Of a DNA stretch of 64,000 bases, positions 1 to 64,000 are shown piece after piece. Origin of the DNA: Candidatus Thiodubiliella sp. GTDB taxonomy: Bacteria; Pseudomonadota; Gammaproteobacteria; PS1; Pseudothioglobaceae. The notes under the pieces were generated by a model. It was given only the letters and a program-made list of their open reading frames with translations, was not told where the DNA came from and did no database searches. A program made the position numbers and the translations under genes. Each line of letters opens with the position of its first letter. Within the stretch, counting starts at the first letter, position 1. The DNA lies in NCBI GenBank assembly GCA_029237605.1, contig JAQRGB010000001.1, forward strand, positions 1 to 64,000. Direction: 5' to 3'.

Positions 1-1058
<1,058 letters not shown>

Positions 1059-1066
<8 letters not shown>

Positions 1067-1828
1067 AAGATGGGTAATTAAAATAGGTTCGGCTCTATTA
1101 ACTAATGACGGCAAAGGTTTGGATAAAATTGCCATTACTACGTGGGTGGAGCAAATTAGCGAACTTAAACGACAAAATGTAGATGTAGTTTTGGTATCTA
1201 GTGGTGCTATAGCTGAGGGTGTGAAACGCCTTAGTTGGAGTGAGCGCCCAGAGAGCATTCATCAGCTACAAGCTGCTGCGGCCGTTGGACAAATGGGATT
1301 AGTACAAACTTATGAATCTTTATTTTCTAAACAAAATATACACACTGCACAAGTTTTACTTACTCATGGTAATCTCGCTAATACAGAGCAAAGTAACAAC
1401 ATTAGCGCTACACTAGATGCTTTATTAACATTAGATACTGTACCAATTGTCAATGAGAATGACACTGTTGCCACGGATGAAATTAAGTTTGGCGATAACG
1501 ATACTTTAGCGGCATTAGTGACAAATTTAATTGGTGCAAATCAATTGGTTATTTTAACTGACCAAGGTGGTGTATATGACGACGATCCACGACAAAATAT
1601 CAACACTAAACTAATTAATAAAATTCATGTAAATGATAAAAAGCTAGAGCAAGTTGCTAGCAGAATTGGCGGATCATTAGGTTCTGGCGGCATGTATACT
1701 ACAACTCCTTGGCTCACAGAACGACATGGCTACGATCCGACTTTACTATTATTGCATCAGGTAGAACTAATAGCGTGCTCACGCGCTTATATGCGGGTGA
1801 AGCTATTGGAACCTTAATACATTGTTAG
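1059..1828 (+). CDS. proB: Glutamate 5-kinase, C-terminus frameshifted by an adapter
   Basis: Phosphorylates glutamate in the first step of proline synthesis. The amino-acid kinase fold is clear: N-terminal KIGSALLT, then VSSGAIAEG, NENDTVATDEIKFGDND and LTDQGGVYDDDP. After GSGGM at about codon 210 an adapter (1702-1743) replaces native sequence. The last family-like stretch, TIIASGRTNSVLTR to LIHC, lies in another frame and ends at 1828. No PUA domain follows, so this is the short kinase-only form (about 255 aa, against 367 in E. coli). It overlaps obgE by 8 nt and folK by 7 nt, suggesting one coupled operon. The uncorrected frame stops at 1817. Confidence 0.9.
1702..1743 (-). other. Sequencing-adapter remnant (full adapter 2) in proB
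   Basis: All 42 nt of adapter 2 in reverse orientation, inside proB after the GSGGM motif. The proB frame differs on either side of it. Confidence 0.95.
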
Positions 1829-2293
1829 CTTATATCGGATTGGGTTCAAATCTTAACAACCCAAAACAACAAATTAAAAATGCACTTATTGCGTTAAATG
1901 ATACACAGGATGTAAAAGTGGTAGCGTTATCAAGCTTGTATCAATCACCACCTATTGATGGGTCAGAGCAACCAGATTATATTAATACTGTGTGTGAAGT
2001 AACTACACATTTAACGGCTTTGGAATTATTGCGTGTATGTCAGGCTATTGAAACTAAACAACATCGTGTGCGTGAAAAAGAATGGGGCGCCAGAACTATT
2101 GATTTGGATATTATTACTTATGGGGTGCAAGTGCTTGCTACCCATCAATTAATAATACCGCATCCTGAGATGATGAATCGTGCTTTTGTGCTAGTGCCGT
2201 TGGCAGAAATTGAGCAAGTCGGAGGCCAAGCGGTCTTAGGAAGACAAGGGTCTCTTACAACTCCTAGACACTTCAACGCTTATTAAATTATGA
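1822..2293 (+). CDS. folK: 6-hydroxymethyl-7,8-dihydropterin pyrophosphokinase (HPPK)
   Basis: Transfers pyrophosphate to hydroxymethyldihydropterin in folate synthesis. It starts at TTG 1822 with LAYIGLGSNL and carries the HPPK signature around RTIDLDIITYG, followed by the IPHPEM motif. Near the 3' end an adapter-index-adapter block (2216-2265) replaces native codons. Native sequence resumes with DTSTLIKL and stops at 2293, overlapping the panB start by 4 nt (ATGA). The uncorrected frame ends at 2286 with an artefactual tail. It is translationally coupled between proB and panB. Confidence 0.88.
2216..2265 (+). other. Adapter 1 + 10-nt index + start of reverse adapter 2
   Basis: The 32-nt adapter 1 (2216-2247) is followed by GGGTCTCTTA (2248-2257) and then CAACTCCT (2258-2265), the first bases of reverse-complement adapter 2. 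This is the order of a DNBSEQ library molecule: adapter 1, sample index, adapter 2. The index recurs in part at 61866-61874. This site is the clearest proof that the dispersed repeat comes from library construction. Confidence 0.95.
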
Positions 2294-3057
2294 ATTTACA
2301 AAATTTTAAAGATAGAAACGAAAAAATTACTTGTTTGACTGCCTATGATGCTTCATTCGCACAAGTATTTGATGAATGTGGCATAGATTCTATACTTGTT
2401 GGTGATTCACTTGGTAATGTTATTAAAGGTGATGAAAATACATTGAGTGTGAGTATAAAGGATATGATTTATCATATTCAAGCAGTCGCTAAGACTTGCA
2501 ATAAGGCATTATTAATCGCTGATATGCCATATAAAAGTTACCAAACATCAGAGCAAACACTTAAAAATGCTAATCTTTTACTGGATGCAGGAGCACAAAT
2601 GGTGAAATTTGAAGGCGGGTACGAACATAAAGCGTCTTTTAAGGCCTTACAAAATAATAGTATTCCAGTCTGCGGACACTTGGGCTTGCAACCACAGTCA
2701 GTTATAGAAATGGGCGGTTATAAAGTACAAGGCAGAAATAAAAATGATGCACAAAGAATTTTAGATGACGCCAAAGCGCTTGAGATATGGGGCGTAAAAG
2801 CTATCTTACTTGAATGCATTCCTGCGAGTTTAGCTAAACAAATCTCTGAACAACTTAGTATTCCTACTATTGGCATAGGTGCAGGTGTGGATTGTGATGG
2901 GCAAGTATTAGTGAGTTACGATATGCTTGGCATCACTAAGAATACAACGAAATTTGTCAAAAACTTTTTAAGTAATGGCAGCATAGAATCTGCTACTAAA
3001 GATTTTATCCAAGCAGTTAAAAATAGCACTTTCCCAACAAATAAGTATAGTTTTTAG
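2290..3057 (+). CDS. panB: 3-methyl-2-oxobutanoate hydroxymethyltransferase
   Basis: Makes ketopantoate from alpha-ketoisovalerate and methylenetetrahydrofolate, the first step of pantothenate synthesis. Recognisable motifs are TAYDASFA near residue 17, LVGDSLGNV, the active-site stretch CGHLGLQPQS, and LLECIPASLA, where the catalytic Glu lies. At 255 aa it is near the family length. The frame is intact. It overlaps folK by 4 nt. panC follows after a 609-nt gap with no recognisable gene, which is unusual because panB and panC are often adjacent. Confidence 0.95.
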   Translation: MNLQNFKDRNEKITCLTAYDASFAQVFDECGIDSILVGDSLGNVIKGDENTLSVSIKDMIYHIQAVAKTCNKALLIADMPYKSYQTSEQTLKNANLLLDAGAQMVKFEGGYEHKASFKALQNNSIPVCGHLGLQPQSVIEMGGYKVQGRNKNDAQRILDDAKALEIWGVKAILLECIPASLAKQISEQLSIPTIGIGAGVDCDGQVLVSYDMLGITKNTTKFVKNFLSNGSIESATKDFIQAVKNSTFPTNKYSF

Positions 3058-3666
3058 AAATTATATAATAAATTTTAATTACAAAAGTATCATATACTCA
3101 AAAATTAGATAGCTAGCAGACTCATTAGTTGCTTTTATGCAAGTGTTAGGATTACTAGAATAAGATACTAGCAGTATAATGTAATAACTCACAAAATATT
3201 AAAATTAAAAACTAAGATAAAGCTGATTTATTGTGGCGTAAGTATATATTTTTACCAGGTACTGTTGATGTGTGATAGGCCATTAAAAGAATTAATTTGA
3301 CATATTTTTTTAGGTGTATTCTGAGTAAAAAAACCGTTCAATAATTTTAAAATATTTTAATTTAATTAAAAAAGATATCTATAAATATGTATACAATCGT
3401 CAAAACAATAATTAATTATGCAATTATATGAACTTATAAAAACCACTAAAAGATATGATTTAACAATTTTTAACAGAAAAGATTGATAGAATGTAATAAT
3501 TTTTTGTTAAGAAAAAAGACAAAACGTCAAATTCTTTAATTTTAATTCGTTAGTGATTGGAGATGTTTAAAAAGATAACCCTTAGTCGTCAACCAATAAA
3601 GTAAAGAATTATTAGAGTTGACTAAAATCAAAATAGAAGAAGAAATAGAACGTTATTAATTGTAGT
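3058..3666. other. Long AT-rich stretch without a recognisable gene
   Basis: About 610 nt between panB and panC. It is very AT-rich, with stops in all frames; the longest hint is a short frame of about 20 codons beginning near 3418. No tRNA, convincing terminator or repeat was seen. It may be the remains of a lost gene, but no residual protein similarity was recognised. Confidence 0.5.
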
Positions 3667-4522
3667 ATGAAAATTATTAGCTACAACTCCTTGGCTCACA
3701 GAACGACATGGCTACGATCCGACTTTGAGAAAATGGCGTGATGGGAGTGCAAAAATTGCCCTTGTGCCAACTATGGGCGGTCTGCATCAGGGGCATCTGT
3801 CGTTAGTGGAAATCGCTAAACAAAATGCTGATAGGGTGGTAGTGAGTATTTTTGTCAATCCAACACAGTTTGCTGAGAATGAGGATTTTGGCACTTATCC
3901 ACGCAATTTGGATAAGGATTTAGCATTGCTAAAAGCACAACAAGTCGATTGTATATTCACCCCAAGTGTTAAGACGATCTATCCCAAGGGCATGGAGTCA
4001 AATGTTAGGGCTGGTGGTATGGGAAAAATCTTATGTGGTAAAACTAGGCCGTACTTCTTTGATGGTGTATTGCAAGTAGTGCAACGTTTGTTTGATATTG
4101 TGCGCCCTGATGTGGCGGTATTTGGGCAAAAAGATTATCAACAGTTGTGCATTATTAAACGCTTTACTTCAGGGGTTGAGATTATTGTAGCACCGATTGT
4201 GCGTGAGATAGATGGCTTAGCAATGAGTACGCGTAATAAATATTTAAGCGTATCTGAGTGCAAAATTGAAGTCGGAGGCCAAGCGGTCTTAGGAAGACAA
4301 GTAAAAATTAAGAAAGGTGAGTTAGATACACAATCTGCTATTGAATATCTTCAATACTATTTTCAGTTAGATTATTTAGAAGTGTTAGATGCAAACACTT
4401 TTAAGAAAATCAATAAAAACACAAGTAAAATAATAATATTGTCTGCAGTTTACTTAAATAAGGTAAGATTAATAGATAATATAATTTTTAACAAGGATAA
4501 CTATGTTCAATATTACAGATGA
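3667..4522 (+). CDS. panC: Pantothenate synthetase, damaged by two adapters
   Basis: Condenses pantoate with beta-alanine using ATP. The true start is ATG 3667 (MKIIS), cut off by an adapter at 3684-3725. The frame resumes as LRKWRDGS then VPTMGGLHQGHL, the nucleotide-binding motif. Family motifs VSIFVNPTQF, DGVLQVVQRLF and VFGQKDYQQL are intact. A second adapter (4269-4300) replaces about ten residues after SECKIE but keeps the frame. The C-terminus overlaps nfuA by 20 nt. A naive call would start at TTG 3725, whose first base is adapter. Confidence 0.9.
3684..3725 (-). other. Sequencing-adapter remnant (full adapter 2) in panC
   Basis: All 42 nt of adapter 2 in reverse orientation, 17 nt after the panC start codon. 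It separates the true start from the rest of the gene. Confidence 0.95.
4269..4300 (+). other. Sequencing-adapter remnant (adapter 1) in panC
   Basis: All 32 nt of adapter 1. It is translated in frame within PanC as [10 protein letters not shown], a peptide that is also seen in the FolK frame at 2216. Confidence 0.95.
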
Positions 4523-5081
4523 AGCACAAACTTATGTAGCAAATTTATTTGCCCAACAAAGTGAAGAGGGATTAGGGCTTAAAGTTGATGTTGAAAAAGC
4601 TAATACACCTGTTGCTGCTGTTACTTTTAATTTTTGTTATGAGAAAGACTTAGGAAAAGTCTATTCTAAATTTGAATATAAAGGCTTTAATGCATTTATT
4701 GACGAGAATAATTTTGATTATTTAAAGGATTCTGAAGTATCTCTAAAAGAAGAGGGTTCAAATAAAAAACTCACAATCACCGCTCCAAATGCTAAAGGAG
4801 AGCCACCAAAAGAGGACGCGCCACTTGAAGAAAAAATTAAATACACTATTGTTGCTGAAATTAACCCACAACTTGCTTCACATGGTGGTTTTGTTGAGTT
4901 GGTGAAAATTACCAAAGAGTTTGATGTAGTGCTTAATTTTGGTGGAGGTTGCCAGGGCTGTTCATCGGTTAAAATAACACTTAAAAATGGTGTAGAAGCG
5001 CAACTTAAATCAATTTATCCTGAGATTAAAAATATATTAGATTATACTGACCACTCACAGAAAGAAAACGCCTATATGTAA
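4503..5081 (+). CDS. nfuA: Fe-S biogenesis protein NfuA
   Basis: Scaffold or carrier that delivers [4Fe-4S] clusters to target proteins. The 192-aa protein has an N-terminal degenerate A-type domain and a C-terminal Nfu domain with the cluster-binding CxxC in GGGCQGCSSV (Cys about 150 and 153). Length and layout match gammaproteobacterial NfuA (about 191 aa). Its start overlaps the panC end and is followed closely by thiL, so it is probably co-transcribed. The frame is intact. Confidence 0.95.
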   Translation: MFNITDEAQTYVANLFAQQSEEGLGLKVDVEKANTPVAAVTFNFCYEKDLGKVYSKFEYKGFNAFIDENNFDYLKDSEVSLKEEGSNKKLTITAPNAKGEPPKEDAPLEEKIKYTIVAEINPQLASHGGFVELVKITKEFDVVLNFGGGCQGCSSVKITLKNGVEAQLKSIYPEIKNILDYTDHSQKENAYM

Positions 5082-5091
5082 AAAGATTTGT

Positions 5092-6012
5092 ATGAATGAG
5101 TTTGATTTGATTAGCAGGTATTTTAACTGGGGTAAATCAGTTGAGTTGGGTGTAGGTGATGATTGCGCTTTAGTTTTTTTTAATAAAAATACTAAGCTTG
5201 CTACTACCGTTGATACTCTAATTAAAGGGGTACATTTCCCAGAAGATACATCGGCACAAGATATTGCATATAAGTCACTAGCGGTTAGTCTTAGTGATTT
5301 GGCGGCAATGGGTGCAACCCCACTTTATTTTACTTTGGCGCTTACCTTACCTAGTGTTGACAAAAGATGGCTTAAGAATTTTTCTGAGTCACTTAAAATA
5401 CTCGCAAAGCAATACAATATCTCTTTGATCGGTGGTGATACTAGTAAAGGAAGTCTTAGCATTACTATTAACGCAACAGGTATTATAGAAAAACCTAGAG
5501 CGTTATTACGCTCAGGCGCACAAGTTGGAGATAGTGTGTTTGTCTCTAATACATTAGGTGACGCTGCCTTAGCGTGGCAACAAATACAAAACCATAAAAC
5601 ACCATCAACAGCACTATTAAAACAATTTAATCGACCAGATCCACAAATAAAACTAGCCCAACTATTATTGGGTGTTGCTAATAGTTGTATTGATATTTCT
5701 GATGGACTACAACAAGACTTGTCTCATATTTTATCGCGCTCAAAAATCGGAGCTAATATCAATTTAATGACGCTACCATTATCAACAGAAGTCGCACAAT
5801 ACATTACCGATACACAGGACTGGTGTGTGGTATTATCTGGTGGCGATGATTATGAACTTTGTTTTACTGTACCAGATACACGCATTAATAGCGTCAAAAC
5901 TATTGAAAAAAATTTATGCATTAAACTCACTAAAGTTGGTGTTATTACCAAGGAAAAGGGTTTAAGAATTAAAGGACTAAATAAAACTTGTAAGTCCTAT
6001 AAACATTTTTAG
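5092..6012 (+). CDS. thiL: Thiamine-monophosphate kinase
   Basis: Converts thiamine monophosphate to thiamine pyrophosphate. The 306-aa AIR-synthase-fold protein shows the conserved GVGDDCA near residue 21, TTVDTLIKGVHF near 40, the SDLAAMGATP motif, GGDTSKG, and the C-terminal CIDISDGL and SGGDDYEL motifs. The frame is intact. It ends 4 nt inside the convergent dksA stop, so the two genes share their 3' ends. Confidence 0.95.
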   Translation: MNEFDLISRYFNWGKSVELGVGDDCALVFFNKNTKLATTVDTLIKGVHFPEDTSAQDIAYKSLAVSLSDLAAMGATPLYFTLALTLPSVDKRWLKNFSESLKILAKQYNISLIGGDTSKGSLSITINATGIIEKPRALLRSGAQVGDSVFVSNTLGDAALAWQQIQNHKTPSTALLKQFNRPDPQIKLAQLLLGVANSCIDISDGLQQDLSHILSRSKIGANINLMTLPLSTEVAQYITDTQDWCVVLSGGDDYELCFTVPDTRINSVKTIEKNLCIKLTKVGVITKEKGLRIKGLNKTCKSYKHF

Positions 6013-6419
6013 ATTTCTTTACGTTCTGCGATGGTTTTACAGTCTATACACTCATCAGCTGTAGGACGTGCTTCCAATCTTTGTAGGGAAATTTCAGTGC
6101 CACAAGTTTTGCAATAGCCATAATCGCCCAACTCAATTAAATGCAGTGTTTTTTCAATTTTTCCGATTAATTTTCTTTCTCTATCACGTGTTCTTAGCTC
6201 AAGTGCAAATTCTTCTTCAAGTGTAGCCCTGTCATTATTATCTGCTACTTTAGATGAATCCTCTTGAATATGCGTTACGGTGGTTTTAGCATCTTTGATT
6301 AATTGATTCATCCAGGAATTGAGTTTATTTTTAAAGTGTTTAACTTGTTCTTCAGACATAAAATCTTCGTTTTTTTTAGATTTGTAATCGGGAATATTTT
6401 GAAAATTAGGCTTAGGCAT
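6009..6419 (-). CDS. dksA: RNA polymerase-binding transcription factor DksA
   Basis: Binds the RNA polymerase secondary channel and, with ppGpp, mediates the stringent response. At 136 aa it is close to the usual 150. A coiled-coil middle with DRATLEEEFALELRTRDRERKL carries the acidic tip, and a C-terminal zinc finger has CKTCG and CIDC pairs. The start at 6419 is consistent with the family. It is convergent with thiL. Confidence 0.95.
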   Translation of the reverse strand: MPKPNFQNIPDYKSKKNEDFMSEEQVKHFKNKLNSWMNQLIKDAKTTVTHIQEDSSKVADNNDRATLEEEFALELRTRDRERKLIGKIEKTLHLIELGDYGYCKTCGTEISLQRLEARPTADECIDCKTIAERKEI

Positions 6420-6469
6420 AATGGTTTGTTAATTTAAAATAGAAATTTTCCTCGTATTATAATAAAAAC

Positions 6470-7231
6470 ATGACGTTAGAAGCACTTATTTTTGATGTAG
6501 ATGGAACATTAGCAAATACTGAACATTATGGACACTTGGTCGCATTTAATGAGGCATTCAAGGAATTAGAGTTAGATTGGTTTTGGGATAATGAGCTTTA
6601 TAGCAAATTGTTGAATGTAACTGGCGGTCAATTACGTATCAAATATTATTTGAAAACGTATCGCTCTGATTTTAAGTGTGATGACATAGATGCGTTCGCC
6701 AAAAAGATACACGGCTTAAAATCTAAAATCTATGTACACCTTGTTAATACTGGCTCTATCCCTTTAAGAACAGGGGTAGCTCGTTTGTTTAGTGAGGCGC
6801 GTGCAGCTGGCTTGAGGTTGGCGATTGCTACCACAACTACGCCTGCAAATGTCGATGCTCTCATTACTCATACCCTAGGTGCTGATGCGCTTGATTGGTT
6901 TGAAGTAATTGGCGCAGGTAATGTGGTGTCAAATCTTAAACCAGCAGGGGATATTTATCACTATGTGTTGAAAAAAATGAATATTAGACCTAATCAGGCG
7001 ATTGTTTTTGAGGATTCATATAATGGCATTATCGCAGCAACAAATGCAGAATTAAAAACATTAGTTACTGTGAATGAATATACTAAGATGCATAAGTTTA
7101 ATGGTACAATGGTAGTGCTCAATCACTTAGGCGAGCCTAACGATGCATTTACAGTATTAGATGGTAAACATTCCAAATATACTTATGTAGGGATTGATTA
7201 TTTACAGGAGTTATATGCAAAATATTGTTGA
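6470..7231 (+). CDS. cbbY: HAD-superfamily phosphatase, CbbY family
   Basis: HAD hydrolase with FDVDGTLANTE at residues 8-18, the nucleophile and acid Asp pair, a helical cap, ATTTTPANVDAL (motif II), LKPAGDIY (motif III Lys) and FEDSYNGI (motif IV). The family removes xylulose-1,5-bisphosphate, a Rubisco inhibitor by-product, and usually sits with Calvin-cycle genes. That fits an autotrophic sulfur oxidiser, although no cbb genes are in this window. It overlaps the ilvA start by 17 nt. Confidence 0.85.
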   Translation: MTLEALIFDVDGTLANTEHYGHLVAFNEAFKELELDWFWDNELYSKLLNVTGGQLRIKYYLKTYRSDFKCDDIDAFAKKIHGLKSKIYVHLVNTGSIPLRTGVARLFSEARAAGLRLAIATTTTPANVDALITHTLGADALDWFEVIGAGNVVSNLKPAGDIYHYVLKKMNIRPNQAIVFEDSYNGIIAATNAELKTLVTVNEYTKMHKFNGTMVVLNHLGEPNDAFTVLDGKHSKYTYVGIDYLQELYAKYC

Positions 7232-8707
7232 TTTAGTAAATTCTACGCGCGTTTATGATATTGCAAGTGATACGCCATTAAGTATGGCGTATCAACTCAG
7301 TATGCGTAGCGGAAATACCATTTATCTAAAGCGTGAAGATAAACAGATAGTGCATTCTTTTAAACTCAGAGGCGCTTATCAAAAAATATCTGGGTTATCA
7401 GTTGAACAGGCGGCTAAAGGCGTAGTGGCATCAAGTGCAGGTAATCACGCACAAGGTGTTGCATTGTCTGCGAGTAAACTAGGTATTGAATCAGTGATTG
7501 TAATGCCACTTTCCACACCTAAAATTAAGGTTAATGCTGTTGAACAACTTGGTGGTAAAGTAGTATTGCACGGCGATATGTATGATGATGCATTTGTTTA
7601 CGCTAAACAATTAGAACAACAGCAAGATTTGGTTTTTATCCATCCATATGATGATATTGAAGTGATATCTGGTCAGGCTACTATTGCTAAAGAATTATTA
7701 AAACAAAACCCAAAAATGGATAAGATATTTATCCCTGTGGGTGGAGGCGGGTTAATTGCAGGTATTGCTACTTATATTAAACATTATGCATCAAATATTC
7801 AAATTATAGGTGTTGAGCCAGAAGATTCGCCAACTTTATATCAAGCACTTAAAAATGGTGAACGCGTTGCCTTGCCAGAAGTAGGGCGTTTTGCTGATGG
7901 TGTTGCAGTTAAACAAATCGGTGAAGTGACTTATCCGATTGCCAAAAAAGTGGTAGATGAGGTTGTACTTGTAAGTAATGATGAAATTTGTGCCGCAATT
8001 AAAGATATTTATGAAGATGTACGATCTATTGCAGAGCCTGCTGGCGCTCTTGCTACGGCAGGATTGAAAAAATATATTGAGCAAAATAATATTAAGGACG
8101 AGAATTTAGTCGCCATTATTTCAGGTGCAAATGTGAATTTTGACCGTTTACGTTATATCGCTGAGCGTGCTGATTTAGGTGAACAAAATGAAGCTATTAT
8201 TGCCGCTACTATTGATGAAAAACCAGGTAGTTTTTTGCAGTTTTGTGAATTGTTAGACAGTCATGCAATCACCGAATTTAATTATCGTTACACACCGAAT
8301 GACCAAGCGCGTATTTTTGTTGGCGTTGCGCTTAGCGAAGGGCTTAAAGAAAAAAGGTACTGATTAACAAACTATCACAATCATTTGATATTTTAGATAT
8401 GAGTGATAATTCTATTGCCAAGACGCATATTCGTTATATGGTTGGTGGGCGTGCCGATGTTGGTAATGAAGTGTTATATCGTTTTGAATTCCCTGAGCGC
8501 CCTGGTGCTTTGTTAGACTTCTTGAAAAAAATTGGCAGTGATTGGAATATCACCTTATTCCATTATCGCAATTATGGTGCTAACTTTGGACGTGTATTAA
8601 TCGGTTTACAAGTTGATGATGTGCAGAATATTGAGAGCAATTTTGATGAACTTGGTTACTTCTACCAAAACGAAACTAACAATAAAGCTTATCAATATTT
8701 TCTTTAG
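7215..8707 (+). CDS. ilvA: Threonine deaminase, frameshifted at an A6 run
   Basis: PLP enzyme making 2-oxobutanoate from threonine for isoleucine synthesis. The start is ATG 7215, preceded by AGGAG. PLP lysine lies in HSFKLRGAYQ (K50), with SSAGNHAQG and the phosphate-binding GGGGLIAGI near residue 176. The catalytic domain and the start of the regulatory region run to 8349. There an A6 run (8350-8355) must be A7 to continue as KKVLINKLSQS into the second ACT-like part (VGGRADVGNEVLYRFEFPERPGA to 8707). As given, the frame stops at 8363 and a separate 102-aa frame begins at 8399. No adapter is involved. Confidence 0.92.
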
Positions 8708-8835
8708 AATATTTGACAAACGAGACATTTGTGATGTTTTAACAATATAACAACTGACTTATAAGAAGCCTTAGGATAAGGCTAAATTCACTCATATACT
8801 AGACAATTTTAATACTTTGGCACGTCAATCAAGTG

Positions 8836-9113
8836 TTGGGCTATAGTCCTATTATACTACACGCGTATGATTCTGCTGATTTACTCAATATTTGCATTCA
8901 CCCTGATTATCAGCATAAAGGAATTGGACACGAAGTTGTTTGTCTATTAACTACAAGGATCAGGTATCAAAGAGGTATTTATTGAAGTGCGCATTTATAA
9001 TTATAAATGCTTTATTATTTTATAATAAGTTATGATTTGAAAAAATTAACATACGTGAAAAATATTATTCAGATGGGGAAGACGCTATAATATTACGTTT
9101 TGTAATAAAATAA
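8836..9113 (+). pseudogene. rimI: Decayed ribosomal-protein alanine acetyltransferase
   Basis: Residual GNAT-family similarity to RimI is visible across three frames. LGYSPIILHAYDSADLLNICIHP runs on to DYQHKGIGHEVV (acetyl-CoA loop Q-x-x-G-x-G), then IKEVFIEVRIYN in a second frame, then LFYNKL-stop-FEKINIREKYY and GEDAIILRFVIK ending at 9113. There is at least one frameshift after HEVVC, another after YNYKC, and an in-frame TGA where the family has Gly (K-L-G-F). The 5' part is unrecognisable. The nonsense codon makes real gene loss more likely than a sequencing error. Confidence 0.7.
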
Positions 9114-9120
9114 CCAATAA

Positions 9121-10368
9121 ATGATTAGTAGTCATATTCATATGCCAATTGATGGCGAAAAAATTACTTTAAAAGATAGTGTTATCCAGGTACCAAACAA
9201 GCCGGTTATTGCTTATATTGAAGGCGATGGCATTGGTGTTGATATCTCACCAGTAATGAAAAAAGTCATTGATGCAATTGTGAAAAAAACTTATCACGGC
9301 GAAAGAGCTATTCAATGGATAGAGATCTATGCTGGCGAAAAAGCCAATAATTTGTATGGTGAATACCTCCCACAAGAAACCCTTGATGCCATTAAAGAGT
9401 TTTCAGTAGCAATAAAAGGTCCATTAACCACACCTGTTGGTAGGGGCGTGCGCTCATTAAATGTCACAATTCGTCAAGAGCTTGATTTATTTATATGTCA
9501 ACGCCCAGTGCAATACTTTATTGGTACACCAACACCAGTTAAAGCGCCTGAAAAGGTTGATATGATAATTTTTAGAGAAAACTCTGAGGATATTTATGTA
9601 GGTATTGAATATCAAGCAGGTACAGATGAAGCAAAAAAGGTTATCGACTTCTTGCAAAATGAAATGGGTGCAACTAAAATTCGCTTTCCTGAAACTTCTA
9701 GTATTGGCATAAAACCAGTTTCACAAGAAGGTACTCAACGTTTAGTGCGTGCTGCTATTCAATATGCCATTGACAATGACAAAGACTCAGTTACTTTAGT
9801 GCACAAAGGTAATATTATGAAGTTTACTGAAGGTAGTTTTAGAGATTGGGGTTACCAGCTTGCACAAGATGAATTTGGCGCAAAAATTATAGGTGATGGG
9901 CCTTGGTGTGAGTTCAGTAATCCAAATACTGGCACAACTATCATTATTAAAGATGTGATTGCTGATGCTTTCTTGCAGCAAATACTATTGCGTCCAGAAG
10001 AATATTCAGTGATTGCCACACTTAATCTGAATGGCGATTATATATCAGACGCTTTGGCGGCTCAAGTTGGTGGTATCGGTATTGCACCAGGTGTTAATTT
10101 ATCAGATACCACGGCAGTATTTGAGGCCACACACGGAACAGCACCAAAATACGCTGGAAAAAATAAAGTTAATCCAGGATCAATTATTCTCTCAGCAGAG
10201 ATGATGCTTAGGCATATTGGTTGGACGAAAGCTGCAGATAGCGTATTAAAAGCTATGTCGAATGTAATTCAAAATAAGACTGTAACTTATGATTTAGAAA
10301 GACTAATGGACGATGCTACTTTATTATCTTGTTCTGAGTTTGGTGATGCGTTGATTGATTCTTTATAA
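9121..10368 (+). CDS. icd: Isocitrate dehydrogenase (NADP)
   Basis: Oxidative decarboxylation of isocitrate to 2-oxoglutarate. The 415-aa protein matches the E. coli-type enzyme in length and order: YIEGDGIG near residue 34, [16 protein letters not shown] with the substrate-binding Ser that is phosphorylated in E. coli, the [10 protein letters not shown] motif, and the late [10 protein letters not shown] and [17 protein letters not shown] cofactor motifs. The frame is intact. The upstream gap holds only the rimI remnant. Confidence 0.96.
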
Positions 10369-10846
10369 TTTTTTTCACACTAATAATTTTATTATAAAAA
10401 CATTTTTATATAATATAATTTACTGAATAATATTAACTTATCAGGAAAATCTCGATACAAAGTATACCAATAAAAGTATGTTAAATTATATAAGAAAAAT
10501 TACCGTAATTACTACTTTACTAGTAGCTATATCGAACTTTGGCCCTGATTAAATTAATATAGCAATAAAGCTATTATATTGGCTTTTAAAAGCTTAGATA
10601 ATTTTATAAATATAATGTTATACTGGTTAAAAGATTAAAGTGGATGAACATTATTTTAGTATGCTCTATGTTCATGAAAAATATGACTATAGCAATAGCG
10701 TTAAAGGCAAAACTATGATTTTAAGTTTAATAATAAAAGATACTCTAAAATTATTTTAGTCCTATTTTTTTATTATAATACTTGGCCTCCGACTTATAAA
10801 AATAACCAACTAAAAAATTTAATTTCTATTATAATATTTTGCTTAT
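10369..10846. other. AT-rich intergenic region with a short signal-peptide-like ORF
   Basis: About 480 nt before the tRNA. It contains a 24-codon frame (10478-10552) reading MLNYIRKITVITTLLVAISN, which looks like the first part of an exported protein but stops at once. Downstream frames hold no recognisable continuation. A 15-nt adapter piece lies at 10781. It may be an eroded secreted-protein gene; no function is assigned. Confidence 0.4.
10781..10795 (-). other. Short sequencing-adapter remnant (adapter 1, 15 nt)
   Basis: CTTGGCCTCCGACTT equals the reverse complement of the first 15 nt of adapter 1. Such an exact match in an AT-rich spacer, given 15 other adapter hits, is best read as another remnant. 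It warns that the junction upstream of the tRNA may be misassembled. Confidence 0.8.
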
Positions 10847-10922
10847 TCCTCGATAGCTCAGTTGGTAGAGCAACGGACTGTTAATCCGTTTGTCGCTGGT
10901 TCGAGCCCAGCTCGAGGAGCCA
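10847..10922 (+). tRNA. tRNA-Asn (anticodon GTT)
   Basis: A complete 76-nt cloverleaf including encoded CCA. The acceptor TCCTCGA pairs with TCGAGGA, the D-loop has AGCTCAGTTGGTAGAGC, the anticodon arm ACGGA-CTGTTAA-TCCGT has GTT at 10880-10882, and the T arm has GGTTCGAGCCC. Discriminator base is G. It is the left neighbour of the accessory island, a common integration site. I looked for a second copy of its 3' end further right in the island and did not find one. Confidence 0.97.
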
Positions 10923-11106
10923 AATTCATAAATTGTAATTAAAAAACGGTTTTAATTATAGTTTATACATTTGCTTAATTCATACAAATTTTTAAATTAA
11001 TTTAAAAATTTTATGATGAAAATAAGCAAAAAACTAACACTTAAAGACCTCTGCAAGCATCTTGTATGTCTTTATTCGTCCGCTCAAAGTATTGCTATTA
11101 AAGAAA

Positions 11107-11360
11107 AGTTACCCCTATCCGTAATTAGTTACCCCCATCCGCAATTAGTTACCCTTTTAATTAAAAACAACAAATACAATCAACTTAAAAACTTTGTTTT
11201 AAAGGTATTAAAAAAGAAAAGTTACCCTTTATCCGTAATTAGTTACCCTTTATCCGTAATTAGTTACCCCTATCCATATTTAGTTACCTTTTATCCGCAA
11301 TTAGTTACCTTTTTACCCGCATTTAGTTACCCTTTATCCGTAATTAGTTACCCCAACCGC
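11107..11360 (+). repeat. Iteron-like direct repeat array (about ten copies)
   Basis: Direct repeats of 20-22 bp with consensus AGTTACCCTTTATCCGTAATT (here split as AGTTACCC / TTTATCCGTAATT). Copies begin at 11107, 11127, 11147 (degenerate), 11220, 11241, 11262, 11282, 11303, 11325 and 11346 (partial). A spacer of about 57 bp splits the array 3 + 7. The spacing is close to two helical turns, and the array lies about 90 bp upstream of a Rep_3-like initiator gene. This is the arrangement of an iteron-controlled plasmid origin. The array happens to stay open in one frame (11013-11402). Confidence 0.8.
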
Positions 11361-11451
11361 TTGAAATGTGTTGCTACTAAGCCGAAAAAAAATTTTCCTT
11401 AAACTACTACAAATTATTTAAAAAATTAGTACTAAAGCAGAGGGTGTTGTC

Positions 11452-12446
11452 ATGAGTAATACAAGAATATTAACGCCAATTGACAGAGAAAGAACAATTG
11501 ATGCGTTAGCTCGAAATAATAATATTATTAAATCTTTGTTTCATTACTACAAACAAATCACATTCTTAATAATATCATTAGCAATTCAAAAAATAAAAGC
11601 TGGCGCTCATCAAGGCGGACTAGTAGTTATTACAAGACCAGAAATTCAATCTTTAATGCAAGGAAATGACGCCAAAATTGGAATTAATAAATTAATAAAT
11701 TAATCAAATCAATCAGATCAGATTTAGAGATTCACAACTTTTTTAACCTTTACAGCCCAAACTCAGGATTAAAGGATATAAGACAAGGGTTAATTCAAAA
11801 AACAGCGCTTACGAAGGATTTGTTTGGAGGTATGATAATTCACTTTTACGAAAACATGTTTGATGTCTTTAAATCTCAAGAAAACTACACAATTCAATCT
11901 CTTGACGAATTAAGAAATTGCAAAGAAAATCAGACAACAATTATTTACACACTAACACAGCCTTACGCTAAACCACAGTCACCTAACTTAAGCCTTAATA
12001 TTTTAGAGTTAAGGGTTTATTTACGAATTTCTGATGATGCTTATACAGCGCCAAAAACTTTAACAATGAGAATTAAGAAAATTTGCCAACAAGTGTCAAA
12101 TAAAATAGATATTAATCTATCAGTATTACCAGTAAAAAGAAACGGAACAACTGGTGTAACTATCGGATATCAATTTCATTCTAAATTCAAAAATGCTAAA
12201 ACAGTAAAGGTTGAGGGTACAAAGGTTATTAAATCAAAACCAATTGGCATCCGCCAACAATTATCTGATTGGGGTGTAAGTAAAAAACAAATTGATACAT
12301 GGATTGCTAATTTAGACACTAAAACAATTAACGATGCAATCAAGCAAACACTTAGTCGGTCAGAGCACAAAGGCAATAGATCGAATTCTGGTGGATATAT
12401 TTATTCAATATTAGGTGATGGAAAATCACTTGAATTAACAAAATAA
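11452..12446 (+). CDS. Rep_3-like plasmid replication initiator, frameshifted
   Basis: Two adjacent frames form one protein. The first (11452-11703) starts MSNTRILTPIDRERT. The second is open from about 11691 and ends at 12446, reading LIKSIRSDLEIHNFF onward. A slip of one base in the TTAATAAATTAATAAATT stretch near 11690-11702 separates them. The second part resembles the winged-helix half of Rep_3/RepE initiators: LNILELRVYLRISDDAY, then MRIKKICQQVSNKIDINLSV and a basic stretch, then a C-terminal helix LSDWGVSKKQIDTWIANL. The iteron array upstream supports this. The assignment is from pattern memory, not a profile search. Whether the slip is real or an assembly error is open. Confidence 0.65.
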
Positions 12447-12465
12447 ATTAAAAGTAACAAAGAAG

Positions 12466-14274
12466 TTGCCGATTGTCATGCAGGGTCTTGGTGCACTTAA
12501 TGCTGCACAAGATACAATGCCCAATATCAAAGCAGTTATGACAGCGATTATTTTAGGCATTATTCCATTTTTAACGCTATTTTTACTTACGCCACTTTGG
12601 GTTAAAGCTTTAAAATTTATGACAGGCTCACTGCTTTGGCTTGCTACTTGGGGCATTATGATGGCAGTAATGCACACTGCTACGATGGATCAAGCAATGA
12701 CAGTGCTTAGTGATATTGCTATTAATAAAATTGGGCTTGATGCTTTTATGTTGGCACAAACAGACGGCGTAAAAGCGCTGATGTTTTTTGGCAAAATGCA
12801 ATCGAACTCATTGATGATGGCAACTGCCATTGCTATTGCAGTTTATGGCTTTGGCTCCTACGCCATGACAGGTATCGCCCAAGGTCAAGCACAAAATATG
12901 CAACACATGGGTGAGGGTGCTGCACAACAAGCACTCACGCCTGAAGGTAGAGCAGGCGTTAGAAACTCAATAATAAGTGGTGTTGCAAGTGAGGCATCGG
13001 TATCTAATGTACCACCTGAAGGATTATCATCTGGCGGTTGGGCCAGAGATACAGGTTCAGAAGCAATAGTGCAAAAATCTATGGGTCAAACTGCCATGGA
13101 TGTTGGCACTGGTCAACAAACCAGTCTTGATGCTAATCAAGCGATAGGTCAATTTAATGAATCTAGTAAAACTGGGCAAGGTCAATCTTATCAAGATTTT
13201 ACCAACATGACAGGCACTCCAATGACAGATAACGCCACTTCTCAGGCTTATGCCAAAACCAACCAAGGGCAAGCAGACGCTAAATTATTAAATGAAATGC
13301 AAACACTACAAGGTGCAGGTGACTCTCAAGCAGGGGCATCACTCTTTGCTGCATCAAATGGCGAGCAATTTGCAAAGTTGGATAAACTCCACAATATAGC
13401 AGAACTCAAAGGCATGGATTCAAGTTCACCAGAAGACTTGATGAGTATTAATGAAGACATGGCCAACAACAACGGCAACATCAGCATGACAGGACAGCAA
13501 ATATTTGCCAGCCCGCTTGCTGGTAAACTTGATGATCAACAGTTGCAAGATATTAACAACAATTGGAGCACGCCAATGGCAGTAAGACCAGGGTTTAATC
13601 CTGATGGCGGCATTAAAGATGCTCAAATTGGCACGCACACTGATACCAGCTTTACTCAAAATGCCACTCAAGAAAATAAACACACTGTGGACACCAGTGA
13701 TGTTAACCGTGATGATAATATTAAGTCTGCAGTAACCAGTGTTCAATCTGGCACTAATGTTGACACCAGTAGCCACTTTGATGACGCAACTATTAAAGGC
13801 TTAATGCAAAATACTCACAATGATCCACATTATCAAACCTTTGAAGATCGATTTAATCAGGCGAAAGGCGTTTCCAGCAATCCAACGGATGATGACAAAG
13901 CGGCAAGGGATAATATTATCAATGATGTGGCGTATGGGTTTAAGGATGTTGACAATAAAGAGGTTGAAAGTGATCAAATTAGAATACAAAATGAAACTTC
14001 TGGCACTATTGGCACACCTGGAAAAGGTTTATTGGGCTCATCTGCCTCAAATGTAAGTTCAAGGACATTATCTAATAATCAAGAAGAGCATACTCAAGTT
14101 GACACCACTCGAGGCAAAATTGCTGATATTTATGAGCAGTCTGATAATGCCTCACAATTTTTATCTAAGGTAAATGATTTTCATACGAATCAATATAACA
14201 AAATGCAAGAAACGAGCCAAGCAGGAGATTTGTCTAAAGACAATCCAACTGTTAAAGATAAGAAAAATTCATAA
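12466..14274 (+). CDS. TraG-like conjugation protein, N-terminally truncated
   Basis: A 602-aa frame whose first 150 residues are hydrophobic, with about three or four membrane segments. It includes ALNAAQDTMPNIKAVMTAII and LLTPLWVKALKFMTGSLLWLA, like the inner-membrane part of F-type TraG, the mating-pair stabilisation protein. The remaining 450 residues are polar, Gln/Asn/Ser/Thr rich and low complexity, as in the periplasmic tail of TraG. Full TraG proteins are usually over 900 aa, so the N-terminal membrane half is missing. The frame opens at 12439 with no good start (TTG 12466 is the first). It begins only 20 nt after the rep stop, which suggests a deletion junction. Confidence 0.65.
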   Translation: MPIVMQGLGALNAAQDTMPNIKAVMTAIILGIIPFLTLFLLTPLWVKALKFMTGSLLWLATWGIMMAVMHTATMDQAMTVLSDIAINKIGLDAFMLAQTDGVKALMFFGKMQSNSLMMATAIAIAVYGFGSYAMTGIAQGQAQNMQHMGEGAAQQALTPEGRAGVRNSIISGVASEASVSNVPPEGLSSGGWARDTGSEAIVQKSMGQTAMDVGTGQQTSLDANQAIGQFNESSKTGQGQSYQDFTNMTGTPMTDNATSQAYAKTNQGQADAKLLNEMQTLQGAGDSQAGASLFAASNGEQFAKLDKLHNIAELKGMDSSSPEDLMSINEDMANNNGNISMTGQQIFASPLAGKLDDQQLQDINNNWSTPMAVRPGFNPDGGIKDAQIGTHTDTSFTQNATQENKHTVDTSDVNRDDNIKSAVTSVQSGTNVDTSSHFDDATIKGLMQNTHNDPHYQTFEDRFNQAKGVSSNPTDDDKAARDNIINDVAYGFKDVDNKEVESDQIRIQNETSGTIGTPGKGLLGSSASNVSSRTLSNNQEEHTQVDTTRGKIADIYEQSDNASQFLSKVNDFHTNQYNKMQETSQAGDLSKDNPTVKDKKNS

Positions 14275-14322
14275 AGTAATAAAGATGATGACGTTAGTAG
14301 GGCTTAAAATAAAATGTAGCGT

Positions 14323-14676
14323 TTATTTGTCAGATAAAGAGTCGTACAACCCTCTACTCGTCCTACTCGCGTGGTTGTCATTATAATAATCATAAGATGA
14401 GGCTTTTGGGCTTTCTTCAGGCTTATCAACACCAACCTTAAACTGAGCAGCCAAATTATGACATACAATACCCAAAAGAACCAAAACGCTGGTGGCTATA
14501 TAAAACCCAGTAGACAAATGATTAATTGCAGCGAAAGCATCAACACCTATTCCAAGTGCAATCAGCACAAAACCACCTACCCGATAGTTAGCGTGTTTTT
14601 GTTGCTGGTTTTTCATACTCTCAGTTGGTTCAATTGCCTGAACTTGAGGATAAATAATTGCATTGTTCACTTTCAT
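14323..14676 (-). CDS. Small membrane protein of unknown function
   Basis: 117 aa with two predicted membrane helices, around GGFVLIALGIGVDAFAAI (residues 34-51) and ATSVLVLLGIVCHNLAAQF (61-79), joined by a short loop. A polar, Tyr/Asp/Ser-rich tail carries RTSRGLYDSLSDK. No family was recognised. A TATAAT-like hexamer lies at 14683-14688 on the same strand, only 7 nt before the ATG, so a very short or absent leader is possible. It lies in the plasmid-like island, opposite to the TraG fragment. Confidence 0.55.
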   Translation of the reverse strand: MKVNNAIIYPQVQAIEPTESMKNQQQKHANYRVGGFVLIALGIGVDAFAAINHLSTGFYIATSVLVLLGIVCHNLAAQFKVGVDKPEESPKASSYDYYNDNHASRTSRGLYDSLSDK

Positions 14677-14742
14677 GGTTTTATTATAGCATATATGTTG
14701 TAATAACTATTTTAATAAAGTTGGTAACTTTGCTACTGCGTA

Positions 14743-14904
14743 TTAACTCAACTGCTCTAAACTAATGCCAAAACCTTGGGCTATTTTTTCTAGTGTGCTT
14801 TGTTTTGGCAGGGTTTGGCTATTCTCTATTCTAGCATAAGCACTTTGTTTTATACTTACTCTATCAGCCACTTGTTGCTGAGTTAGTTTTAAGAATAAAC
14901 GCCA
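14743..14904 (-). pseudogene. XRE-type helix-turn-helix regulator fragment
   Basis: The reverse strand encodes LKLTQQQVADRVSIKQSAY then ARIENSQTLPK and IAQGFGISLEQLS, a near-complete XRE HTH domain. The frame has an upstream TAA and no ATG, so the first part of the domain is missing. It abuts the truncated methyltransferase fragment on the same strand. XRE proteins near methyltransferases often act as controllers of restriction-modification systems or as antitoxins; here both are remnants. Confidence 0.65.
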
Positions 14905-14910
14905 TTAGGC

Positions 14911-15078
14911 TTAATGAGTAGTTGCAAGGCTACCAGCAATAACACCGTCAAATTTACCTTTTAGTGCGTGAAAATCACGAATGTCTTGGCCATAGACAAT
15001 ATCCCCTGCAGACACAATACAAAATCCTTTTTCACGAAATGCCTGATCAAGTAAGCCAGCGCCAGTGAATAAACTTAG
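14911..15078 (-). pseudogene. C5 cytosine-DNA methyltransferase N-terminal fragment
   Basis: Reads LLSLFTGAGLLDQAF (motif I, AdoMet binding), then IRDFHALKGKFDGVIAGS, and breaks exactly where the family has the catalytic Pro-Pro-Cys motif IV. The upstream end is cut by an adapter (15079-15120), so the true N-terminus may exist elsewhere. The MATIRL at the start of the naive frame is translated adapter. The break at motif IV has no adapter and looks like a real deletion joining the methyltransferase to the HTH remnant. Confidence 0.7.
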
Positions 15079-15120
15079 AAGTCGGATCGTAGCCATGTCG
15101 TTCTGTGAGCCAAGGAGTTG
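15079..15120 (+). other. Sequencing-adapter remnant (full adapter 2) in the island
   Basis: All 42 nt of adapter 2 between the methyltransferase fragment and the ribbon-helix-helix gene. Contiguity of the two halves of the island across this point is not assured. Confidence 0.95.
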
Positions 15121-15123
15121 TAG

Positions 15124-15387
15124 CTAAGTCATTTTATCTTGAGTGATATTATCAAACCCTAATAAAAACATTTTCATTTCTTTTACCCTTTCTTGGCTGA
15201 CTGCAAAAGAACGTTTTTTACCATCAGCACTAATGGCTTTAAACTGATAATTGTTGCCACTCATTATCTCTTTAAGTGCAGTATCAATTAAATTTTTAAT
15301 GCTTATATTTTTAGTAAAAGCTTTAATTTTTAATTGCTTTATCTCCTCATCAGATAGACAAGAGGTACGTGCTGCATTCCCTGTCAT
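15124..15387 (-). CDS. Small ribbon-helix-helix-like protein
   Basis: About 87 aa from ATG 15387. A short N-terminal strand RTSCLS is followed by DEEIKQLKIKAFTKNISIKN and LIDTALKEIM, the helix-loop-helix pattern of ribbon-helix-helix DNA-binding proteins such as antitoxins and plasmid partition or mobilisation accessory factors. The C-terminal half, with GKKRSFAVSQERVKEMKMFL, is not recognised. An upstream TTG at 15399 is possible. It overlaps the coiled-coil gene upstream, suggesting coupling. No toxin partner was recognised. The stop lies 4 nt from an adapter, so the end may be artificial. Confidence 0.5.
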   Translation of the reverse strand: MTGNAARTSCLSDEEIKQLKIKAFTKNISIKNLIDTALKEIMSGNNYQFKAISADGKKRSFAVSQERVKEMKMFLLGFDNITQDKMT

Positions 15388-15583
15388 TTTTTTTATCAAT
15401 TCTTTTGAAAGTATTTTTGCTGTCTAGCGAGTTTCCAGACTCTATTTCTTTCCAAAGATTATCTACCTCTTGTCTGAGTTTGTTAATTTGTGTTGTAAGA
15501 ATCTTACCCTCAGATGCGATATCTTTGTCCATATTTTGAATTTTTAGTTTAGTTTTTTGTAATTTCACTAATTGTTTTTTCAT
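15350..15583 (-). CDS. Small coiled-coil protein of unknown function
   Basis: 77 aa, highly charged, with heptad-like spacing across LVKLQKTKLKIQNMD and ILTTQINKLRQEVDNLWKEI, so a coiled coil is likely. Its end overlaps the ribbon-helix-helix gene by about 40 nt in another frame. An A8 run lies in the overlap, so the two frames might be one gene split by an indel. Function is unknown. Confidence 0.4.
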   Translation of the reverse strand: MKKQLVKLQKTKLKIQNMDKDIASEGKILTTQINKLRQEVDNLWKEIESGNSLDSKNTFKRIDKKNDRECSTYLLSI

Positions 15584-15957
15584 TGAATATATTTTTTGTT
15601 TGTATTAATATTTGTAGCTTAACGAATGGTATAATTGAAGCGCACCAAGTGCCAAATTTGAATGCATCTAAAATTACCACAGGACTCTTAGTGGCTTCAA
15701 GAATTGCAAGTCTGTCTACCAGTAAGATAACTTCAGGCACATTCTCAACAGCGAGAATACCTGCTAGCAAGATTACCTCTGGCACTTTAACTTGTGAGGG
15801 TAGGGTGCCGAGCATAAGCGCCAGCAAAATATCATCAGGCACACTTATTGATGCAAGAATCCCATCGAATATAGTCCGTAATGATGATTTAGTTGATTAC
15901 GTCAAAACAAACAATACATCTTTCATCAACCTAGGCCTACCCATTGTTTATAACTGA
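15583..15957 (+). CDS. Phage tail-fibre-like repeat protein fragment
   Basis: A 124-aa frame with degenerate repeats of the form SKITSGT-xxx-ARIPA: NASKITTGLLVASRIASLS, TSKITSGTFSTARIPA, SKITSGTLTCEGRVPSIS and SKISSGTLIDARIPS. This repeat type is common in tail fibres of marine phages and related surface proteins. After 15957 a second frame continues FITDVEDNGDATYIAELF to a stop at 16073, so the gene is probably frameshifted. The 5' end has only a TTG start and no clear ribosome binding site. It is probably a remnant of a longer gene. Confidence 0.5.
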   Translation: MNIFFVCINICSLTNGIIEAHQVPNLNASKITTGLLVASRIASLSTSKITSGTFSTARIPASKITSGTLTCEGRVPSISASKISSGTLIDARIPSNIVRNDDLVDYVKTNNTSFINLGLPIVYN

Positions 15958-16073
15958 TGTTGAAGATAATGGAGACGCTACTTACATAGCAGAATTATTT
16001 GGTTTATATACCTGGGGCATAACCATCTGTGGTTATATTGATGGAATTTCATCGCTTTCTCTTGAAATATAGA

Positions 16074-16349
16074 TAATTTTTGAAGGCTATTATTAATAAT
16101 TATTTAAATCAGTTTAAAGTACAACTTTGATTACATATTTACAAAAGATAATTATTGATAGCGCAATAACTTTAATTATTACATTTTGTTCATTTACAAT
16201 AATAAATAATTTTCTTATAAAGAATATATTCTAATAGAATTATATTTAAAATAACTATGTTGTGATTTATCTTTTAGTTGTTATAAGTTGCATAAGTTAT
16301 TATAAATCTCTTATAATAATTTTATTATTATTTCTTATAAAAATTAAAG
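16074..16349. other. AT-rich spacer at the right edge of the island
   Basis: About 275 nt of very AT-rich sequence with many short TTATAA-type direct and inverted motifs. No gene, tRNA copy or attachment-site repeat was recognised. It probably contains the promoter for the hydroxylase gene starting at 16350, but no single promoter stands out. Confidence 0.4.
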
Positions 16350-17570
16350 ATGCAAATTAACTATGATATTGTTATTATTGGTGCTGGTCCAGCGGGGTTG
16401 AGCTTTGCATGTTCAATGATAGGTTTTAATACTAAAGTATTGGTGATAGAAAAAGCAAATATAGATGCAATTTCTAAACCTAATCCCGATGGTAGGGAGA
16501 TTGCATTAACGCATTTATCTTTGGGTATTTTGCAAAAATTAGGTGTTTGGAGTTTGGTTGAGCAAAAAGAAGTATCTTTGCTAAAAGAGGCCAAGGTATT
16601 TGATGGCGGCTCGCCATCATTATTAAACTTTAAATCTAAAGCCTCGGGTGTTGAGGCGTTGGGTTATTTAGTGCCAAACTATCAACTACGACAAGCGCTT
16701 TATCGTCGTGTGGAACAAGCTAAAAATATTACCATAATGACTGATGTTTTAGTAGAAGATGTGACTAATCACGAGTCGTATTCAGATGTATTGCTTGCTA
16801 ATGGCAAGACAATTGTTGCTAAATTAGTGGTAGCTGCAGATAGCCGTTTTTCTAATATTCGTCGTAAGGTTGGTATCCCGGCAATTATGAAAGATTTTTC
16901 TAAGGTAATGATCGTTACTACAATGAGACATGAAAAATCTCACAACAATATTGCCCTAGAGTATTTTGATTACGGACAAACTTTAGCATTATTACCGATG
17001 GTAGGCTATGAATCTTCTGTGGTATTGACGCTAGATACACAAAACTCTAAAGCGATGTTAAATATGAATGAAAAGAACTTTAATGCTAGAATGACTAAGG
17101 ACTTTAAAGATGAATTAGGTAAAATGACACAAGTCGGTGAACGTCATGCTTACCCACTGATCGGTGTGCATGCAAAGACTCTTGTTGCTGAGCGTTTTGC
17201 ATTGATTGGTGATGCGGCAGTCGGCATGCACCCAGTGACAGCACACGGCTTTAATTTAGGGCTAAGAGGACAAGATATTTTAGCGACTTTGGTAAAAGAG
17301 GCATTAATGCATAAGCAAGATATTGGCTCTCAATTTTTACTTAAACGTTTTGAAAAAAAGCAAATATATTTAAGTAAAATGATGTTTTTTGGCACCAACG
17401 GTATTGTGGCGTTATTTACCAACGATACGCCAGTGGTTAAGCAAATTAGAAGATTTGTATTGAATTTTGCCGAGCGCTTTCCGCCTATCAAACGTCTTAT
17501 TACTAACCACTTAACCGAAGCCAGTGAATCTACGTTTCCAACATTAAAAAAAATACTAATGAATAAGTAA
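16350..17570 (+). CDS. FAD-dependent ubiquinone-biosynthesis hydroxylase (UbiH/UbiM type)
   Basis: 406-aa flavoprotein monooxygenase. It shows the N-terminal dinucleotide-binding motif GAGPAGL (residues 11-17), DGREIALTHLSLGIL near 50, VVAADSRFSNIRRKVGI in the middle, and the FAD-contact motif ALIGDAAVGMHPVTAHGFN near 288. This is the UbiH/UbiF/VisC/UbiM group, which hydroxylates the benzoquinone ring. The ring position cannot be assigned from sequence alone; UbiM-like is my best guess. glnD starts 1 nt after its stop. The frame is intact. Confidence 0.85.
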   Translation: MQINYDIVIIGAGPAGLSFACSMIGFNTKVLVIEKANIDAISKPNPDGREIALTHLSLGILQKLGVWSLVEQKEVSLLKEAKVFDGGSPSLLNFKSKASGVEALGYLVPNYQLRQALYRRVEQAKNITIMTDVLVEDVTNHESYSDVLLANGKTIVAKLVVAADSRFSNIRRKVGIPAIMKDFSKVMIVTTMRHEKSHNNIALEYFDYGQTLALLPMVGYESSVVLTLDTQNSKAMLNMNEKNFNARMTKDFKDELGKMTQVGERHAYPLIGVHAKTLVAERFALIGDAAVGMHPVTAHGFNLGLRGQDILATLVKEALMHKQDIGSQFLLKRFEKKQIYLSKMMFFGTNGIVALFTNDTPVVKQIRRFVLNFAERFPPIKRLITNHLTEASESTFPTLKKILMNK

Positions 17571-17571
17571 C

Positions 17572-20083
17572 GTGCAATTAAAAACCTTTAAGAATAGGTA
17601 TCAAATTTTACAAACATTATTAGAAAAAAATTTCCTAACAAATCCTGATCTAGTAGTTAACTTAGTGCAAAAACGTAGTAATGAGATAGACGTTTTATTG
17701 TGTGATATTTGGCAAAGTTTTGAGATCAAAAAATCTTTATGTTTGGTAGCTGTAGGTGGTTACGGTCGTCGCGAACTACATTTATATTCTGATATTGATT
17801 TGTTAATTTTAATCCCTAATGGCACTCACGAGATACATAAACAAAGTATATCTGAGTTTCTAACTTTTTTATGGGATGTGGGATTAGAAGTAGGGCATGC
17901 AACACGAGATATAGCAGATTGTATGGCAAATATAGGTGATTTAAGTATAGTGACCAACTTGTTAGAGTCTAGATTTCTTCTTGGTCAAGAATCCTTATTT
18001 TTAAAAATTAAATCAATTATTAAAATTAGTGGTTGGTCTTCTCAGTCATTTTTTGTTGGCAAGAAAAAAGAACAACACAATCGTCATCTAAATTATTCTA
18101 ATACCACTTATAACTTAGAGCCAAACCTCAAGGAAAGCCCTGGTGGTTTACGTGATATTCAAACTGTGGCATGGGTAGCAAAATGGTATTTTGATGTTAG
18201 CCTTTTCTCTGATTTGATAAATAAAGGCTTTTTAACTCAAAGTGAATATGATTTATTAGTGCAATCTCAATCATTTTTATGGAAAATGCGCTTTGCTTTA
18301 CATGTTATTGCCAAACGTAGAGAAGACAGGGTATCTTTCCAATATCAGCAAGAAGTAGCTAACATATTAGGGTACCAGAATGGTGAACGTATTGCGGTTG
18401 AGCAGCTTATGCGTGATTACTATCAAACGACGACTAAAGTGGCGAGATTAAACGATATCTTATTGCAGTTATTTGAACAGAGTGTATTACATGTGCAAAA
18501 TTTAAATACGCGTTTTGCTATTAGCCATGGCTATATTTGTATGACTAATGATACTGTTTTTACTAGAAAACCATCAGCATTTATTGAGATATTCTTACTG
18601 GTTGCCAAGCATAATTATGTACGTGGGATTGGTGCAGAAACACTCAGACATATGCAAAAAAATCTTGATTTAATTCATGATAATTATTACAAAAAACGTC
18701 AAAATAATTATTTATTTATTGAGTTATTACAACAAAAAAAGGTGTTAATAAGGCGCTTAAATTAATGAACCGTTATGGTGTGCTAGAACGTTATATACCC
18801 GCTTTTGGCAAGATAACAGGGTTAATGCAATATGATTTACTTCATGCTTATACAGTGGATCAGCATACTTTATTTGTGATTCGTAATCTTAGGCGTTTCT
18901 TTGTAAATGATTTTTCTAAAGAGTTTGAGCTTTGTAGTGAAATTGCACAAAGTATTATCAAGCCTGAATTATTATTATTAGCAGGGTTGTTTCATGATAT
19001 TGCAAAAGGAAGAGGGGGCAATCATGCGGTTTTAGGCGCACAAATAGTACGTAATTTTTTGAAATATCATAAATTTAAAACATATGACATTGACCTGGTA
19101 TCAGGTTTAGTAGAGCATCATTTATTGATGTCACGGATCGCACAGAAACAAGATCTTGAAGACCTTAGCGTGATTAATCAATTTGCCGAAATGGTGCAAT
19201 CTGTGCATTTTTTGGAACTTTTATACTTACTAACTATTGCCGATATTCGTGCTACAAAAGAGAATTTGTGGAATGAATGGAAAGATTCACTGTTGAAAAA
19301 ATTGTTTTACAAGACTAAAGAGCAATTGCAAAACTATGTTAACCCTCTTAGTCTTGATAAGAAAGTTAAGGTAGCTAAAGAAATATTAGCAGTCGCTATA
19401 AATCAGCATGGGTTAGATGTTGTGCAAACTGATAAGATACTATTCACAATGCCAAAAGATTATTTTTTGCGCTATCAAGTTGAAGATATTTTGTGGCATT
19501 TACAACTATTTAGTAAAGAAAGTGATAAAACAATTAGAGTTGCGCAACGTTTATCAAGATGCGGTGTAGTGGATATTTTTGTGTATGGTAATGACTATAA
19601 AGGCCTATTTTTTAAGCTAGTTAATATTATTGAGAAATTGAATTTAGATATTGTTGATGCAAAAATATTAACTAGTAAAGATAATAAGGCTTATAATACA
19701 ATTAGCGTTTTACAAGATGAAAAATTAGAGCAGATTAATATTAGCCAAACTATAGAATACGAGTTGTCACAAACTCCTGTTATAGTGAGAAAAATTAGTG
19801 ATAAATATGTACACAAATATTTTAATCATACAATACACATTGCATTTTCGTATAATGACAAATGGAATCTCACTCAGCTTGAAGTAAATGTTATTGATAG
19901 ACAAGGGGTGTTGTCGAATATTGCATATATCTTTTACCAGCTGAATATTTGTTTAGTGAATGCACGAATTTCAACTATGGGTGAACGCGTAGAAGATGTT
20001 TTTTTATTAGTGATACTAATAATCAACCATTAAATAAGGTAGAACAAAAGCAATTAAGACGGTGTTTACAAGAAAAATTATAA
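17572..20083 (+). CDS. glnD: PII uridylyltransferase GlnD, two homopolymer frameshifts
   Basis: Modifies PII proteins according to glutamine level. It starts at GTG 17572. The nucleotidyltransferase motif GGYGRRELHLYSDIDL is near residue 62, the HD domain LLLAGLFHDIAKGRGGNH near 470, and ACT-domain sequence is at the C-terminus. The frame breaks at an A7 run (18734-18740): with A8 it reads QQKKGVNKALKLMNRYG, matching GlnD. It breaks again at a T7 run near 19999-20005: with T8 it reads FFISDTNNQPLN and ends at 20083. As given it appears as 397-aa and 422-aa pieces. Corrected length, about 837 aa, fits the family. Confidence 0.92.
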
Positions 20084-20187
20084 AAATAACGCTGCCAAAC
20101 TCCAAATAGGCGATATAATGCCTTACAGATTTTAGCTTTTCTAGTAATAAAACACCCCTCAACTTAAGTAATAATATAAATTAATAT

Positions 20188-20514
20188 ATGAGCAATAAAA
20201 TTAAATTAGTAACAGATGATTCCTTTGAATCAGATGTAGTTAATTCATCGCAACCAGTTTTAGTAGATTTCTGGGCACCTTGGTGTGGTCCTTGTAAGGC
20301 GTTAGCACCAGTGCTTGATGAAATTGCTAGTGAGTACGCTGGTAAGGTTACTATTGCTAAAGTAAATATTGACGAAAACGATCAGTCGCCACAAAAATAT
20401 GGCGTTCGCGGCATTCCAACAATGTTGATATTTAAAGATGGTGAGGTTGTTGCTACTAAAATTGGTGCATTACAAAAAGTAGAATTAAGTGCATTTATTG
20501 AATTGAATACTTAG
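20188..20514 (+). CDS. trxA: Thioredoxin 1
   Basis: 108-aa dithiol oxidoreductase with the active site WAPWCGPCK near residues 28-36, the cis-Pro loop GIPTMLIFK, and the expected fold length. It is followed by rho, the trxA-rho order conserved across gammaproteobacteria. The frame is intact. Confidence 0.97.
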
Positions 20515-20555
20515 AGAATACTAACTTTTTATTAATTTATTTTCTTTAATCTAAA

Positions 20556-20581
20556 TCAATAAAATTTATCAATTTTATTGA
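20556..20581 (+). terminator. AT-rich hairpin between trxA and rho
   Basis: A perfect 11-bp inverted repeat TCAATAAAATT / AATTTTATTGA with a 4-nt loop TATC. The stem is nearly GC-free and no long T tract follows, so it could be a weak terminator or part of a rho leader. Rho genes are commonly autoregulated by attenuation in their leader. Confidence 0.35.
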
Positions 20582-20685
20582 TAAAAAATTATTAAGCTTT
20601 TTATAAGCTAATTTTTCAATTGTCACTAACACGAGTTGATCTGATTAGTGTTAATCTTTTTATAATATAACTTACCTTTAAAAAT

Positions 20686-21948
20686 ATGAAATTATCCGAA
20701 TTAAAACGTTTATCAGCTACTGAATTATTAGAATTAGCGCAATCTCTTGGTATTGAGAATATTGTTCGTGCAAAAAAACAAACTCTTATTTTTTCAATTT
20801 TAAAACATAAAGCTGCTAATGAAGAAGAAGTGTTGGGAGACGGTATATTGGATATCTTGCAAGATGGTTATGGCTTTTTAAGGTCATCAGATGACTCCTA
20901 TGTTTCAGGTCCAGATGATATTTATGTTTCGCCTAATCAAATTCGCCGTTTTAATTTATCAACAGGTGATTTAGTGACTGGTAAGATTCGTGCACCTAAA
21001 AAAGGTGAAAAATATTTTGCTTTGATAAAAGTTTTTGAAGTGAATGGCGAGAATCCAGATAATGTTAGAAATAGAGTTCCTTTTGCTTCATTAACGCCAT
21101 TGCACCCAAATGAGCGTATTGGATTAGAGATTGGCAATGGTGGAACTGAAGATATTACTGCTAGAGTTATTGACCTTGTTGCGCCTTTTGGTAAAGGACA
21201 GAGGGGTTTATTAGTTGCACCACCTAAGGCAGGAAAAACTATGATTATGCAAAATATTGCATCTTCTATTTCTCGCAATCATACGGAGTGTGAGCTGATA
21301 GTATTATTAATAGATGAGCGCCCTGAGGAAGTAACAGAAATGGAGCGCACAGTACGTGGTGAAGTAGTTGCTTCAACTTTTGATGAATCAGCCAAGCGTC
21401 ATGTTCAAGTGGCTGAAATCGTTATTGAAAAAGCTAAACGTCGTGCAGAGCAGGGCAAAGATGTGGTAATTTTATTAGACTCAATCACTAGATTAGCGCG
21501 TGCTTATAATACCATTGCACCATCTTCAGGTAAGGTATTAACAGGTGGTGTTGATGCTAATGCTTTACAACGACCTAAGCGTTTTTTTGGTGCAGCAAGA
21601 AATATTGAAAACGGCGGCAGCATAACTATTATTGCCACTGCTTTGATTGATACTGGCTCAAAAATGGATGAAGTTATTTATCAGGAATTCAAAGGCACAG
21701 GTAACATGGAATTGCACTTAGAACGTCGTTTGAGTGAAAAACGTATATTCCCAGCAATTAATATTAATGCCTCAGGTACGCGTCGTGAAGAATTGATTAT
21801 TGATCAAAAAGAGTTGCAAAAAATGTGGATTTTACGCAAGATTTTGCATCCAATGGACACTGTAGAAGCAGCAGAATTCTTAATTGACCGTTTAAGATTA
21901 AGTAAAACTAATGATGAATTTTTCTCATCTATGTCACAAAAAAATAAA
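20686..21948 (+). CDS. rho: Transcription termination factor Rho
   Basis: RNA-dependent ATPase and helicase that ends transcription. It carries the N-terminal helix bundle, the cold-shock-like RNA-binding domain ([15 protein letters not shown] near residue 62), Walker A APPKAGKT near 179, Walker [17 protein letters not shown], and the Q/R loops to [15 protein letters not shown] at about residue 416. That is where E. coli Rho ends (419 aa). Here the frame runs on into LptF without a stop. An A7 run at 21938-21944 would give an immediate TAA if it were A8 (SQKK-stop, 420 aa), so I end rho here. Confidence 0.93.
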
Positions 21949-21966
21949 AAAATTATATTTAAAGGT

Positions 21967-23088
21967 ATGAAGCTATCTAATGACTTTAAGCAAGCTTATT
22001 ATTTAACTGATACCATTCTAGCGAAATACTTGATGCGTAGTATATGGACGTTGATGGGTGCTATTTTTCTAGTTATTAGCTTGGTGGTATTTGGTAATCA
22101 GGTGGTGCTAATGATTAAAAAAAGCATAAAGTATGGTATTTATACAACAGACTTACTGCCATTGATTAGCTTTAATATGATTAGAGATGTTCCTTTAATC
22201 TTATCTCTATCGTTATTTTTAGCTATCATTTTAACAGTCGGTAAGTTCTATAAAAATTCAGAAGCAATTGTAATGAACTCAATTGGCCTAGGTGATAAGC
22301 ACTTTATGGTATTTATACAACCTATTGTTTTATCTGTGTCTGTTTTCATTTTACTTTTAACAACACTTGTAGTGCCTTGGGCTCAAATACAAAAAAATAT
22401 TATTATGAAATACAGTGACAATGCTTTAGAATTTACACTTATTAAACAAAGAGAATTTCAAGAATTTAAAAACGGTGATATTGTTTTTTATGCATCTAAG
22501 GTAAGAGGTGTTGATGGCAATATACAGCAACAGATGGAAGGGGTATTTATTTATACATTGGTAAATGGTGAGCCTATTATTACCTTGTCTAAACAGGCGC
22601 AAAAATATACAGATCCTAAAACCCATAATGTTTATTTGCACTTACAAAATGGTATGCGTTATCACGGTTTTCTAGGTGAAGCTAATAAAAAAGTCTTGGA
22701 TTTTGATTCGTATGATTTACAGATTGTTGATGGAGAGAATTACTCTAACGTAGGTTATATCAAAGAAGAATCTAAAGGGATGATTGATTTGTTTTATTCC
22801 TATAACCCCAAGGATGTCGCTGAGTTACAGTGGCGTTTATCACAACCACTTAGTATCCTTATCTTGTCATTTTTAGGTATTTTGCTAGGCAAAACCTCCC
22901 ATAGAGGTGGGAAAAATTTAGGGGTGTTGTTTGGTGTAGCAATTTTTGCTATTTATAATAACACCTTACTTATTGCACGTTCGTCTGTAGAGAGCGGCGG
23001 GGCTTTTGCATTTATAGGGATGTGGTGGGTGCATTTACTGATTCTTGTTTTTACCTTATTACTGTATATTTATCGACATAAAAATTAA
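21967..23088 (+). CDS. lptF: LPS export permease LptF
   Basis: Inner-membrane permease of the LptB2FG lipopolysaccharide transporter. From ATG 21967 (MKLSNDF) it shows the LptF/LptG layout: two N-terminal helices including [19 protein letters not shown] and [22 protein letters not shown], a periplasmic beta-jellyroll region (about 140-270), and C-terminal helices [19 protein letters not shown] to [14 protein letters not shown]. In the sequence as given it is fused in frame to Rho, giving one 800-codon frame. The expected lptG neighbour is not seen; queF follows instead. Confidence 0.85.
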
Positions 23089-23346
23089 CAATAACAATGA
23101 ATTTATTATTAGAGAAGGTAAAATGACTTTACATTTCTTTTTTTTAAAAGAAATAAAAAATGCTTACAATAATTTGTACAACTTATGAAATATATAACAA
23201 TGAATTTTCAGTGCTATACATCGGTTATTTAGAATGATTTATAAAAAACTTATAAAATATCTGACTGCTCTTTTTTATTTTATAATAGACAATGCATTAT
23301 TTTCTACATTTTTTAAATTACACTTAGATCATTGGAGGTATTCTTA

Positions 23347-23742
23347 ATGTCACTCCAACTAAGTAAAACTTTGGAAGTTTTTGACAATCCAAACACTGAG
23401 CGTGATTATATTATTCAAATAAATATGCCGGAGTTCACTTGCCTTTGTCCAAAAACAGGGCAACCTGATTTTGCAACATTGAGCTTGGAATATATTGCAG
23501 ACAAGAGCTGTGTTGAATTAAAATCTTTAAAAATGTATATTTGGTCATTTCGCGATAAAGGTGCTTTTCATGAAGCAGTAACTAATCAAATTTTACAACA
23601 TTTAGTGGCAGTAACTAATCCACGTTTTATGCGTATTAAGGCAATTTTTAATGTGCGTGGCGGTATTTATACAACCATTATTGCTGAGCATCAACAACCA
23701 GGTTGGAAGCCTAAACCTACCATTGATCTCAAACATATTTAA
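23347..23742 (+). CDS. queF: NADPH-dependent preQ0 reductase QueF (short type)
   Basis: Reduces 7-cyano-7-deazaguanine to preQ1 in queuosine tRNA modification. The 131-aa unimodular form has catalytic Cys in [14 protein letters not shown] near residue 32 and the [14 protein letters not shown] motif near 59, with NPRFMRIKA and GGIYTT later. I chose ATG 23347 because TTGGAGG at 23332 is its ribosome binding site, although that frame is also open. It overlaps no gene; pcnB begins 7 nt later. Confidence 0.95.
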
Positions 23743-23749
23743 AAAGGTT

Positions 23750-24934
23750 TTGCAAATCACAAGAGACTGCAAGGTAGAGCCTATTCGTCAGTCGGTTCAA
23801 TTTTCCAATAAACTCTTGGATAAAAATGCGCTTAGAGTTGTTGACATTATTTACAAAGCTGGTTTTGAAGTTTACTTAGTTGGTGGTTGTGTAAGGGATT
23901 TGCTGCTAGATTTGAAGCCTAAAGATTTTGATGTGGTAACCAATGCTAGTCCTGAGCAAGTACACAAATTATTTAAACGTTCGCGTATGATTGGGCGGCG
24001 TTTTCGTTTGGTGCATGTGATGTTTGGTGCACGTGATTTTATTGAAGTTGCTACTTTTCGTTCTGGTAAAGTGCAAACTGCTAAAAATGGCGTTATTATG
24101 CGTGATAATTGTTACGGAAAGTTAGAAGAAGATGCGGTGCGTAGAGATTTTAACATCAATGCCTTGTACTACGATGTGCATAAGCAAGAAGTAATTGATT
24201 ATGTTGGCGGTTTAAAAGATATTGAAGTGAGTGAAATAAATATGATTGGTGAGGCTAAGGCACGTTTTAAAGAAGATCCTGTACGCATGATTCGCGCTAT
24301 TCGATTTAGTGAGAAGCTAAACGCAGAACTTAGTTGTGAAATTCAAGGTTGTATTATTAAGCAAGCATCATTGCTTAAGAATATTTCGTCAGCACGTCTG
24401 TATGAAGAATGTATTAAATTATTTCAAAATGAATACTCACTCCAGGTATATGAACAATTAGAAAATTATGGGTTGTTAAAATATTTATTTAAACAAACAC
24501 ACAAGAATGCTTTTATTAAGAAGGCATGTATTAATACTTCTCAGCGTATTAAACAAAATAAGCCAGTCACGCCAGCTTTTTTGTTCGCTGTATTTTTATG
24601 GCAGGCACAAAATAATCGTTTTGTTCATATTAAGAAAAAGCAACATTCTTTCCATTTGGCAATGATGCAGGCCTGCGATGAGGTGATTATCCAACAGATT
24701 AAACAAGTATCACTACCAAAATATTTAACGACTAGAATTAAAGATATTTGGATGATGCAACCAAAACTGGAAAAGATGTATCCTAAAAAAATAGAGTTTT
24801 TATTGAATCATCCACGATTTAGGATGGGTTATGATTTTCTAGTGTTGCGTAGTAAAAGTATTAATCCAGAATTAAAAGAAGAAGTTGACTTTTGGACAAA
24901 GGCACAAGAAAATGCTTTATGTAATCATGAATAA
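23750..24934 (+). CDS. pcnB: Poly(A) polymerase I
   Basis: Adds 3' poly(A) to RNA and targets it for decay; the same superfamily as CCA-adding enzymes. The nucleotidyltransferase motif LVGGCVRDLLLDLKPKDFDVV lies near residue 44, GRRFRLVHVMFG near 79 and RRDFNINALYYD near 133, the PcnB signatures. Start TTG 23750 (MQITRDCKVEPIR) follows AAAAGG and gives 394 aa. The frame upstream overlaps queF and lacks homology. E. coli PcnB is longer, mainly by a basic C-terminal tail that is missing here. Confidence 0.88.
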   Translation: MQITRDCKVEPIRQSVQFSNKLLDKNALRVVDIIYKAGFEVYLVGGCVRDLLLDLKPKDFDVVTNASPEQVHKLFKRSRMIGRRFRLVHVMFGARDFIEVATFRSGKVQTAKNGVIMRDNCYGKLEEDAVRRDFNINALYYDVHKQEVIDYVGGLKDIEVSEINMIGEAKARFKEDPVRMIRAIRFSEKLNAELSCEIQGCIIKQASLLKNISSARLYEECIKLFQNEYSLQVYEQLENYGLLKYLFKQTHKNAFIKKACINTSQRIKQNKPVTPAFLFAVFLWQAQNNRFVHIKKKQHSFHLAMMQACDEVIIQQIKQVSLPKYLTTRIKDIWMMQPKLEKMYPKKIEFLLNHPRFRMGYDFLVLRSKSINPELKEEVDFWTKAQENALCNHE

Positions 24935-25579
24935 TTATTAAAGGCATTACATTGTATCAATTTATATTTTTTAAAAAACTGATACATTGTATAGCTTAAC
25001 CCATAACAGCTCTTATGGATAGGTAATGGAGTGTTAGAAGATGTTTCTCGTCAAATATCAGAATATAGCAGTTCCAAACCAATGTTTTTAGCTGACATGA
25101 ATTAACTAATTTGGTGTTACTAAAAATGAAGAAATATAATAAAGGACGTATTATTTATTTTGGGCTTTGTGTTTATATAATTTTGTGGGTCTTATAATGC
25201 ATCTAAATTTGTCATTAAAGTTTTTAGTAAGTACTAATTGTCAAATATACAAGCGCAGTTGTACTTAATTCATCCTAGTCTGAATAAAATTGAATTTAGA
25301 GACTAATACTTATAAATCTTTTAATAATCATATAGATATACATAATAGTGATCATCAAGTAAATTACCATAAGATGATTGCAATAAAAAGAATTATCAAA
25401 TTTCAATTTAGATGCGTAAGCGGTGTTAAAATATTGCCTAAATGTTTGGTGTAAACCAAGCAAAAAATCCATTATAGTGTAACGTTTTCAACAAAATTAT
25501 TTGTGGTATTGATTAGACTATTAGCAACTTTGTTAATAGATAAAATGTTAAATAAAGCTGGTGGTGATGAGGAAAGATA
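24935..25579. other. Long AT-rich stretch without a recognisable gene
   Basis: About 645 nt between pcnB and xseB. An imperfect inverted repeat (CATTGTATCAATTT ... AAACTGATACATTG) lies near 24950-24990 and may end pcnB transcription. A short frame from about 25030 reads GVLEDVSRQISEYSSSKP then stops; it was not recognised. The rest has stops in all frames. It is probably a decayed gene region. Confidence 0.4.
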
Positions 25580-25798
25580 ATGACAATAAAATTTGATTTC
25601 AATAAAGGCTTAAGCGAACTTGAAGATATTGTCAAGGCTATGGAGTCAGGTGATTTAAGTTTAGAAGATTCTTTAAAGTATTTTGAGAAGGGTGTAACGT
25701 TAACACGTAGATGTAAAACAGCGCTAAGCAAAGCGGAACAAAAAATTGCACTACTGAGCGCTGATGATGGTTATAAATCTGAGCAGCCACTTGAATAA
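25580..25798 (+). CDS. xseB: Exodeoxyribonuclease VII small subunit
   Basis: 72-aa helical subunit of the ssDNA exonuclease XseAB. It has the family core FNKGLSELEDIVKAMESGDL and LEDSLKYFEKG then CKTALSKAEQKI, at the usual length. AGGAAAG precedes the start. It overlaps or abuts ispA, the conserved xseB-ispA order. xseA is not in the window. Confidence 0.94.
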   Translation: MTIKFDFNKGLSELEDIVKAMESGDLSLEDSLKYFEKGVTLTRRCKTALSKAEQKIALLSADDGYKSEQPLE

Positions 25799-26651
25799 TA
25801 GCTTCATGGATTATGCCAAGCGCGTTGATCAACACCTAGATAAAATTTTATCTAATAAAGACAGCCTAACTAAGATAATGCGTTATAGTGTTTTATCAGG
25901 TGGTAAACGCTTTAGGCCGACTTTAATTTATACTGTGGCGCAAACTTTTGACACTAATCTTGATTTGGCCGATGCTAGTGCTTGTGCTATAGAGCTAATT
26001 CATGCCTATTCTTTAATTCACGATGATTTGCCAGCTATGGATGACGATGATATTCGCCACAATCAACCTGCTTGTCATAAGCAATTTGGCGAAGCACAGG
26101 CTATTTTGGCAGGTGATGGCTTACAAGCCTTGGCTTTTGAGGTTTTATCAAGTGATATGCAGTTATCAGCTCAAATAAGGATTAAAGCTATACAAGTGCT
26201 TACTCATGCTTCTTTTGAGATGGCACAGGGGCAGTCAATTGATTTAGGTATAGCATCAAAAATAGTTGACGCTGATACTTTAAAAGATATGCATCAGAAG
26301 AAAACTGGTTCTTTACTGAGTTGCGCAGTCAAACTTGGTGCCTTAGTGTCTGATTCTTGCAGTGAACAAGATATACATATACTAGAAAATTTTGCTAAGA
26401 ATATTGGTTTAGCATATCAAATTCAAGACGATGTACTAGATGTGTTAACACCTGAAGAGGTATTAGGTAAAAAACAAAACTCTGATGCTAATAAGAACAA
26501 GCCAACTTACCCAGTTTTGTTCGGTTTAGAGCGTTCAAAATATGAATTTAAACGTTTGTATCAGCAAGCACTGAGTGGTTTAGATGCATTGAGCGTGGAT
26601 GTAGCACAATTAAAAGCGTTAACTTTAAAATTACAAGATAGAAAATTTTAA
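25764..26651 (+). CDS. ispA: Farnesyl diphosphate synthase
   Basis: Condenses IPP with DMAPP and GPP to farnesyl diphosphate for quinone and cell-wall lipid carriers. It shows SGGKRFRP near residue 45, the first Asp-rich motif DDLPAMDDDD, KTGSLLSCAVKLGAL in the middle, and the second Asp-rich motif QDDVLDVL. The start is uncertain: ATG 25764 gives a 35-nt overlap with xseB, while ATG 25806 gives a shorter N-terminus with no clear ribosome binding site. The C-terminus LKALTLKLQDRKF is about complete. An adapter lies 14 nt downstream. Confidence 0.93.
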   Translation: MMVINLSSHLNNSFMDYAKRVDQHLDKILSNKDSLTKIMRYSVLSGGKRFRPTLIYTVAQTFDTNLDLADASACAIELIHAYSLIHDDLPAMDDDDIRHNQPACHKQFGEAQAILAGDGLQALAFEVLSSDMQLSAQIRIKAIQVLTHASFEMAQGQSIDLGIASKIVDADTLKDMHQKKTGSLLSCAVKLGALVSDSCSEQDIHILENFAKNIGLAYQIQDDVLDVLTPEEVLGKKQNSDANKNKPTYPVLFGLERSKYEFKRLYQQALSGLDALSVDVAQLKALTLKLQDRKF

Positions 26652-26664
26652 AATTGTAGAGAGT

Positions 26665-26706
26665 CAACTCCTTGGCTCACAGAACGACATGGCTACGATC
26701 CGACTT
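26665..26706 (-). other. Sequencing-adapter remnant (full adapter 2) between ispA and fabH
   Basis: All 42 nt of adapter 2 in reverse orientation at the convergent ispA/fabH junction. The last part of fabH is missing on its right side, so native sequence has been lost here and the ispA-fabH adjacency is not proven. Confidence 0.95.
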
Positions 26707-27591
26707 ATTTTGCCCTTTTTGAATACGCCCATCACGTACTGCAGTATCAAGTGCCAATGGAATTGAAGCAGCAGAAGTATTGCCATGTTTTTCTAATGTA
26801 ACCACAACCTTTTCCATTGGCACTTTAATACGCTTGGCGACTGCTGAAATGATACGAATATTAGCTTGATGTGGTACCATCCAATCAAGATCAACAGAAT
26901 CTATATTACAGGCTTTTAGCGTATCTTCTGCTAAAGAAGACAGGTGGTTAACTGCAATCTTAAAGACTTCGTTGCCTGCCATTTCAATAAAACCTGTTTC
27001 GTTGATAGTGTTATTGCTAACTTGTAAAGAAGATAGGTGACTGCCATCACTAAATAGTTTTGAATGCAATATACCAGTTTCTTCACTACCAGTAAGAACT
27101 ACAGCACCAGCACCATCACCAAATAAAACAGCGGTAGAGCGATCTTTCCAGTCAACAATACGAGATAAAGTTTCGCTACCAACGACCAATATTTTGTTTG
27201 CTGCCCCTGTTTTAATATATTGCTCAGCAGTTGTTAAAGCAAAAACAAAACCCGCACAAACTGATTGTAAATCAAAAGCAGGACAGTTAGCACCAATAGC
27301 TTTTTGCAATATAGTGGCTGTTGCTGGAAAAATTTTGTCAGGAGTTGTGGTCGCTAAAATAATTAAATCTAATTCTGTAGCGTTAATGTCTGCCATTTTT
27401 AATGCATTATTAGCCGCAATAACGCCTAAATCACAAGTTGATTCATTGGTAACAATATGCCTTTCTTTGATACCTGTTCGTGAGGTAATCCATTCATCAG
27501 AAGTATCAACAGTTTTAGACAAGTCATCGTTAGTGATAATTTTTGGCGGTAAATAAGACCCCGTGCCAATAATTCTTGCAAATTTATTCAT
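26707..27591 (-). CDS. fabH: 3-oxoacyl-ACP synthase III, C-terminus lost to an adapter
   Basis: Starts fatty-acid synthesis by condensing acetyl-CoA with malonyl-ACP. It has the catalytic Cys in SVCAGFVFAL near residue 113, His in MVPHQANIR and Asn in KHGNTSAASIP. The N-terminus MNKFARIIGTGSYLPPK fits the family. After GRIQKGQ the frame enters the adapter; families continue about 20 more residues ending in a WGAALI-type motif. It overlaps plsX by 4 nt and belongs to the yceD-rpmF-plsX-fabH operon. Confidence 0.93.
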
Positions 27592-28618
27592 TGGTCTTGT
27601 TTGAATTCTAAAGATACTTGTGTCGCTATTTTTTCAGTAATTTTAGCTTGCGCTTCAAAATAAGCCTCTTTTATTGCTTGAAGGAATGAGTCAGCATCAG
27701 CTCCACCATGACTTTTAATCACGATGCCACGTAACCCTAGTAGGCTAGCACCGTTATATTTATCAGGATTTAAGCTAGCTTTAAAATCTTTTAAAACAGG
27801 TTTAGCAATTAGTGCAATTATTTTAGTAAAAATGTTCTTGGCAAAGGCTTGTTTAAGGTAATGCCCCATCATTAACGCCACACCTTCACTAGCTTTAAGT
27901 GCAATATTACCTTCAAATCCATCAAGTCGGATCGTAGCCATGTCGTTCTGTGAGCCAAGGAGTTATCATCACCTTCGATAAATCCAACATAATTTAGATT
28001 TGAGTTTTTTAATAGTTCAGAAGTTTTTTTGGTATTATCACTGCCTTTCATTTCTTCTTCACCAATATTTAGCAACCCAACTGTTGGAGAATTAATATTT
28101 TCAGTGTATTTAACGGTAATAGATCCCATAGTAGCAAATTCAACTAAGGATTTTGGTTTGGAATCAACATTTGCACCTAAGTCAAGCATATGTGTATATC
28201 CATACATAGTCGGCATACGGCCCATAATAGCTGGACGGTCAATACCCTCAATGGTTTTAAGTACAAAGCGAGAAATTGCCATTAATGCACCTGTATTGCC
28301 AGCACTAACGCAGGCATTAACAGTATTGTCTTTAACTAAATTAATAGCAACACGCATAGAAGCATCTTTCTTTTTACGTAACGCACTTGATGGTGATTCG
28401 TCCATAGCAATAATTTCACTAGCATGTACAATACTAAAGCGTTTGCTAAATTTTTGACTAGAATGATGTTTATTTAGTTCTGTTTGAATACTAAACTTAT
28501 CACCTACAAAAACCAATTCTAAATCTGAAAATATATCTAAAGCTTTGATACCTGCTACAATAGTTATAGATATCCCATAATCACCACCTGATGCATCAAT
28601 CGATACCTTTATCGCCAT
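27588..28618 (-). CDS. plsX: Phosphate acyltransferase PlsX, split by an adapter
   Basis: Makes acyl-phosphate from acyl-ACP for phospholipid synthesis. The N-terminal part starts MAIKVSIDASGGDYG at 28618 and runs through ACVSAGNTGALMA, RPAIMGRMP and VGLLNIGEEEMKG to YVGFIEGDD. An adapter (27924-27964) replaces about ten residues, then the C-terminal part continues DGFEGNIALKASEGV and NPDKYNGASLLGLRG to 27588. The two naive frames are 248 and 117 aa, each with translated adapter (MATIRL). Corrected length, about 340 aa, fits. Confidence 0.92.
27924..27964 (+). other. Sequencing-adapter remnant (adapter 2, 41 nt) in plsX
   Basis: Adapter 2 lacking its last base, inside plsX on the opposite strand, between codons for EGDD and DGFEGN. 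Confidence 0.95.
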
Positions 28619-28646
28619 AATGAATTAAGAACTCTAGTTATAGTCT

Positions 28647-28844
28647 TTAAGTTTCTACTTCTGGAATATCTTCTATTGTATTGACAACTTTCTTGCCACG
28701 ATAGTAACCGTCAGCAGTTACATGGTGACGTAAGTGAACTTCGCCAGTTTCTTGGTCTTCAGATAAAGCTGGATTTGTCAATGCATTATGCGCACGACGC
28801 ATACCTCTCTTTGATGGGGTTTTTCTACTTTTTTGAACGGCCAT
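28647..28844 (-). CDS. rpmF: 50S ribosomal protein L32
   Basis: 65-aa ribosomal protein beginning [17 protein letters not shown], the invariant L32 start, then [16 protein letters not shown]. The four zinc-binding cysteines found in some L32 proteins are absent, as in enterobacteria. It lies between yceD and plsX, the conserved order. Confidence 0.97.
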
Positions 28845-28855
28845 TTTATTACTCC

Positions 28856-29356
28856 TTAGTTATTTTTTAATTGCTCTAATATTGCAAAAGGGTTTTTATA
28901 TTTTTGCTTGATTATTGGCTGCGTGTCTTGATATGATGCACATTCATAATCATGCATTGGCATCATTGGAATAGATATTAACACCTCATCCGTTATAAAT
29001 TCAATTGTTGAAAATTCATCGTCAGCATTTATAATAACCTCAAAATTAGAGTCGATCTCCTCTCCTTGTTGTTCGTTCTTCACAAAAGCAAGTTGAAACT
29101 TAGGCTCTAAATAAAGCTTAACTTCGCCTAAGCATCGTTGACAGTTAAGCATCAAATCTAGTTTAATATCACCTTTTATACAAGGAATTTTACCATATTC
29201 AAGATTAAATCTAAGATTAACATCAACTGTTGAATCTTGGTTGTTGGCTAAATTTTTAATTCTGGGAAAATTTTTTACCTTGTAGGTTTGCGAGAATATT
29301 AATGATCTAGATGCAAACTTAAAAAGCTTAATTTGTTCTGGTATTCCTTGCTTCAT
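28856..29356 (-). CDS. yceD: YceD family protein (DUF177)
   Basis: 166-aa protein upstream of rpmF. The DUF177 core is visible as [18 protein letters not shown], with the conserved CxxC, and an acidic region near the C-terminus. The family is linked to 23S rRNA accumulation and ribosome assembly, and its gene is almost always next to rpmF. There is a 45-nt gap to rlmB downstream on the same strand. Confidence 0.88.
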
Positions 29357-29401
29357 TACAAAAATCTAAATAATTTTACCAAAAAAAGTACTTTTAGGAA
29401 A

Positions 29402-30139
29402 TTAATTTAATCGTTGTCTACTCGCTTCGAATAATGTAATACCTGTAGCAACTGAAACGTTTAAACTTTCTACATTGCCTTGCATTGGAATCATAGCCAG
29501 TTGATCACAGTGTTTCTTAGTAAGAGAGCGCAATCCAGACCCTTCAGAACCCATAATAATAGCACTAGATGTGGTTAAATCTATTTGATAGAGTGATATA
29601 TTGGTTGAACAATCTAAGCCAACCACCCATATGTTTTCTTTTTTTAATGCTTTAATTGTGCGCGCTAAATTAGTTACTGAGAATATTTTAAGCTGATTAA
29701 GTGCACCTGCTGAGGTTTTGTACGTTAAGGCATTAATTGGCGCTGATCCGTCTTTGTTGATTACCACACAATCCACACCTGCAGCATTCGCGCTACGCAG
29801 ACAAGCACCTAAATTTCTTGGGTCTTGTATTGAGTCTAGGATAAGTATTAAGACTGTTTTTTCAAGTTTAGAAATATATTGTATTAAGCTATCTTGATTT
29901 GGCATGATAGGCAACAATATTTCAGCAGCAATTCCTTGGTGTGTTTGGTGTTTGGTGAATTTGTCTAACTGTTGCTTTGTTGATCGTTGTGTTTTGACGT
30001 TTAATTTATTAAGTTGTATAATGTTGAGACGCTTGTCGTTGCGATTGTCCAATGCATAGGCTTTAATCAAACATTCTGGGTTTGTATCTAGTTGTGCTTG
30101 AATTGCATGAAACCCAAATATAATGATGGATTTAGACAT
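29402..30139 (-). CDS. rlmB: 23S rRNA 2'-O-methyltransferase RlmB (SpoU family)
   Basis: Methylates a guanosine (G2251 in E. coli) in the 23S rRNA peptidyl-transferase region. It has an N-terminal L30e-like domain (IFGFHAIQAQL) and SPOUT motifs: ILDSIQDPRNLGACLRSANA (motif 1), VGLDCSTN, IIMGSEGSGLR (motif 2) and IPMQGNVESLNVSVATGI (motif 3). I chose ATG 30139 (MSKSIIIFG); an upstream start at 30163 would overlap surA. rlmB is usually beside rnr, which here lies 7.5 kb away on the other strand. Confidence 0.93.
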   Translation of the reverse strand: MSKSIIIFGFHAIQAQLDTNPECLIKAYALDNRNDKRLNIIQLNKLNVKTQRSTKQQLDKFTKHQTHQGIAAEILLPIMPNQDSLIQYISKLEKTVLILILDSIQDPRNLGACLRSANAAGVDCVVINKDGSAPINALTYKTSAGALNQLKIFSVTNLARTIKALKKENIWVVGLDCSTNISLYQIDLTTSSAIIMGSEGSGLRSLTKKHCDQLAMIPMQGNVESLNVSVATGITLFEASRQRLN

Positions 30140-30146
30140 AATAATG

Positions 30147-31022
30147 CTATAGTTTATTCTCAAAAATATCTATATAAACCTCTTTTGTATGCAATGTTTT
30201 TACCCATGCCTGAAAAAAAGCATTGCGTTTAGCTTGAAACAATTGCTTCTTAATGTTTGATATATGTATATCAATTTCTCGCTCAGCGAAAACCTCAATA
30301 ATTCGCCAATTTTGTTCTATTTTAAAAGGCATAGACACTTCATTTAACTTTAAACCTAACAGTTGTTGTTGAAATAAATCAGGTAGTTTATTTTTTTCTA
30401 GCCAAATAGATTTTATTATAGGATCTTTAGAATATTGTCTAGCAAGATCTGTAAATGAAGCACCATTTTTAATCTGCTTGCTTATTTTTGTGATATGCTC
30501 TTTAATTAATTGAGGTGAGGAATGTATTTCATTAATAGTATTTATTATAATTTGCGCTACTTTAATTTGTTTAACAACGTTATTTTTATCAACTGGATCT
30601 ATAGCTAGAATTTCATCAATTTCTGCCTGTGTTATTGTAATATCAGCTTGTTGTAAGACAAGTTTTTGTAAGTCTTTAAAGGAAATATCTTGATATATAC
30701 GCTCAACAATTTCATCAAAATCATTATTAGACTGTAATTGTTCTAAGGTTAAATTATTTTGCTTAGCAATATTAACTAATATCTCGTTAATAACCTCAGG
30801 TTTTGGCTCAATGTTCAGCTCTTGTATTTTTTCTTTTTGTAGGGCTATATCAATTTGCTGGTTAATAAGTGCCAGTTTTTGTTCTTTGGTGGTGTTTTTA
30901 CTAACTTGGTCTTTAATGCTGTCATAAGTAATAACAGTATCGTTAACAATAGCAATGATACTGTTAGACTCAGATAGAGCATTAAGCGAACAAACAAAAA
31001 CAAAAGTGAATAAATATTTCAT
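30147..31022 (-). CDS. surA: Periplasmic chaperone / peptidyl-prolyl isomerase SurA (single-domain form)
   Basis: Helps fold outer-membrane proteins, especially LptD. It has an N-terminal signal peptide MKYLFTFVFVCSLNALS, a SurA N-terminal chaperone domain (IIAIVNDTVITYD) and one parvulin domain including FTDLARQYSKDP and LPDLFQQQLLGLKLNEVS. At 291 aa it is much shorter than E. coli SurA (428 aa, two parvulin domains). It lies 11 nt after lptD, the conserved lptD-surA order. Confidence 0.88.
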   Translation of the reverse strand: MKYLFTFVFVCSLNALSESNSIIAIVNDTVITYDSIKDQVSKNTTKEQKLALINQQIDIALQKEKIQELNIEPKPEVINEILVNIAKQNNLTLEQLQSNNDFDEIVERIYQDISFKDLQKLVLQQADITITQAEIDEILAIDPVDKNNVVKQIKVAQIIINTINEIHSSPQLIKEHITKISKQIKNGASFTDLARQYSKDPIIKSIWLEKNKLPDLFQQQLLGLKLNEVSMPFKIEQNWRIIEVFAEREIDIHISNIKKQLFQAKRNAFFQAWVKTLHTKEVYIDIFENKL

Positions 31023-31033
31023 TATAATCTTTA

Positions 31034-33193
31034 TTATCCTAAGTTACCTAAGTAGTTTGGTATGTCTTTTTCTAGTTGCATCGACAGACTAGAGTTGCTT
31101 GAAGCTAATCCTTTAAGTATAAACTCAAATTTCATAATATTGTCAAATTTATTCTCATCCGTAATTTCTTTAAGTTGTGCGATGCGTATCGCCCAACAAC
31201 AAGACTCATAAGCAGCACCAATGGTTTCTTTTCTGTTGATAGAATCGCTTAACGAACGGCTAATTCCAGAAAATACATGCACTTTTTGTGTTATTGGGTA
31301 GGCGGTATACAAACCTGCTGATTTTTGCTCACCATCGTCACTGTGTGTTAGTGTAATAAACTTTCTAGATCCATATACAAGTCGGATCGTAGCCATGTCG
31401 TTCTGTGAGCCAAGGACTTCATTAATCTGCGTGTCATATTCTAGCAGATTATTAAAGGTGAACTTACTTATTGTAAGATCAGCTCCAGTAATAATATTTG
31501 AATAATTTTTGTCATCTTTTTTGTCTATATAGTATGCTTGGGCAATTTTTAGTGTCAAATAAGTTTCACCTGTTTTTTGATCAATGAAGTCAGATTCAAG
31601 CCCAAAGGTGATATCATTAGTTTTGCTAATCCTATCAAGGCCTGTATATTTTTTACCTGAGAATAAATTTTCATAAGTGTTATTAATTTTTTCAGAATCA
31701 AAGATTGGCAATGTACTTTGATTTTTATATGGAGTATAGTTGTAAGACAATCTTGGGATTAATGTTTGTGTTAAATCTTTGTTAAATAAATTAGTATCTC
31801 TTTCAAAAAATAACTTAGAGTCAATTCCTAAACTATAAATAGAACGATCTAGCTCCATTTTATCATCCATTGTATATTTTGTTTTAGAGATTTCAAGTTT
31901 AGGCTGTAGTAAATAAGCATTAGTTTTAATGTTACGAGTAAATATTGCTTGAGCATGAGTACGAACACCTGTTTCATTTGAACCTTTGTCTTTATGTTTA
32001 AACCTGGTATTAGTGACAGAAAAATTAACCTCTCTACCATTTAAGCCTTCTACTTTTTTATTAATGTAAATCTCAGGCGTACGTGTGTATTCCTCATCAT
32101 CATTATTACCAACTAATTGTTCACTTTCAGCAAACATTGAGATGTCAACGTTTCTTTCTTTGTTTTTATAAAATAAATTAATAGAAGATGTTAATGAAGT
32201 TTTGTCAGTATCGTTATGTGAAATTTCTTTAAAGTATTGCTTGTCTGATACGCGTTTATTGATAACATTTAATTTTGTTCTATTGTTCAAAGATAAGTCT
32301 AATTTTGAGTCAACATACCAGCGACTCTTTTTACTTATTTCATCTTGATCAAGATAATGGCCTTCTATTTTAATTCGTCCGTTATTAAGTAATTGACGAT
32401 ATTTACCTTCAATAACCTCACCTCGAGTAGAAACGTGGTTTAGCGTTAACAATAAATCACGATCAAGCCCTATGTTGAAGTAGTAAGGGATGCGAATTTG
32501 ATACCCATTTTTATCATCACTAGAATTATTAAAAGTAGTAAGTGTTGGCACCAAAAAGCCTGAGCTCCTACCTTTTAATTTCCATTCGTAATATGGATAA
32601 TAAAAAATTGGTATACCCATTAATTCAACTGTTACATTTTCAGCAACACCTTTATTGGCTTTGGAATTAAGCATCATTTTAGAGGCTTTAATTACCCAAT
32701 CATTGTTACCAACTGGACATAAAGTATAGGAAACTGAATCAAAGGTTTGTTTGTTTCCATCGCTTACTATCTTTTGCGCATGACCATTAATTTTATTTCC
32801 TGAGTAATGGAATTTTACTTGTTCAAATAGAGTGTGTATTTCTGAGCCTTTCTTTTTTACAACTGCTTTATTACCCATTAACATTATATTGTTACTTTGG
32901 AACTTAATGTTGTTATTTGCCTTTGAAGTCCTAGTGGATTTTTGTAAGTTTATTTTATCCGCTGCTAAATAGTATTCTGCTGAATTAATAGAAGCATTGC
33001 CCGTTAACAAATAACCACCATCGGTAACTTCACTTTGGTCTGCAGTAATATCTAAGTTTTCAGTATCTTTAGAAAGAATTTGCTTGGGAAAAAGTAATGA
33101 CGATTTATCGCAACCAATAATATAATCCAGCCCTTGCGCACTAACAATACCTGATAACAAAATAATAGTGAAAAGGGTGAGATTTCTTCTCAT
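31034..33193 (-). CDS. lptD: LPS-assembly outer-membrane protein LptD
   Basis: Outer-membrane beta-barrel that inserts LPS. From ATG 33193 (the frame opens at TTG 33199) it has a signal peptide MRRNLTLFTIILLSGIVSAQG, an OstA-like N-terminal domain (ITADQSEVTDGGYLLTGNAS), a PYYEWKLKGRSSGFLVP stretch typical of LptD, and a long C-terminal barrel. An adapter (31379-31416) is translated in frame as [12 protein letters not shown] near residue 605, so that strand is artificial. 720 aa is in the family range. AGGG precedes the ATG. Confidence 0.92.
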   Translation of the reverse strand: MRRNLTLFTIILLSGIVSAQGLDYIIGCDKSSLLFPKQILSKDTENLDITADQSEVTDGGYLLTGNASINSAEYYLAADKINLQKSTRTSKANNNIKFQSNNIMLMGNKAVVKKKGSEIHTLFEQVKFHYSGNKINGHAQKIVSDGNKQTFDSVSYTLCPVGNNDWVIKASKMMLNSKANKGVAENVTVELMGIPIFYYPYYEWKLKGRSSGFLVPTLTTFNNSSDDKNGYQIRIPYYFNIGLDRDLLLTLNHVSTRGEVIEGKYRQLLNNGRIKIEGHYLDQDEISKKSRWYVDSKLDLSLNNRTKLNVINKRVSDKQYFKEISHNDTDKTSLTSSINLFYKNKERNVDISMFAESEQLVGNNDDEEYTRTPEIYINKKVEGLNGREVNFSVTNTRFKHKDKGSNETGVRTHAQAIFTRNIKTNAYLLQPKLEISKTKYTMDDKMELDRSIYSLGIDSKLFFERDTNLFNKDLTQTLIPRLSYNYTPYKNQSTLPIFDSEKINNTYENLFSGKKYTGLDRISKTNDITFGLESDFIDQKTGETYLTLKIAQAYYIDKKDDKNYSNIITGADLTISKFTFNNLLEYDTQINEVLGSQNDMATIRLVYGSRKFITLTHSDDGEQKSAGLYTAYPITQKVHVFSGISRSLSDSINRKETIGAAYESCCWAIRIAQLKEITDENKFDNIMKFEFILKGLASSNSSLSMQLEKDIPNYLGNLG
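31379..31416 (+). other. Sequencing-adapter remnant (adapter 2, 38 nt) in lptD
   Basis: First 38 nt of adapter 2, on the strand opposite lptD. It keeps the lptD frame but corrupts about 13 residues of the barrel. Confidence 0.95.
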
Positions 33194-33353
33194 AGCCAAC
33201 CCTATGTTTGATTTAATAATACAAAGTAGAATTTTAACATTAATCTGACTCAGATATTATAATTATGTTTTGATGATTTTTAATAAAACTATGAGTTTTA
33301 TAACGTAAAATGACTTAAATTTTATAATAATTGAATACTAAGGAGTAATTTTA

Positions 33354-34508
33354 ATGACTGATAACAAGCAAAACCCTTGGGGTGGCAATAACCAAATGCC
33401 GCCAGAGTTAGATGATGTAATTAAAGATTTTAAAAATAAATTTGATAATATTTTTGGTAGAACGTCGCCAAAGTCTGGTATGCCTATATCCTCCAAAACA
33501 AGTGGTCTAAAATACTTATTTATATTAGCTTTATTGGCCTGGTTTTTGTCAGGTATTTATATTATTGACCCTGCTGAAAAAGGTGTGGTGTTGCGTTTTG
33601 GTGCATTTCAGGAAGAAACTTCTCAAGGCCCACATTGGCATCTGCCATATCCAATTGAAAGTCTAAATCGTGTTAATGTTGAACAAATTAGAACGGTACA
33701 AATTGGTTATAGAGACGCTGCTAGGAATCGTCGTGGAGGCAATGTGTCGTCTGAATCAATAATGTTAACTAAAGACGAAAATATGATTGATGCTAAGTTT
33801 GCGGTGCAATATAAGATTAATGATGTGCAATCTTATTTATTTAATGTTGCCAATCCCGATACAACTTTGCGTAATGCAGTTGAAAGTGCGATTCGTCAAG
33901 TGGTAGGTAAAAATTCTATGGATTATATTTTGACAGAAGGTCGTGTGGCAATTTCTGACAACGTTAAAGATAAATCTCAAGAGTTGCTTGATGCATATAA
34001 AGTTGGTTTGTTAATTACTACCGTTAATATGCAAGATGCACAACCACCAGAGCAAGTACAATCGGCATTTTCTGATGCGGTAAAAGCACGTGAGGATAAA
34101 CAGCGTTTGATTAACGAAGCACAAACTTACGCAAATGATATTTTGCCAAAATCTCGTGGTAAGTCAGTGCGTATGGTTGAAGAAGCAAGAGCTTATAAAT
34201 CAAAAGTTGTATCTAAATCTGAAGGTGAGGCGGCGCGCTTTAATCAGATTTTATCTGAATACAAGAAAGCACCTAAAGTGACTAAAGAGCGTTTATATCG
34301 TGAAACTATGGAAGAAGTATTGGCGAATACCAGCAAGGTAGTAGTTGATTCAAAAGCCAATAGTATGATGTATTTACCTATGGATAAATTACTTGATAAT
34401 AGTAGAATGAGTACTAAAGCAGTTGCTGAAGGTGTGCCGCCAATAGAAAAAGTTAAGCAAAGAGGTGGTGGTTTCAGAAATGTGTTTCGTAACAGAGAGG
34501 TAAGATAA
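33354..34508 (+). CDS. hflK: FtsH protease modulator HflK
   Basis: SPFH/band-7 membrane protein that forms a complex with HflC and controls FtsH. A Gly/Asn/Pro-rich N-terminus (NPWGGNNQMPPELDD) precedes one membrane helix, YLFILALLAWFLSGIYII near residues 50-67. The SPFH domain follows with EKGVVLRFGAF and later the EARAYKSKVVSKSEGEAARF helix. 384 aa. It overlaps hflC by 1 nt (TAATG). The frame is intact. Confidence 0.95.
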   Translation: MTDNKQNPWGGNNQMPPELDDVIKDFKNKFDNIFGRTSPKSGMPISSKTSGLKYLFILALLAWFLSGIYIIDPAEKGVVLRFGAFQEETSQGPHWHLPYPIESLNRVNVEQIRTVQIGYRDAARNRRGGNVSSESIMLTKDENMIDAKFAVQYKINDVQSYLFNVANPDTTLRNAVESAIRQVVGKNSMDYILTEGRVAISDNVKDKSQELLDAYKVGLLITTVNMQDAQPPEQVQSAFSDAVKAREDKQRLINEAQTYANDILPKSRGKSVRMVEEARAYKSKVVSKSEGEAARFNQILSEYKKAPKVTKERLYRETMEEVLANTSKVVVDSKANSMMYLPMDKLLDNSRMSTKAVAEGVPPIEKVKQRGGGFRNVFRNREVR

Positions 34509-35373
34509 TGAAAAAAATTGCAATTATATTATTGGTAGTTATATTTTTTATTGGTGGGTCGGCGTTATACACGGTTAGTGAAACACAGACAGCACTTAAA
34601 TTACGCTTAGGTAAAATCATTGCCGTTGATAACAAGCCTGGTCTTAAGTTTAAAACTCCATTTGTTAACAATATAGTGAAGTTTGACAATCGTATCCAAA
34701 CCCTTGATGCTCCTGCAGAGAGATTTTTAACAGGTGAAAAAAAGAATGTTATTGTTGATTCTTATGTAAAATGGCGCATTGCTGATACAGAGCAGTTCTA
34801 TAAATCAACAGGTGGCAATATGGCAAGAACTAACAATCGTCTTGCACAAATTATCAAAACAGGTCTTAAGAGTGAATTTTCTAAACGTACTATTGCTGAT
34901 GTAGTCTCTGGAGAGCGTAGCGTGATTATGAGAAATATCACACGATTAGCAAAAAAGATATTAATGAGTTTGGCATTGAGATTATCGATGTACGCATTAA
35001 ACGTATTGATTTGTCTCAAGAAGTATCAAACTCTGTTTATCGTCGTATGCAGGCAGAGCGTCAGCGTGTTGCAAAGGAATTCAGATCAAGAGGTGCAGAA
35101 GAAGCAGAGATCATCCGCGCTGCAGCTGATAAAAAACGTACTATTATTTTGGCTAATGCTTACCGAGACTCTGAAAAGATTCGAGGCGAAGGTGATGCAG
35201 TTTCTGCAAATAATTACGCTAAATCTTATAATAATGATGCAAAGTTTTATTCATTTTATCGCTCGTTAGAGTCTTATAAGAAGTCATTTTCAGGTCAAAA
35301 CAATATTATGGTATTGAATCCGAATACTGAGTTTTTCCGTTATTTCAATCCGATAATTAAAAAAACTGATTAA
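34508..35373 (+). CDS. hflC: FtsH protease modulator HflC, frameshifted at an A6 run
   Basis: Partner of HflK. One N-terminal helix (IAIILLVVIFFIGGSALY) is followed by SPFH sequence SETQTALKLRLGKI and DSYVKWRIADTEQFY. At an A6 run (34951-34956) the frame is lost. With A7 it reads LAKKDINEFGIEIIDVRIKRI, a very conserved HflC stretch, and continues SVYRRMQAERQRVAKEFRSRG to the end at 35373. As given, the first piece ends at 35269 and the second begins at 35011. Corrected length is about 288 aa. Confidence 0.93.
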
Positions 35374-35376
35374 ATT

Positions 35377-36330
35377 ATGAACACTTGGCAACTCCCAGAA
35401 GGTGTCGATGAATTGATCGGTGATAGGGCGTTAGTGTTTGAGTGCGTGCGTAGACAACTTATTGATTTGTATACTGAAAAAGGCTTTGGTTTAGTAATTC
35501 CACCAATGGTGGAAAATATTGAGACTTTATTATTGACCAGTGAATCAATTGATAAGAAGACTTTTAAATTTTTAGATCCAGATAGCGGCAAGATGTTAGG
35601 GGTGCATGCTGATATTACACCACAAATTGCGCGTATTGATGCCAAACAAGATAGTGATAAAGTGATAAAGTATTGTTATGTTAATGCGATTTTACAAACT
35701 AAGGCAGATGATTTTTATACATCTCGCTCACCTATTCAAGCTGGTGCAGAGTTATACGGTTCCAATAGTGTTGATTCTGATATTGAGATAATTGTATTAA
35801 TGCTTGATAGCTTAAAGTTGCTTTCTATTGAGCCGATTGTGCTTAGTTTAGGCAATGTAGCTATATTTAATGCTTTAATTGCAGAAGAAACATTGAGTGA
35901 CGATCAAGCATTATTGCTCAGAGAAATATTTATTAAACGATCCACACCAGACTTAGTGAAATTTTTGAGTAATAATGCACTTAATAATACGAATAAATTT
36001 AGTGCATTAATGAAATTAGAGGGTGATGTTAGTGTATTAGATGAAGCTCTAACCATATTTAACGATATACCTAAGGCAAAATTAGCAATTCAAGATTTGG
36101 TAAAAATTAACGCATATTTAAGCAGCACAACAGATGTTCAAATTGTGATTGACCTTGCTGAACTTAAGGTTTATGAATATCACACAGGCATTGTGTTCTC
36201 TGCTTATAATGAAAATTACTCTAAAGCTTTGTCACAAGGAGGTCGTTACAATGGTTTAAGTGCGTTGTTTGGGCGTAAACAAAGGGCAGCAACAGGTTTT
36301 TCATTCGATTTAAAATTTTTAACACATTAA
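35377..36330 (+). CDS. hisZ: ATP phosphoribosyltransferase regulatory subunit HisZ
   Basis: Class II tRNA-synthetase-like paralogue of HisRS that lacks aminoacylation and activates the short HisG. It starts WQLPEGVDELIGD at residue 3 and shows VIPPMVENIETLL, VHADITPQIARIDA and the C-terminal GGRYNGLSALFGR. 317 aa is somewhat short, with the tail ending at TGFSFDLKFL. The hflC-hisZ-purA order is common in beta- and gammaproteobacteria. Its presence implies a short-form hisG elsewhere. Confidence 0.92.
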   Translation: MNTWQLPEGVDELIGDRALVFECVRRQLIDLYTEKGFGLVIPPMVENIETLLLTSESIDKKTFKFLDPDSGKMLGVHADITPQIARIDAKQDSDKVIKYCYVNAILQTKADDFYTSRSPIQAGAELYGSNSVDSDIEIIVLMLDSLKLLSIEPIVLSLGNVAIFNALIAEETLSDDQALLLREIFIKRSTPDLVKFLSNNALNNTNKFSALMKLEGDVSVLDEALTIFNDIPKAKLAIQDLVKINAYLSSTTDVQIVIDLAELKVYEYHTGIVFSAYNENYSKALSQGGRYNGLSALFGRKQRAATGFSFDLKFLTH

Positions 36331-37659
<1,329 letters not shown>

Positions 37660-37662
37660 TAT

Positions 37663-39780
37663 ATGAGAGATCCATACCATAAAAGAGAATTGAAAAAATA
37701 CGATAACCCAATCCCTTCAAGGGAATATATTATTGAACATGTAGCCAAACAAGCAGTGACAATATATGATTTGTATGACCTACTTGAAGTTACTGGTAAA
37801 CAGAAAAAACCTTTAACACACCGCATCAGAGCGATGGTACGTGACAAGCAGTTGAGTTGTAATCGTAATGGTGAATACAGTATTTTTGATGCTAAAAAAG
37901 ATGTTATGATTGGTACAATTAGTGCACATCCAAGAGGCTTTGGTTTTGTAATGCTAGATGAAGGTGGTAGGGATTTACGTCTTTCCACATATCAGATGAA
38001 ATTAGTTTTTCACGGCGACAGGGTTAAGGTAAGAATGCTTGATGCGCGTGGAGATTCTGAGATTGTTGAGATTCTTGAAAGCCTTAAAAGCATTGTAGGT
38101 CGTTTGCATTTTGGCTCTGAAGGTGCATATGTAGTTGTTGATGATAAGCGAATTTGTAATAATGTTAATATTCCTGAGACTAGTAGTGAAAATATTGATA
38201 AACAAATTGTTATTGTTGAAATTACGCAAGCGCCAACCTTTAAAACCCTTGCACAAGGTAAGATTACCAAAATTTTAGGTAATTATATGGACGAAGGCGT
38301 TGAAACTGAAGCTGCACTTTACCGCAATGGTATTCCAGTAGGTTTCTCAGAAGAAGCTTTAGCACAAACTGAAAGTTTATCAAGTGAAATTACCGAACAA
38401 GATAAAGTAGGACGCGTTGATATTACTGATATAAAGTTAGTCACAATTGATGGCGAAGATTCTCGTGATTTTGATGATGCAGTATTCGCTGAGTCTACAG
38501 AAAATGGTTGGAAGCTAGTGGTGGCGATTGCCGATGTATCGCACTACGTGAAAGAAGATACGGAACTTGATGCCGATGCTATTGAACGTGGTAATTCAGT
38601 TTATTTTCCGCATCGTGTAGTACCAATGCTACCTGAAACACTTTCAAATGGCTTATGTTCAATTAATCCTGATGTAGAGCGTTTATGTATGACTTGTGAG
38701 ATGAATATAAATGCAGAGGGTTTGTTGGTTGATTATAAGTTTTATCCAGCAGTTATGTTTTCACACGCACGTTTGACTTATGCTAAAGTTAGCAAAATTC
38801 TAGAAGATAACGACACACATACGCAACAGAAATATTTAGGCGTTATGGATAATTTAAATACTTTATATGACCTGTATAAAGCTTTAAAAAATGCCAGAAC
38901 CAGACGCGGTGTAATGGATTTTGACCGTATTGAAACGCAAGTTTTATTTGATGACAACGGTAAAATTGATAATATTGTAGCAACTTCTCGCAATGATGCG
39001 CACAAATTGATAGAAGAGTGTATGTTGATGGCAAATCAAGCTACAGCGAAGTTCTTAGCTGAAAATAATGAAGATTTTTTATATCGTATTCACCCAAAAC
39101 CAACCGCAGAGAAGGTTGAGTTAACGCGCCAATTTTTAACCGCAGTTGGCTTGACTTTAGATGGAGGTGCGCAACCAAAATCTAAGCACTTTGCTAAGGT
39201 ATTAGAAGACGCTAAAGGCAGAGATGATGAAAACATCATTAAAACAGTTGTCTTGCGCACCATGAAACAAGCAATTTACACACCTGCTAATGAAGGTCAT
39301 TTTGGCTTGGCATTTGACGATTACACACATTTCACTTCACCAATTAGACGTTATCCCGACTTATTAGTGCATCGAGCAATACGCCGTGTACTTAACAAAA
39401 AAACCAGAAAACCTAGTAAGAGAATGGCAGAGTTAGGTGTTGAATTATCAGCTACAGAGCGCAGAGCAAACGAAGCCACTAGAGATGTTGAACAGTGGTT
39501 GAAATGTGAATATATGCGTGACAAAGTTGGCGAAACCTTTAACGGCATCATCTCTGGTGTTGCCGCTTTTGGCATCTTTATTGAACTCACTGATATTTAT
39601 ACCGAAGGTATGATTTCTATTCGTGATATGAAAGATGATTACTACAACTTCGATGAAATTTACCATCAGCTTAAAGGCGATCGTACTGGTAAGATTTTCC
39701 GTTTGGGTGACACCATTAAAATCCAAGTCGCTTCTGTTAATTTAGATGATAGACAAATGTCGTTTATTCCATGCGAATAG
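37663..39780 (+). CDS. rnr: Ribonuclease R
   Basis: 3'-5' processive exoribonuclease. An N-terminal winged helix (LLEVTGKQKKPLTHRIRAM), two cold-shock domains, the RNB catalytic domain with DGEDSRDFDDAV near residue 264, HPKPTAEKV and TSPIRRYPDLLVHR, and a C-terminal S1 domain (GETFNGIISGVAAFGIFIEL). At 705 aa it lacks the long basic tail of E. coli RNase R (813 aa), ending RQMSFIPCE. The frame is intact. Confidence 0.95.
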   Translation: MRDPYHKRELKKYDNPIPSREYIIEHVAKQAVTIYDLYDLLEVTGKQKKPLTHRIRAMVRDKQLSCNRNGEYSIFDAKKDVMIGTISAHPRGFGFVMLDEGGRDLRLSTYQMKLVFHGDRVKVRMLDARGDSEIVEILESLKSIVGRLHFGSEGAYVVVDDKRICNNVNIPETSSENIDKQIVIVEITQAPTFKTLAQGKITKILGNYMDEGVETEAALYRNGIPVGFSEEALAQTESLSSEITEQDKVGRVDITDIKLVTIDGEDSRDFDDAVFAESTENGWKLVVAIADVSHYVKEDTELDADAIERGNSVYFPHRVVPMLPETLSNGLCSINPDVERLCMTCEMNINAEGLLVDYKFYPAVMFSHARLTYAKVSKILEDNDTHTQQKYLGVMDNLNTLYDLYKALKNARTRRGVMDFDRIETQVLFDDNGKIDNIVATSRNDAHKLIEECMLMANQATAKFLAENNEDFLYRIHPKPTAEKVELTRQFLTAVGLTLDGGAQPKSKHFAKVLEDAKGRDDENIIKTVVLRTMKQAIYTPANEGHFGLAFDDYTHFTSPIRRYPDLLVHRAIRRVLNKKTRKPSKRMAELGVELSATERRANEATRDVEQWLKCEYMRDKVGETFNGIISGVAAFGIFIELTDIYTEGMISIRDMKDDYYNFDEIYHQLKGDRTGKIFRLGDTIKIQVASVNLDDRQMSFIPCE

Positions 39781-39840
39781 GCAATATTAACTTAACAATA
39801 TAGTTATACTAAATATTTGTATGCATATTTTAGTGTCTGA

Positions 39841-40579
39841 AAGATAATCAAAAAGATTACAACAGTTGTTTTACTTGCTGCTGGCATTGGGTCTCGTTTG
39901 CGTCCATTAACTGCGAGCATGCCTAAATGTTTGACAATCATCAAAGGCAAGCCTATTCTACAACATTTATTGGATGCATTTTGTTTACAAGGTATTAAAA
40001 AAATCATTATAGCCACAGGCTACCTAGAGCATCATATCCGTGCATATATGAATCAATATGCGCAAGACATACAAGTAGAGTATGTTTTTAACCCTAATTA
40101 TAAAACTACCAATAACATTTATTCTCTTTGGCTTACCAGGCAATTTATCAATGAAGCATTTGTATTAGTAGAAAGCGATTTGATATTTGATGTGAATTTT
40201 TTTGCGCCAATGGTGTATCCAGATTGCATCGCACTATCCATAATTCTGCCTTGGATGAATGGTACTAACGTGTCTTTAAACGATGATAATCAAGTGGAGG
40301 CTGTTCATATGTCTATTAGCGCTAATCAACATCAATGCTATAAAACTGTTAATATTTGTAGTTTATCTTTAAACAGTTGGTATAAAGTGTTAGACAGAAT
40401 GGATAATTATATTTTCGAAAAAAACTCAATAATTATTATGAAGTGGTTTTTTCAGATTTGGTAGCAAATAAAACTTTATTATTAAAGGCGGTTATGTTTG
40501 ATGAAAAAAATGGTATGAAATTGACACTATTAAAGATTTAAATGCTGCAGAAACACTTTTTAGTATAACTAATGAGTAA
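39841..40579 (+). pseudogene. LicC-like nucleotidyltransferase, multiple frameshifts
   Basis: Sugar-phosphate/choline-phosphate nucleotidyltransferase fold with the N-terminal LLAAGIGSRLRPLTASMPK signature, IIIATGYLEHHI, NPNYKTTNNIYSLW and ESDLIFD, resembling CTP:phosphocholine cytidylyltransferases. The 5' end lacks a start codon in frame. Towards the 3' end, A7 runs at 40418-40424 and 40504-40510 each need one more A to read NNYYEVVFSDLVANK and then KKWYEIDTIKDLNAAETLFS. The corrected end is 40579, overlapping the next gene. Two or three matching one-base defects argue for consensus error, but a true pseudogene cannot be excluded. Substrate is unknown. Confidence 0.7.
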
Positions 40580-41262
40580 TTTTTTATTTAAAAATATTGC
40601 TAATATAATCTCAATATTGGGCGTCCTTCCTTTGGCGCTATTGTATTTAAATAATGGTTATCAATATTTGTTGCCACTGATTCTTTTTAATAATATTATG
40701 GATGATCTTGACGGTATTTTAGCCGCTAAACTCAATATCAGAAGTCGCTTCGGTGCTAATTTAGACAATGTTTGTGATGCAGTTGCTCATGTGGCTATAA
40801 CACTGGCATTAGGCGTACATTTTAGTGGTGGTGTTTTACTGGTAAGTATAATTACTTCAGGTGCTATTATTCTTAGGGCTACTTCCAGATTAAGTGTTGA
40901 TGCATCTAGTATTGGCTCTCCTACGAATGAATTGATGCGCCATTTATTTTTTGTGTTAGTGCTGTCTAATATTTTTGACTTTAATCCTGAGTATGCTTTG
41001 ATTTTAGTTGGCAACTCAACTCCTTGGCTCACAGAACGACATGGCTACGATCCGACTTGTTATGGTAAAAAAAATGATGACTATGATTCGCGCCCAAGCG
41101 ACCACCCCATCTTTAGTATTTTTGGTTAATTTAGCATTATTAATATCGTTATTATCACCAATAATCGCACCTTATATTGCCAGTGTATTCTTCATTAGTT
41201 ATTTGTATGCTTTTTTTAATGCGCTTAAAATACTAATCAGTAACCGCGCCTTCGGAAGCTGA
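40572..41262 (+). CDS. CDP-alcohol phosphatidyltransferase family protein, split by an adapter
   Basis: Membrane enzyme joining a CDP-activated alcohol to another alcohol. The family motif is visible as [21 protein letters not shown] then DNVCDAVAH near residues 37-67 (D-G-x2-A...G...D...D), with several hydrophobic helices. An adapter (41017-41058) interrupts it after LILVGN. The frame then resumes [18 protein letters not shown] and ends at 41262, overlapping the convergent ilvD by 30 nt. It directly follows a LicC-like cytidylyltransferase, so the pair may make an unusual phospholipid headgroup or phosphodiester. Substrate is not predictable. Confidence 0.8.
41017..41058 (-). other. Sequencing-adapter remnant (full adapter 2) in the CDP-alcohol transferase gene
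   Basis: All 42 nt of adapter 2, reverse orientation, replacing part of a late membrane helix region and shifting the frame. Confidence 0.95.
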
Positions 41263-42903
41263 TTTAGTTAGTTTTGCAAATTTTGCTAATACACCTTTTG
41301 TATAGTTTGGTTTGGGTTGCGCCCAATTAGATAGACGCTGATCAATGACAAATTGCTCAACGATAAGTTCTATAATATTATTGTCAGCGTCAATAAGAAT
41401 TTCATCATCATCTTCAACGATGGCTAATATACCGCCTTTAAAGGCTTCTGGTGTAATATGACCAACTACGAAGCCATGTGTGCCACCTGAGAAGCGACCA
41501 TCAGTAATTAGTGCTACCTTGCCACCTAGGCCTTTTCCCATTACTGCAGAAGTTGGGGCAAGCATTTCACGCATGCCAGGGCCACCTGCAGGTCCTTCAT
41601 AACGGATAACTATAACATTACCTGCTTGAATTTTGTCGTTCAAGATAGCATCTAATGCCTCCTCTTCACGGTTAAAACATTTAGCCCTGCCTTTGAAGCT
41701 TAATCCTTCTTTACCAGTAATTTTTGCTACTGCACCATCTTGCGCTAAATTACCATGCAAAATACGTATATGTGAGTCTTTTTTGATTGGATTGTCTAAA
41801 GCTTTGATGATTTTTTGTGAATTAGCGTAAGGTTTGATATCTTTTAGATTTTGTGCAATAGTTTGACCAGTCACCGTCATACAGTCGCCATGTAACAGCC
41901 CTGCGTCAAGTAGTATTTTCATTAATGGCAATGTGCCACCAATTTCAACTAACTCACTCATCATATACTTGCCTGATGGCTTAAGGTCGGCAACCACAGG
42001 AACATTAGCACCAATACGAGTAAAGTCGTCAATTTTTAAATTAACACCAGTGGCATTTGCCATAGCTATAAGATGTAAGACTGCATTAGTAGATCCACCA
42101 AGTGCAATAATCACTGTAATTGCATTCTCGAATGCCTTCATAGTCATGATGTCACTTGGTTTAATGTCTTTCTCTAAAAGATTAAGTATCGCTTCACCAG
42201 CATGCATGCAATCATTATTTTTATCTGTTGAAATTGCATCTTGTGAGCTAGAGTTTGGTAAACTCATACCCAAGGCTTCAATCGCTGATGCCATAGTATT
42301 AGCAGTATACATGCCACCACAAGAGCCAAGTCGGATCGTAGCCATGTCGTTCTGTGAGCCAAGGAGTTGTTATCAGGTCATTAATAGTATTATTTGCAAA
42401 TTTTCCTACTGCTTCAAATACACTTACAATATCGGTATGCCCTTTACCTGGTTGAATGGTACCGCCATAGATAAATATACTCGGGCGATTAAGTCTAGCC
42501 AAACCAATAATACAGCCTGGCATATTCTTATCACATCCACCAATTGCTACTACACCATCAAAACCTTGGCACCCTACAACTGTTTCAATAGAATCGGCAA
42601 TTACTTCACGAGATACTAAAGAATATTTCATACCTTCGGAACCCATAGAAATACCGTCTGAAATAGTTATAGTATTAAAGACAACGCCTTTACCGCCAGC
42701 AGAAGTAACTCCTTTTTCTACTTCTTCAGCTAATTTATTAATGTGCATATTACAAGGTGTAACCATTGACCAAGTAGAAGCAATGCCGACTTGCGACTTG
42801 CTAAAGTCTTCCTTTTAAAACCTACTGGGTACAGCATCGCACGTGAAGGTGCGCGCTCAAAACCATCAACAACCTTAGAAGAATATTTGCGTTTATTAGA
42901 CAT
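41233..42903 (-). CDS. ilvD: Dihydroxy-acid dehydratase, split by an adapter and a frameshift
   Basis: Fe-S enzyme of valine, isoleucine and pantothenate precursor synthesis. The true start is ATG 42903 ([21 protein letters not shown]). An A4 run (TTTT at 42814-42817 on the plus strand) needs one more A to join [20 protein letters not shown]. Then [16 protein letters not shown], the cluster motif GGCDKNMPG, an adapter (42328-42369), [21 protein letters not shown], the [15 protein letters not shown] motif and GRFSGGTHG follow to 41233. Naive frames are 155 and 370 aa. Corrected length is about 557 aa. It supplies the ketoisovalerate used by panB. Confidence 0.93.
42328..42369 (+). other. Sequencing-adapter remnant (full adapter 2) in ilvD
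   Basis: All 42 nt of adapter 2 on the strand opposite ilvD. It separates the two ilvD frames just before the [11 protein letters not shown] region. Confidence 0.95.
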
Positions 42904-42966
42904 AAAAGTATTTCATTTGTTAGAAAAGGTAAATTTTAGACTAAAATGAAGTTTTTCTTTTTTTAA

Positions 42967-43401
42967 ATGCATAAATTGAAGACTTCACAAAAAATCTTAG
43001 ACATAATTACACCTTTTGTTAAAGATGGTAGTATTTTACCTAGGACATACACCCAGATCAACAACAACATTAATGATTTTGTCTTGTTAGAGCAATGTGG
43101 TAAGTTAGTGGCTTGCGCTGGTTTAAAAAAATATAAAGAAGGTAGTATAGGAGAGATATATGCCTTAGCAGTGTCCGAAAAAGTGCAAAATCAAGGAATT
43201 TCAACTAAACTATTAGACAAGATAATACAAAAGGCACATGCTAATAATTTTTCTAAAGTATTTGCATTATCTAAACATAATGCAGGGTGGTTCTTAAAAC
43301 ATGGTTTTATAAAAATGGAAATTAGTGAGTTACCTAAGAATCGTCAGTTATTATTTGACCATCTGCGTAACTCTTATATATTCTTTAAGGAAGTGATGTA
43401 A
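42967..43401 (+). CDS. ArgA-like N-acetyltransferase (stand-alone GNAT domain)
   Basis: 144-aa GNAT protein. LPRTYTQINNNINDFVLLEQ then KLVACAGLKKY, the acetyl-CoA loop VQNQGISTKLL, and WFLKHGFIKMEISELPKNRQ resemble the C-terminal acetyltransferase domain of N-acetylglutamate synthase ArgA. The N-terminal amino-acid-kinase regulatory domain of classical ArgA is absent, so this may be the short N-acetylglutamate synthase type. It overlaps rnt by 1 nt (TAATG). The frame is intact. Confidence 0.75.
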   Translation: MHKLKTSQKILDIITPFVKDGSILPRTYTQINNNINDFVLLEQCGKLVACAGLKKYKEGSIGEIYALAVSEKVQNQGISTKLLDKIIQKAHANNFSKVFALSKHNAGWFLKHGFIKMEISELPKNRQLLFDHLRNSYIFFKEVM

Positions 43402-43991
43402 TGCAAATCAAGGATCGTATTCGAGGGTACTTACCTGTGGTAATTGATATTGAAACAGCTGGTTTTAACGATAAAACCGATGCTATGCTTGAGATTTGTG
43501 CGATAATGATTGATATTGATAAAGAGGATATGTTTTATCCAAAAGATGTTTGTCACTTCCATGTAGAGCCTTTTAAGGGATCTAACCTTGAGGCAGCGGC
43601 ACTTAAATTCAATGGCATTGATGTGCATAATCCATTGCGTATGGCGGTGAGTGAAAAACAAGCATTAAGTAAGATATTTCAAGCAGTTCATGCTGAGATA
43701 AAAACCCAAGAATGTACACGTGCAATTTTAGTAGGGCACAATGCATTTTTTGACTTAGGTTTTTTATATGCGGCGAGTAATAGAGCAAAACTAAAAAATC
43801 CATTCCATCAATTTTCAACTATTGACACAGTAAGCCTTTCAGCATTATATTACGGGGAAACAGTACTTGCTAAAGCAATGAATGTGGCTGGCATTGAGTG
43901 GAATGATACTAGTGCACATTCGGCATTATATGACACACAAAAAACAGCAGAGTTATTCTGCAAAATATTTAATACACAACAATATAGCTAA
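43401..43991 (+). CDS. rnt: Ribonuclease T
   Basis: DEDD-family 3' exoribonuclease that trims tRNA ends and stable RNAs. It shows Exo I VVIDIETAGFNDKTDAMLEI near residue 13, Exo II LVGHNAFFDLGFL near 110, and Exo III HSALYDTQKTAELFC near 172, plus the RNase T RIRGYLPVV start. 196 aa, close to E. coli (215 aa). Confidence 0.95.
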   Translation: MQIKDRIRGYLPVVIDIETAGFNDKTDAMLEICAIMIDIDKEDMFYPKDVCHFHVEPFKGSNLEAAALKFNGIDVHNPLRMAVSEKQALSKIFQAVHAEIKTQECTRAILVGHNAFFDLGFLYAASNRAKLKNPFHQFSTIDTVSLSALYYGETVLAKAMNVAGIEWNDTSAHSALYDTQKTAELFCKIFNTQQYS

Positions 43992-44170
43992 TCTATTAAC
44001 TCGGTAATTAAATATTGGCCTTAATGGCTGGGTATGAGAGTCCAACTTATGTCAACTAAATCTGTTTTTAAGGGGTAAGTTGTATTTAAATACTAGTAAT
44101 TCTAGGTAGAAAAGTCACAACATACAAGTAGGCATTATTATTGATGTTTTAGATATTATTTGGTGTTTAG

Positions 44171-44881
44171 CTACTGAGTTAATAGATTAGATGCTTGATC
44201 TTCAGTCCAGTCTCTGATTTCTTTGATTAAAGTTGTTGAAGATTTGTCTTTAACAGTAATAGGTTTACCAATAATAACGGTAATAGTGTTAGGGTATTTA
44301 ATAAAACTACCTTTAGGCCATGCCTTACCTGCGTTGTGATATACAGGTGAAATATCACAACCTATTTTTTTAGCAATAGAAATACCACCTTTTTGATATT
44401 TACCTAATTGCCCATAAGGATGTCGCGTACCTTCTGGAAATACTACGACAAAAATATTTTTTCTAATTCTATTAGCACCTTGTTTAATTATCTTTTTTAG
44501 GGATTTTAGTTTTTCGCTACGATTAATGACAATAGGTTTTAACATCGCTAATCCCCATCCAAATATTGGAATTAATAATAGTTCTTGTTTAATCACCCAA
44601 GTCTGACGTGGAAAAACTTGTTGCAGCCCAATTGTCTCCCAAGTAGATTGATGATTAGAGATAATTACGCATGGTGTTGCAGGAATGTTTTCTCTACCGA
44701 TGACTTTTAACTTGATATTTAATGTTACACGTAGCCACCACATACAAAACTTTGACCAATTTACTAAAATAGCGTAGTGTATCCTACCTGGAATAAAGAA
44801 CAACACCAATATGGTTGTCACCAGTATGATTAAAACTATTAATGAACCTAAAAAGTAAAGTAAAGATCTTAAAAAAAGCAT
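44171..44881 (-). CDS. plsC: 1-acyl-sn-glycerol-3-phosphate acyltransferase
   Basis: Makes phosphatidic acid from lysophosphatidic acid. An N-terminal membrane helix (LLYFLGSLIVLIILVTTILV) is followed by acyltransferase motif I ISNHQSTWE, with H-x4-E in place of the common H-x4-D (this variant also occurs in other proteobacterial PlsC proteins), and motif III FPEGTRHPYG. 236 aa, frame intact. It is transcribed away from gph, so the 60-nt gap probably holds both promoters. Confidence 0.92.
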   Translation of the reverse strand: MLFLRSLLYFLGSLIVLIILVTTILVLFFIPGRIHYAILVNWSKFCMWWLRVTLNIKLKVIGRENIPATPCVIISNHQSTWETIGLQQVFPRQTWVIKQELLLIPIFGWGLAMLKPIVINRSEKLKSLKKIIKQGANRIRKNIFVVVFPEGTRHPYGQLGKYQKGGISIAKKIGCDISPVYHNAGKAWPKGSFIKYPNTITVIIGKPITVKDKSSTTLIKEIRDWTEDQASNLLTQ

Positions 44882-44943
44882 ATTTATTCAGGACGTAGTA
44901 TACAAACGTTATAATTTAATAAATTTAAATTTTAATGATTTTT

Positions 44944-45579
44944 ATGACAGTTAGCGCTATTTTTTTTGATTTAGATGGTACATTGATTGATACTGCACCT
45001 GATCTTGCTTATGCTCTAAATACTTTACTATTGGAAAATGGCATAGAAAAAAAGCCATATGAAGTAATTAAACCATTGGTAGCATATGGCGGAAAGGCTT
45101 TAATTTCTATGGGTTTTGACTGTGATAGGTCGCACCCTGAGTTTGTCAAAAGACATCAAAGACTATTACATATTTATATTGATAATATTGATAAATATAC
45201 ATTTTTTTTTGATGGTGCTGATGACTTATTAAGGATGATTAAAGAGCGTAAATTATTGTGGGGTATTGTCACTAATAAACCTCAAAACTTAAGTTATTTA
45301 TTATTAGATAGATTAGGCGTTAGTCCAGATGTAATAGTATGTGGCGACACTTTGAAATATAACAAGCCACATCCAGCGCCATTACTTTATGCTTGCGCAC
45401 AATTAGCAGTCTTGCCTAAGAATGTTTTATTTGTAGGCGATGATAAAAATGATATACTTGCAGGTAGAAATGCTGGTATTAAAACTGTGGCAGTAACTTA
45501 TGGTTATGGTAATGTTGAACAAGATTGGGGTTATGATTATTCAATAGATACATTAAAGGAATTGGTAAAATGGATATAG
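44944..45579 (+). CDS. gph: Phosphoglycolate phosphatase (HAD family)
   Basis: Removes 2-phosphoglycolate, formed by Rubisco oxygenation or DNA repair. HAD motif I FFDLDGTLIDTAPDL, motif II IVTNKP, motif III Lys in YNKPHPAPL and motif IV VGDDKNDILAGRNAG are all present, with a helical cap. Two in-frame starts exist: 44935 and ATG 44944. The second places MTVSAIFFDLDGT in the usual position. It overlaps rmuC by 10 nt. Confidence 0.92.
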   Translation: MTVSAIFFDLDGTLIDTAPDLAYALNTLLLENGIEKKPYEVIKPLVAYGGKALISMGFDCDRSHPEFVKRHQRLLHIYIDNIDKYTFFFDGADDLLRMIKERKLLWGIVTNKPQNLSYLLLDRLGVSPDVIVCGDTLKYNKPHPAPLLYACAQLAVLPKNVLFVGDDKNDILAGRNAGIKTVAVTYGYGNVEQDWGYDYSIDTLKELVKWI

Positions 45580-46781
45580 TTTTTATTGTTTTATTGTTTA
45601 TTTTAATTGCCTTAGTTGTGATTTTATTAATGAGAAAACAAGAATCATTTGATTTAGAGAGTAGTTTTAAAAAAAACCGGGAAGAGTCTAATAATATAGC
45701 TGGTGAAAATCGTGTAGAATTAACAAGAAACATACAGTCATTTGAAGAAAAACTTATAAAAATAATACATGATAAGTTTGCTGATTTCCGTTTGCAACAA
45801 ACTCAGTTTAACAAGACAGCAACAGATAATATTAAGCACATTGAAACAACTGTTAAAGGGCAATTAGAAAGTATTAAGAATGACAACAATCAACAACTCA
45901 AAGAAATGCGTGAGACAGTTGATGAAAAACTGCAAACTACTTTAGAAAAGCGTTTAAGTGAGTCATTTAAGCAAGTAAGCGAACGTTTAGAGTTAGTACA
46001 TAAAGGCTTAGGCGAGATGCAAAGTGTAGCAAATGATGTGGGTGATTTAAAAAAAGTTTTGTCTAATGTTAAGACCAGGGGGACTTTAGGCGAATACCAA
46101 TTAGAGGGAATTTTAGAGACAATGCTATCTCCTCAACAATACGCAAAGAATGTTATCACTAAAAAAGACTCCCAAGCAAATGTGGAGTTTGCTGTTAAAT
46201 TACCAGGAAAGAGTGATAATAAATCACTTTTGATGCCAATTGATGCTAAATACCCACGTGAGGATTATGAACGCTTAATTGATGCTTATGAGGTAGGCGA
46301 TAAGCCAAAAGTAGAGCTATTTAGAAAGAAACTATTGAAGTCAATCGAATTATTTGCTAAAGATATTAGTACAAAATATATCAATCCACCAGATACAACT
46401 GACTTTGCAGTGATGTATTTACCTGACGAAGGGTTGTATGCTGAAGTTTTGCGTGATGCTGGTTTGTTTGAAACCCTGCAAAGAAAATTCAAAATTACCA
46501 TTACTGGGCCAACTACATTAGCTGCATTTTTAAGTAGTTTGCAAATGGGGTTTAAAACTTTAGCTGTGCAAAAACGTAGTTCTGAAGTGTGGAATATTTT
46601 GACAGCAGTTAAAACTGAGTTTGACACATTTTCAACTACATTCGAACAAGTGCAAAAGCAATTAAATACTGCATCTGGTACACTGGAAAAATTAAGAACA
46701 ACTAGAAGTAATGTATTAGGAAGAAAATTAAATGCTATTGATTCTATTGAAGACAAGCAAGCAACAACTAAATTAGAATAA
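45570..46781 (+). CDS. rmuC: DNA recombination protein RmuC
   Basis: 403-aa protein with one N-terminal membrane helix (IVFIVLLFILIALVVILLM), a coiled-coil stretch to about residue 170, and the RmuC domain with LGEYQLEGILETML, DAKYPREDYERL and ITGPTTLAAFLSSLQMGF. Its nuclease-like fold limits inversions in E. coli; the exact role is unknown. It overlaps gph by 10 nt and the SDR gene by 1 nt. Confidence 0.92.
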   Translation: MDIVFIVLLFILIALVVILLMRKQESFDLESSFKKNREESNNIAGENRVELTRNIQSFEEKLIKIIHDKFADFRLQQTQFNKTATDNIKHIETTVKGQLESIKNDNNQQLKEMRETVDEKLQTTLEKRLSESFKQVSERLELVHKGLGEMQSVANDVGDLKKVLSNVKTRGTLGEYQLEGILETMLSPQQYAKNVITKKDSQANVEFAVKLPGKSDNKSLLMPIDAKYPREDYERLIDAYEVGDKPKVELFRKKLLKSIELFAKDISTKYINPPDTTDFAVMYLPDEGLYAEVLRDAGLFETLQRKFKITITGPTTLAAFLSSLQMGFKTLAVQKRSSEVWNILTAVKTEFDTFSTTFEQVQKQLNTASGTLEKLRTTRSNVLGRKLNAIDSIEDKQATTKLE

Positions 46782-47530
46782 TGAATGTAGAAACAAAATA
46801 TAATATCAAAGGCTATGAACTTAAAGATAAAATTATTTTAGTAACAGGTGCCAATCGTGGCTTTGGGCATGCAATGACACTAGATTTAGCGAAAGCAGGC
46901 GCAAACGTGATTATGCTAGGGCGTGACTTAGGGTCTTTAGAGGCAGCCTATGACGAGGTAGTATGTGCAGGATATCAAGAGCCAGTTCTTTTTCCATTTG
47001 ACTTAGAGGGCGCAACACCAGAACATTACGAACAACTTCAAAAAGATATTTTAGATAATTTTGGACATCTTGATGGGCTGATTCATAACGCTGGAATTAT
47101 TGGAACAATGATGCCCATTGAGCAATATGATATTAGATTGTGGTATTCTACTATGCAAATTAATGTCAATGCACCTTTTATGCTAACACAATTTTTAATT
47201 CCTGTACTTAATAAATCTAATGATGCACGTGTGTTATTTTTATCTTCATCAGTAGGGCGTAGTGCAAGGGCTTATTGGGGGGCTTATGGCGTTAGTAAAT
47301 TTGCAATTGAAGGATTAAGTAAAACCTTATCTGAAGAACTTGAAAAAACTAATATTAAAGTTAATTCTCTTGACCCAGGTCGTATGCGTACTGAGATGAG
47401 GAGATCCGTTTATCCTGCTGAAAATGCCGATAACAACCCTCTGCCCGGGAGTAAAAGTCCAGCAATTGTATATTTAATGAGTAAAAAGAGTAAAGATTTA
47501 AATGGAGAGCAGCTTACTTTAAAAGTTTAG
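46781..47530 (+). CDS. Short-chain dehydrogenase, YciK-like
   Basis: NAD(P)-dependent Rossmann enzyme of 249 aa. It has the cofactor motif VTGANRGFGHAM near residue 20, HNAGIIG, the catalytic SSSVGRSARAYWGAYGVSKFA (S-Y-K), and DPGRMRTEMR, most like E. coli YciK. Substrate is unknown. It overlaps rmuC by 1 nt (TAATG). A hairpin near 47651-47676 may end this unit. Confidence 0.88.
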   Translation: MNVETKYNIKGYELKDKIILVTGANRGFGHAMTLDLAKAGANVIMLGRDLGSLEAAYDEVVCAGYQEPVLFPFDLEGATPEHYEQLQKDILDNFGHLDGLIHNAGIIGTMMPIEQYDIRLWYSTMQINVNAPFMLTQFLIPVLNKSNDARVLFLSSSVGRSARAYWGAYGVSKFAIEGLSKTLSEELEKTNIKVNSLDPGRMRTEMRRSVYPAENADNNPLPGSKSPAIVYLMSKKSKDLNGEQLTLKV

Positions 47531-47650
47531 ATTTAATCATAGATAAAATACCAATTGGCATAAAAAAAACTTTTTTATGAAATATTGTTTTTATCCACAT
47601 ATTAATAGAAAGTTTGTTTAAATTTTAGAGAGATTAAGTCGATAGCAATT

Positions 47651-47676
47651 AATAAAGTGATATTTTTCACTTTATT
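47651..47676. terminator. Possible bidirectional terminator hairpin
   Basis: AATAAAGTGA / TCACTTTATT form a 10-bp stem with a 6-nt loop, between the convergent SDR and suhB genes and overlapping the suhB stop. It is AT-rich and the flanking T tract is weak. Confidence 0.4.
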
Positions 47677-48472
47677 GTTGTAAATCCTTAGTTAAATGTG
47701 GATGAATAGTTTTTAAAATGGCTTTAAATACTTGTTCGTTTCCAGCCACAACATTACCGGTTTCTAAATATTTATCACGGCCTGAAAAATCACCAATAAA
47801 ACCACCAGCTTCTTTAACTAAAAGAGCACCACCAGCAATGTCCCAAATATTGAGTTCAATTTCCCAAAAACCATCCATCCTACCAGCAGCTAAATATGCT
47901 AAATCAAGTGCTGCAGATCCTGCGCGACGAATTCCTGCGACTTTTGGATGAATAGCTTTAAACATTGCTAAGTAGGCATCTAAATGCTGTGGTACTTTAA
48001 AAGGAAAACCTGTGCCAATTAATGTATCTTTTAAGCCGTAAGTATTAGTAGTACGAATTCTTTGCTCGTTAAGATAGGCTCCTTGGCCTCTTGAGGCGGT
48101 AAACATTTCTTCTTTAAATGGGTCGTAAACCACAGCATGTGTTGCTTCATTGTTTTCGTATAAGGCGATAGAGACTGAGTATTGTGGAAAGCCATGTAAA
48201 TAATTAGTTGTACCGTCTAATGGGTCAACAATCCACTGAAATTGACTATTGCCTAAAATTTCACCATTTTCTTCACCTAAAATAGAATGATTAGGGAAAG
48301 CGTATTTTAACTCGTCTATAATAGCATCTTCAGCAGCTTTATCAACTTCAGAAACGAAATCATTGGCTGCTTTATTTTCAATAGTTAAAAGCTCAATTTG
48401 ATTGTGATATCTAAGAATTATATCACCAGCTTTTCTGGCAGCTTTAATGGCAATATTAAGCGTAGGATGCAT
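47672..48472 (-). CDS. suhB: Inositol-1-monophosphatase family protein SuhB
   Basis: Mg-dependent phosphatase which, in E. coli, also acts in rRNA transcription antitermination complexes. Metal-binding motifs are LGEENGE, VDPLDGTTNYLHGFP near residue 84 and the C-terminal WDIAGGALLVKEAGG. 266 aa, frame intact. It is divergent from trmJ, 56 nt away, a common pairing in gammaproteobacteria. Confidence 0.95.
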   Translation of the reverse strand: MHPTLNIAIKAARKAGDIILRYHNQIELLTIENKAANDFVSEVDKAAEDAIIDELKYAFPNHSILGEENGEILGNSQFQWIVDPLDGTTNYLHGFPQYSVSIALYENNEATHAVVYDPFKEEMFTASRGQGAYLNEQRIRTTNTYGLKDTLIGTGFPFKVPQHLDAYLAMFKAIHPKVAGIRRAGSAALDLAYLAAGRMDGFWEIELNIWDIAGGALLVKEAGGFIGDFSGRDKYLETGNVVAGNEQVFKAILKTIHPHLTKDLQQ

Positions 48473-48528
48473 AATAAAATAAAAATGAATAAGAAGTAAA
48501 TTATACCCATACCTTTGACAGAGTTAGA

Positions 48529-49230
48529 GTGGTTATGGTTAATACAACTGAGCCTGGTAATATTGGTGCAGCAGCTAGAGCGATGAAAAATATGAACTTA
48601 TCGCAGTTGACTTTGGTGAGCCCGCAAAACTACCCATCAGCCGTATCAACTGCTAGGGCAAGTGGCGCAGATGATGTGCTGTCTAATGCGATAGTCTGTG
48701 AATCTTTAATAGAGGCCTTACAAGGTGCACATTTAGTGATTGGCGCAAGTGCACGCCAACGCAATATTAAATGGAAGCAAATGGATGTCGTGCATGCTTG
48801 CTATGAGATTCAAAAAATTACTGCCATTGAAAGTCAAACTGTGGCAGTGGTATTTGGTACAGAAAAATATGGTTTGACCAATGAAGAACTGGATTTATGT
48901 CAAATACTTATGACTATTCCAGGAAATCCTAATTATTTTTCTTTGAATGTTGCTTCTGCTATTCAAGTCTTTGCCTATCAAAATTATGTCCATAACACTA
49001 CAACAGAATTTGATCAAAGTAGTAACAAGACAGCTAGCTTTGATGAATTAGAAAATTTTTACACTCATCTTTCTCAAGTATTAGAGCATATAGATTATTT
49101 TGAAGATAAGCGCCCTAAGGCTTTATTAATGCGTAGATTGCGTCGTTTCTTTGTTAGGGCGAATCCTGAGAAAGAAGAAGTGGCAATTTTCCGCGGTATT
49201 TTAAATAATATTAAACCGTTCTATAAATAA
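48529..49230 (+). CDS. trmJ: tRNA 2'-O-methyltransferase TrmJ
   Basis: SPOUT methyltransferase for position 32 of tRNAs. Motifs VMVNTTEPGNIGAAARAMKNM, VFGTEKYGLTNEEL and IPGNPNYFSLNVASAIQVFAY are typical. The only start in frame near the homology edge is GTG 48529; in-frame codons before it (DRVRV) look native but offer no start codon, so a few residues may be missing through a small error. 233 aa. It is divergent from suhB. Confidence 0.9.
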   Translation: MVMVNTTEPGNIGAAARAMKNMNLSQLTLVSPQNYPSAVSTARASGADDVLSNAIVCESLIEALQGAHLVIGASARQRNIKWKQMDVVHACYEIQKITAIESQTVAVVFGTEKYGLTNEELDLCQILMTIPGNPNYFSLNVASAIQVFAYQNYVHNTTTEFDQSSNKTASFDELENFYTHLSQVLEHIDYFEDKRPKALLMRRLRRFFVRANPEKEEVAIFRGILNNIKPFYK

Positions 49231-49267
49231 CATTTAAAAAATCAGATAGTCTATGACTTTTTTTGAA

Positions 49268-51118
49268 TTAATTTATTAATTTATTCATACGTCTAATAAA
49301 CTCAGATGGTTCTTTTAGCTGCCCACCTTCACTTAGTACCGCTTGATCAAACAATACTTTAGCTAAATCATCATCCATTTTAGTTTTAAGTTTTTTCACT
49401 AGTGGGTGTTTTGGATTAATTTCAAGAATTGGCTTAGTATCAGGAATATCTTGACCGAGTGATTTCATAATGCGCTCCATATTGCCACCCATTTCGTTTT
49501 CATCGGCTACCAAGCAAGAAGGAGACTCGCTAAGACGATTAGAGATTTTGACTTCTTTAACTTGTGATTCAAGAATTTTGTTGAGGTTTTTAATGACTTT
49601 TTCGTAGTCTTTGAAAACCTCTTCTTTTATTTTTTTGTCTTCTTTAGAATCTAAATCTTCTAAATCTCCTTTAGCAATTGATTTAAGTGGAATGCCATCA
49701 AACTCTCCAAAATTATTTACCATCCATTCATCAACACGATCAGACAATAATAGAACTTCAATATCAAGTCGGATCGTAGCCATGTCGTTCTGTGAACCTT
49801 TAGCGGCTTCATAAGTTTCAGCAGCAATGTAATAAATAGCTTTTTGATCTTTTTGCATACTTTTAACGTAGCATTCAAGAGTTCCTGTTTGCGTTGCGTC
49901 GTCGCTTTTATTAGTAGTAAAACGCAACAGTTTGGCAATTTTGTTTTTATTAGAAAAATCTTCAACCACACCTTCTTTCATTACCATACCAAATTCTTTC
50001 CAAAAAGTGGCGTATATTTCAGGCTTATTCTTTGCCATTTTTTCTAACTCTTTTAAAATACGACTAACTGAAGCTTTGCGAATTGTGTCAATTACTTTGT
50101 TACCTTGTAAAATTTCTCTAGAAATATTCAAAGATAAATCGGCAGTATCAATAACGCCTTTAACAAAGCGTAGGTAAAGAGGCATTAATTCTTCGTTGTC
50201 TTCCATAATAAATACACGTTTAGCATATAATTTAATACCACCTTTACGCTTAGGCTCCCACATATCAAAGGGTGCTTTTGATGGGATATAAAGTAATGAT
50301 ATGTAGTTCAAGTTACCTTCAACATGGTTGTGTAACTGTGTGAGTGGCGTTTCAAAATCAAAAGTCAGTGATTTATAAAACTCATCGTAATCTTTTTGTT
50401 TAAGGCTAGCCTTATCTTGCGTCCAAAAGGCATTTGCTTTATTAACCGCTTCATATTCAATATCTTTACTATCTTCTGAAGGTTTGATCATCATAATCGG
50501 CACAGTAATATGGTCAGAATACTTGCTGATAATGTCACGCAGACGGTTTTCATGTAAAAATTCAGCCTCATCTTTTCTAATATGTAAAGTGATTGAGGTA
50601 CCGAACTCAGGACAGTCTACTTTTTCAGTAGAGTATTTGCCCTTACCATTTGACGTCCATTGTATACCTTTTTTTACTTTGCTACCAGCTTTTCTAGTGG
50701 TTAACACCACTTTGTCAGCAACTATAAACGCAGAATAAAACCCTACTCCAAATTGACCGATAAGATTGCTATTTTGCGCTTGCTTTTCATCTAAACCTTT
50801 GAGAAATTTTTTAGTTCCAGAATTGGCAATAGTGCCGATGTTTTTATTGACTTCAGCTTCTGTCATGCCAATACCGTTATCACTGATAGTAACGGTATTT
50901 TTGTTTTTATTAACATCAATATAGATGGCTAAATTTTCTTTGCCTTCAACTAAAGAATCATTTGAAAGAGACTCAAATTTAAGCTTGTCAATCGCATCAG
51001 AGGCATTTGAGATCAACTCTCTAAGAAAAATTTCTTTATTTGAATACAAAGAATGAATCATTAAATCTAGTAATTGCGAGACTTCTGTTTGAAAAGTATG
51101 TGTTTGTTTTTCTGCCAT
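49268..51118 (-). CDS. htpG: Chaperone protein HtpG (Hsp90)
   Basis: ATP-dependent chaperone. GHKL motifs are near the N-terminus: ELISNASDAIDKL, ITISDNGIGM-type sequence, and GQFGVGFYSAFIVAD. The middle domain and C-terminal dimerisation domain follow. An adapter (49766-49795) is translated in frame as [10 protein letters not shown] near residue 445, replacing native residues before IEVLLLSDRVDEW. 616 aa fits the family (E. coli 624 aa). Confidence 0.95.
   Translation of the reverse strand: MAEKQTHTFQTEVSQLLDLMIHSLYSNKEIFLRELISNASDAIDKLKFESLSNDSLVEGKENLAIYIDVNKNKNTVTISDNGIGMTEAEVNKNIGTIANSGTKKFLKGLDEKQAQNSNLIGQFGVGFYSAFIVADKVVLTTRKAGSKVKKGIQWTSNGKGKYSTEKVDCPEFGTSITLHIRKDEAEFLHENRLRDIISKYSDHITVPIMMIKPSEDSKDIEYEAVNKANAFWTQDKASLKQKDYDEFYKSLTFDFETPLTQLHNHVEGNLNYISLLYIPSKAPFDMWEPKRKGGIKLYAKRVFIMEDNEELMPLYLRFVKGVIDTADLSLNISREILQGNKVIDTIRKASVSRILKELEKMAKNKPEIYATFWKEFGMVMKEGVVEDFSNKNKIAKLLRFTTNKSDDATQTGTLECYVKSMQKDQKAIYYIAAETYEAAKGSQNDMATIRLDIEVLLLSDRVDEWMVNNFGEFDGIPLKSIAKGDLEDLDSKEDKKIKEEVFKDYEKVIKNLNKILESQVKEVKISNRLSESPSCLVADENEMGGNMERIMKSLGQDIPDTKPILEINPKHPLVKKLKTKMDDDLAKVLFDQAVLSEGGQLKEPSEFIRRMNKLIN
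49766..49795 (+). other. Sequencing-adapter remnant (adapter 2, 30 nt) in htpG
   Basis: First 30 nt of adapter 2 on the strand opposite htpG. The frame is kept, but ten residues are artificial. Confidence 0.94.
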
Positions 51119-51183
51119 TTTTTTGTTCTATATTATGCGTTAAAATATATTAATATGGGCAGAATGGAAAAAATCAACTAAGA

Positions 51184-52061
51184 ATGCAAAAAGAAATTAA
51201 AAAATTTATCTCATATTTAAAAGTTGAGCGTAATTACGCATTAAATACACAGCAGGCGTATGAAAAGGATTTACATCAATTATTGAGGTTCTTGCAAGAA
51301 AAAACATAACTAATTGGAATAATGTTACCACGGAGCATTTAACTTTATTAGTGATGAAAATGCGTCATCATGGCATTAGTGGACGTAGTATTCGCCGCCA
51401 TTTATCTTCTGTGCGGGGATTTTTAGCCTATTTATTCACTCATAAAATCATATCAAGTAACTGTGCCTTGGATTTACAATCTCCTAAAATTAATCAAAAT
51501 TTACCAAAAATACTAGATTATGAACAAATTGTAATATTAGCTACTCCAAGATCACAACTAGTTAAGGAGCTGCGAGATGTTGCAATTATCGAGGTTATTT
51601 ATTCTTGTGGACTTAGAGTATCGGAGTTGGTTTCATTAGATATAAATTCAATCGATAACATTCAGGGATTCTTACAGGTGATGGGAAAAGGTTCAAAAAT
51701 GCGAAACACACCATTTGGTAAGCCAGCACAAAGGGCAATTGCAAATTATCTGCAAAAAATAAATATTAATCAAGGTCAAGGTGCGTTATTTCTTAATAAT
51801 AAACAACAAAGAATAAGCGTCAGATCTGTACAAGAAATGATTAAAAAACGTGCGCTAGAAATTGGTATTAAGGTTGGCGTATACCCACATATGTTACGTC
51901 ATGCTGCGGCAACGCATTTTCTACAGTCTAGTCATGATTTACGTAGTGTACAAGACTTTTTAGGACATGAAAGTATTAAATCAACACAGGTATATACACA
52001 TTTAGATTTCTTGGAATTATCAAAAGTATATGATAAATTTCACCCGAGAGCGAAAAAATGA
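51184..52061 (+). CDS. xerC: Site-specific tyrosine recombinase XerC, frameshifted at an A6 run
   Basis: Resolves chromosome dimers at dif with XerD. The true start is ATG 51184 (MQKEIKKFISYLKVERNYAL). An A6 run (51299-51304) needs one more A to read EKNITNWNNVTTEHL and join the longer frame. Catalytic residues are visible: Arg in SCGLRVSELVSL, His-x-x-Arg in PHMLRHAAATHF, His in FLGHESIKST and Tyr in QVYTHLDF. The ending [12 protein letters not shown] is characteristic of XerC rather than XerD. A naive start would be 51351. It overlaps tsaC by 4 nt. Confidence 0.92.
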
Positions 52062-52591
52062 GTTTTCAAATTCGATTAGCAGCAAAAATACTAAATTTAG
52101 GCGGAGTGGTTAGTAACCCAACAGATACTATTCAAGGTTTGACCTGTTTACCTTATGAACAATCTATACAAAAAATGCTGTATTTAAAGCGTAGAAACCC
52201 TGCAAAGGGTTTAATCTTACTTGCCAATGATGTATGTTTTTTTCATCCGTATGTGGAAGACGAGAGTTTATTAGCGCAAATAAACTCACAAAAACAGCCA
52301 ACCACCTACCTATTAAAAGCAAATAAAAACGTACCAAGGTTGATTACCGGTGATTTTGACACGGTTGCTGTGCGTTTGACAGATGATACTTTGATTAGCT
52401 CCTTGTGTGAGAGATTAAGCAGTGCATTGCTTTCTAGCAGTGCTAATATTTCTGGAAAACCTGTTGCAACAAACATTCTTGAATTAAATGTAGTTTTTAA
52501 GCAAGAATTGGATTTTATTATCACGCCAAAAAACTATAATAGCCAACCATCACAAATTATTAATTTACAAACAGGAGAGAGGTTAAGATGA
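52058..52591 (+). CDS. tsaC: L-threonylcarbamoyladenylate synthase (YrdC family)
   Basis: Makes the activated intermediate for tRNA t6A37. It shows the YrdC core [18 protein letters not shown] near residue 15, [21 protein letters not shown] and [14 protein letters not shown]. 177 aa, near E. coli TsaC (190 aa). It overlaps xerC and hemF by 4 nt each, so the three are probably coupled. Confidence 0.93.
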
Positions 52592-53496
52592 TTGAACAAA
52601 TTAAAACTTATTTACTGAGTTTACAGGCAAATATTTGTGCGCAATTAGAAGCTATTGATGGCGAGGCGATTTTTATTAAAGATAAGTGGAAAAAGCTTAA
52701 CGATAAAGGCAGCGGGCTAACTAGAGTACTCGCTAATGGCAAAGTATTTGAGCAAGCAGGTGTGAATTACTCAATTGTACATGGTGATTATATGCCAGTT
52801 TCTGCTACAACACTTAGACCTGAATTAGTAGGGCGCCGCTTTACTGCTTTAGGAGTATCGTTAGTAATTCATCCACGCAACCCTTATGTGCCAACTTCAC
52901 ACGCTAATGTGCGTTTTTTCTTAGCAGAAAAAGATGGGGAAGTCCCAATTTGGTGGTTTGGTGGTGGCTTTGATTTAACACCTTATTACGGTTTTGATGA
53001 AGATTGTATTTTTTGGCACCAAAGTGCTAAAAATTCTTGCATACCATTTGGCGATAAAATATATCCAAAATATAAAAAGTGGTGCGATGATTACTTTTAT
53101 ATAAAGCACCGAGATGAACAACGCGGGATCGGTGGTTTATTCTTTGATGATTTAAATAAAGATGGCTTTGATAAATGTTTTGCCTTTATAAAAAGTGTTG
53201 GTGATACTTATATTATGGCTTACCGACCGATTGTTGAAAAACGTAAAGACACCGTGTATAGTGACAATGAAAGGCAATTCCAGTTGTATCGCCGTGGTCG
53301 CTACGTGGAGTTTAATTTGATTTATGATCGTGGCACACTGTTTGGCTTGCAAACAGGTGGGCGTGTAGAATCAATATTAATATCATTACCACCAAAAGTA
53401 GCATGGGAATATAAATATCAGCCAAAGGCAAATAGCCCAGAAGCCAAATTATACGAATATTATCTTAGACCAAAGGATTGGGTTGATGCAAATTAA
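52588..53496 (+). CDS. hemF: Oxygen-dependent coproporphyrinogen III oxidase
   Basis: Heme biosynthesis step using O2. It shows GGSG-like [16 protein letters not shown], the [21 protein letters not shown] motif, [18 protein letters not shown], and [20 protein letters not shown]. 302 aa matches the family. Its presence indicates the organism can make heme when oxygen is available. It overlaps tusA by 11 nt. Confidence 0.96.
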
Positions 53497-53710
53497 TCTA
53501 GACACTAAAAGATTACTATGTCCTATGCCAGTTATTCGACTAGGGGAAATTATTGAAAAAATTGATACTGGTGATACTATTCAGATAATCGCTACAGATC
53601 CTGGTGTATTACATGATATACCTGCCTGGTGTAAGGTTCACGGACACAAAATACTTGCTTGTGATAAAAAAAATGACGAGATTATTTTAATGGTAGAAAA
53701 AATAGGGTAG
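53486..53710 (+). CDS. tusA: TusA/SirA-family sulfur carrier protein
   Basis: 74-aa protein with the signature [12 protein letters not shown], whose Cys near residue 13 carries persulfide sulfur. The family relays sulfur for tRNA thiolation and, in sulfur oxidisers, takes part in cytoplasmic sulfur oxidation. Here it is next to hemF, not to dsr or hdr genes, so the role is open. ATG 53486 is preferred; an upstream start at 53483 adds one Met. Confidence 0.85.
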
Positions 53711-53818
53711 AATTACATAATTATTGTTTGTAAATAATGATAAAAACTTTGTTTGTAACGGCGCAGACTGTTTAACAACGATTGTTAATAACTAAAATTA
53801 TTTTAAATAGGAGAATAT

Positions 53819-55233
53819 ATGTCTGCAAAAGATGTAATGAAGATAATAAAAGATAATAAAGTAAAATTTATTGATTTTCGTTTTACTGACACCAAAGGTA
53901 AAGAACAACACGTTAGTGTACCAGCTCATACTATTAATAGTGAAAAATTAGAAGAAGGTCAAATGTTTGATGGATCTTCAATCACTGGCTGGAAGCCAAT
54001 TAATGAATCTGATATGATTATGAAGCCAGATGTAGAAACAGCAGTTTTAGACCCATTCACTGAAGAATCTACTTTGAATATTACTTGTGATATTATTGAA
54101 TCAAATGATATGCAAGGTTATGAAAAAGATCCTCGCTCTATCGCTAAACGCGCTGAAGCTTATTTAAATAAAACAGGTATTGGAGATACTGCTTATTTTG
54201 GCAATGAGCCGGAATTCTTTATTTTTGATAGCGTTAAGTGGGATACAGGTTTTGGTCTAGGTAAAGCATTTTATGAAATTCATTCTGAAGAGGCTGACTG
54301 GGAGTCAGGTTCTGATTTAGAAGGTGGTAATAAAGGGCACCGTCCTAGAATTAAAGGTGGTTACTTTCCAGTGCCACCTATAGATTCATTACATGATTTG
54401 CGTGCTCAAATGTGTTTGGCAATTGAAGAGATGGGAGTTCCCACCGAAGTACATCACCATGAAGTAGGCACAGCAGGTCAATGTGAAATAGGTGCTTTAT
54501 TTAATACTTTAGTAAAAAAGCAGATGAGACTCAAATCTTGAAATATTGTATCCATAATGTAGCACATATCTATGGTAAAACAGCAACTTTTATGCCTAAG
54601 CCAATTGCAGTTGATAATGGTAATGGTATGCACGTCCACCAGTCAATTATTAAAAATGGTAAAAACTTATTTGATGGTAATGAGTATGGTAATTTAAGTC
54701 AAATTGCACTTTACTATATTGGCGGGATTATCAAACATGCTAAAGCACTTAATGCCTTTACTAATTCTTCTACTAACTCTTATAAGCGTTTAGTGCCAGG
54801 TTTTGAAGCTCCAGAAATGTTAGTATATTCAGCTAAGAATCGTTCTGCTGCTATTCGTATTCCTTTTGTGTCCAGTCCAAAAGGTCGCCGTATTGAAGTA
54901 CGTTTTCCAGATCCAACAGCAAATCCATATCTTGCATTTTCAGCTATGCTAATGGCTGGTCTTGATGGTATTAAAAATAAGATTGACCCAGGAAAGCCAT
55001 GTGATGAAGATTTATATGAATTGACAGAAAATGAAAAAGCGTCTATTCCTAGGGTTTGTAGCTCATTAGGTCAAGCACTTAAGGCTTTAAGTAAAGATCG
55101 TGAGTTTTTAAAGCAAGGTGGTGTGTTTACTGACAATGTAATTAACTCATTTATTGAAATTAAAATGGAAGAGGTAACGGCGTTACAAGCCTCCCCTCAT
55201 CCTGTTGAGTTTGATATGTATTACAGCTGTTAA
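53819..55233 (+). CDS. glnA: Glutamine synthetase, frameshifted at an A6 run
   Basis: Assimilates ammonia into glutamine. The N-terminal part has [21 protein letters not shown] and EPEFFIFD, then [19 protein letters not shown]. At an A6 run (54514-54519) the frame is lost. With A7 it reads [20 protein letters not shown] and continues [20 protein letters not shown]. The C-terminal adenylylation region has DLYELTENE, with the Tyr modified in the E. coli enzyme, which fits GlnD/PII control. As given: 240-aa and 231-aa pieces. AGGAG precedes the start. A strong terminator follows. Confidence 0.95.
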
Positions 55234-55254
55234 TAAAATTTAGTTTTAACCAAT

Positions 55255-55284
55255 AAAAAAGCCGTACTTTATACGGCTTTTTTT
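55255..55284 (+). terminator. Rho-independent terminator after glnA
   Basis: A-run followed by GCCGTA-CTTTA-TACGGC and TTTTTTT, a classical intrinsic terminator 21 nt after the glnA stop. The A/T flanks extend the stem, so it could also work on the other strand. Confidence 0.9.
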
Positions 55285-55320
55285 ATATCCAAAAATATGT
55301 AAAATGATAAAACTTATTTA

Positions 55321-56292
55321 ATGAGACAACTTATGAAAGAATTAAAACATGATTGGGAATTAACAGAAGTTGAGGGTTTATTTGCACTATCTTTTAATGA
55401 TTTGTTATTTCAAGCACATACGATTCATAGAGAGAATTTCAACCCAAATCAAGTGCAAGTAAGCTCTTTATTAAATATTAAAATAGGTGCTTGCCCTGAA
55501 GATTGCTCGTATTGCTCGCAAAGCTCTAAATACGACACAGGTTTAAAACGTGAAAAACTAATGGAGGTTGATGTGGTGCTTAGTCAAGCACAAGAAGCTA
55601 AATGCAATGGCGCAACACGTTTTTGTATGGGTGCTGCATGGCGCAATCCTACCGATAAAAGTTTAGACAAAATTATTCCAATGATTCAAGGAGTTAATGC
55701 AATGGGTATGGAGACTTGTGTAACCTTAGGTATGTTGACACAAGAACAGGCCTTTACTCTAAAAGAAGCAGGTTTGGATTACTATAACCATAATATAGAT
55801 ACATCAGAAGAGAACTACTCAAATGTAATTACTACGCGTAACTTTCAAGACCGTTTAAACACTTTAGAATTTGTACAAAATGCTGATATTAATATATGCA
55901 GTGGTGGTATTTTAGGCTTAGGTGAAGAGCAGGTTGATAGGGCTTCTATGTTATGTTCTTTGGCTAACTTAAAGCAACACCCTAGCAGTATACCATTAAA
56001 TCTATTAGTGCCAATTCCTGGCACACCGTTCGAGAGGATTGAGCCACCAACAGAAAGCGAGTTTGTACGCACTATCGCTGTGGCGCGTATTATGATGCCA
56101 GAATCAGTAATACGTTTATCAGCAGGACGCGCAGAAATGGGTGAAGCTATGCATGCACTGTGCTTTTTTGCTGGTGCAAACTCTATCTTTTATGGAGATA
56201 AGTTGCTAACAACGGATAACTCAGATACTAACACTGATCAAATTTTATTTGAGAGATTAGGCATTAACCAACAATTATTAAACGTTCATTAA
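55321..56292 (+). CDS. bioB: Biotin synthase
   Basis: Radical-SAM enzyme inserting sulfur into dethiobiotin. The SAM-cluster motif [10 protein letters not shown] is near residue 58. [36 protein letters not shown] and [11 protein letters not shown] follow. 323 aa. The frame is intact. It overlaps the convergent murG by 15 nt. No other bio genes are in the window. Confidence 0.96.
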
Positions 56293-57300
56293 ATAATTAC
56301 TAATTAGATTTGCAGCATTAGGTTTTGCTAGTTTTTTAGCATTTTCTGACATTTTATGAATTTGTATTTTATCTAGCTTAAGTATGGTTTTTTCAAGCAA
56401 CCCAAGGGTTAAATCTTTTTGTTCGATCAGTATACCAGCATTGTTATCGGCTAAGATTTTAGCATTATAGAATTGATGATTGTCAATAGCATGAGGTAAG
56501 GGGATTAAGATACTAGGTTTAGCTGATAGCATCAATTCTGAAATAGTCATCGCGCCAGAACGACACAAAACAACATCTGCCCATGCATAAGCCTGAGATA
56601 TGTCATCAATAAACGCTGTTATTTTCGCGTTTTTATTACTATATTGAGTTTGAACATTACTTAGATGCTGTTTGCCAGTCTGGTGCCAAATATTAATGTC
56701 AATATTAAGTGTACTAACAATATCATTAATAGGTTTAGACCCTAGACTACCACCAATAATTAATAAATTAAGTTTTTCATTATTAATACTGTTTTTTTTA
56801 GGTTTAAACAATATAGGGTTTCCAGAGGTTATCGCATCATTAAACACACCATCAAAGGCTTGAAAGGTTTGTATGGCAAATCTAGATAAGACCTTGTTAG
56901 TTGTGCCAGGGATTGAATTTTGCTCATGAATCACCAAAGGGATACGCAATAACCAAGATATTACGCCACCAATACCTGAGACAAAACCGCCCATACCCAA
57001 CACTACATCAGGCTTGATGTGAACAAATATTTTAAATGCTTGAAATAGGGCGATTGACAATAAAAAAGGCGACTTAATAAGTGCTAATAGATTCTTACCA
57101 CGTAAACCAACAGCGTTTATATTATAAAGTTTGATATTATGTTTAGGTACTAAGGTATTTTCCATACCATATTTCGAACCCAGCCACTTTACATTGACAG
57201 AATTTGTGCTTAATTCTTTCGCAATCGCCAAGGCAGGAAATATATGACCACCAGTTCCACCAGCCATAATTAGAATGACTTTATTGTGTGTTTTAGACAT
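56278..57300 (-). CDS. murG: UDP-GlcNAc transferase MurG (lipid II synthesis)
   Basis: Adds GlcNAc to lipid I on the inner face of the cytoplasmic membrane. The N-terminal [42 protein letters not shown], the C-domain [12 protein letters not shown] and [12 protein letters not shown] are the MurG signatures. 340 aa. It overlaps ftsW by 8 nt, the conserved ftsW-murG order of the division and cell-wall cluster; the rest of that cluster is not here. Confidence 0.95.
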
Positions 57301-58420
57301 ATTTTTTTCGTTTGCTGTAATCAGCTCTGTTTTCCATATCTATTCTGAGTAATAATGCTAGTGCAATAATAATAAAAAACATACTGCTTCCGCCATAACT
57401 AATTAATGGCAAAGTAAAACCTTTAATAGGCATTAAACCAATATTCATTGCAATATTTACACTAATTTGCATAGATAGCCATGAACAGATAGCGTAAGCA
57501 ATATAGTAGCTGTATTTTCTACCATCTTTAGATGCTCTAGCAGCAATCTTAAAGCCTTTGATTAAAATATAAGTAAAGCTGCCTAAAATAAACAACATAC
57601 CAATAATACCAAGTTCTTCACCAGTTATGGAAAAAATCATGTCGGTATGCGGTTCTGGTAATTTTGTGTATTTTTGAATACCAGCTCCTAACCCTGTGCC
57701 GAACCAATCACCTCTAGCTATACCAAGTAAAGCTTGTTTGGTTTGATATACACCATGCTCCCCCCATAAATCATTGGTCCAAAATGATATTGCTCTATTC
57801 CATCTTACTGGGTTGAAATAAACAAAAACATAAAATACAAATAAAATTGTGCTACCAATATAAATTAATTCTTTAACATAAGATCCAGCTATAAATACCA
57901 TAATAAGTGCCGTTACGGTAATAATAATAGTAGCACCAAGGTCGGTTTCCGCCATAGTGAGTGCACCAGACAAACTAACAATAAACAAGGTCTTTAAAAG
58001 TCCTTTTAACGATTTAGTTACATTTTCTTCTTGTTCAACTAAGAAATTAGCCATAAATAAAATCATAGCTACTTTCATCATCTCAGAAGGCTGAAAGTTA
58101 AATAATCCTAAATCAATCCAACGATAAGCTCCATTAATATTCCCAGCCCCAATGCCAGGAATAAATACTAGAAAAAGCAATAAAAGCGTAATATTAAAAG
58201 CAAGTAAAGAGTGTTTTTTAAAAAATGAAAGTGGCAATTTCAAGATAAAAAAACCAACAAAAGAACTTAAAGAGATGAAAATACCTTGCTTGATAGCGAA
58301 AGAAAAAGTACTAAAGTGCCCAACTGAAGCGGAAGATGATATTATCCAGCCAAATATAGTTAATGCTAAAATGGCAAATAATAGTTTTTTATCAGGTTTT
58401 TGTTCAATTCTATCAAACAT
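57293..58420 (-). CDS. ftsW: Peptidoglycan glycosyltransferase FtsW
   Basis: SEDS-family polymerase of the divisome with about ten membrane helices. Recognisable stretches are [19 protein letters not shown] (SEDS catalytic region), [13 protein letters not shown] and the C-terminal [20 protein letters not shown]. 375 aa, frame intact. It is expressed with murG. Confidence 0.95.
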
Positions 58421-58620
58421 AAGTATTATATTTTATCCTATTTAAAGATCTTTGCATAAAAATGAATGATTATCAAAAACTCACTTCTCACCGGTTTAAT
58501 AATTTTTTAAAATTTAATTTTAGGTATTTGCTTATATTTATGCAAAAGTCTCTATTTATTTAAGTTAGGCGGATAGTTAGTATGGGATAATATTGCGTTT
58601 TATTTATTAAATGCACGTAT

Positions 58621-60201
58621 ATGATTTCTACTGCTAATATCACCATGCAATTTGGTGAAAAACCTTTATTTGAAAATATTTCTATCAAATTTTCTAATAA
58701 TAACCGCTATGGTTTGATTGGCGCAAATGGTTGTGGTAAATCAACTTTTATGAAAATTTTGACTGGTGAGTTAACACCAACGTATGGCACAGTTAGTATT
58801 AGTGATGGCAATCGTTTAGGTGTTTTGGGTCAAGATCAATTTGCTTTTGAAGATTTTCGTGTGGTTGATGCTGTAATTATGGGGCACGATAAACTTTGGA
58901 AGGTTAAAGAGAAGAGAGACCGTATTTATGCCTTACCAGAGATGAGTGAAGAAGATGGCAATAAAGTTGCAGAATTAGAAATGGAATTTGCTGAAATGGA
59001 TGGCTATATGGCGGAATCTTCAGCTAGTGAGTTGCTTTTAGGCTTGGATATTCCTGAAAAACAACACTATGAGTTAATGAGCGAAATCGCACCAGGTTGG
59101 AAGCTCCGTGTGCTATTGGCGCAGGCTTTATTCTCTGATCCTGAAATTTTATTGCTTGATGAGCCAACCAATAATTTAGACATTAATTCAATTCGTTGGT
59201 TAGAAGGAGTGTTAAAAGAACGTAAAGCCACAATGGTTATTATTTCACATGATAGGCACTTCTTAAACGGGGTGTGTACGCATATGTCAGACCTAGATTA
59301 TGGTGCATTAAAGACTTTCCCGGGTAATTATGATGACTTCATGATTGCGGCTACTGCTATTCAAGAGAAGATGCAGAATGATAATGCTAAAAAAGAGGCA
59401 AAAATGAAGGAGCTCAAACACTTTGTTTCTAGATTTTCAGCCAATGCCTCTAAATCTAAGCAAGCTACTTCGCGTCTAAAACAGTTAGATAAGATTGTTT
59501 TAGATGATATGAGTCCGTCATCACGTGTTAGTCCTTATATTAACTTTAGACAAGATAAAGAATTGCACCGTAATATTGTTGAAGTAGAAGGTTTGTATAA
59601 GGGCTTTGATAGCTTGCAAGTACTAAAAGATATTAACTTTATTTTTGAAGTTGGTGATCGTGTTGCTATTATTGGACCAAATGGTATTGGCAAAACCACA
59701 CTATTACGCACACTGGTTGGTGATATTGAGTATGACAAAGGGAAAATAAAGTGGAGTGAAAATGTTAATGTTGGTTATTATGCACAAAATAACAGCGCTG
59801 ATTTTAAAGAAGATATGAGTGTGCTTGACTGGATGGTGCAATTTAAAAAGTCTAATCAAGAAATGCAAGATATACGTGCTGTCCTAGGTAAAATGTTATT
59901 TGGTAAAAATAATATCAACAAAAGTATTAAAACACTCTCTGGTGGTGAAAAGGGTAGAATGTTGTTTGGTAAGTTAATGCTGCAAAGTCCAAACGTACTG
60001 GTAATGGATGAGCCAACTAACCATTTGGATATGGAATCCATTGAAGCACTCAATCTTGCGTTGGAAAATTATGAAGGCACACTTATCTTTGTTAGTCATG
60101 ATAGAGAGTTCGTTTCATCTTTATCTACTAAAATTGTAGAGTTATCAGAAGCCGGTGTTAACTACTATTCCGGCAATTACGAAGACTATTTAAAATCATA
60201 A
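58621..60201 (+). CDS. ybiT: ABC-F family ATPase YbiT
   Basis: Soluble twin-ATPase ABC-F protein acting on ribosomes. First Walker [10 protein letters not shown] near residue 35, first Walker [13 protein letters not shown], an ABC-F linker rich in Lys/Ala (residues about 250-290), second Walker [10 protein letters not shown] and LSGGEKGRM / [15 protein letters not shown]. The start [20 protein letters not shown] and ending [10 protein letters not shown] match E. coli YbiT closely. 526 aa, frame intact. Confidence 0.92.
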
Positions 60202-60206
60202 GAATA

Positions 60207-60987
60207 ATGAATATCTTAAAATCATCTCTAATTCATTTAAAAGCAAAAAACGGTTTTGATTCGGCAGCAGTTCTAGCATTTTCTACACTATTTGCGATTG
60301 TTCCAATGCTAACTTTGGTATTTGGTGTATTTTCCTTATCATCATATTTTTATGATTTACAACAGTATTTAGAAAAATTTTTGTTTGAACACTTATTACC
60401 AAAAAATTATGAAGTTGTCAGTCAATACATTCATCAGTTTATTATTAGTGCACAAAAACTTAAAGGTGTGAGTGCTATGTTTTTGCTATTTGCAACAATT
60501 TTTTTATTTCGTGAAGTAGATCACCGTATTAGCTCAGTATGGGGGTAAAAGAATTCGTCGTTTTGGACTAGAATTATTAATATATTTATTAGTATTGACC
60601 TTGGGTCCATTATTTCTAGCAGGGTCTTTATTTATAAGCTCATATTTGAGTGCTTCAAAATTATTTTTATTCGTCCCAATGGGAGGGATTTTTGTATCTG
60701 GGTTACCAATTATTCTTTCATCAATTGGACTTAGCTTGCTATATTATTTTATACCGATCGAAAAAATAATTTTCAAAGATGCAATCAAGTCAGGTTTTAT
60801 TGTGGCATTCTTTTTAGAAGCCCTAAAGTCTATTTTACTCATTTATATTAACTATTTTCCGATGTATGAATTGATTTATGGCGCTCTATCAACATTACTT
60901 TTGTTTATGCTATGGGTTTATTTTTCTTGGGTATTAGTATTATTCGGTGCTAGCGTTAGTTTTTGTTTATATCAAAAAGAGGGTTAA
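60207..60987 (+). CDS. YihY/BrkB family membrane protein, frameshifted
   Basis: Inner-membrane protein of the former 'RNase BN' family, with about six helices. The N-terminal part ends at 60548 after RISSVWG. The rest reads RIRRFGLELLIYLLVLTLGP to the end at 60987, one frame away. Removing one G from the G5 run at 60540-60544 restores VWGKRIRRF; this is the only break here that looks like an overcall. Function of the family is unknown. ribE starts 3 nt downstream. Confidence 0.85.
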
Positions 60988-60990
60988 AGA

Positions 60991-61581
60991 ATGTTCACAG
61001 GTATTATTCAAGCCATAGGCCAAGTTAAAAACAAGGTCACACATGACAAAGGCGCAATCTTTACCTTTTCCTCAAGTATATTTGATTTTTCTACGATAGA
61101 TATTGGTAACAGTATTGCGGTAAATGGTGTGTGTTTAACAGTCATTGAAGTTGAAAATGAAAATTTTACAGCGGATATATCTCAAGAAACACTAAATTTC
61201 TCTATTTTGGGAAATCTATTGATTGATGATGAAATAAATCTTGAAAAAGCCATAAAGTTTAATCAGGGCATCGATGGGCATTTGGTTAGTGGGCATGTGG
61301 ATGGAAGAGGTCAAGTTATTGATAAAACTATAGAAGGTGAGTCAACACGTTTTAAAATAAATGCGCCACAGTCTTTGGTAAAATACATTGCCAGGAAAGG
61401 TTCAATTACTGTGAATGGCGTAAGTCTAACAGTAAATAGTATTAAAGCAAATGTATTTGACATTAATATTGTGCCACATACATTGACAGTGACTACATTG
61501 GGACAATTAAAAGTAAGTGACAGCGTTAATTTAGAAGTAGATATTATCGCTAAATACCTTGAGCAGTTAATAACAAAATAA
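60991..61581 (+). CDS. ribE: Riboflavin synthase alpha chain
   Basis: Dismutates 6,7-dimethyl-8-ribityllumazine to riboflavin. Two lumazine-binding repeats are visible: [12 protein letters not shown] with [10 protein letters not shown], and [15 protein letters not shown] with [11 protein letters not shown]. 196 aa is typical. It is first in a riboflavin operon with ribBA and ribH. The frame is intact. Confidence 0.95.
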
Positions 61582-61583
61582 AA

Positions 61584-62638
61584 ATGAAAGCTAAATCTAA
61601 TATTAAAGAGATATTAAAAGATTACAAACAAGGTAAGATGATTATCTTAATGGATAATGAAAATCGTGAAAATGAAGGAGATTTAATTATTCCTGCAGCA
61701 ACTTGTACCAAAGAAAATATTAATTTTATGGCAACACATGGCAGAGGTTTAATTTGTTTAACCCTTACCCAAGAACGCTGTAAGCAATTAAATTTACCAC
61801 TAATGGTTACTCAAAATAATGATATCAATGCTACTAATTTTACCGTTTCTATTGAGGCTTCTGAAGGTCTCTTACAACTCCTTGGCTCACAGAACGACAT
61901 GGCTACGATCCGACTTGGGCAAAAACTGTGTTAAGTGCCGTAGCACCAAATGCTAAACCTACTGATATTGTACAACCAGGGCATATTTTTCCATTAATGG
62001 CACAACCTGGCGGTGTATTGATTCGCCCAGGCCACACCGAAGCAGGTTGTGACTTAGCGCGTCTTGCAGGCTTTGAAGCATCATCAGTGATTGTTGAGAT
62101 TTTGAACGATGATGGCTCAATGGCGCGTCGTGATGATTTAGAATTTTTTGCTGAACAACATGATATTAAATGGGGCACAATTGAAGACTTGATTTCCTAC
62201 CGTGTAGAAAATGAAAAAACTATTAAACGTATTGGTGAGCGACTATTTAGCAATAAATACGGTGAATGGACGATGGTGTTATTCTTAGATAGTATTCACC
62301 AGCAAACACACACAGCCTTAGTAAAAGGCAGCATTAGCAAAGATGTGCCAATTTGTATACGTGTGCATATGGAAAATACGTTTATCGATATCTTGCAAGA
62401 AAATACTAAATCTCTAAAGTCGGAGGCCAAGCGGTCTTAGGAAGAACGAAATGGTGTATTTTTGCTTATTCGTCCACATGAAGCCAGTAGTGATGTTAAA
62501 ACTTATGGTGTAGGTGCTCAAATATTATCTGATTTAGGCGTTGGTAAAATGCGTATTTTAGGTAACCCGAGAAAGCTAAATGCTTTAAATGGCTTTGGCT
62601 TAGAAGTGGTTGAATATATTACAAACCATACAAAATAG
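61584..62638 (+). CDS. ribBA: RibBA: DHBP synthase with GTP cyclohydrolase II-like domain, two adapters
   Basis: The N-terminal DHBP synthase has [16 protein letters not shown] near residue 20 and [10 protein letters not shown]. An adapter with part of the index (61866-61916) breaks the frame. It resumes [20 protein letters not shown] with [14 protein letters not shown]. The C-terminal part ([12 protein letters not shown]) is interrupted by a second adapter (62417-62445), then [11 protein letters not shown] and [20 protein letters not shown] end at 62638. The zinc-binding cysteines of active GTP cyclohydrolase II are not visible, so this domain may be inactive, as in many gammaproteobacterial RibBA-like proteins. 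Corrected length is about 355 aa. Confidence 0.92.
61866..61916 (-). other. Adapter 2 with nine bases of the 10-nt index
   Basis: All 42 nt of adapter 2 in reverse orientation (61875-61916), preceded by GGTCTCTTA (61866-61874). These nine bases equal the end of the index seen at 2248-2257. The first three (GGT) could also be native ribB codon sequence. Confidence 0.94.
62417..62445 (+). other. Sequencing-adapter remnant (adapter 1, 29 nt) in ribBA
   Basis: First 29 nt of adapter 1, placed between codons for ENTKSL and NGVFLL of ribBA and changing the frame. Confidence 0.94.
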
Positions 62639-62644
62639 GGTATT

Positions 62645-63118
62645 ATGAATTTTAAATTTGATAAAAATAGCAATAATAATTTTTTAAAAGATAAGGTAAT
62701 TGCCATTATCGTAGGTTATTTTTATCAAGAAATTGGCGATAAGTTGTTAGTTGCTACGCAGGAAATTCTTTCTAAATACGGTATTGAGAAGAATAATGTC
62801 GATGTTTTTTATGTACCAGGTGCTTTTGAAATTCCACTATTAGCTAAAAAATTAGCAAAAAGTGGAAAATATCACGGCATAATAACCCTAGGTGCTGTAA
62901 TTAAAGGCAAAACCTCACATTTTGACTTTGTATGTAGCGAATGCGCTCGCGGCATTGCAAATGTATCTTATCAATATGAAGTGCCAACTACCTTTGGTAT
63001 ACTTACCACCAGTAACATGGAACAAACCATCGATAGGGCAGGTGGCTATAAAGGCAACAAAGGTGAGGAGGCGGCTATGGCAATGATTGAAATGCTATAT
63101 TTACTTAACCAAGCTTAA
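62645..63118 (+). CDS. ribH: 6,7-dimethyl-8-ribityllumazine synthase
   Basis: Makes the riboflavin synthase substrate. VPGAFEIPLLAKKLA, LGAVIKGKTSHFDFV (with the catalytic-loop His) and PTTFGILTTSNMEQ then DRAGG are diagnostic. 157 aa. The order ribE-ribBA-ribH-nusB is the classical riboflavin-nusB arrangement. The frame is intact. Confidence 0.97.
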   Translation: MNFKFDKNSNNNFLKDKVIAIIVGYFYQEIGDKLLVATQEILSKYGIEKNNVDVFYVPGAFEIPLLAKKLAKSGKYHGIITLGAVIKGKTSHFDFVCSECARGIANVSYQYEVPTTFGILTTSNMEQTIDRAGGYKGNKGEEAAMAMIEMLYLLNQA

Positions 63119-63133
63119 AATTAGCCTTAAATA

Positions 63134-63562
63134 ATGACGTTTATAACCCCTAAACATCGATCTAGAGAGCGTGTAGTACAAGCGCTATATCAGTATATGA
63201 TGTCAGGTGGTGAAGTGTTACAAATTGAACAACAATTTTTAAATCAAAAGCCTGGAAGAATATCAAAAGCATTTTTTTCAAACCTATTTATCAATATTCT
63301 AAAAAATCGCACCGAGTTAGATGAACTCATTGCCCCAACTATTAATCGTGATACTGATGAGCTAGGCTCAGTAGAGCATGCTGTACTTTATTTAGCTACA
63401 TATGAGCTGCAAAATTCAATTGAAGTGCCCTATAAAGTAGTTATTAATGAAGCACTTAAAGTTGCTAAGCTATATGGCGCTGAGGGAAGTTTTAAGTTTA
63501 TCAATGCTTCACTGGATAAACTGTCTAAAAAATTAAGAATTATAGAAATAAATAATTTATGA
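63134..63562 (+). CDS. nusB: Transcription antitermination factor NusB
   Basis: Binds boxA RNA with NusE for rRNA antitermination. An all-helical 142-aa protein: RSRERVVQALYQYMMSGGEV near residue 8, VEHAVLYLATYELQN, and VPYKVVINEALKVAKLYGAEGS then FKFINASLDKLSKKLR. It overlaps the SulP transporter start by 4 nt (ATGA). Confidence 0.96.
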   Translation: MTFITPKHRSRERVVQALYQYMMSGGEVLQIEQQFLNQKPGRISKAFFSNLFINILKNRTELDELIAPTINRDTDELGSVEHAVLYLATYELQNSIEVPYKVVINEALKVAKLYGAEGSFKFINASLDKLSKKLRIIEINNL

Positions 63563-64000
63563 AAAATAGACTTGTTAAATTATTGCCATTTCTGATATGG
63601 CTTAAAGCAATTAATAAAAATACCATAAAAGAAGATATTATTGCAGGCTTTACTGGTGCAGTGGTAGTATTACCTCAGGGCGTTGCTTTTGCAACCATTG
63701 CTGGGCTTCCGCCAGAATATGGATTATACACAGCAATGGTTACCCCGATTATTGCCGCACTATTTGGTTCATCATATCATTTAGTTTCAGGCCCAACAAC
63801 AGCGATTTCAATTGTTATGTTTTCTACTATTAGCAAACATGTTGACCCAGGATCTACAGAATTCATCTCAATGGCACTTACTTTAACTTTTCTTGCTGGG
63901 GTTTATCAATTAGCATTTGGCTTAGCTAGATTTGGAACTTTGGTAAATTTTGTCTCGCATACAGTAGTTACTGGCTTTACTTTTGGTGCGGCAATTTTAA
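63559..64000 (+). CDS. SulP family inorganic anion transporter (partial, 5' end)
   Basis: First 147 residues of a SulP permease, cut by the window edge. The N-terminal signature AGFTGAVVVLPQGVAFATIAGLPPEYGLYTA is clear, followed by ALFGSSYHLVSGPTTAISIV and further helices. The family moves sulfate, bicarbonate or other anions. In a sulfur-oxidising autotroph either sulfate export or bicarbonate uptake is plausible; sequence here cannot decide. Coupled to nusB. Confidence 0.88.
   Translation, partial: MKNRLVKLLPFLIWLKAINKNTIKEDIIAGFTGAVVVLPQGVAFATIAGLPPEYGLYTAMVTPIIAALFGSSYHLVSGPTTAISIVMFSTISKHVDPGSTEFISMALTLTFLAGVYQLAFGLARFGTLVNFVSHTVVTGFTFGAAIL

Follow-up and report, generated by a model that had tools for sequence, protein, structure and literature searches.

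Probable remnant of an integrative conjugative element with its own replicon at tRNA-Asn

In the stretch of DNA analysed here (the window, 64,000 nucleotides from Candidatus Thiodubiliella sp.), the region that follows the tRNA-Asn gene is probably the decayed left end of an integrative conjugative element (ICE) that carried its own iteron replicon and integrates at the 3' end of tRNA genes. We place the probability of this reading, including the coupling of the initiator gene rep to a leader frame, at about three in four. Related elements in other genomes carry F-type transfer genes, a relaxase, ParA, an integrase, and attachment (att) repeats derived from tRNA genes, and the window is therefore read as the remnant of an ICE with its own iteron replicon. 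The features of the locus are collected in Table 1.

Table 1 Features of the element left end and the adjoining remnant in the window
Feature	Position	Strand	Remark
tRNA-Asn(GTT)	10847..10922	+	Element attachment site; the att core that recurs in relatives is its 3' half
Conserved left end of the element, with an AT-rich inverted repeat followed by the leader ATG at 11013	10923..11106	+	Alignment of nine tRNA-adjacent loci
Leader frame, 129 codons, through both iteron blocks; early stop in the window	11013..11402	+	Longer in relatives, overlapping the rep start
Iteron block 1: two full 20-bp copies and a half copy	11107..11166	+	
Iteron block 2: six full copies (21, 21, 20, 21, 22, 21) and a half copy	11220..11365	+	
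Conserved AT-rich imperfect palindrome CTTAAACTACTAnAATTnTTTAAAAAnTTAGTAnTAAA, directly 5' of rep	11397..11438	+	Alignment of relatives
rep pseudogene: frame broken by an 8-bp tandem duplication near 11690; TAA at 12444, CAA in relatives	11452..12446	+	
traG 3' part (TraG_N tail); an internal deletion joins it to rep	12475..14274	+	
ORF, also directly after traG in intact elements	14323..14676	-	
Fragment with a homologue within the G005 element (by eye, like a methyltransferase); truncated by the adapter insert	14911..15078	-	No Pfam match
Sequencing-adapter insert (assembly artefact)	15079..15120	+	
ORF with homologues within the G005, G011, and G022 elements	15124..15401	-	

The iteron array

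The array consists of ten AGTTACC boxes, which start at positions 11107, 11127, and 11147 in the first block and at 11220, 11241, 11262, 11282, 11303, 11325, and 11346 in the second, so that the spacings are 20 and 20 bp, then 73 bp between the blocks, and then 21, 21, 20, 21, 22, and 21 bp. Eight of the ten are full iterons of 20-22 bp; at the third and tenth positions only half a copy is present. The second block had a TRF score of 189, and a scan of the window with the 20-mer consensus (at most three mismatches) returned three matches against 0.06 expected, all of them within the array. The box positions, the TRF score, and the consensus scan bear out the sequence-only reading of this DNA, which had described about ten direct repeats of 20-22 bp upstream of a Rep-like gene; its division of the array into 3 + 7 also stands, while its gap of about 57 bp is restated as 73 bp from start to start. 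The full-length Rep homologues of relatives likewise have iterons upstream. The locus thus has, next to rep, helically phased direct repeats of about 20 bp, as iteron-type theta replicons do. The iterons of some relatives resemble a DnaA box (TATCCACA, by eye) and those of others do not, and the region is AT-rich throughout. We infer that the palindrome in front of rep is a candidate operator or promoter.

Intact relatives and their integration sites

The same junction recurs in relatives, where iterons and rep lie directly after tRNA-Asn in G005, G011, and G090. Three further genomes (G003, G004, and G006) have the same left end after tRNA-Asn, with the contig ending shortly beyond, and the tRNA-Asn site is empty in G001 and G002. 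Other tRNA genes are also used: iterons and rep follow tRNA-Phe in G022 (contig 110) and lie about 1.2 kb after tRNA-Ser in G012. The att repeat, the 3' half of tRNA-Asn, was found again at the far end, 68.7 kb away in G011 and 12.0 kb away in G090, and both of these att-bounded elements sit in single-contig chromosomes. Transfer genes and an integrase lie between the att repeats of G011, and the G022 element encodes TraC, TraE, TraH, TraG, a TrwC relaxase, a TrwB-like coupling protein, ParA, and an integrase. Taken together, the relatives have a complete transfer system with relaxase (TraC, TraE, TraH, TraG, TrbI-like, TrwC, and TrwB-like), an integrase, and attachment repeats of the tRNA at either end.

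The integrated replicon proposed earlier beside tRNA-Asn is therefore supported by the same junction in relatives, although the element is not an integrated plasmid, as had been suggested, but an ICE that survives in the window only as a remnant, much of its interior having been deleted. Such a replicon had also been called unexpected in a compact symbiont chromosome; this holds for the present genome but not for the family, which is recurrent in bivalve symbionts.

Several further arrangements were observed at these loci. In G011 (locus L048, about 1700-2720), a second, decayed iteron/rep copy lies outside the far att repeat and is followed by an endonuclease I gene; two elements have left their remains in tandem at this site. 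Intact elements also have an endonuclease I (EndA) family gene directly after rep (L009, 4931-5635; L011, 8937-9644), with a Pfam match for the L009 copy. In G003 (contig 48; L078 and L089), the same left end after tRNA-Asn is followed by unrelated iterons (TTCCGCCTCTTTGGCATAC) and another rep start, and either exchange or divergence has altered the rep/iteron module behind the conserved left end. The G005 element (L010, 10516-10553) has an inverted pair of window-type iterons (AGTTACCC) downstream of rep, its own type being AGTTACAC; the pair is possibly a relic of another element.

The Rep protein family

The Rep proteins of these elements belong with the Rep_3 initiators (PF01051/PF21205), where they are placed by three comparisons. 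Rep3_C was matched in one relative (L008) with 25.1 bits against a Pfam cut-off of 21.1, the profile match between the family and mini-F RepE had an E value of 6.5e-4, and hhalign of the family against eight Rep_3 plasmid proteins and the G021 protein gave 97%. An AlphaFold2 model built from eight sequences had a mean pLDDT of 59, with residues 148-241 confident. These residues aligned with RepE (1rep) at Z = 12.1 and an rmsd of 2.0 over 91 residues (VIA-align), and the model aligned with R6K pi (2nra) at Z = 11.1; the predicted central domain thus matches the second winged helix of the RepE / R6K pi type. Rep3_N fell below the Pfam cut-offs in the family, with none in the genome of the window and with low model confidence in that part, and it was detected in the distant relative G021. 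The earlier proposal of a Rep_3-like winged-helix initiator is accordingly supported for the central domain, both by the profile searches and by the predicted fold.

Searches of PHROGs and NCBIfam returned weak matches only, namely one unnamed PHROG and RepM, the latter scoring 25 bits where the cut-off is 250. No close relative, and no match at useful scores, came from the plasmid, phage, and viral collections, and we agree with the earlier note that the replicon belongs to no named plasmid group. Among 369 sampled genomes of the class, no relative was found outside the symbiont family, and the element family was found only in this symbiont family. Repeats and initiators co-vary: G003, G098, and G022-Phe combine other repeats with other or more distant Rep proteins.

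A leader frame runs through the iterons up to rep

A reading frame of 113 to 199 codons is open through the iterons up to rep in eight loci (G005, G011, G090, G003, G022-Phe, G022-C42, G012, and G098), and in all eight its stop overlaps the rep start, at +4 (ATGA), +8, or +11 relative to the rep ATG. The leader frame has no stop over 336-531 nt, whereas most other frames have 7 to 22, and dinucleotide shuffles left it open in 0 of 1000 cases per locus. No comparable frame was found in eight Rep_3 plasmids of other bacteria or in the integrated replicon of G021, where the longest was 42 codons.

The differences between leaders are spread evenly over the three codon positions, with no excess at third positions, and dN/dS is about 0.8 in the first 33 codons; neither measure gave a sign of selection on leader residues. 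It follows that the openness of the frame is kept while the residues are free. We also considered an ordinary protein gene containing repeats and rejected it, as the residues change with the iterons and third positions show no excess. A scan for promoters and terminators gave no more than chance, with no clear promoter.

A translated leader that couples ribosomes to rep is the simplest reading of this arrangement. We lean, by a little, toward the wider proposal that tRNA-targeting ICEs keep their iteron origin inside a translated leader whose stop overlaps the rep start, and that the passage of ribosomes would be selected rather than the peptide. Rep synthesis, transcription of the origin, and binding of Rep to the iterons would then form one circuit, which would persist while iterons and Rep change together. 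A less likely alternative is that the frame is untranslated and that common descent, together with selection on the repeats as DNA, has kept it open incidentally. The lack of a third-position preference fits this alternative, as do the 20/21/22 spacing order inherited among AGTTAC-type loci, a test for stop-avoidance at one iteron position that was not significant (p = 0.29), and the leader start of G005, which is frame-broken although rep is intact. However, G003 and G098 (AGGCGGAAGTTTTGTGCAACCT) have unrelated iterons, spacers, and lengths, yet keep the leader arrangement with the same frame ending at +8 of rep. Moreover, if substitutions fell at random at the observed divergence, the frame would stay open with a probability of only 0.0003 to 0.02 for most pairs, and length changes preserve the frame, the gap between iteron blocks being 73, 100, or 118 bp in most loci, values that are all equal modulo 3.

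At L009 (about 3070-3300; G022 contig 42), GGCTAC-type iterons precede both the leader and the AGTTAC-type array, and the frame is open across the joint; this leader seems to be recombinant.

The rep gene of the window is a pseudogene

While relatives have a single rep frame of about 400 aa, the gene in the window is split between two frames (11452-11703 and about 11680-12446), and it is therefore a pseudogene here, which corrects the earlier description. Alignment with the G022 copy revealed the 8-bp tandem duplication AATTAATA and the change of CAA to TAA near the end. Homology to rep stops at about 12477 and homology to traG starts at about 12475, giving a rep-traG fusion in which about 85 C-terminal Rep residues are missing. 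Apart from the left end and part of traG, the window keeps a few further ORFs in common with the G005 element. Neither an integrase nor the right attachment repeat was found in the window, and TraC is absent across the whole genome. As judged from its sequence, this rep copy is inactivated, being frame-broken and truncated, with most of the ICE deleted.

It is improbable that the gene still functions and that faulty assembly produced both the frame break and the junction of rep with traG. Assembly quality is low, the break sits in a short AT-rich repeat, and the remainder of the frame is open for 251 codons, all of which would suit such errors. Against them stand three separate lesions (duplication, nonsense codon, and 3' truncation), the loss of nearly all transfer genes from the genome, and the early end of the leader frame in the window.

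Assembly artefacts

The adapter contamination suspected earlier is real: a 20-base sequence, which we take to be a BGI/MGI read adapter, occurs in 132 exact copies genome-wide, and a second adapter type is also built into the assembly. Sites in the window are 864, 1724, 2216, 3706, 4269, 15079, 26687, 27924, 31379, 41039, 42328, 49766, 61897, and 62417, in addition to the window start. Several adapters lie inside genes (obgE, proB, folK, and panC by eye), and nearby genes look truncated for technical reasons.

That faulty assembly attached an independent iteron plasmid to the chromosome, a reading raised earlier and one to which the many adapters, including that at 15079 inside the remnant, lend some colour, is very improbable, because the same tRNA-Asn/iteron/rep junction occurs in independent genomes, two of them single-contig chromosomes, and both flanks of the 15079 adapter match the same G005 ICE with about 840 bp missing between them. 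The 15079 site is the nearest to the array and no adapter copy lies between 4300 and 15078; the iteron/rep junction was therefore not made by an adapter join.

A model for intact members

The order observed in intact members is tRNA, leader, iterons, palindrome, and rep. An intact element would integrate into the 3' end of a tRNA gene, so that the tRNA is followed by the iteron origin, the initiator of about 400 aa, the F-type transfer system, the relaxase, ParA, and the integrase. By its fold and layout, and by analogy with known iteron plasmids, the excised circle would replicate like an iteron plasmid, with Rep monomers binding the iterons and opening the origin for theta replication, while excess Rep may pair origins or block transcription. 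The layout further suggests that a ribosome ending the leader could restart on rep by translational coupling. A translated leader requires the rep transcript to start upstream of the iterons, and Rep bound there would therefore block its own synthesis, an autoregulation acting on the transcript that encodes it. In the window, none of this origin, leader, and Rep mechanism can work any more.

Chemosynthetic bivalve symbionts, whose genomes are often described as heading to reduction, thus host recurrent conjugative elements that bear replicons and range from intact to decayed. Repeats in the rep/iteron module are replaced behind a tRNA-proximal left end that stays the same, and the elements therefore offer natural material for studying the exchange of partners between initiators and iterons. 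Should the leader be translated, it would form with the origin and rep a control unit absent from the Rep_3 plasmids compared.

Comparison with known systems

The family resembles the Rep_3 / RepE-type iteron plasmids (mini-F RepE, R6K pi, and Acinetobacter RepM) in its upstream direct repeats of 20-22 bp and in the second winged helix of its initiator. However, its Rep proteins share less than 25% identity with those of Rep_3 plasmids and have, at about 400 aa, an extra helical C-terminal part. Compared with the eight Rep_3 plasmids, only the present family has its iterons inside an open leader frame. The integrated replicon of G021 (L059, 3472-8295) is likewise tRNA-adjacent, lying at tRNA-Lys, and has 21-bp iterons (TGGGAGCAAAAACATCATAGT), a clear Rep_3 initiator (Rep3_N, 48.6 bits; Rep3_C, 37.6 bits), and a downstream ParB-like gene (by eye), but it differs in that ParA precedes the iterons and no leader frame reaches rep.

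Among mobile elements, SGI1 is integrated and replicates as a plasmid via its own rep and iteron oriV; its Rep is of the RepA_C type, its four iterons of 17 bp lie downstream of rep, and it uses a helper IncC plasmid (PMC7433901). The present family has instead a Rep_3-type Rep, about ten iterons of 20-22 bp upstream, and self-encoded transfer genes. The Pseudomonas ICEs pKLC102 and PFGI-1 have a plasmid-like oriV with repeats and Par genes, the repeats of PFGI-1 being 46 bp long and accompanied by no Rep protein (PMC2647930). They are alike to the present family as integrated conjugative elements with a plasmid-like origin, but the replication genes are not homologous. Neither these elements nor iterons lying within a leader frame were found described in a search of the open literature, which was not exhaustive. 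Mobile elements that integrate and bring along a plasmid replicon are thus already known, and what sets the present family apart is the combination of a Rep_3-type initiator, upstream iterons, self-encoded transfer, and a leader running through the origin.
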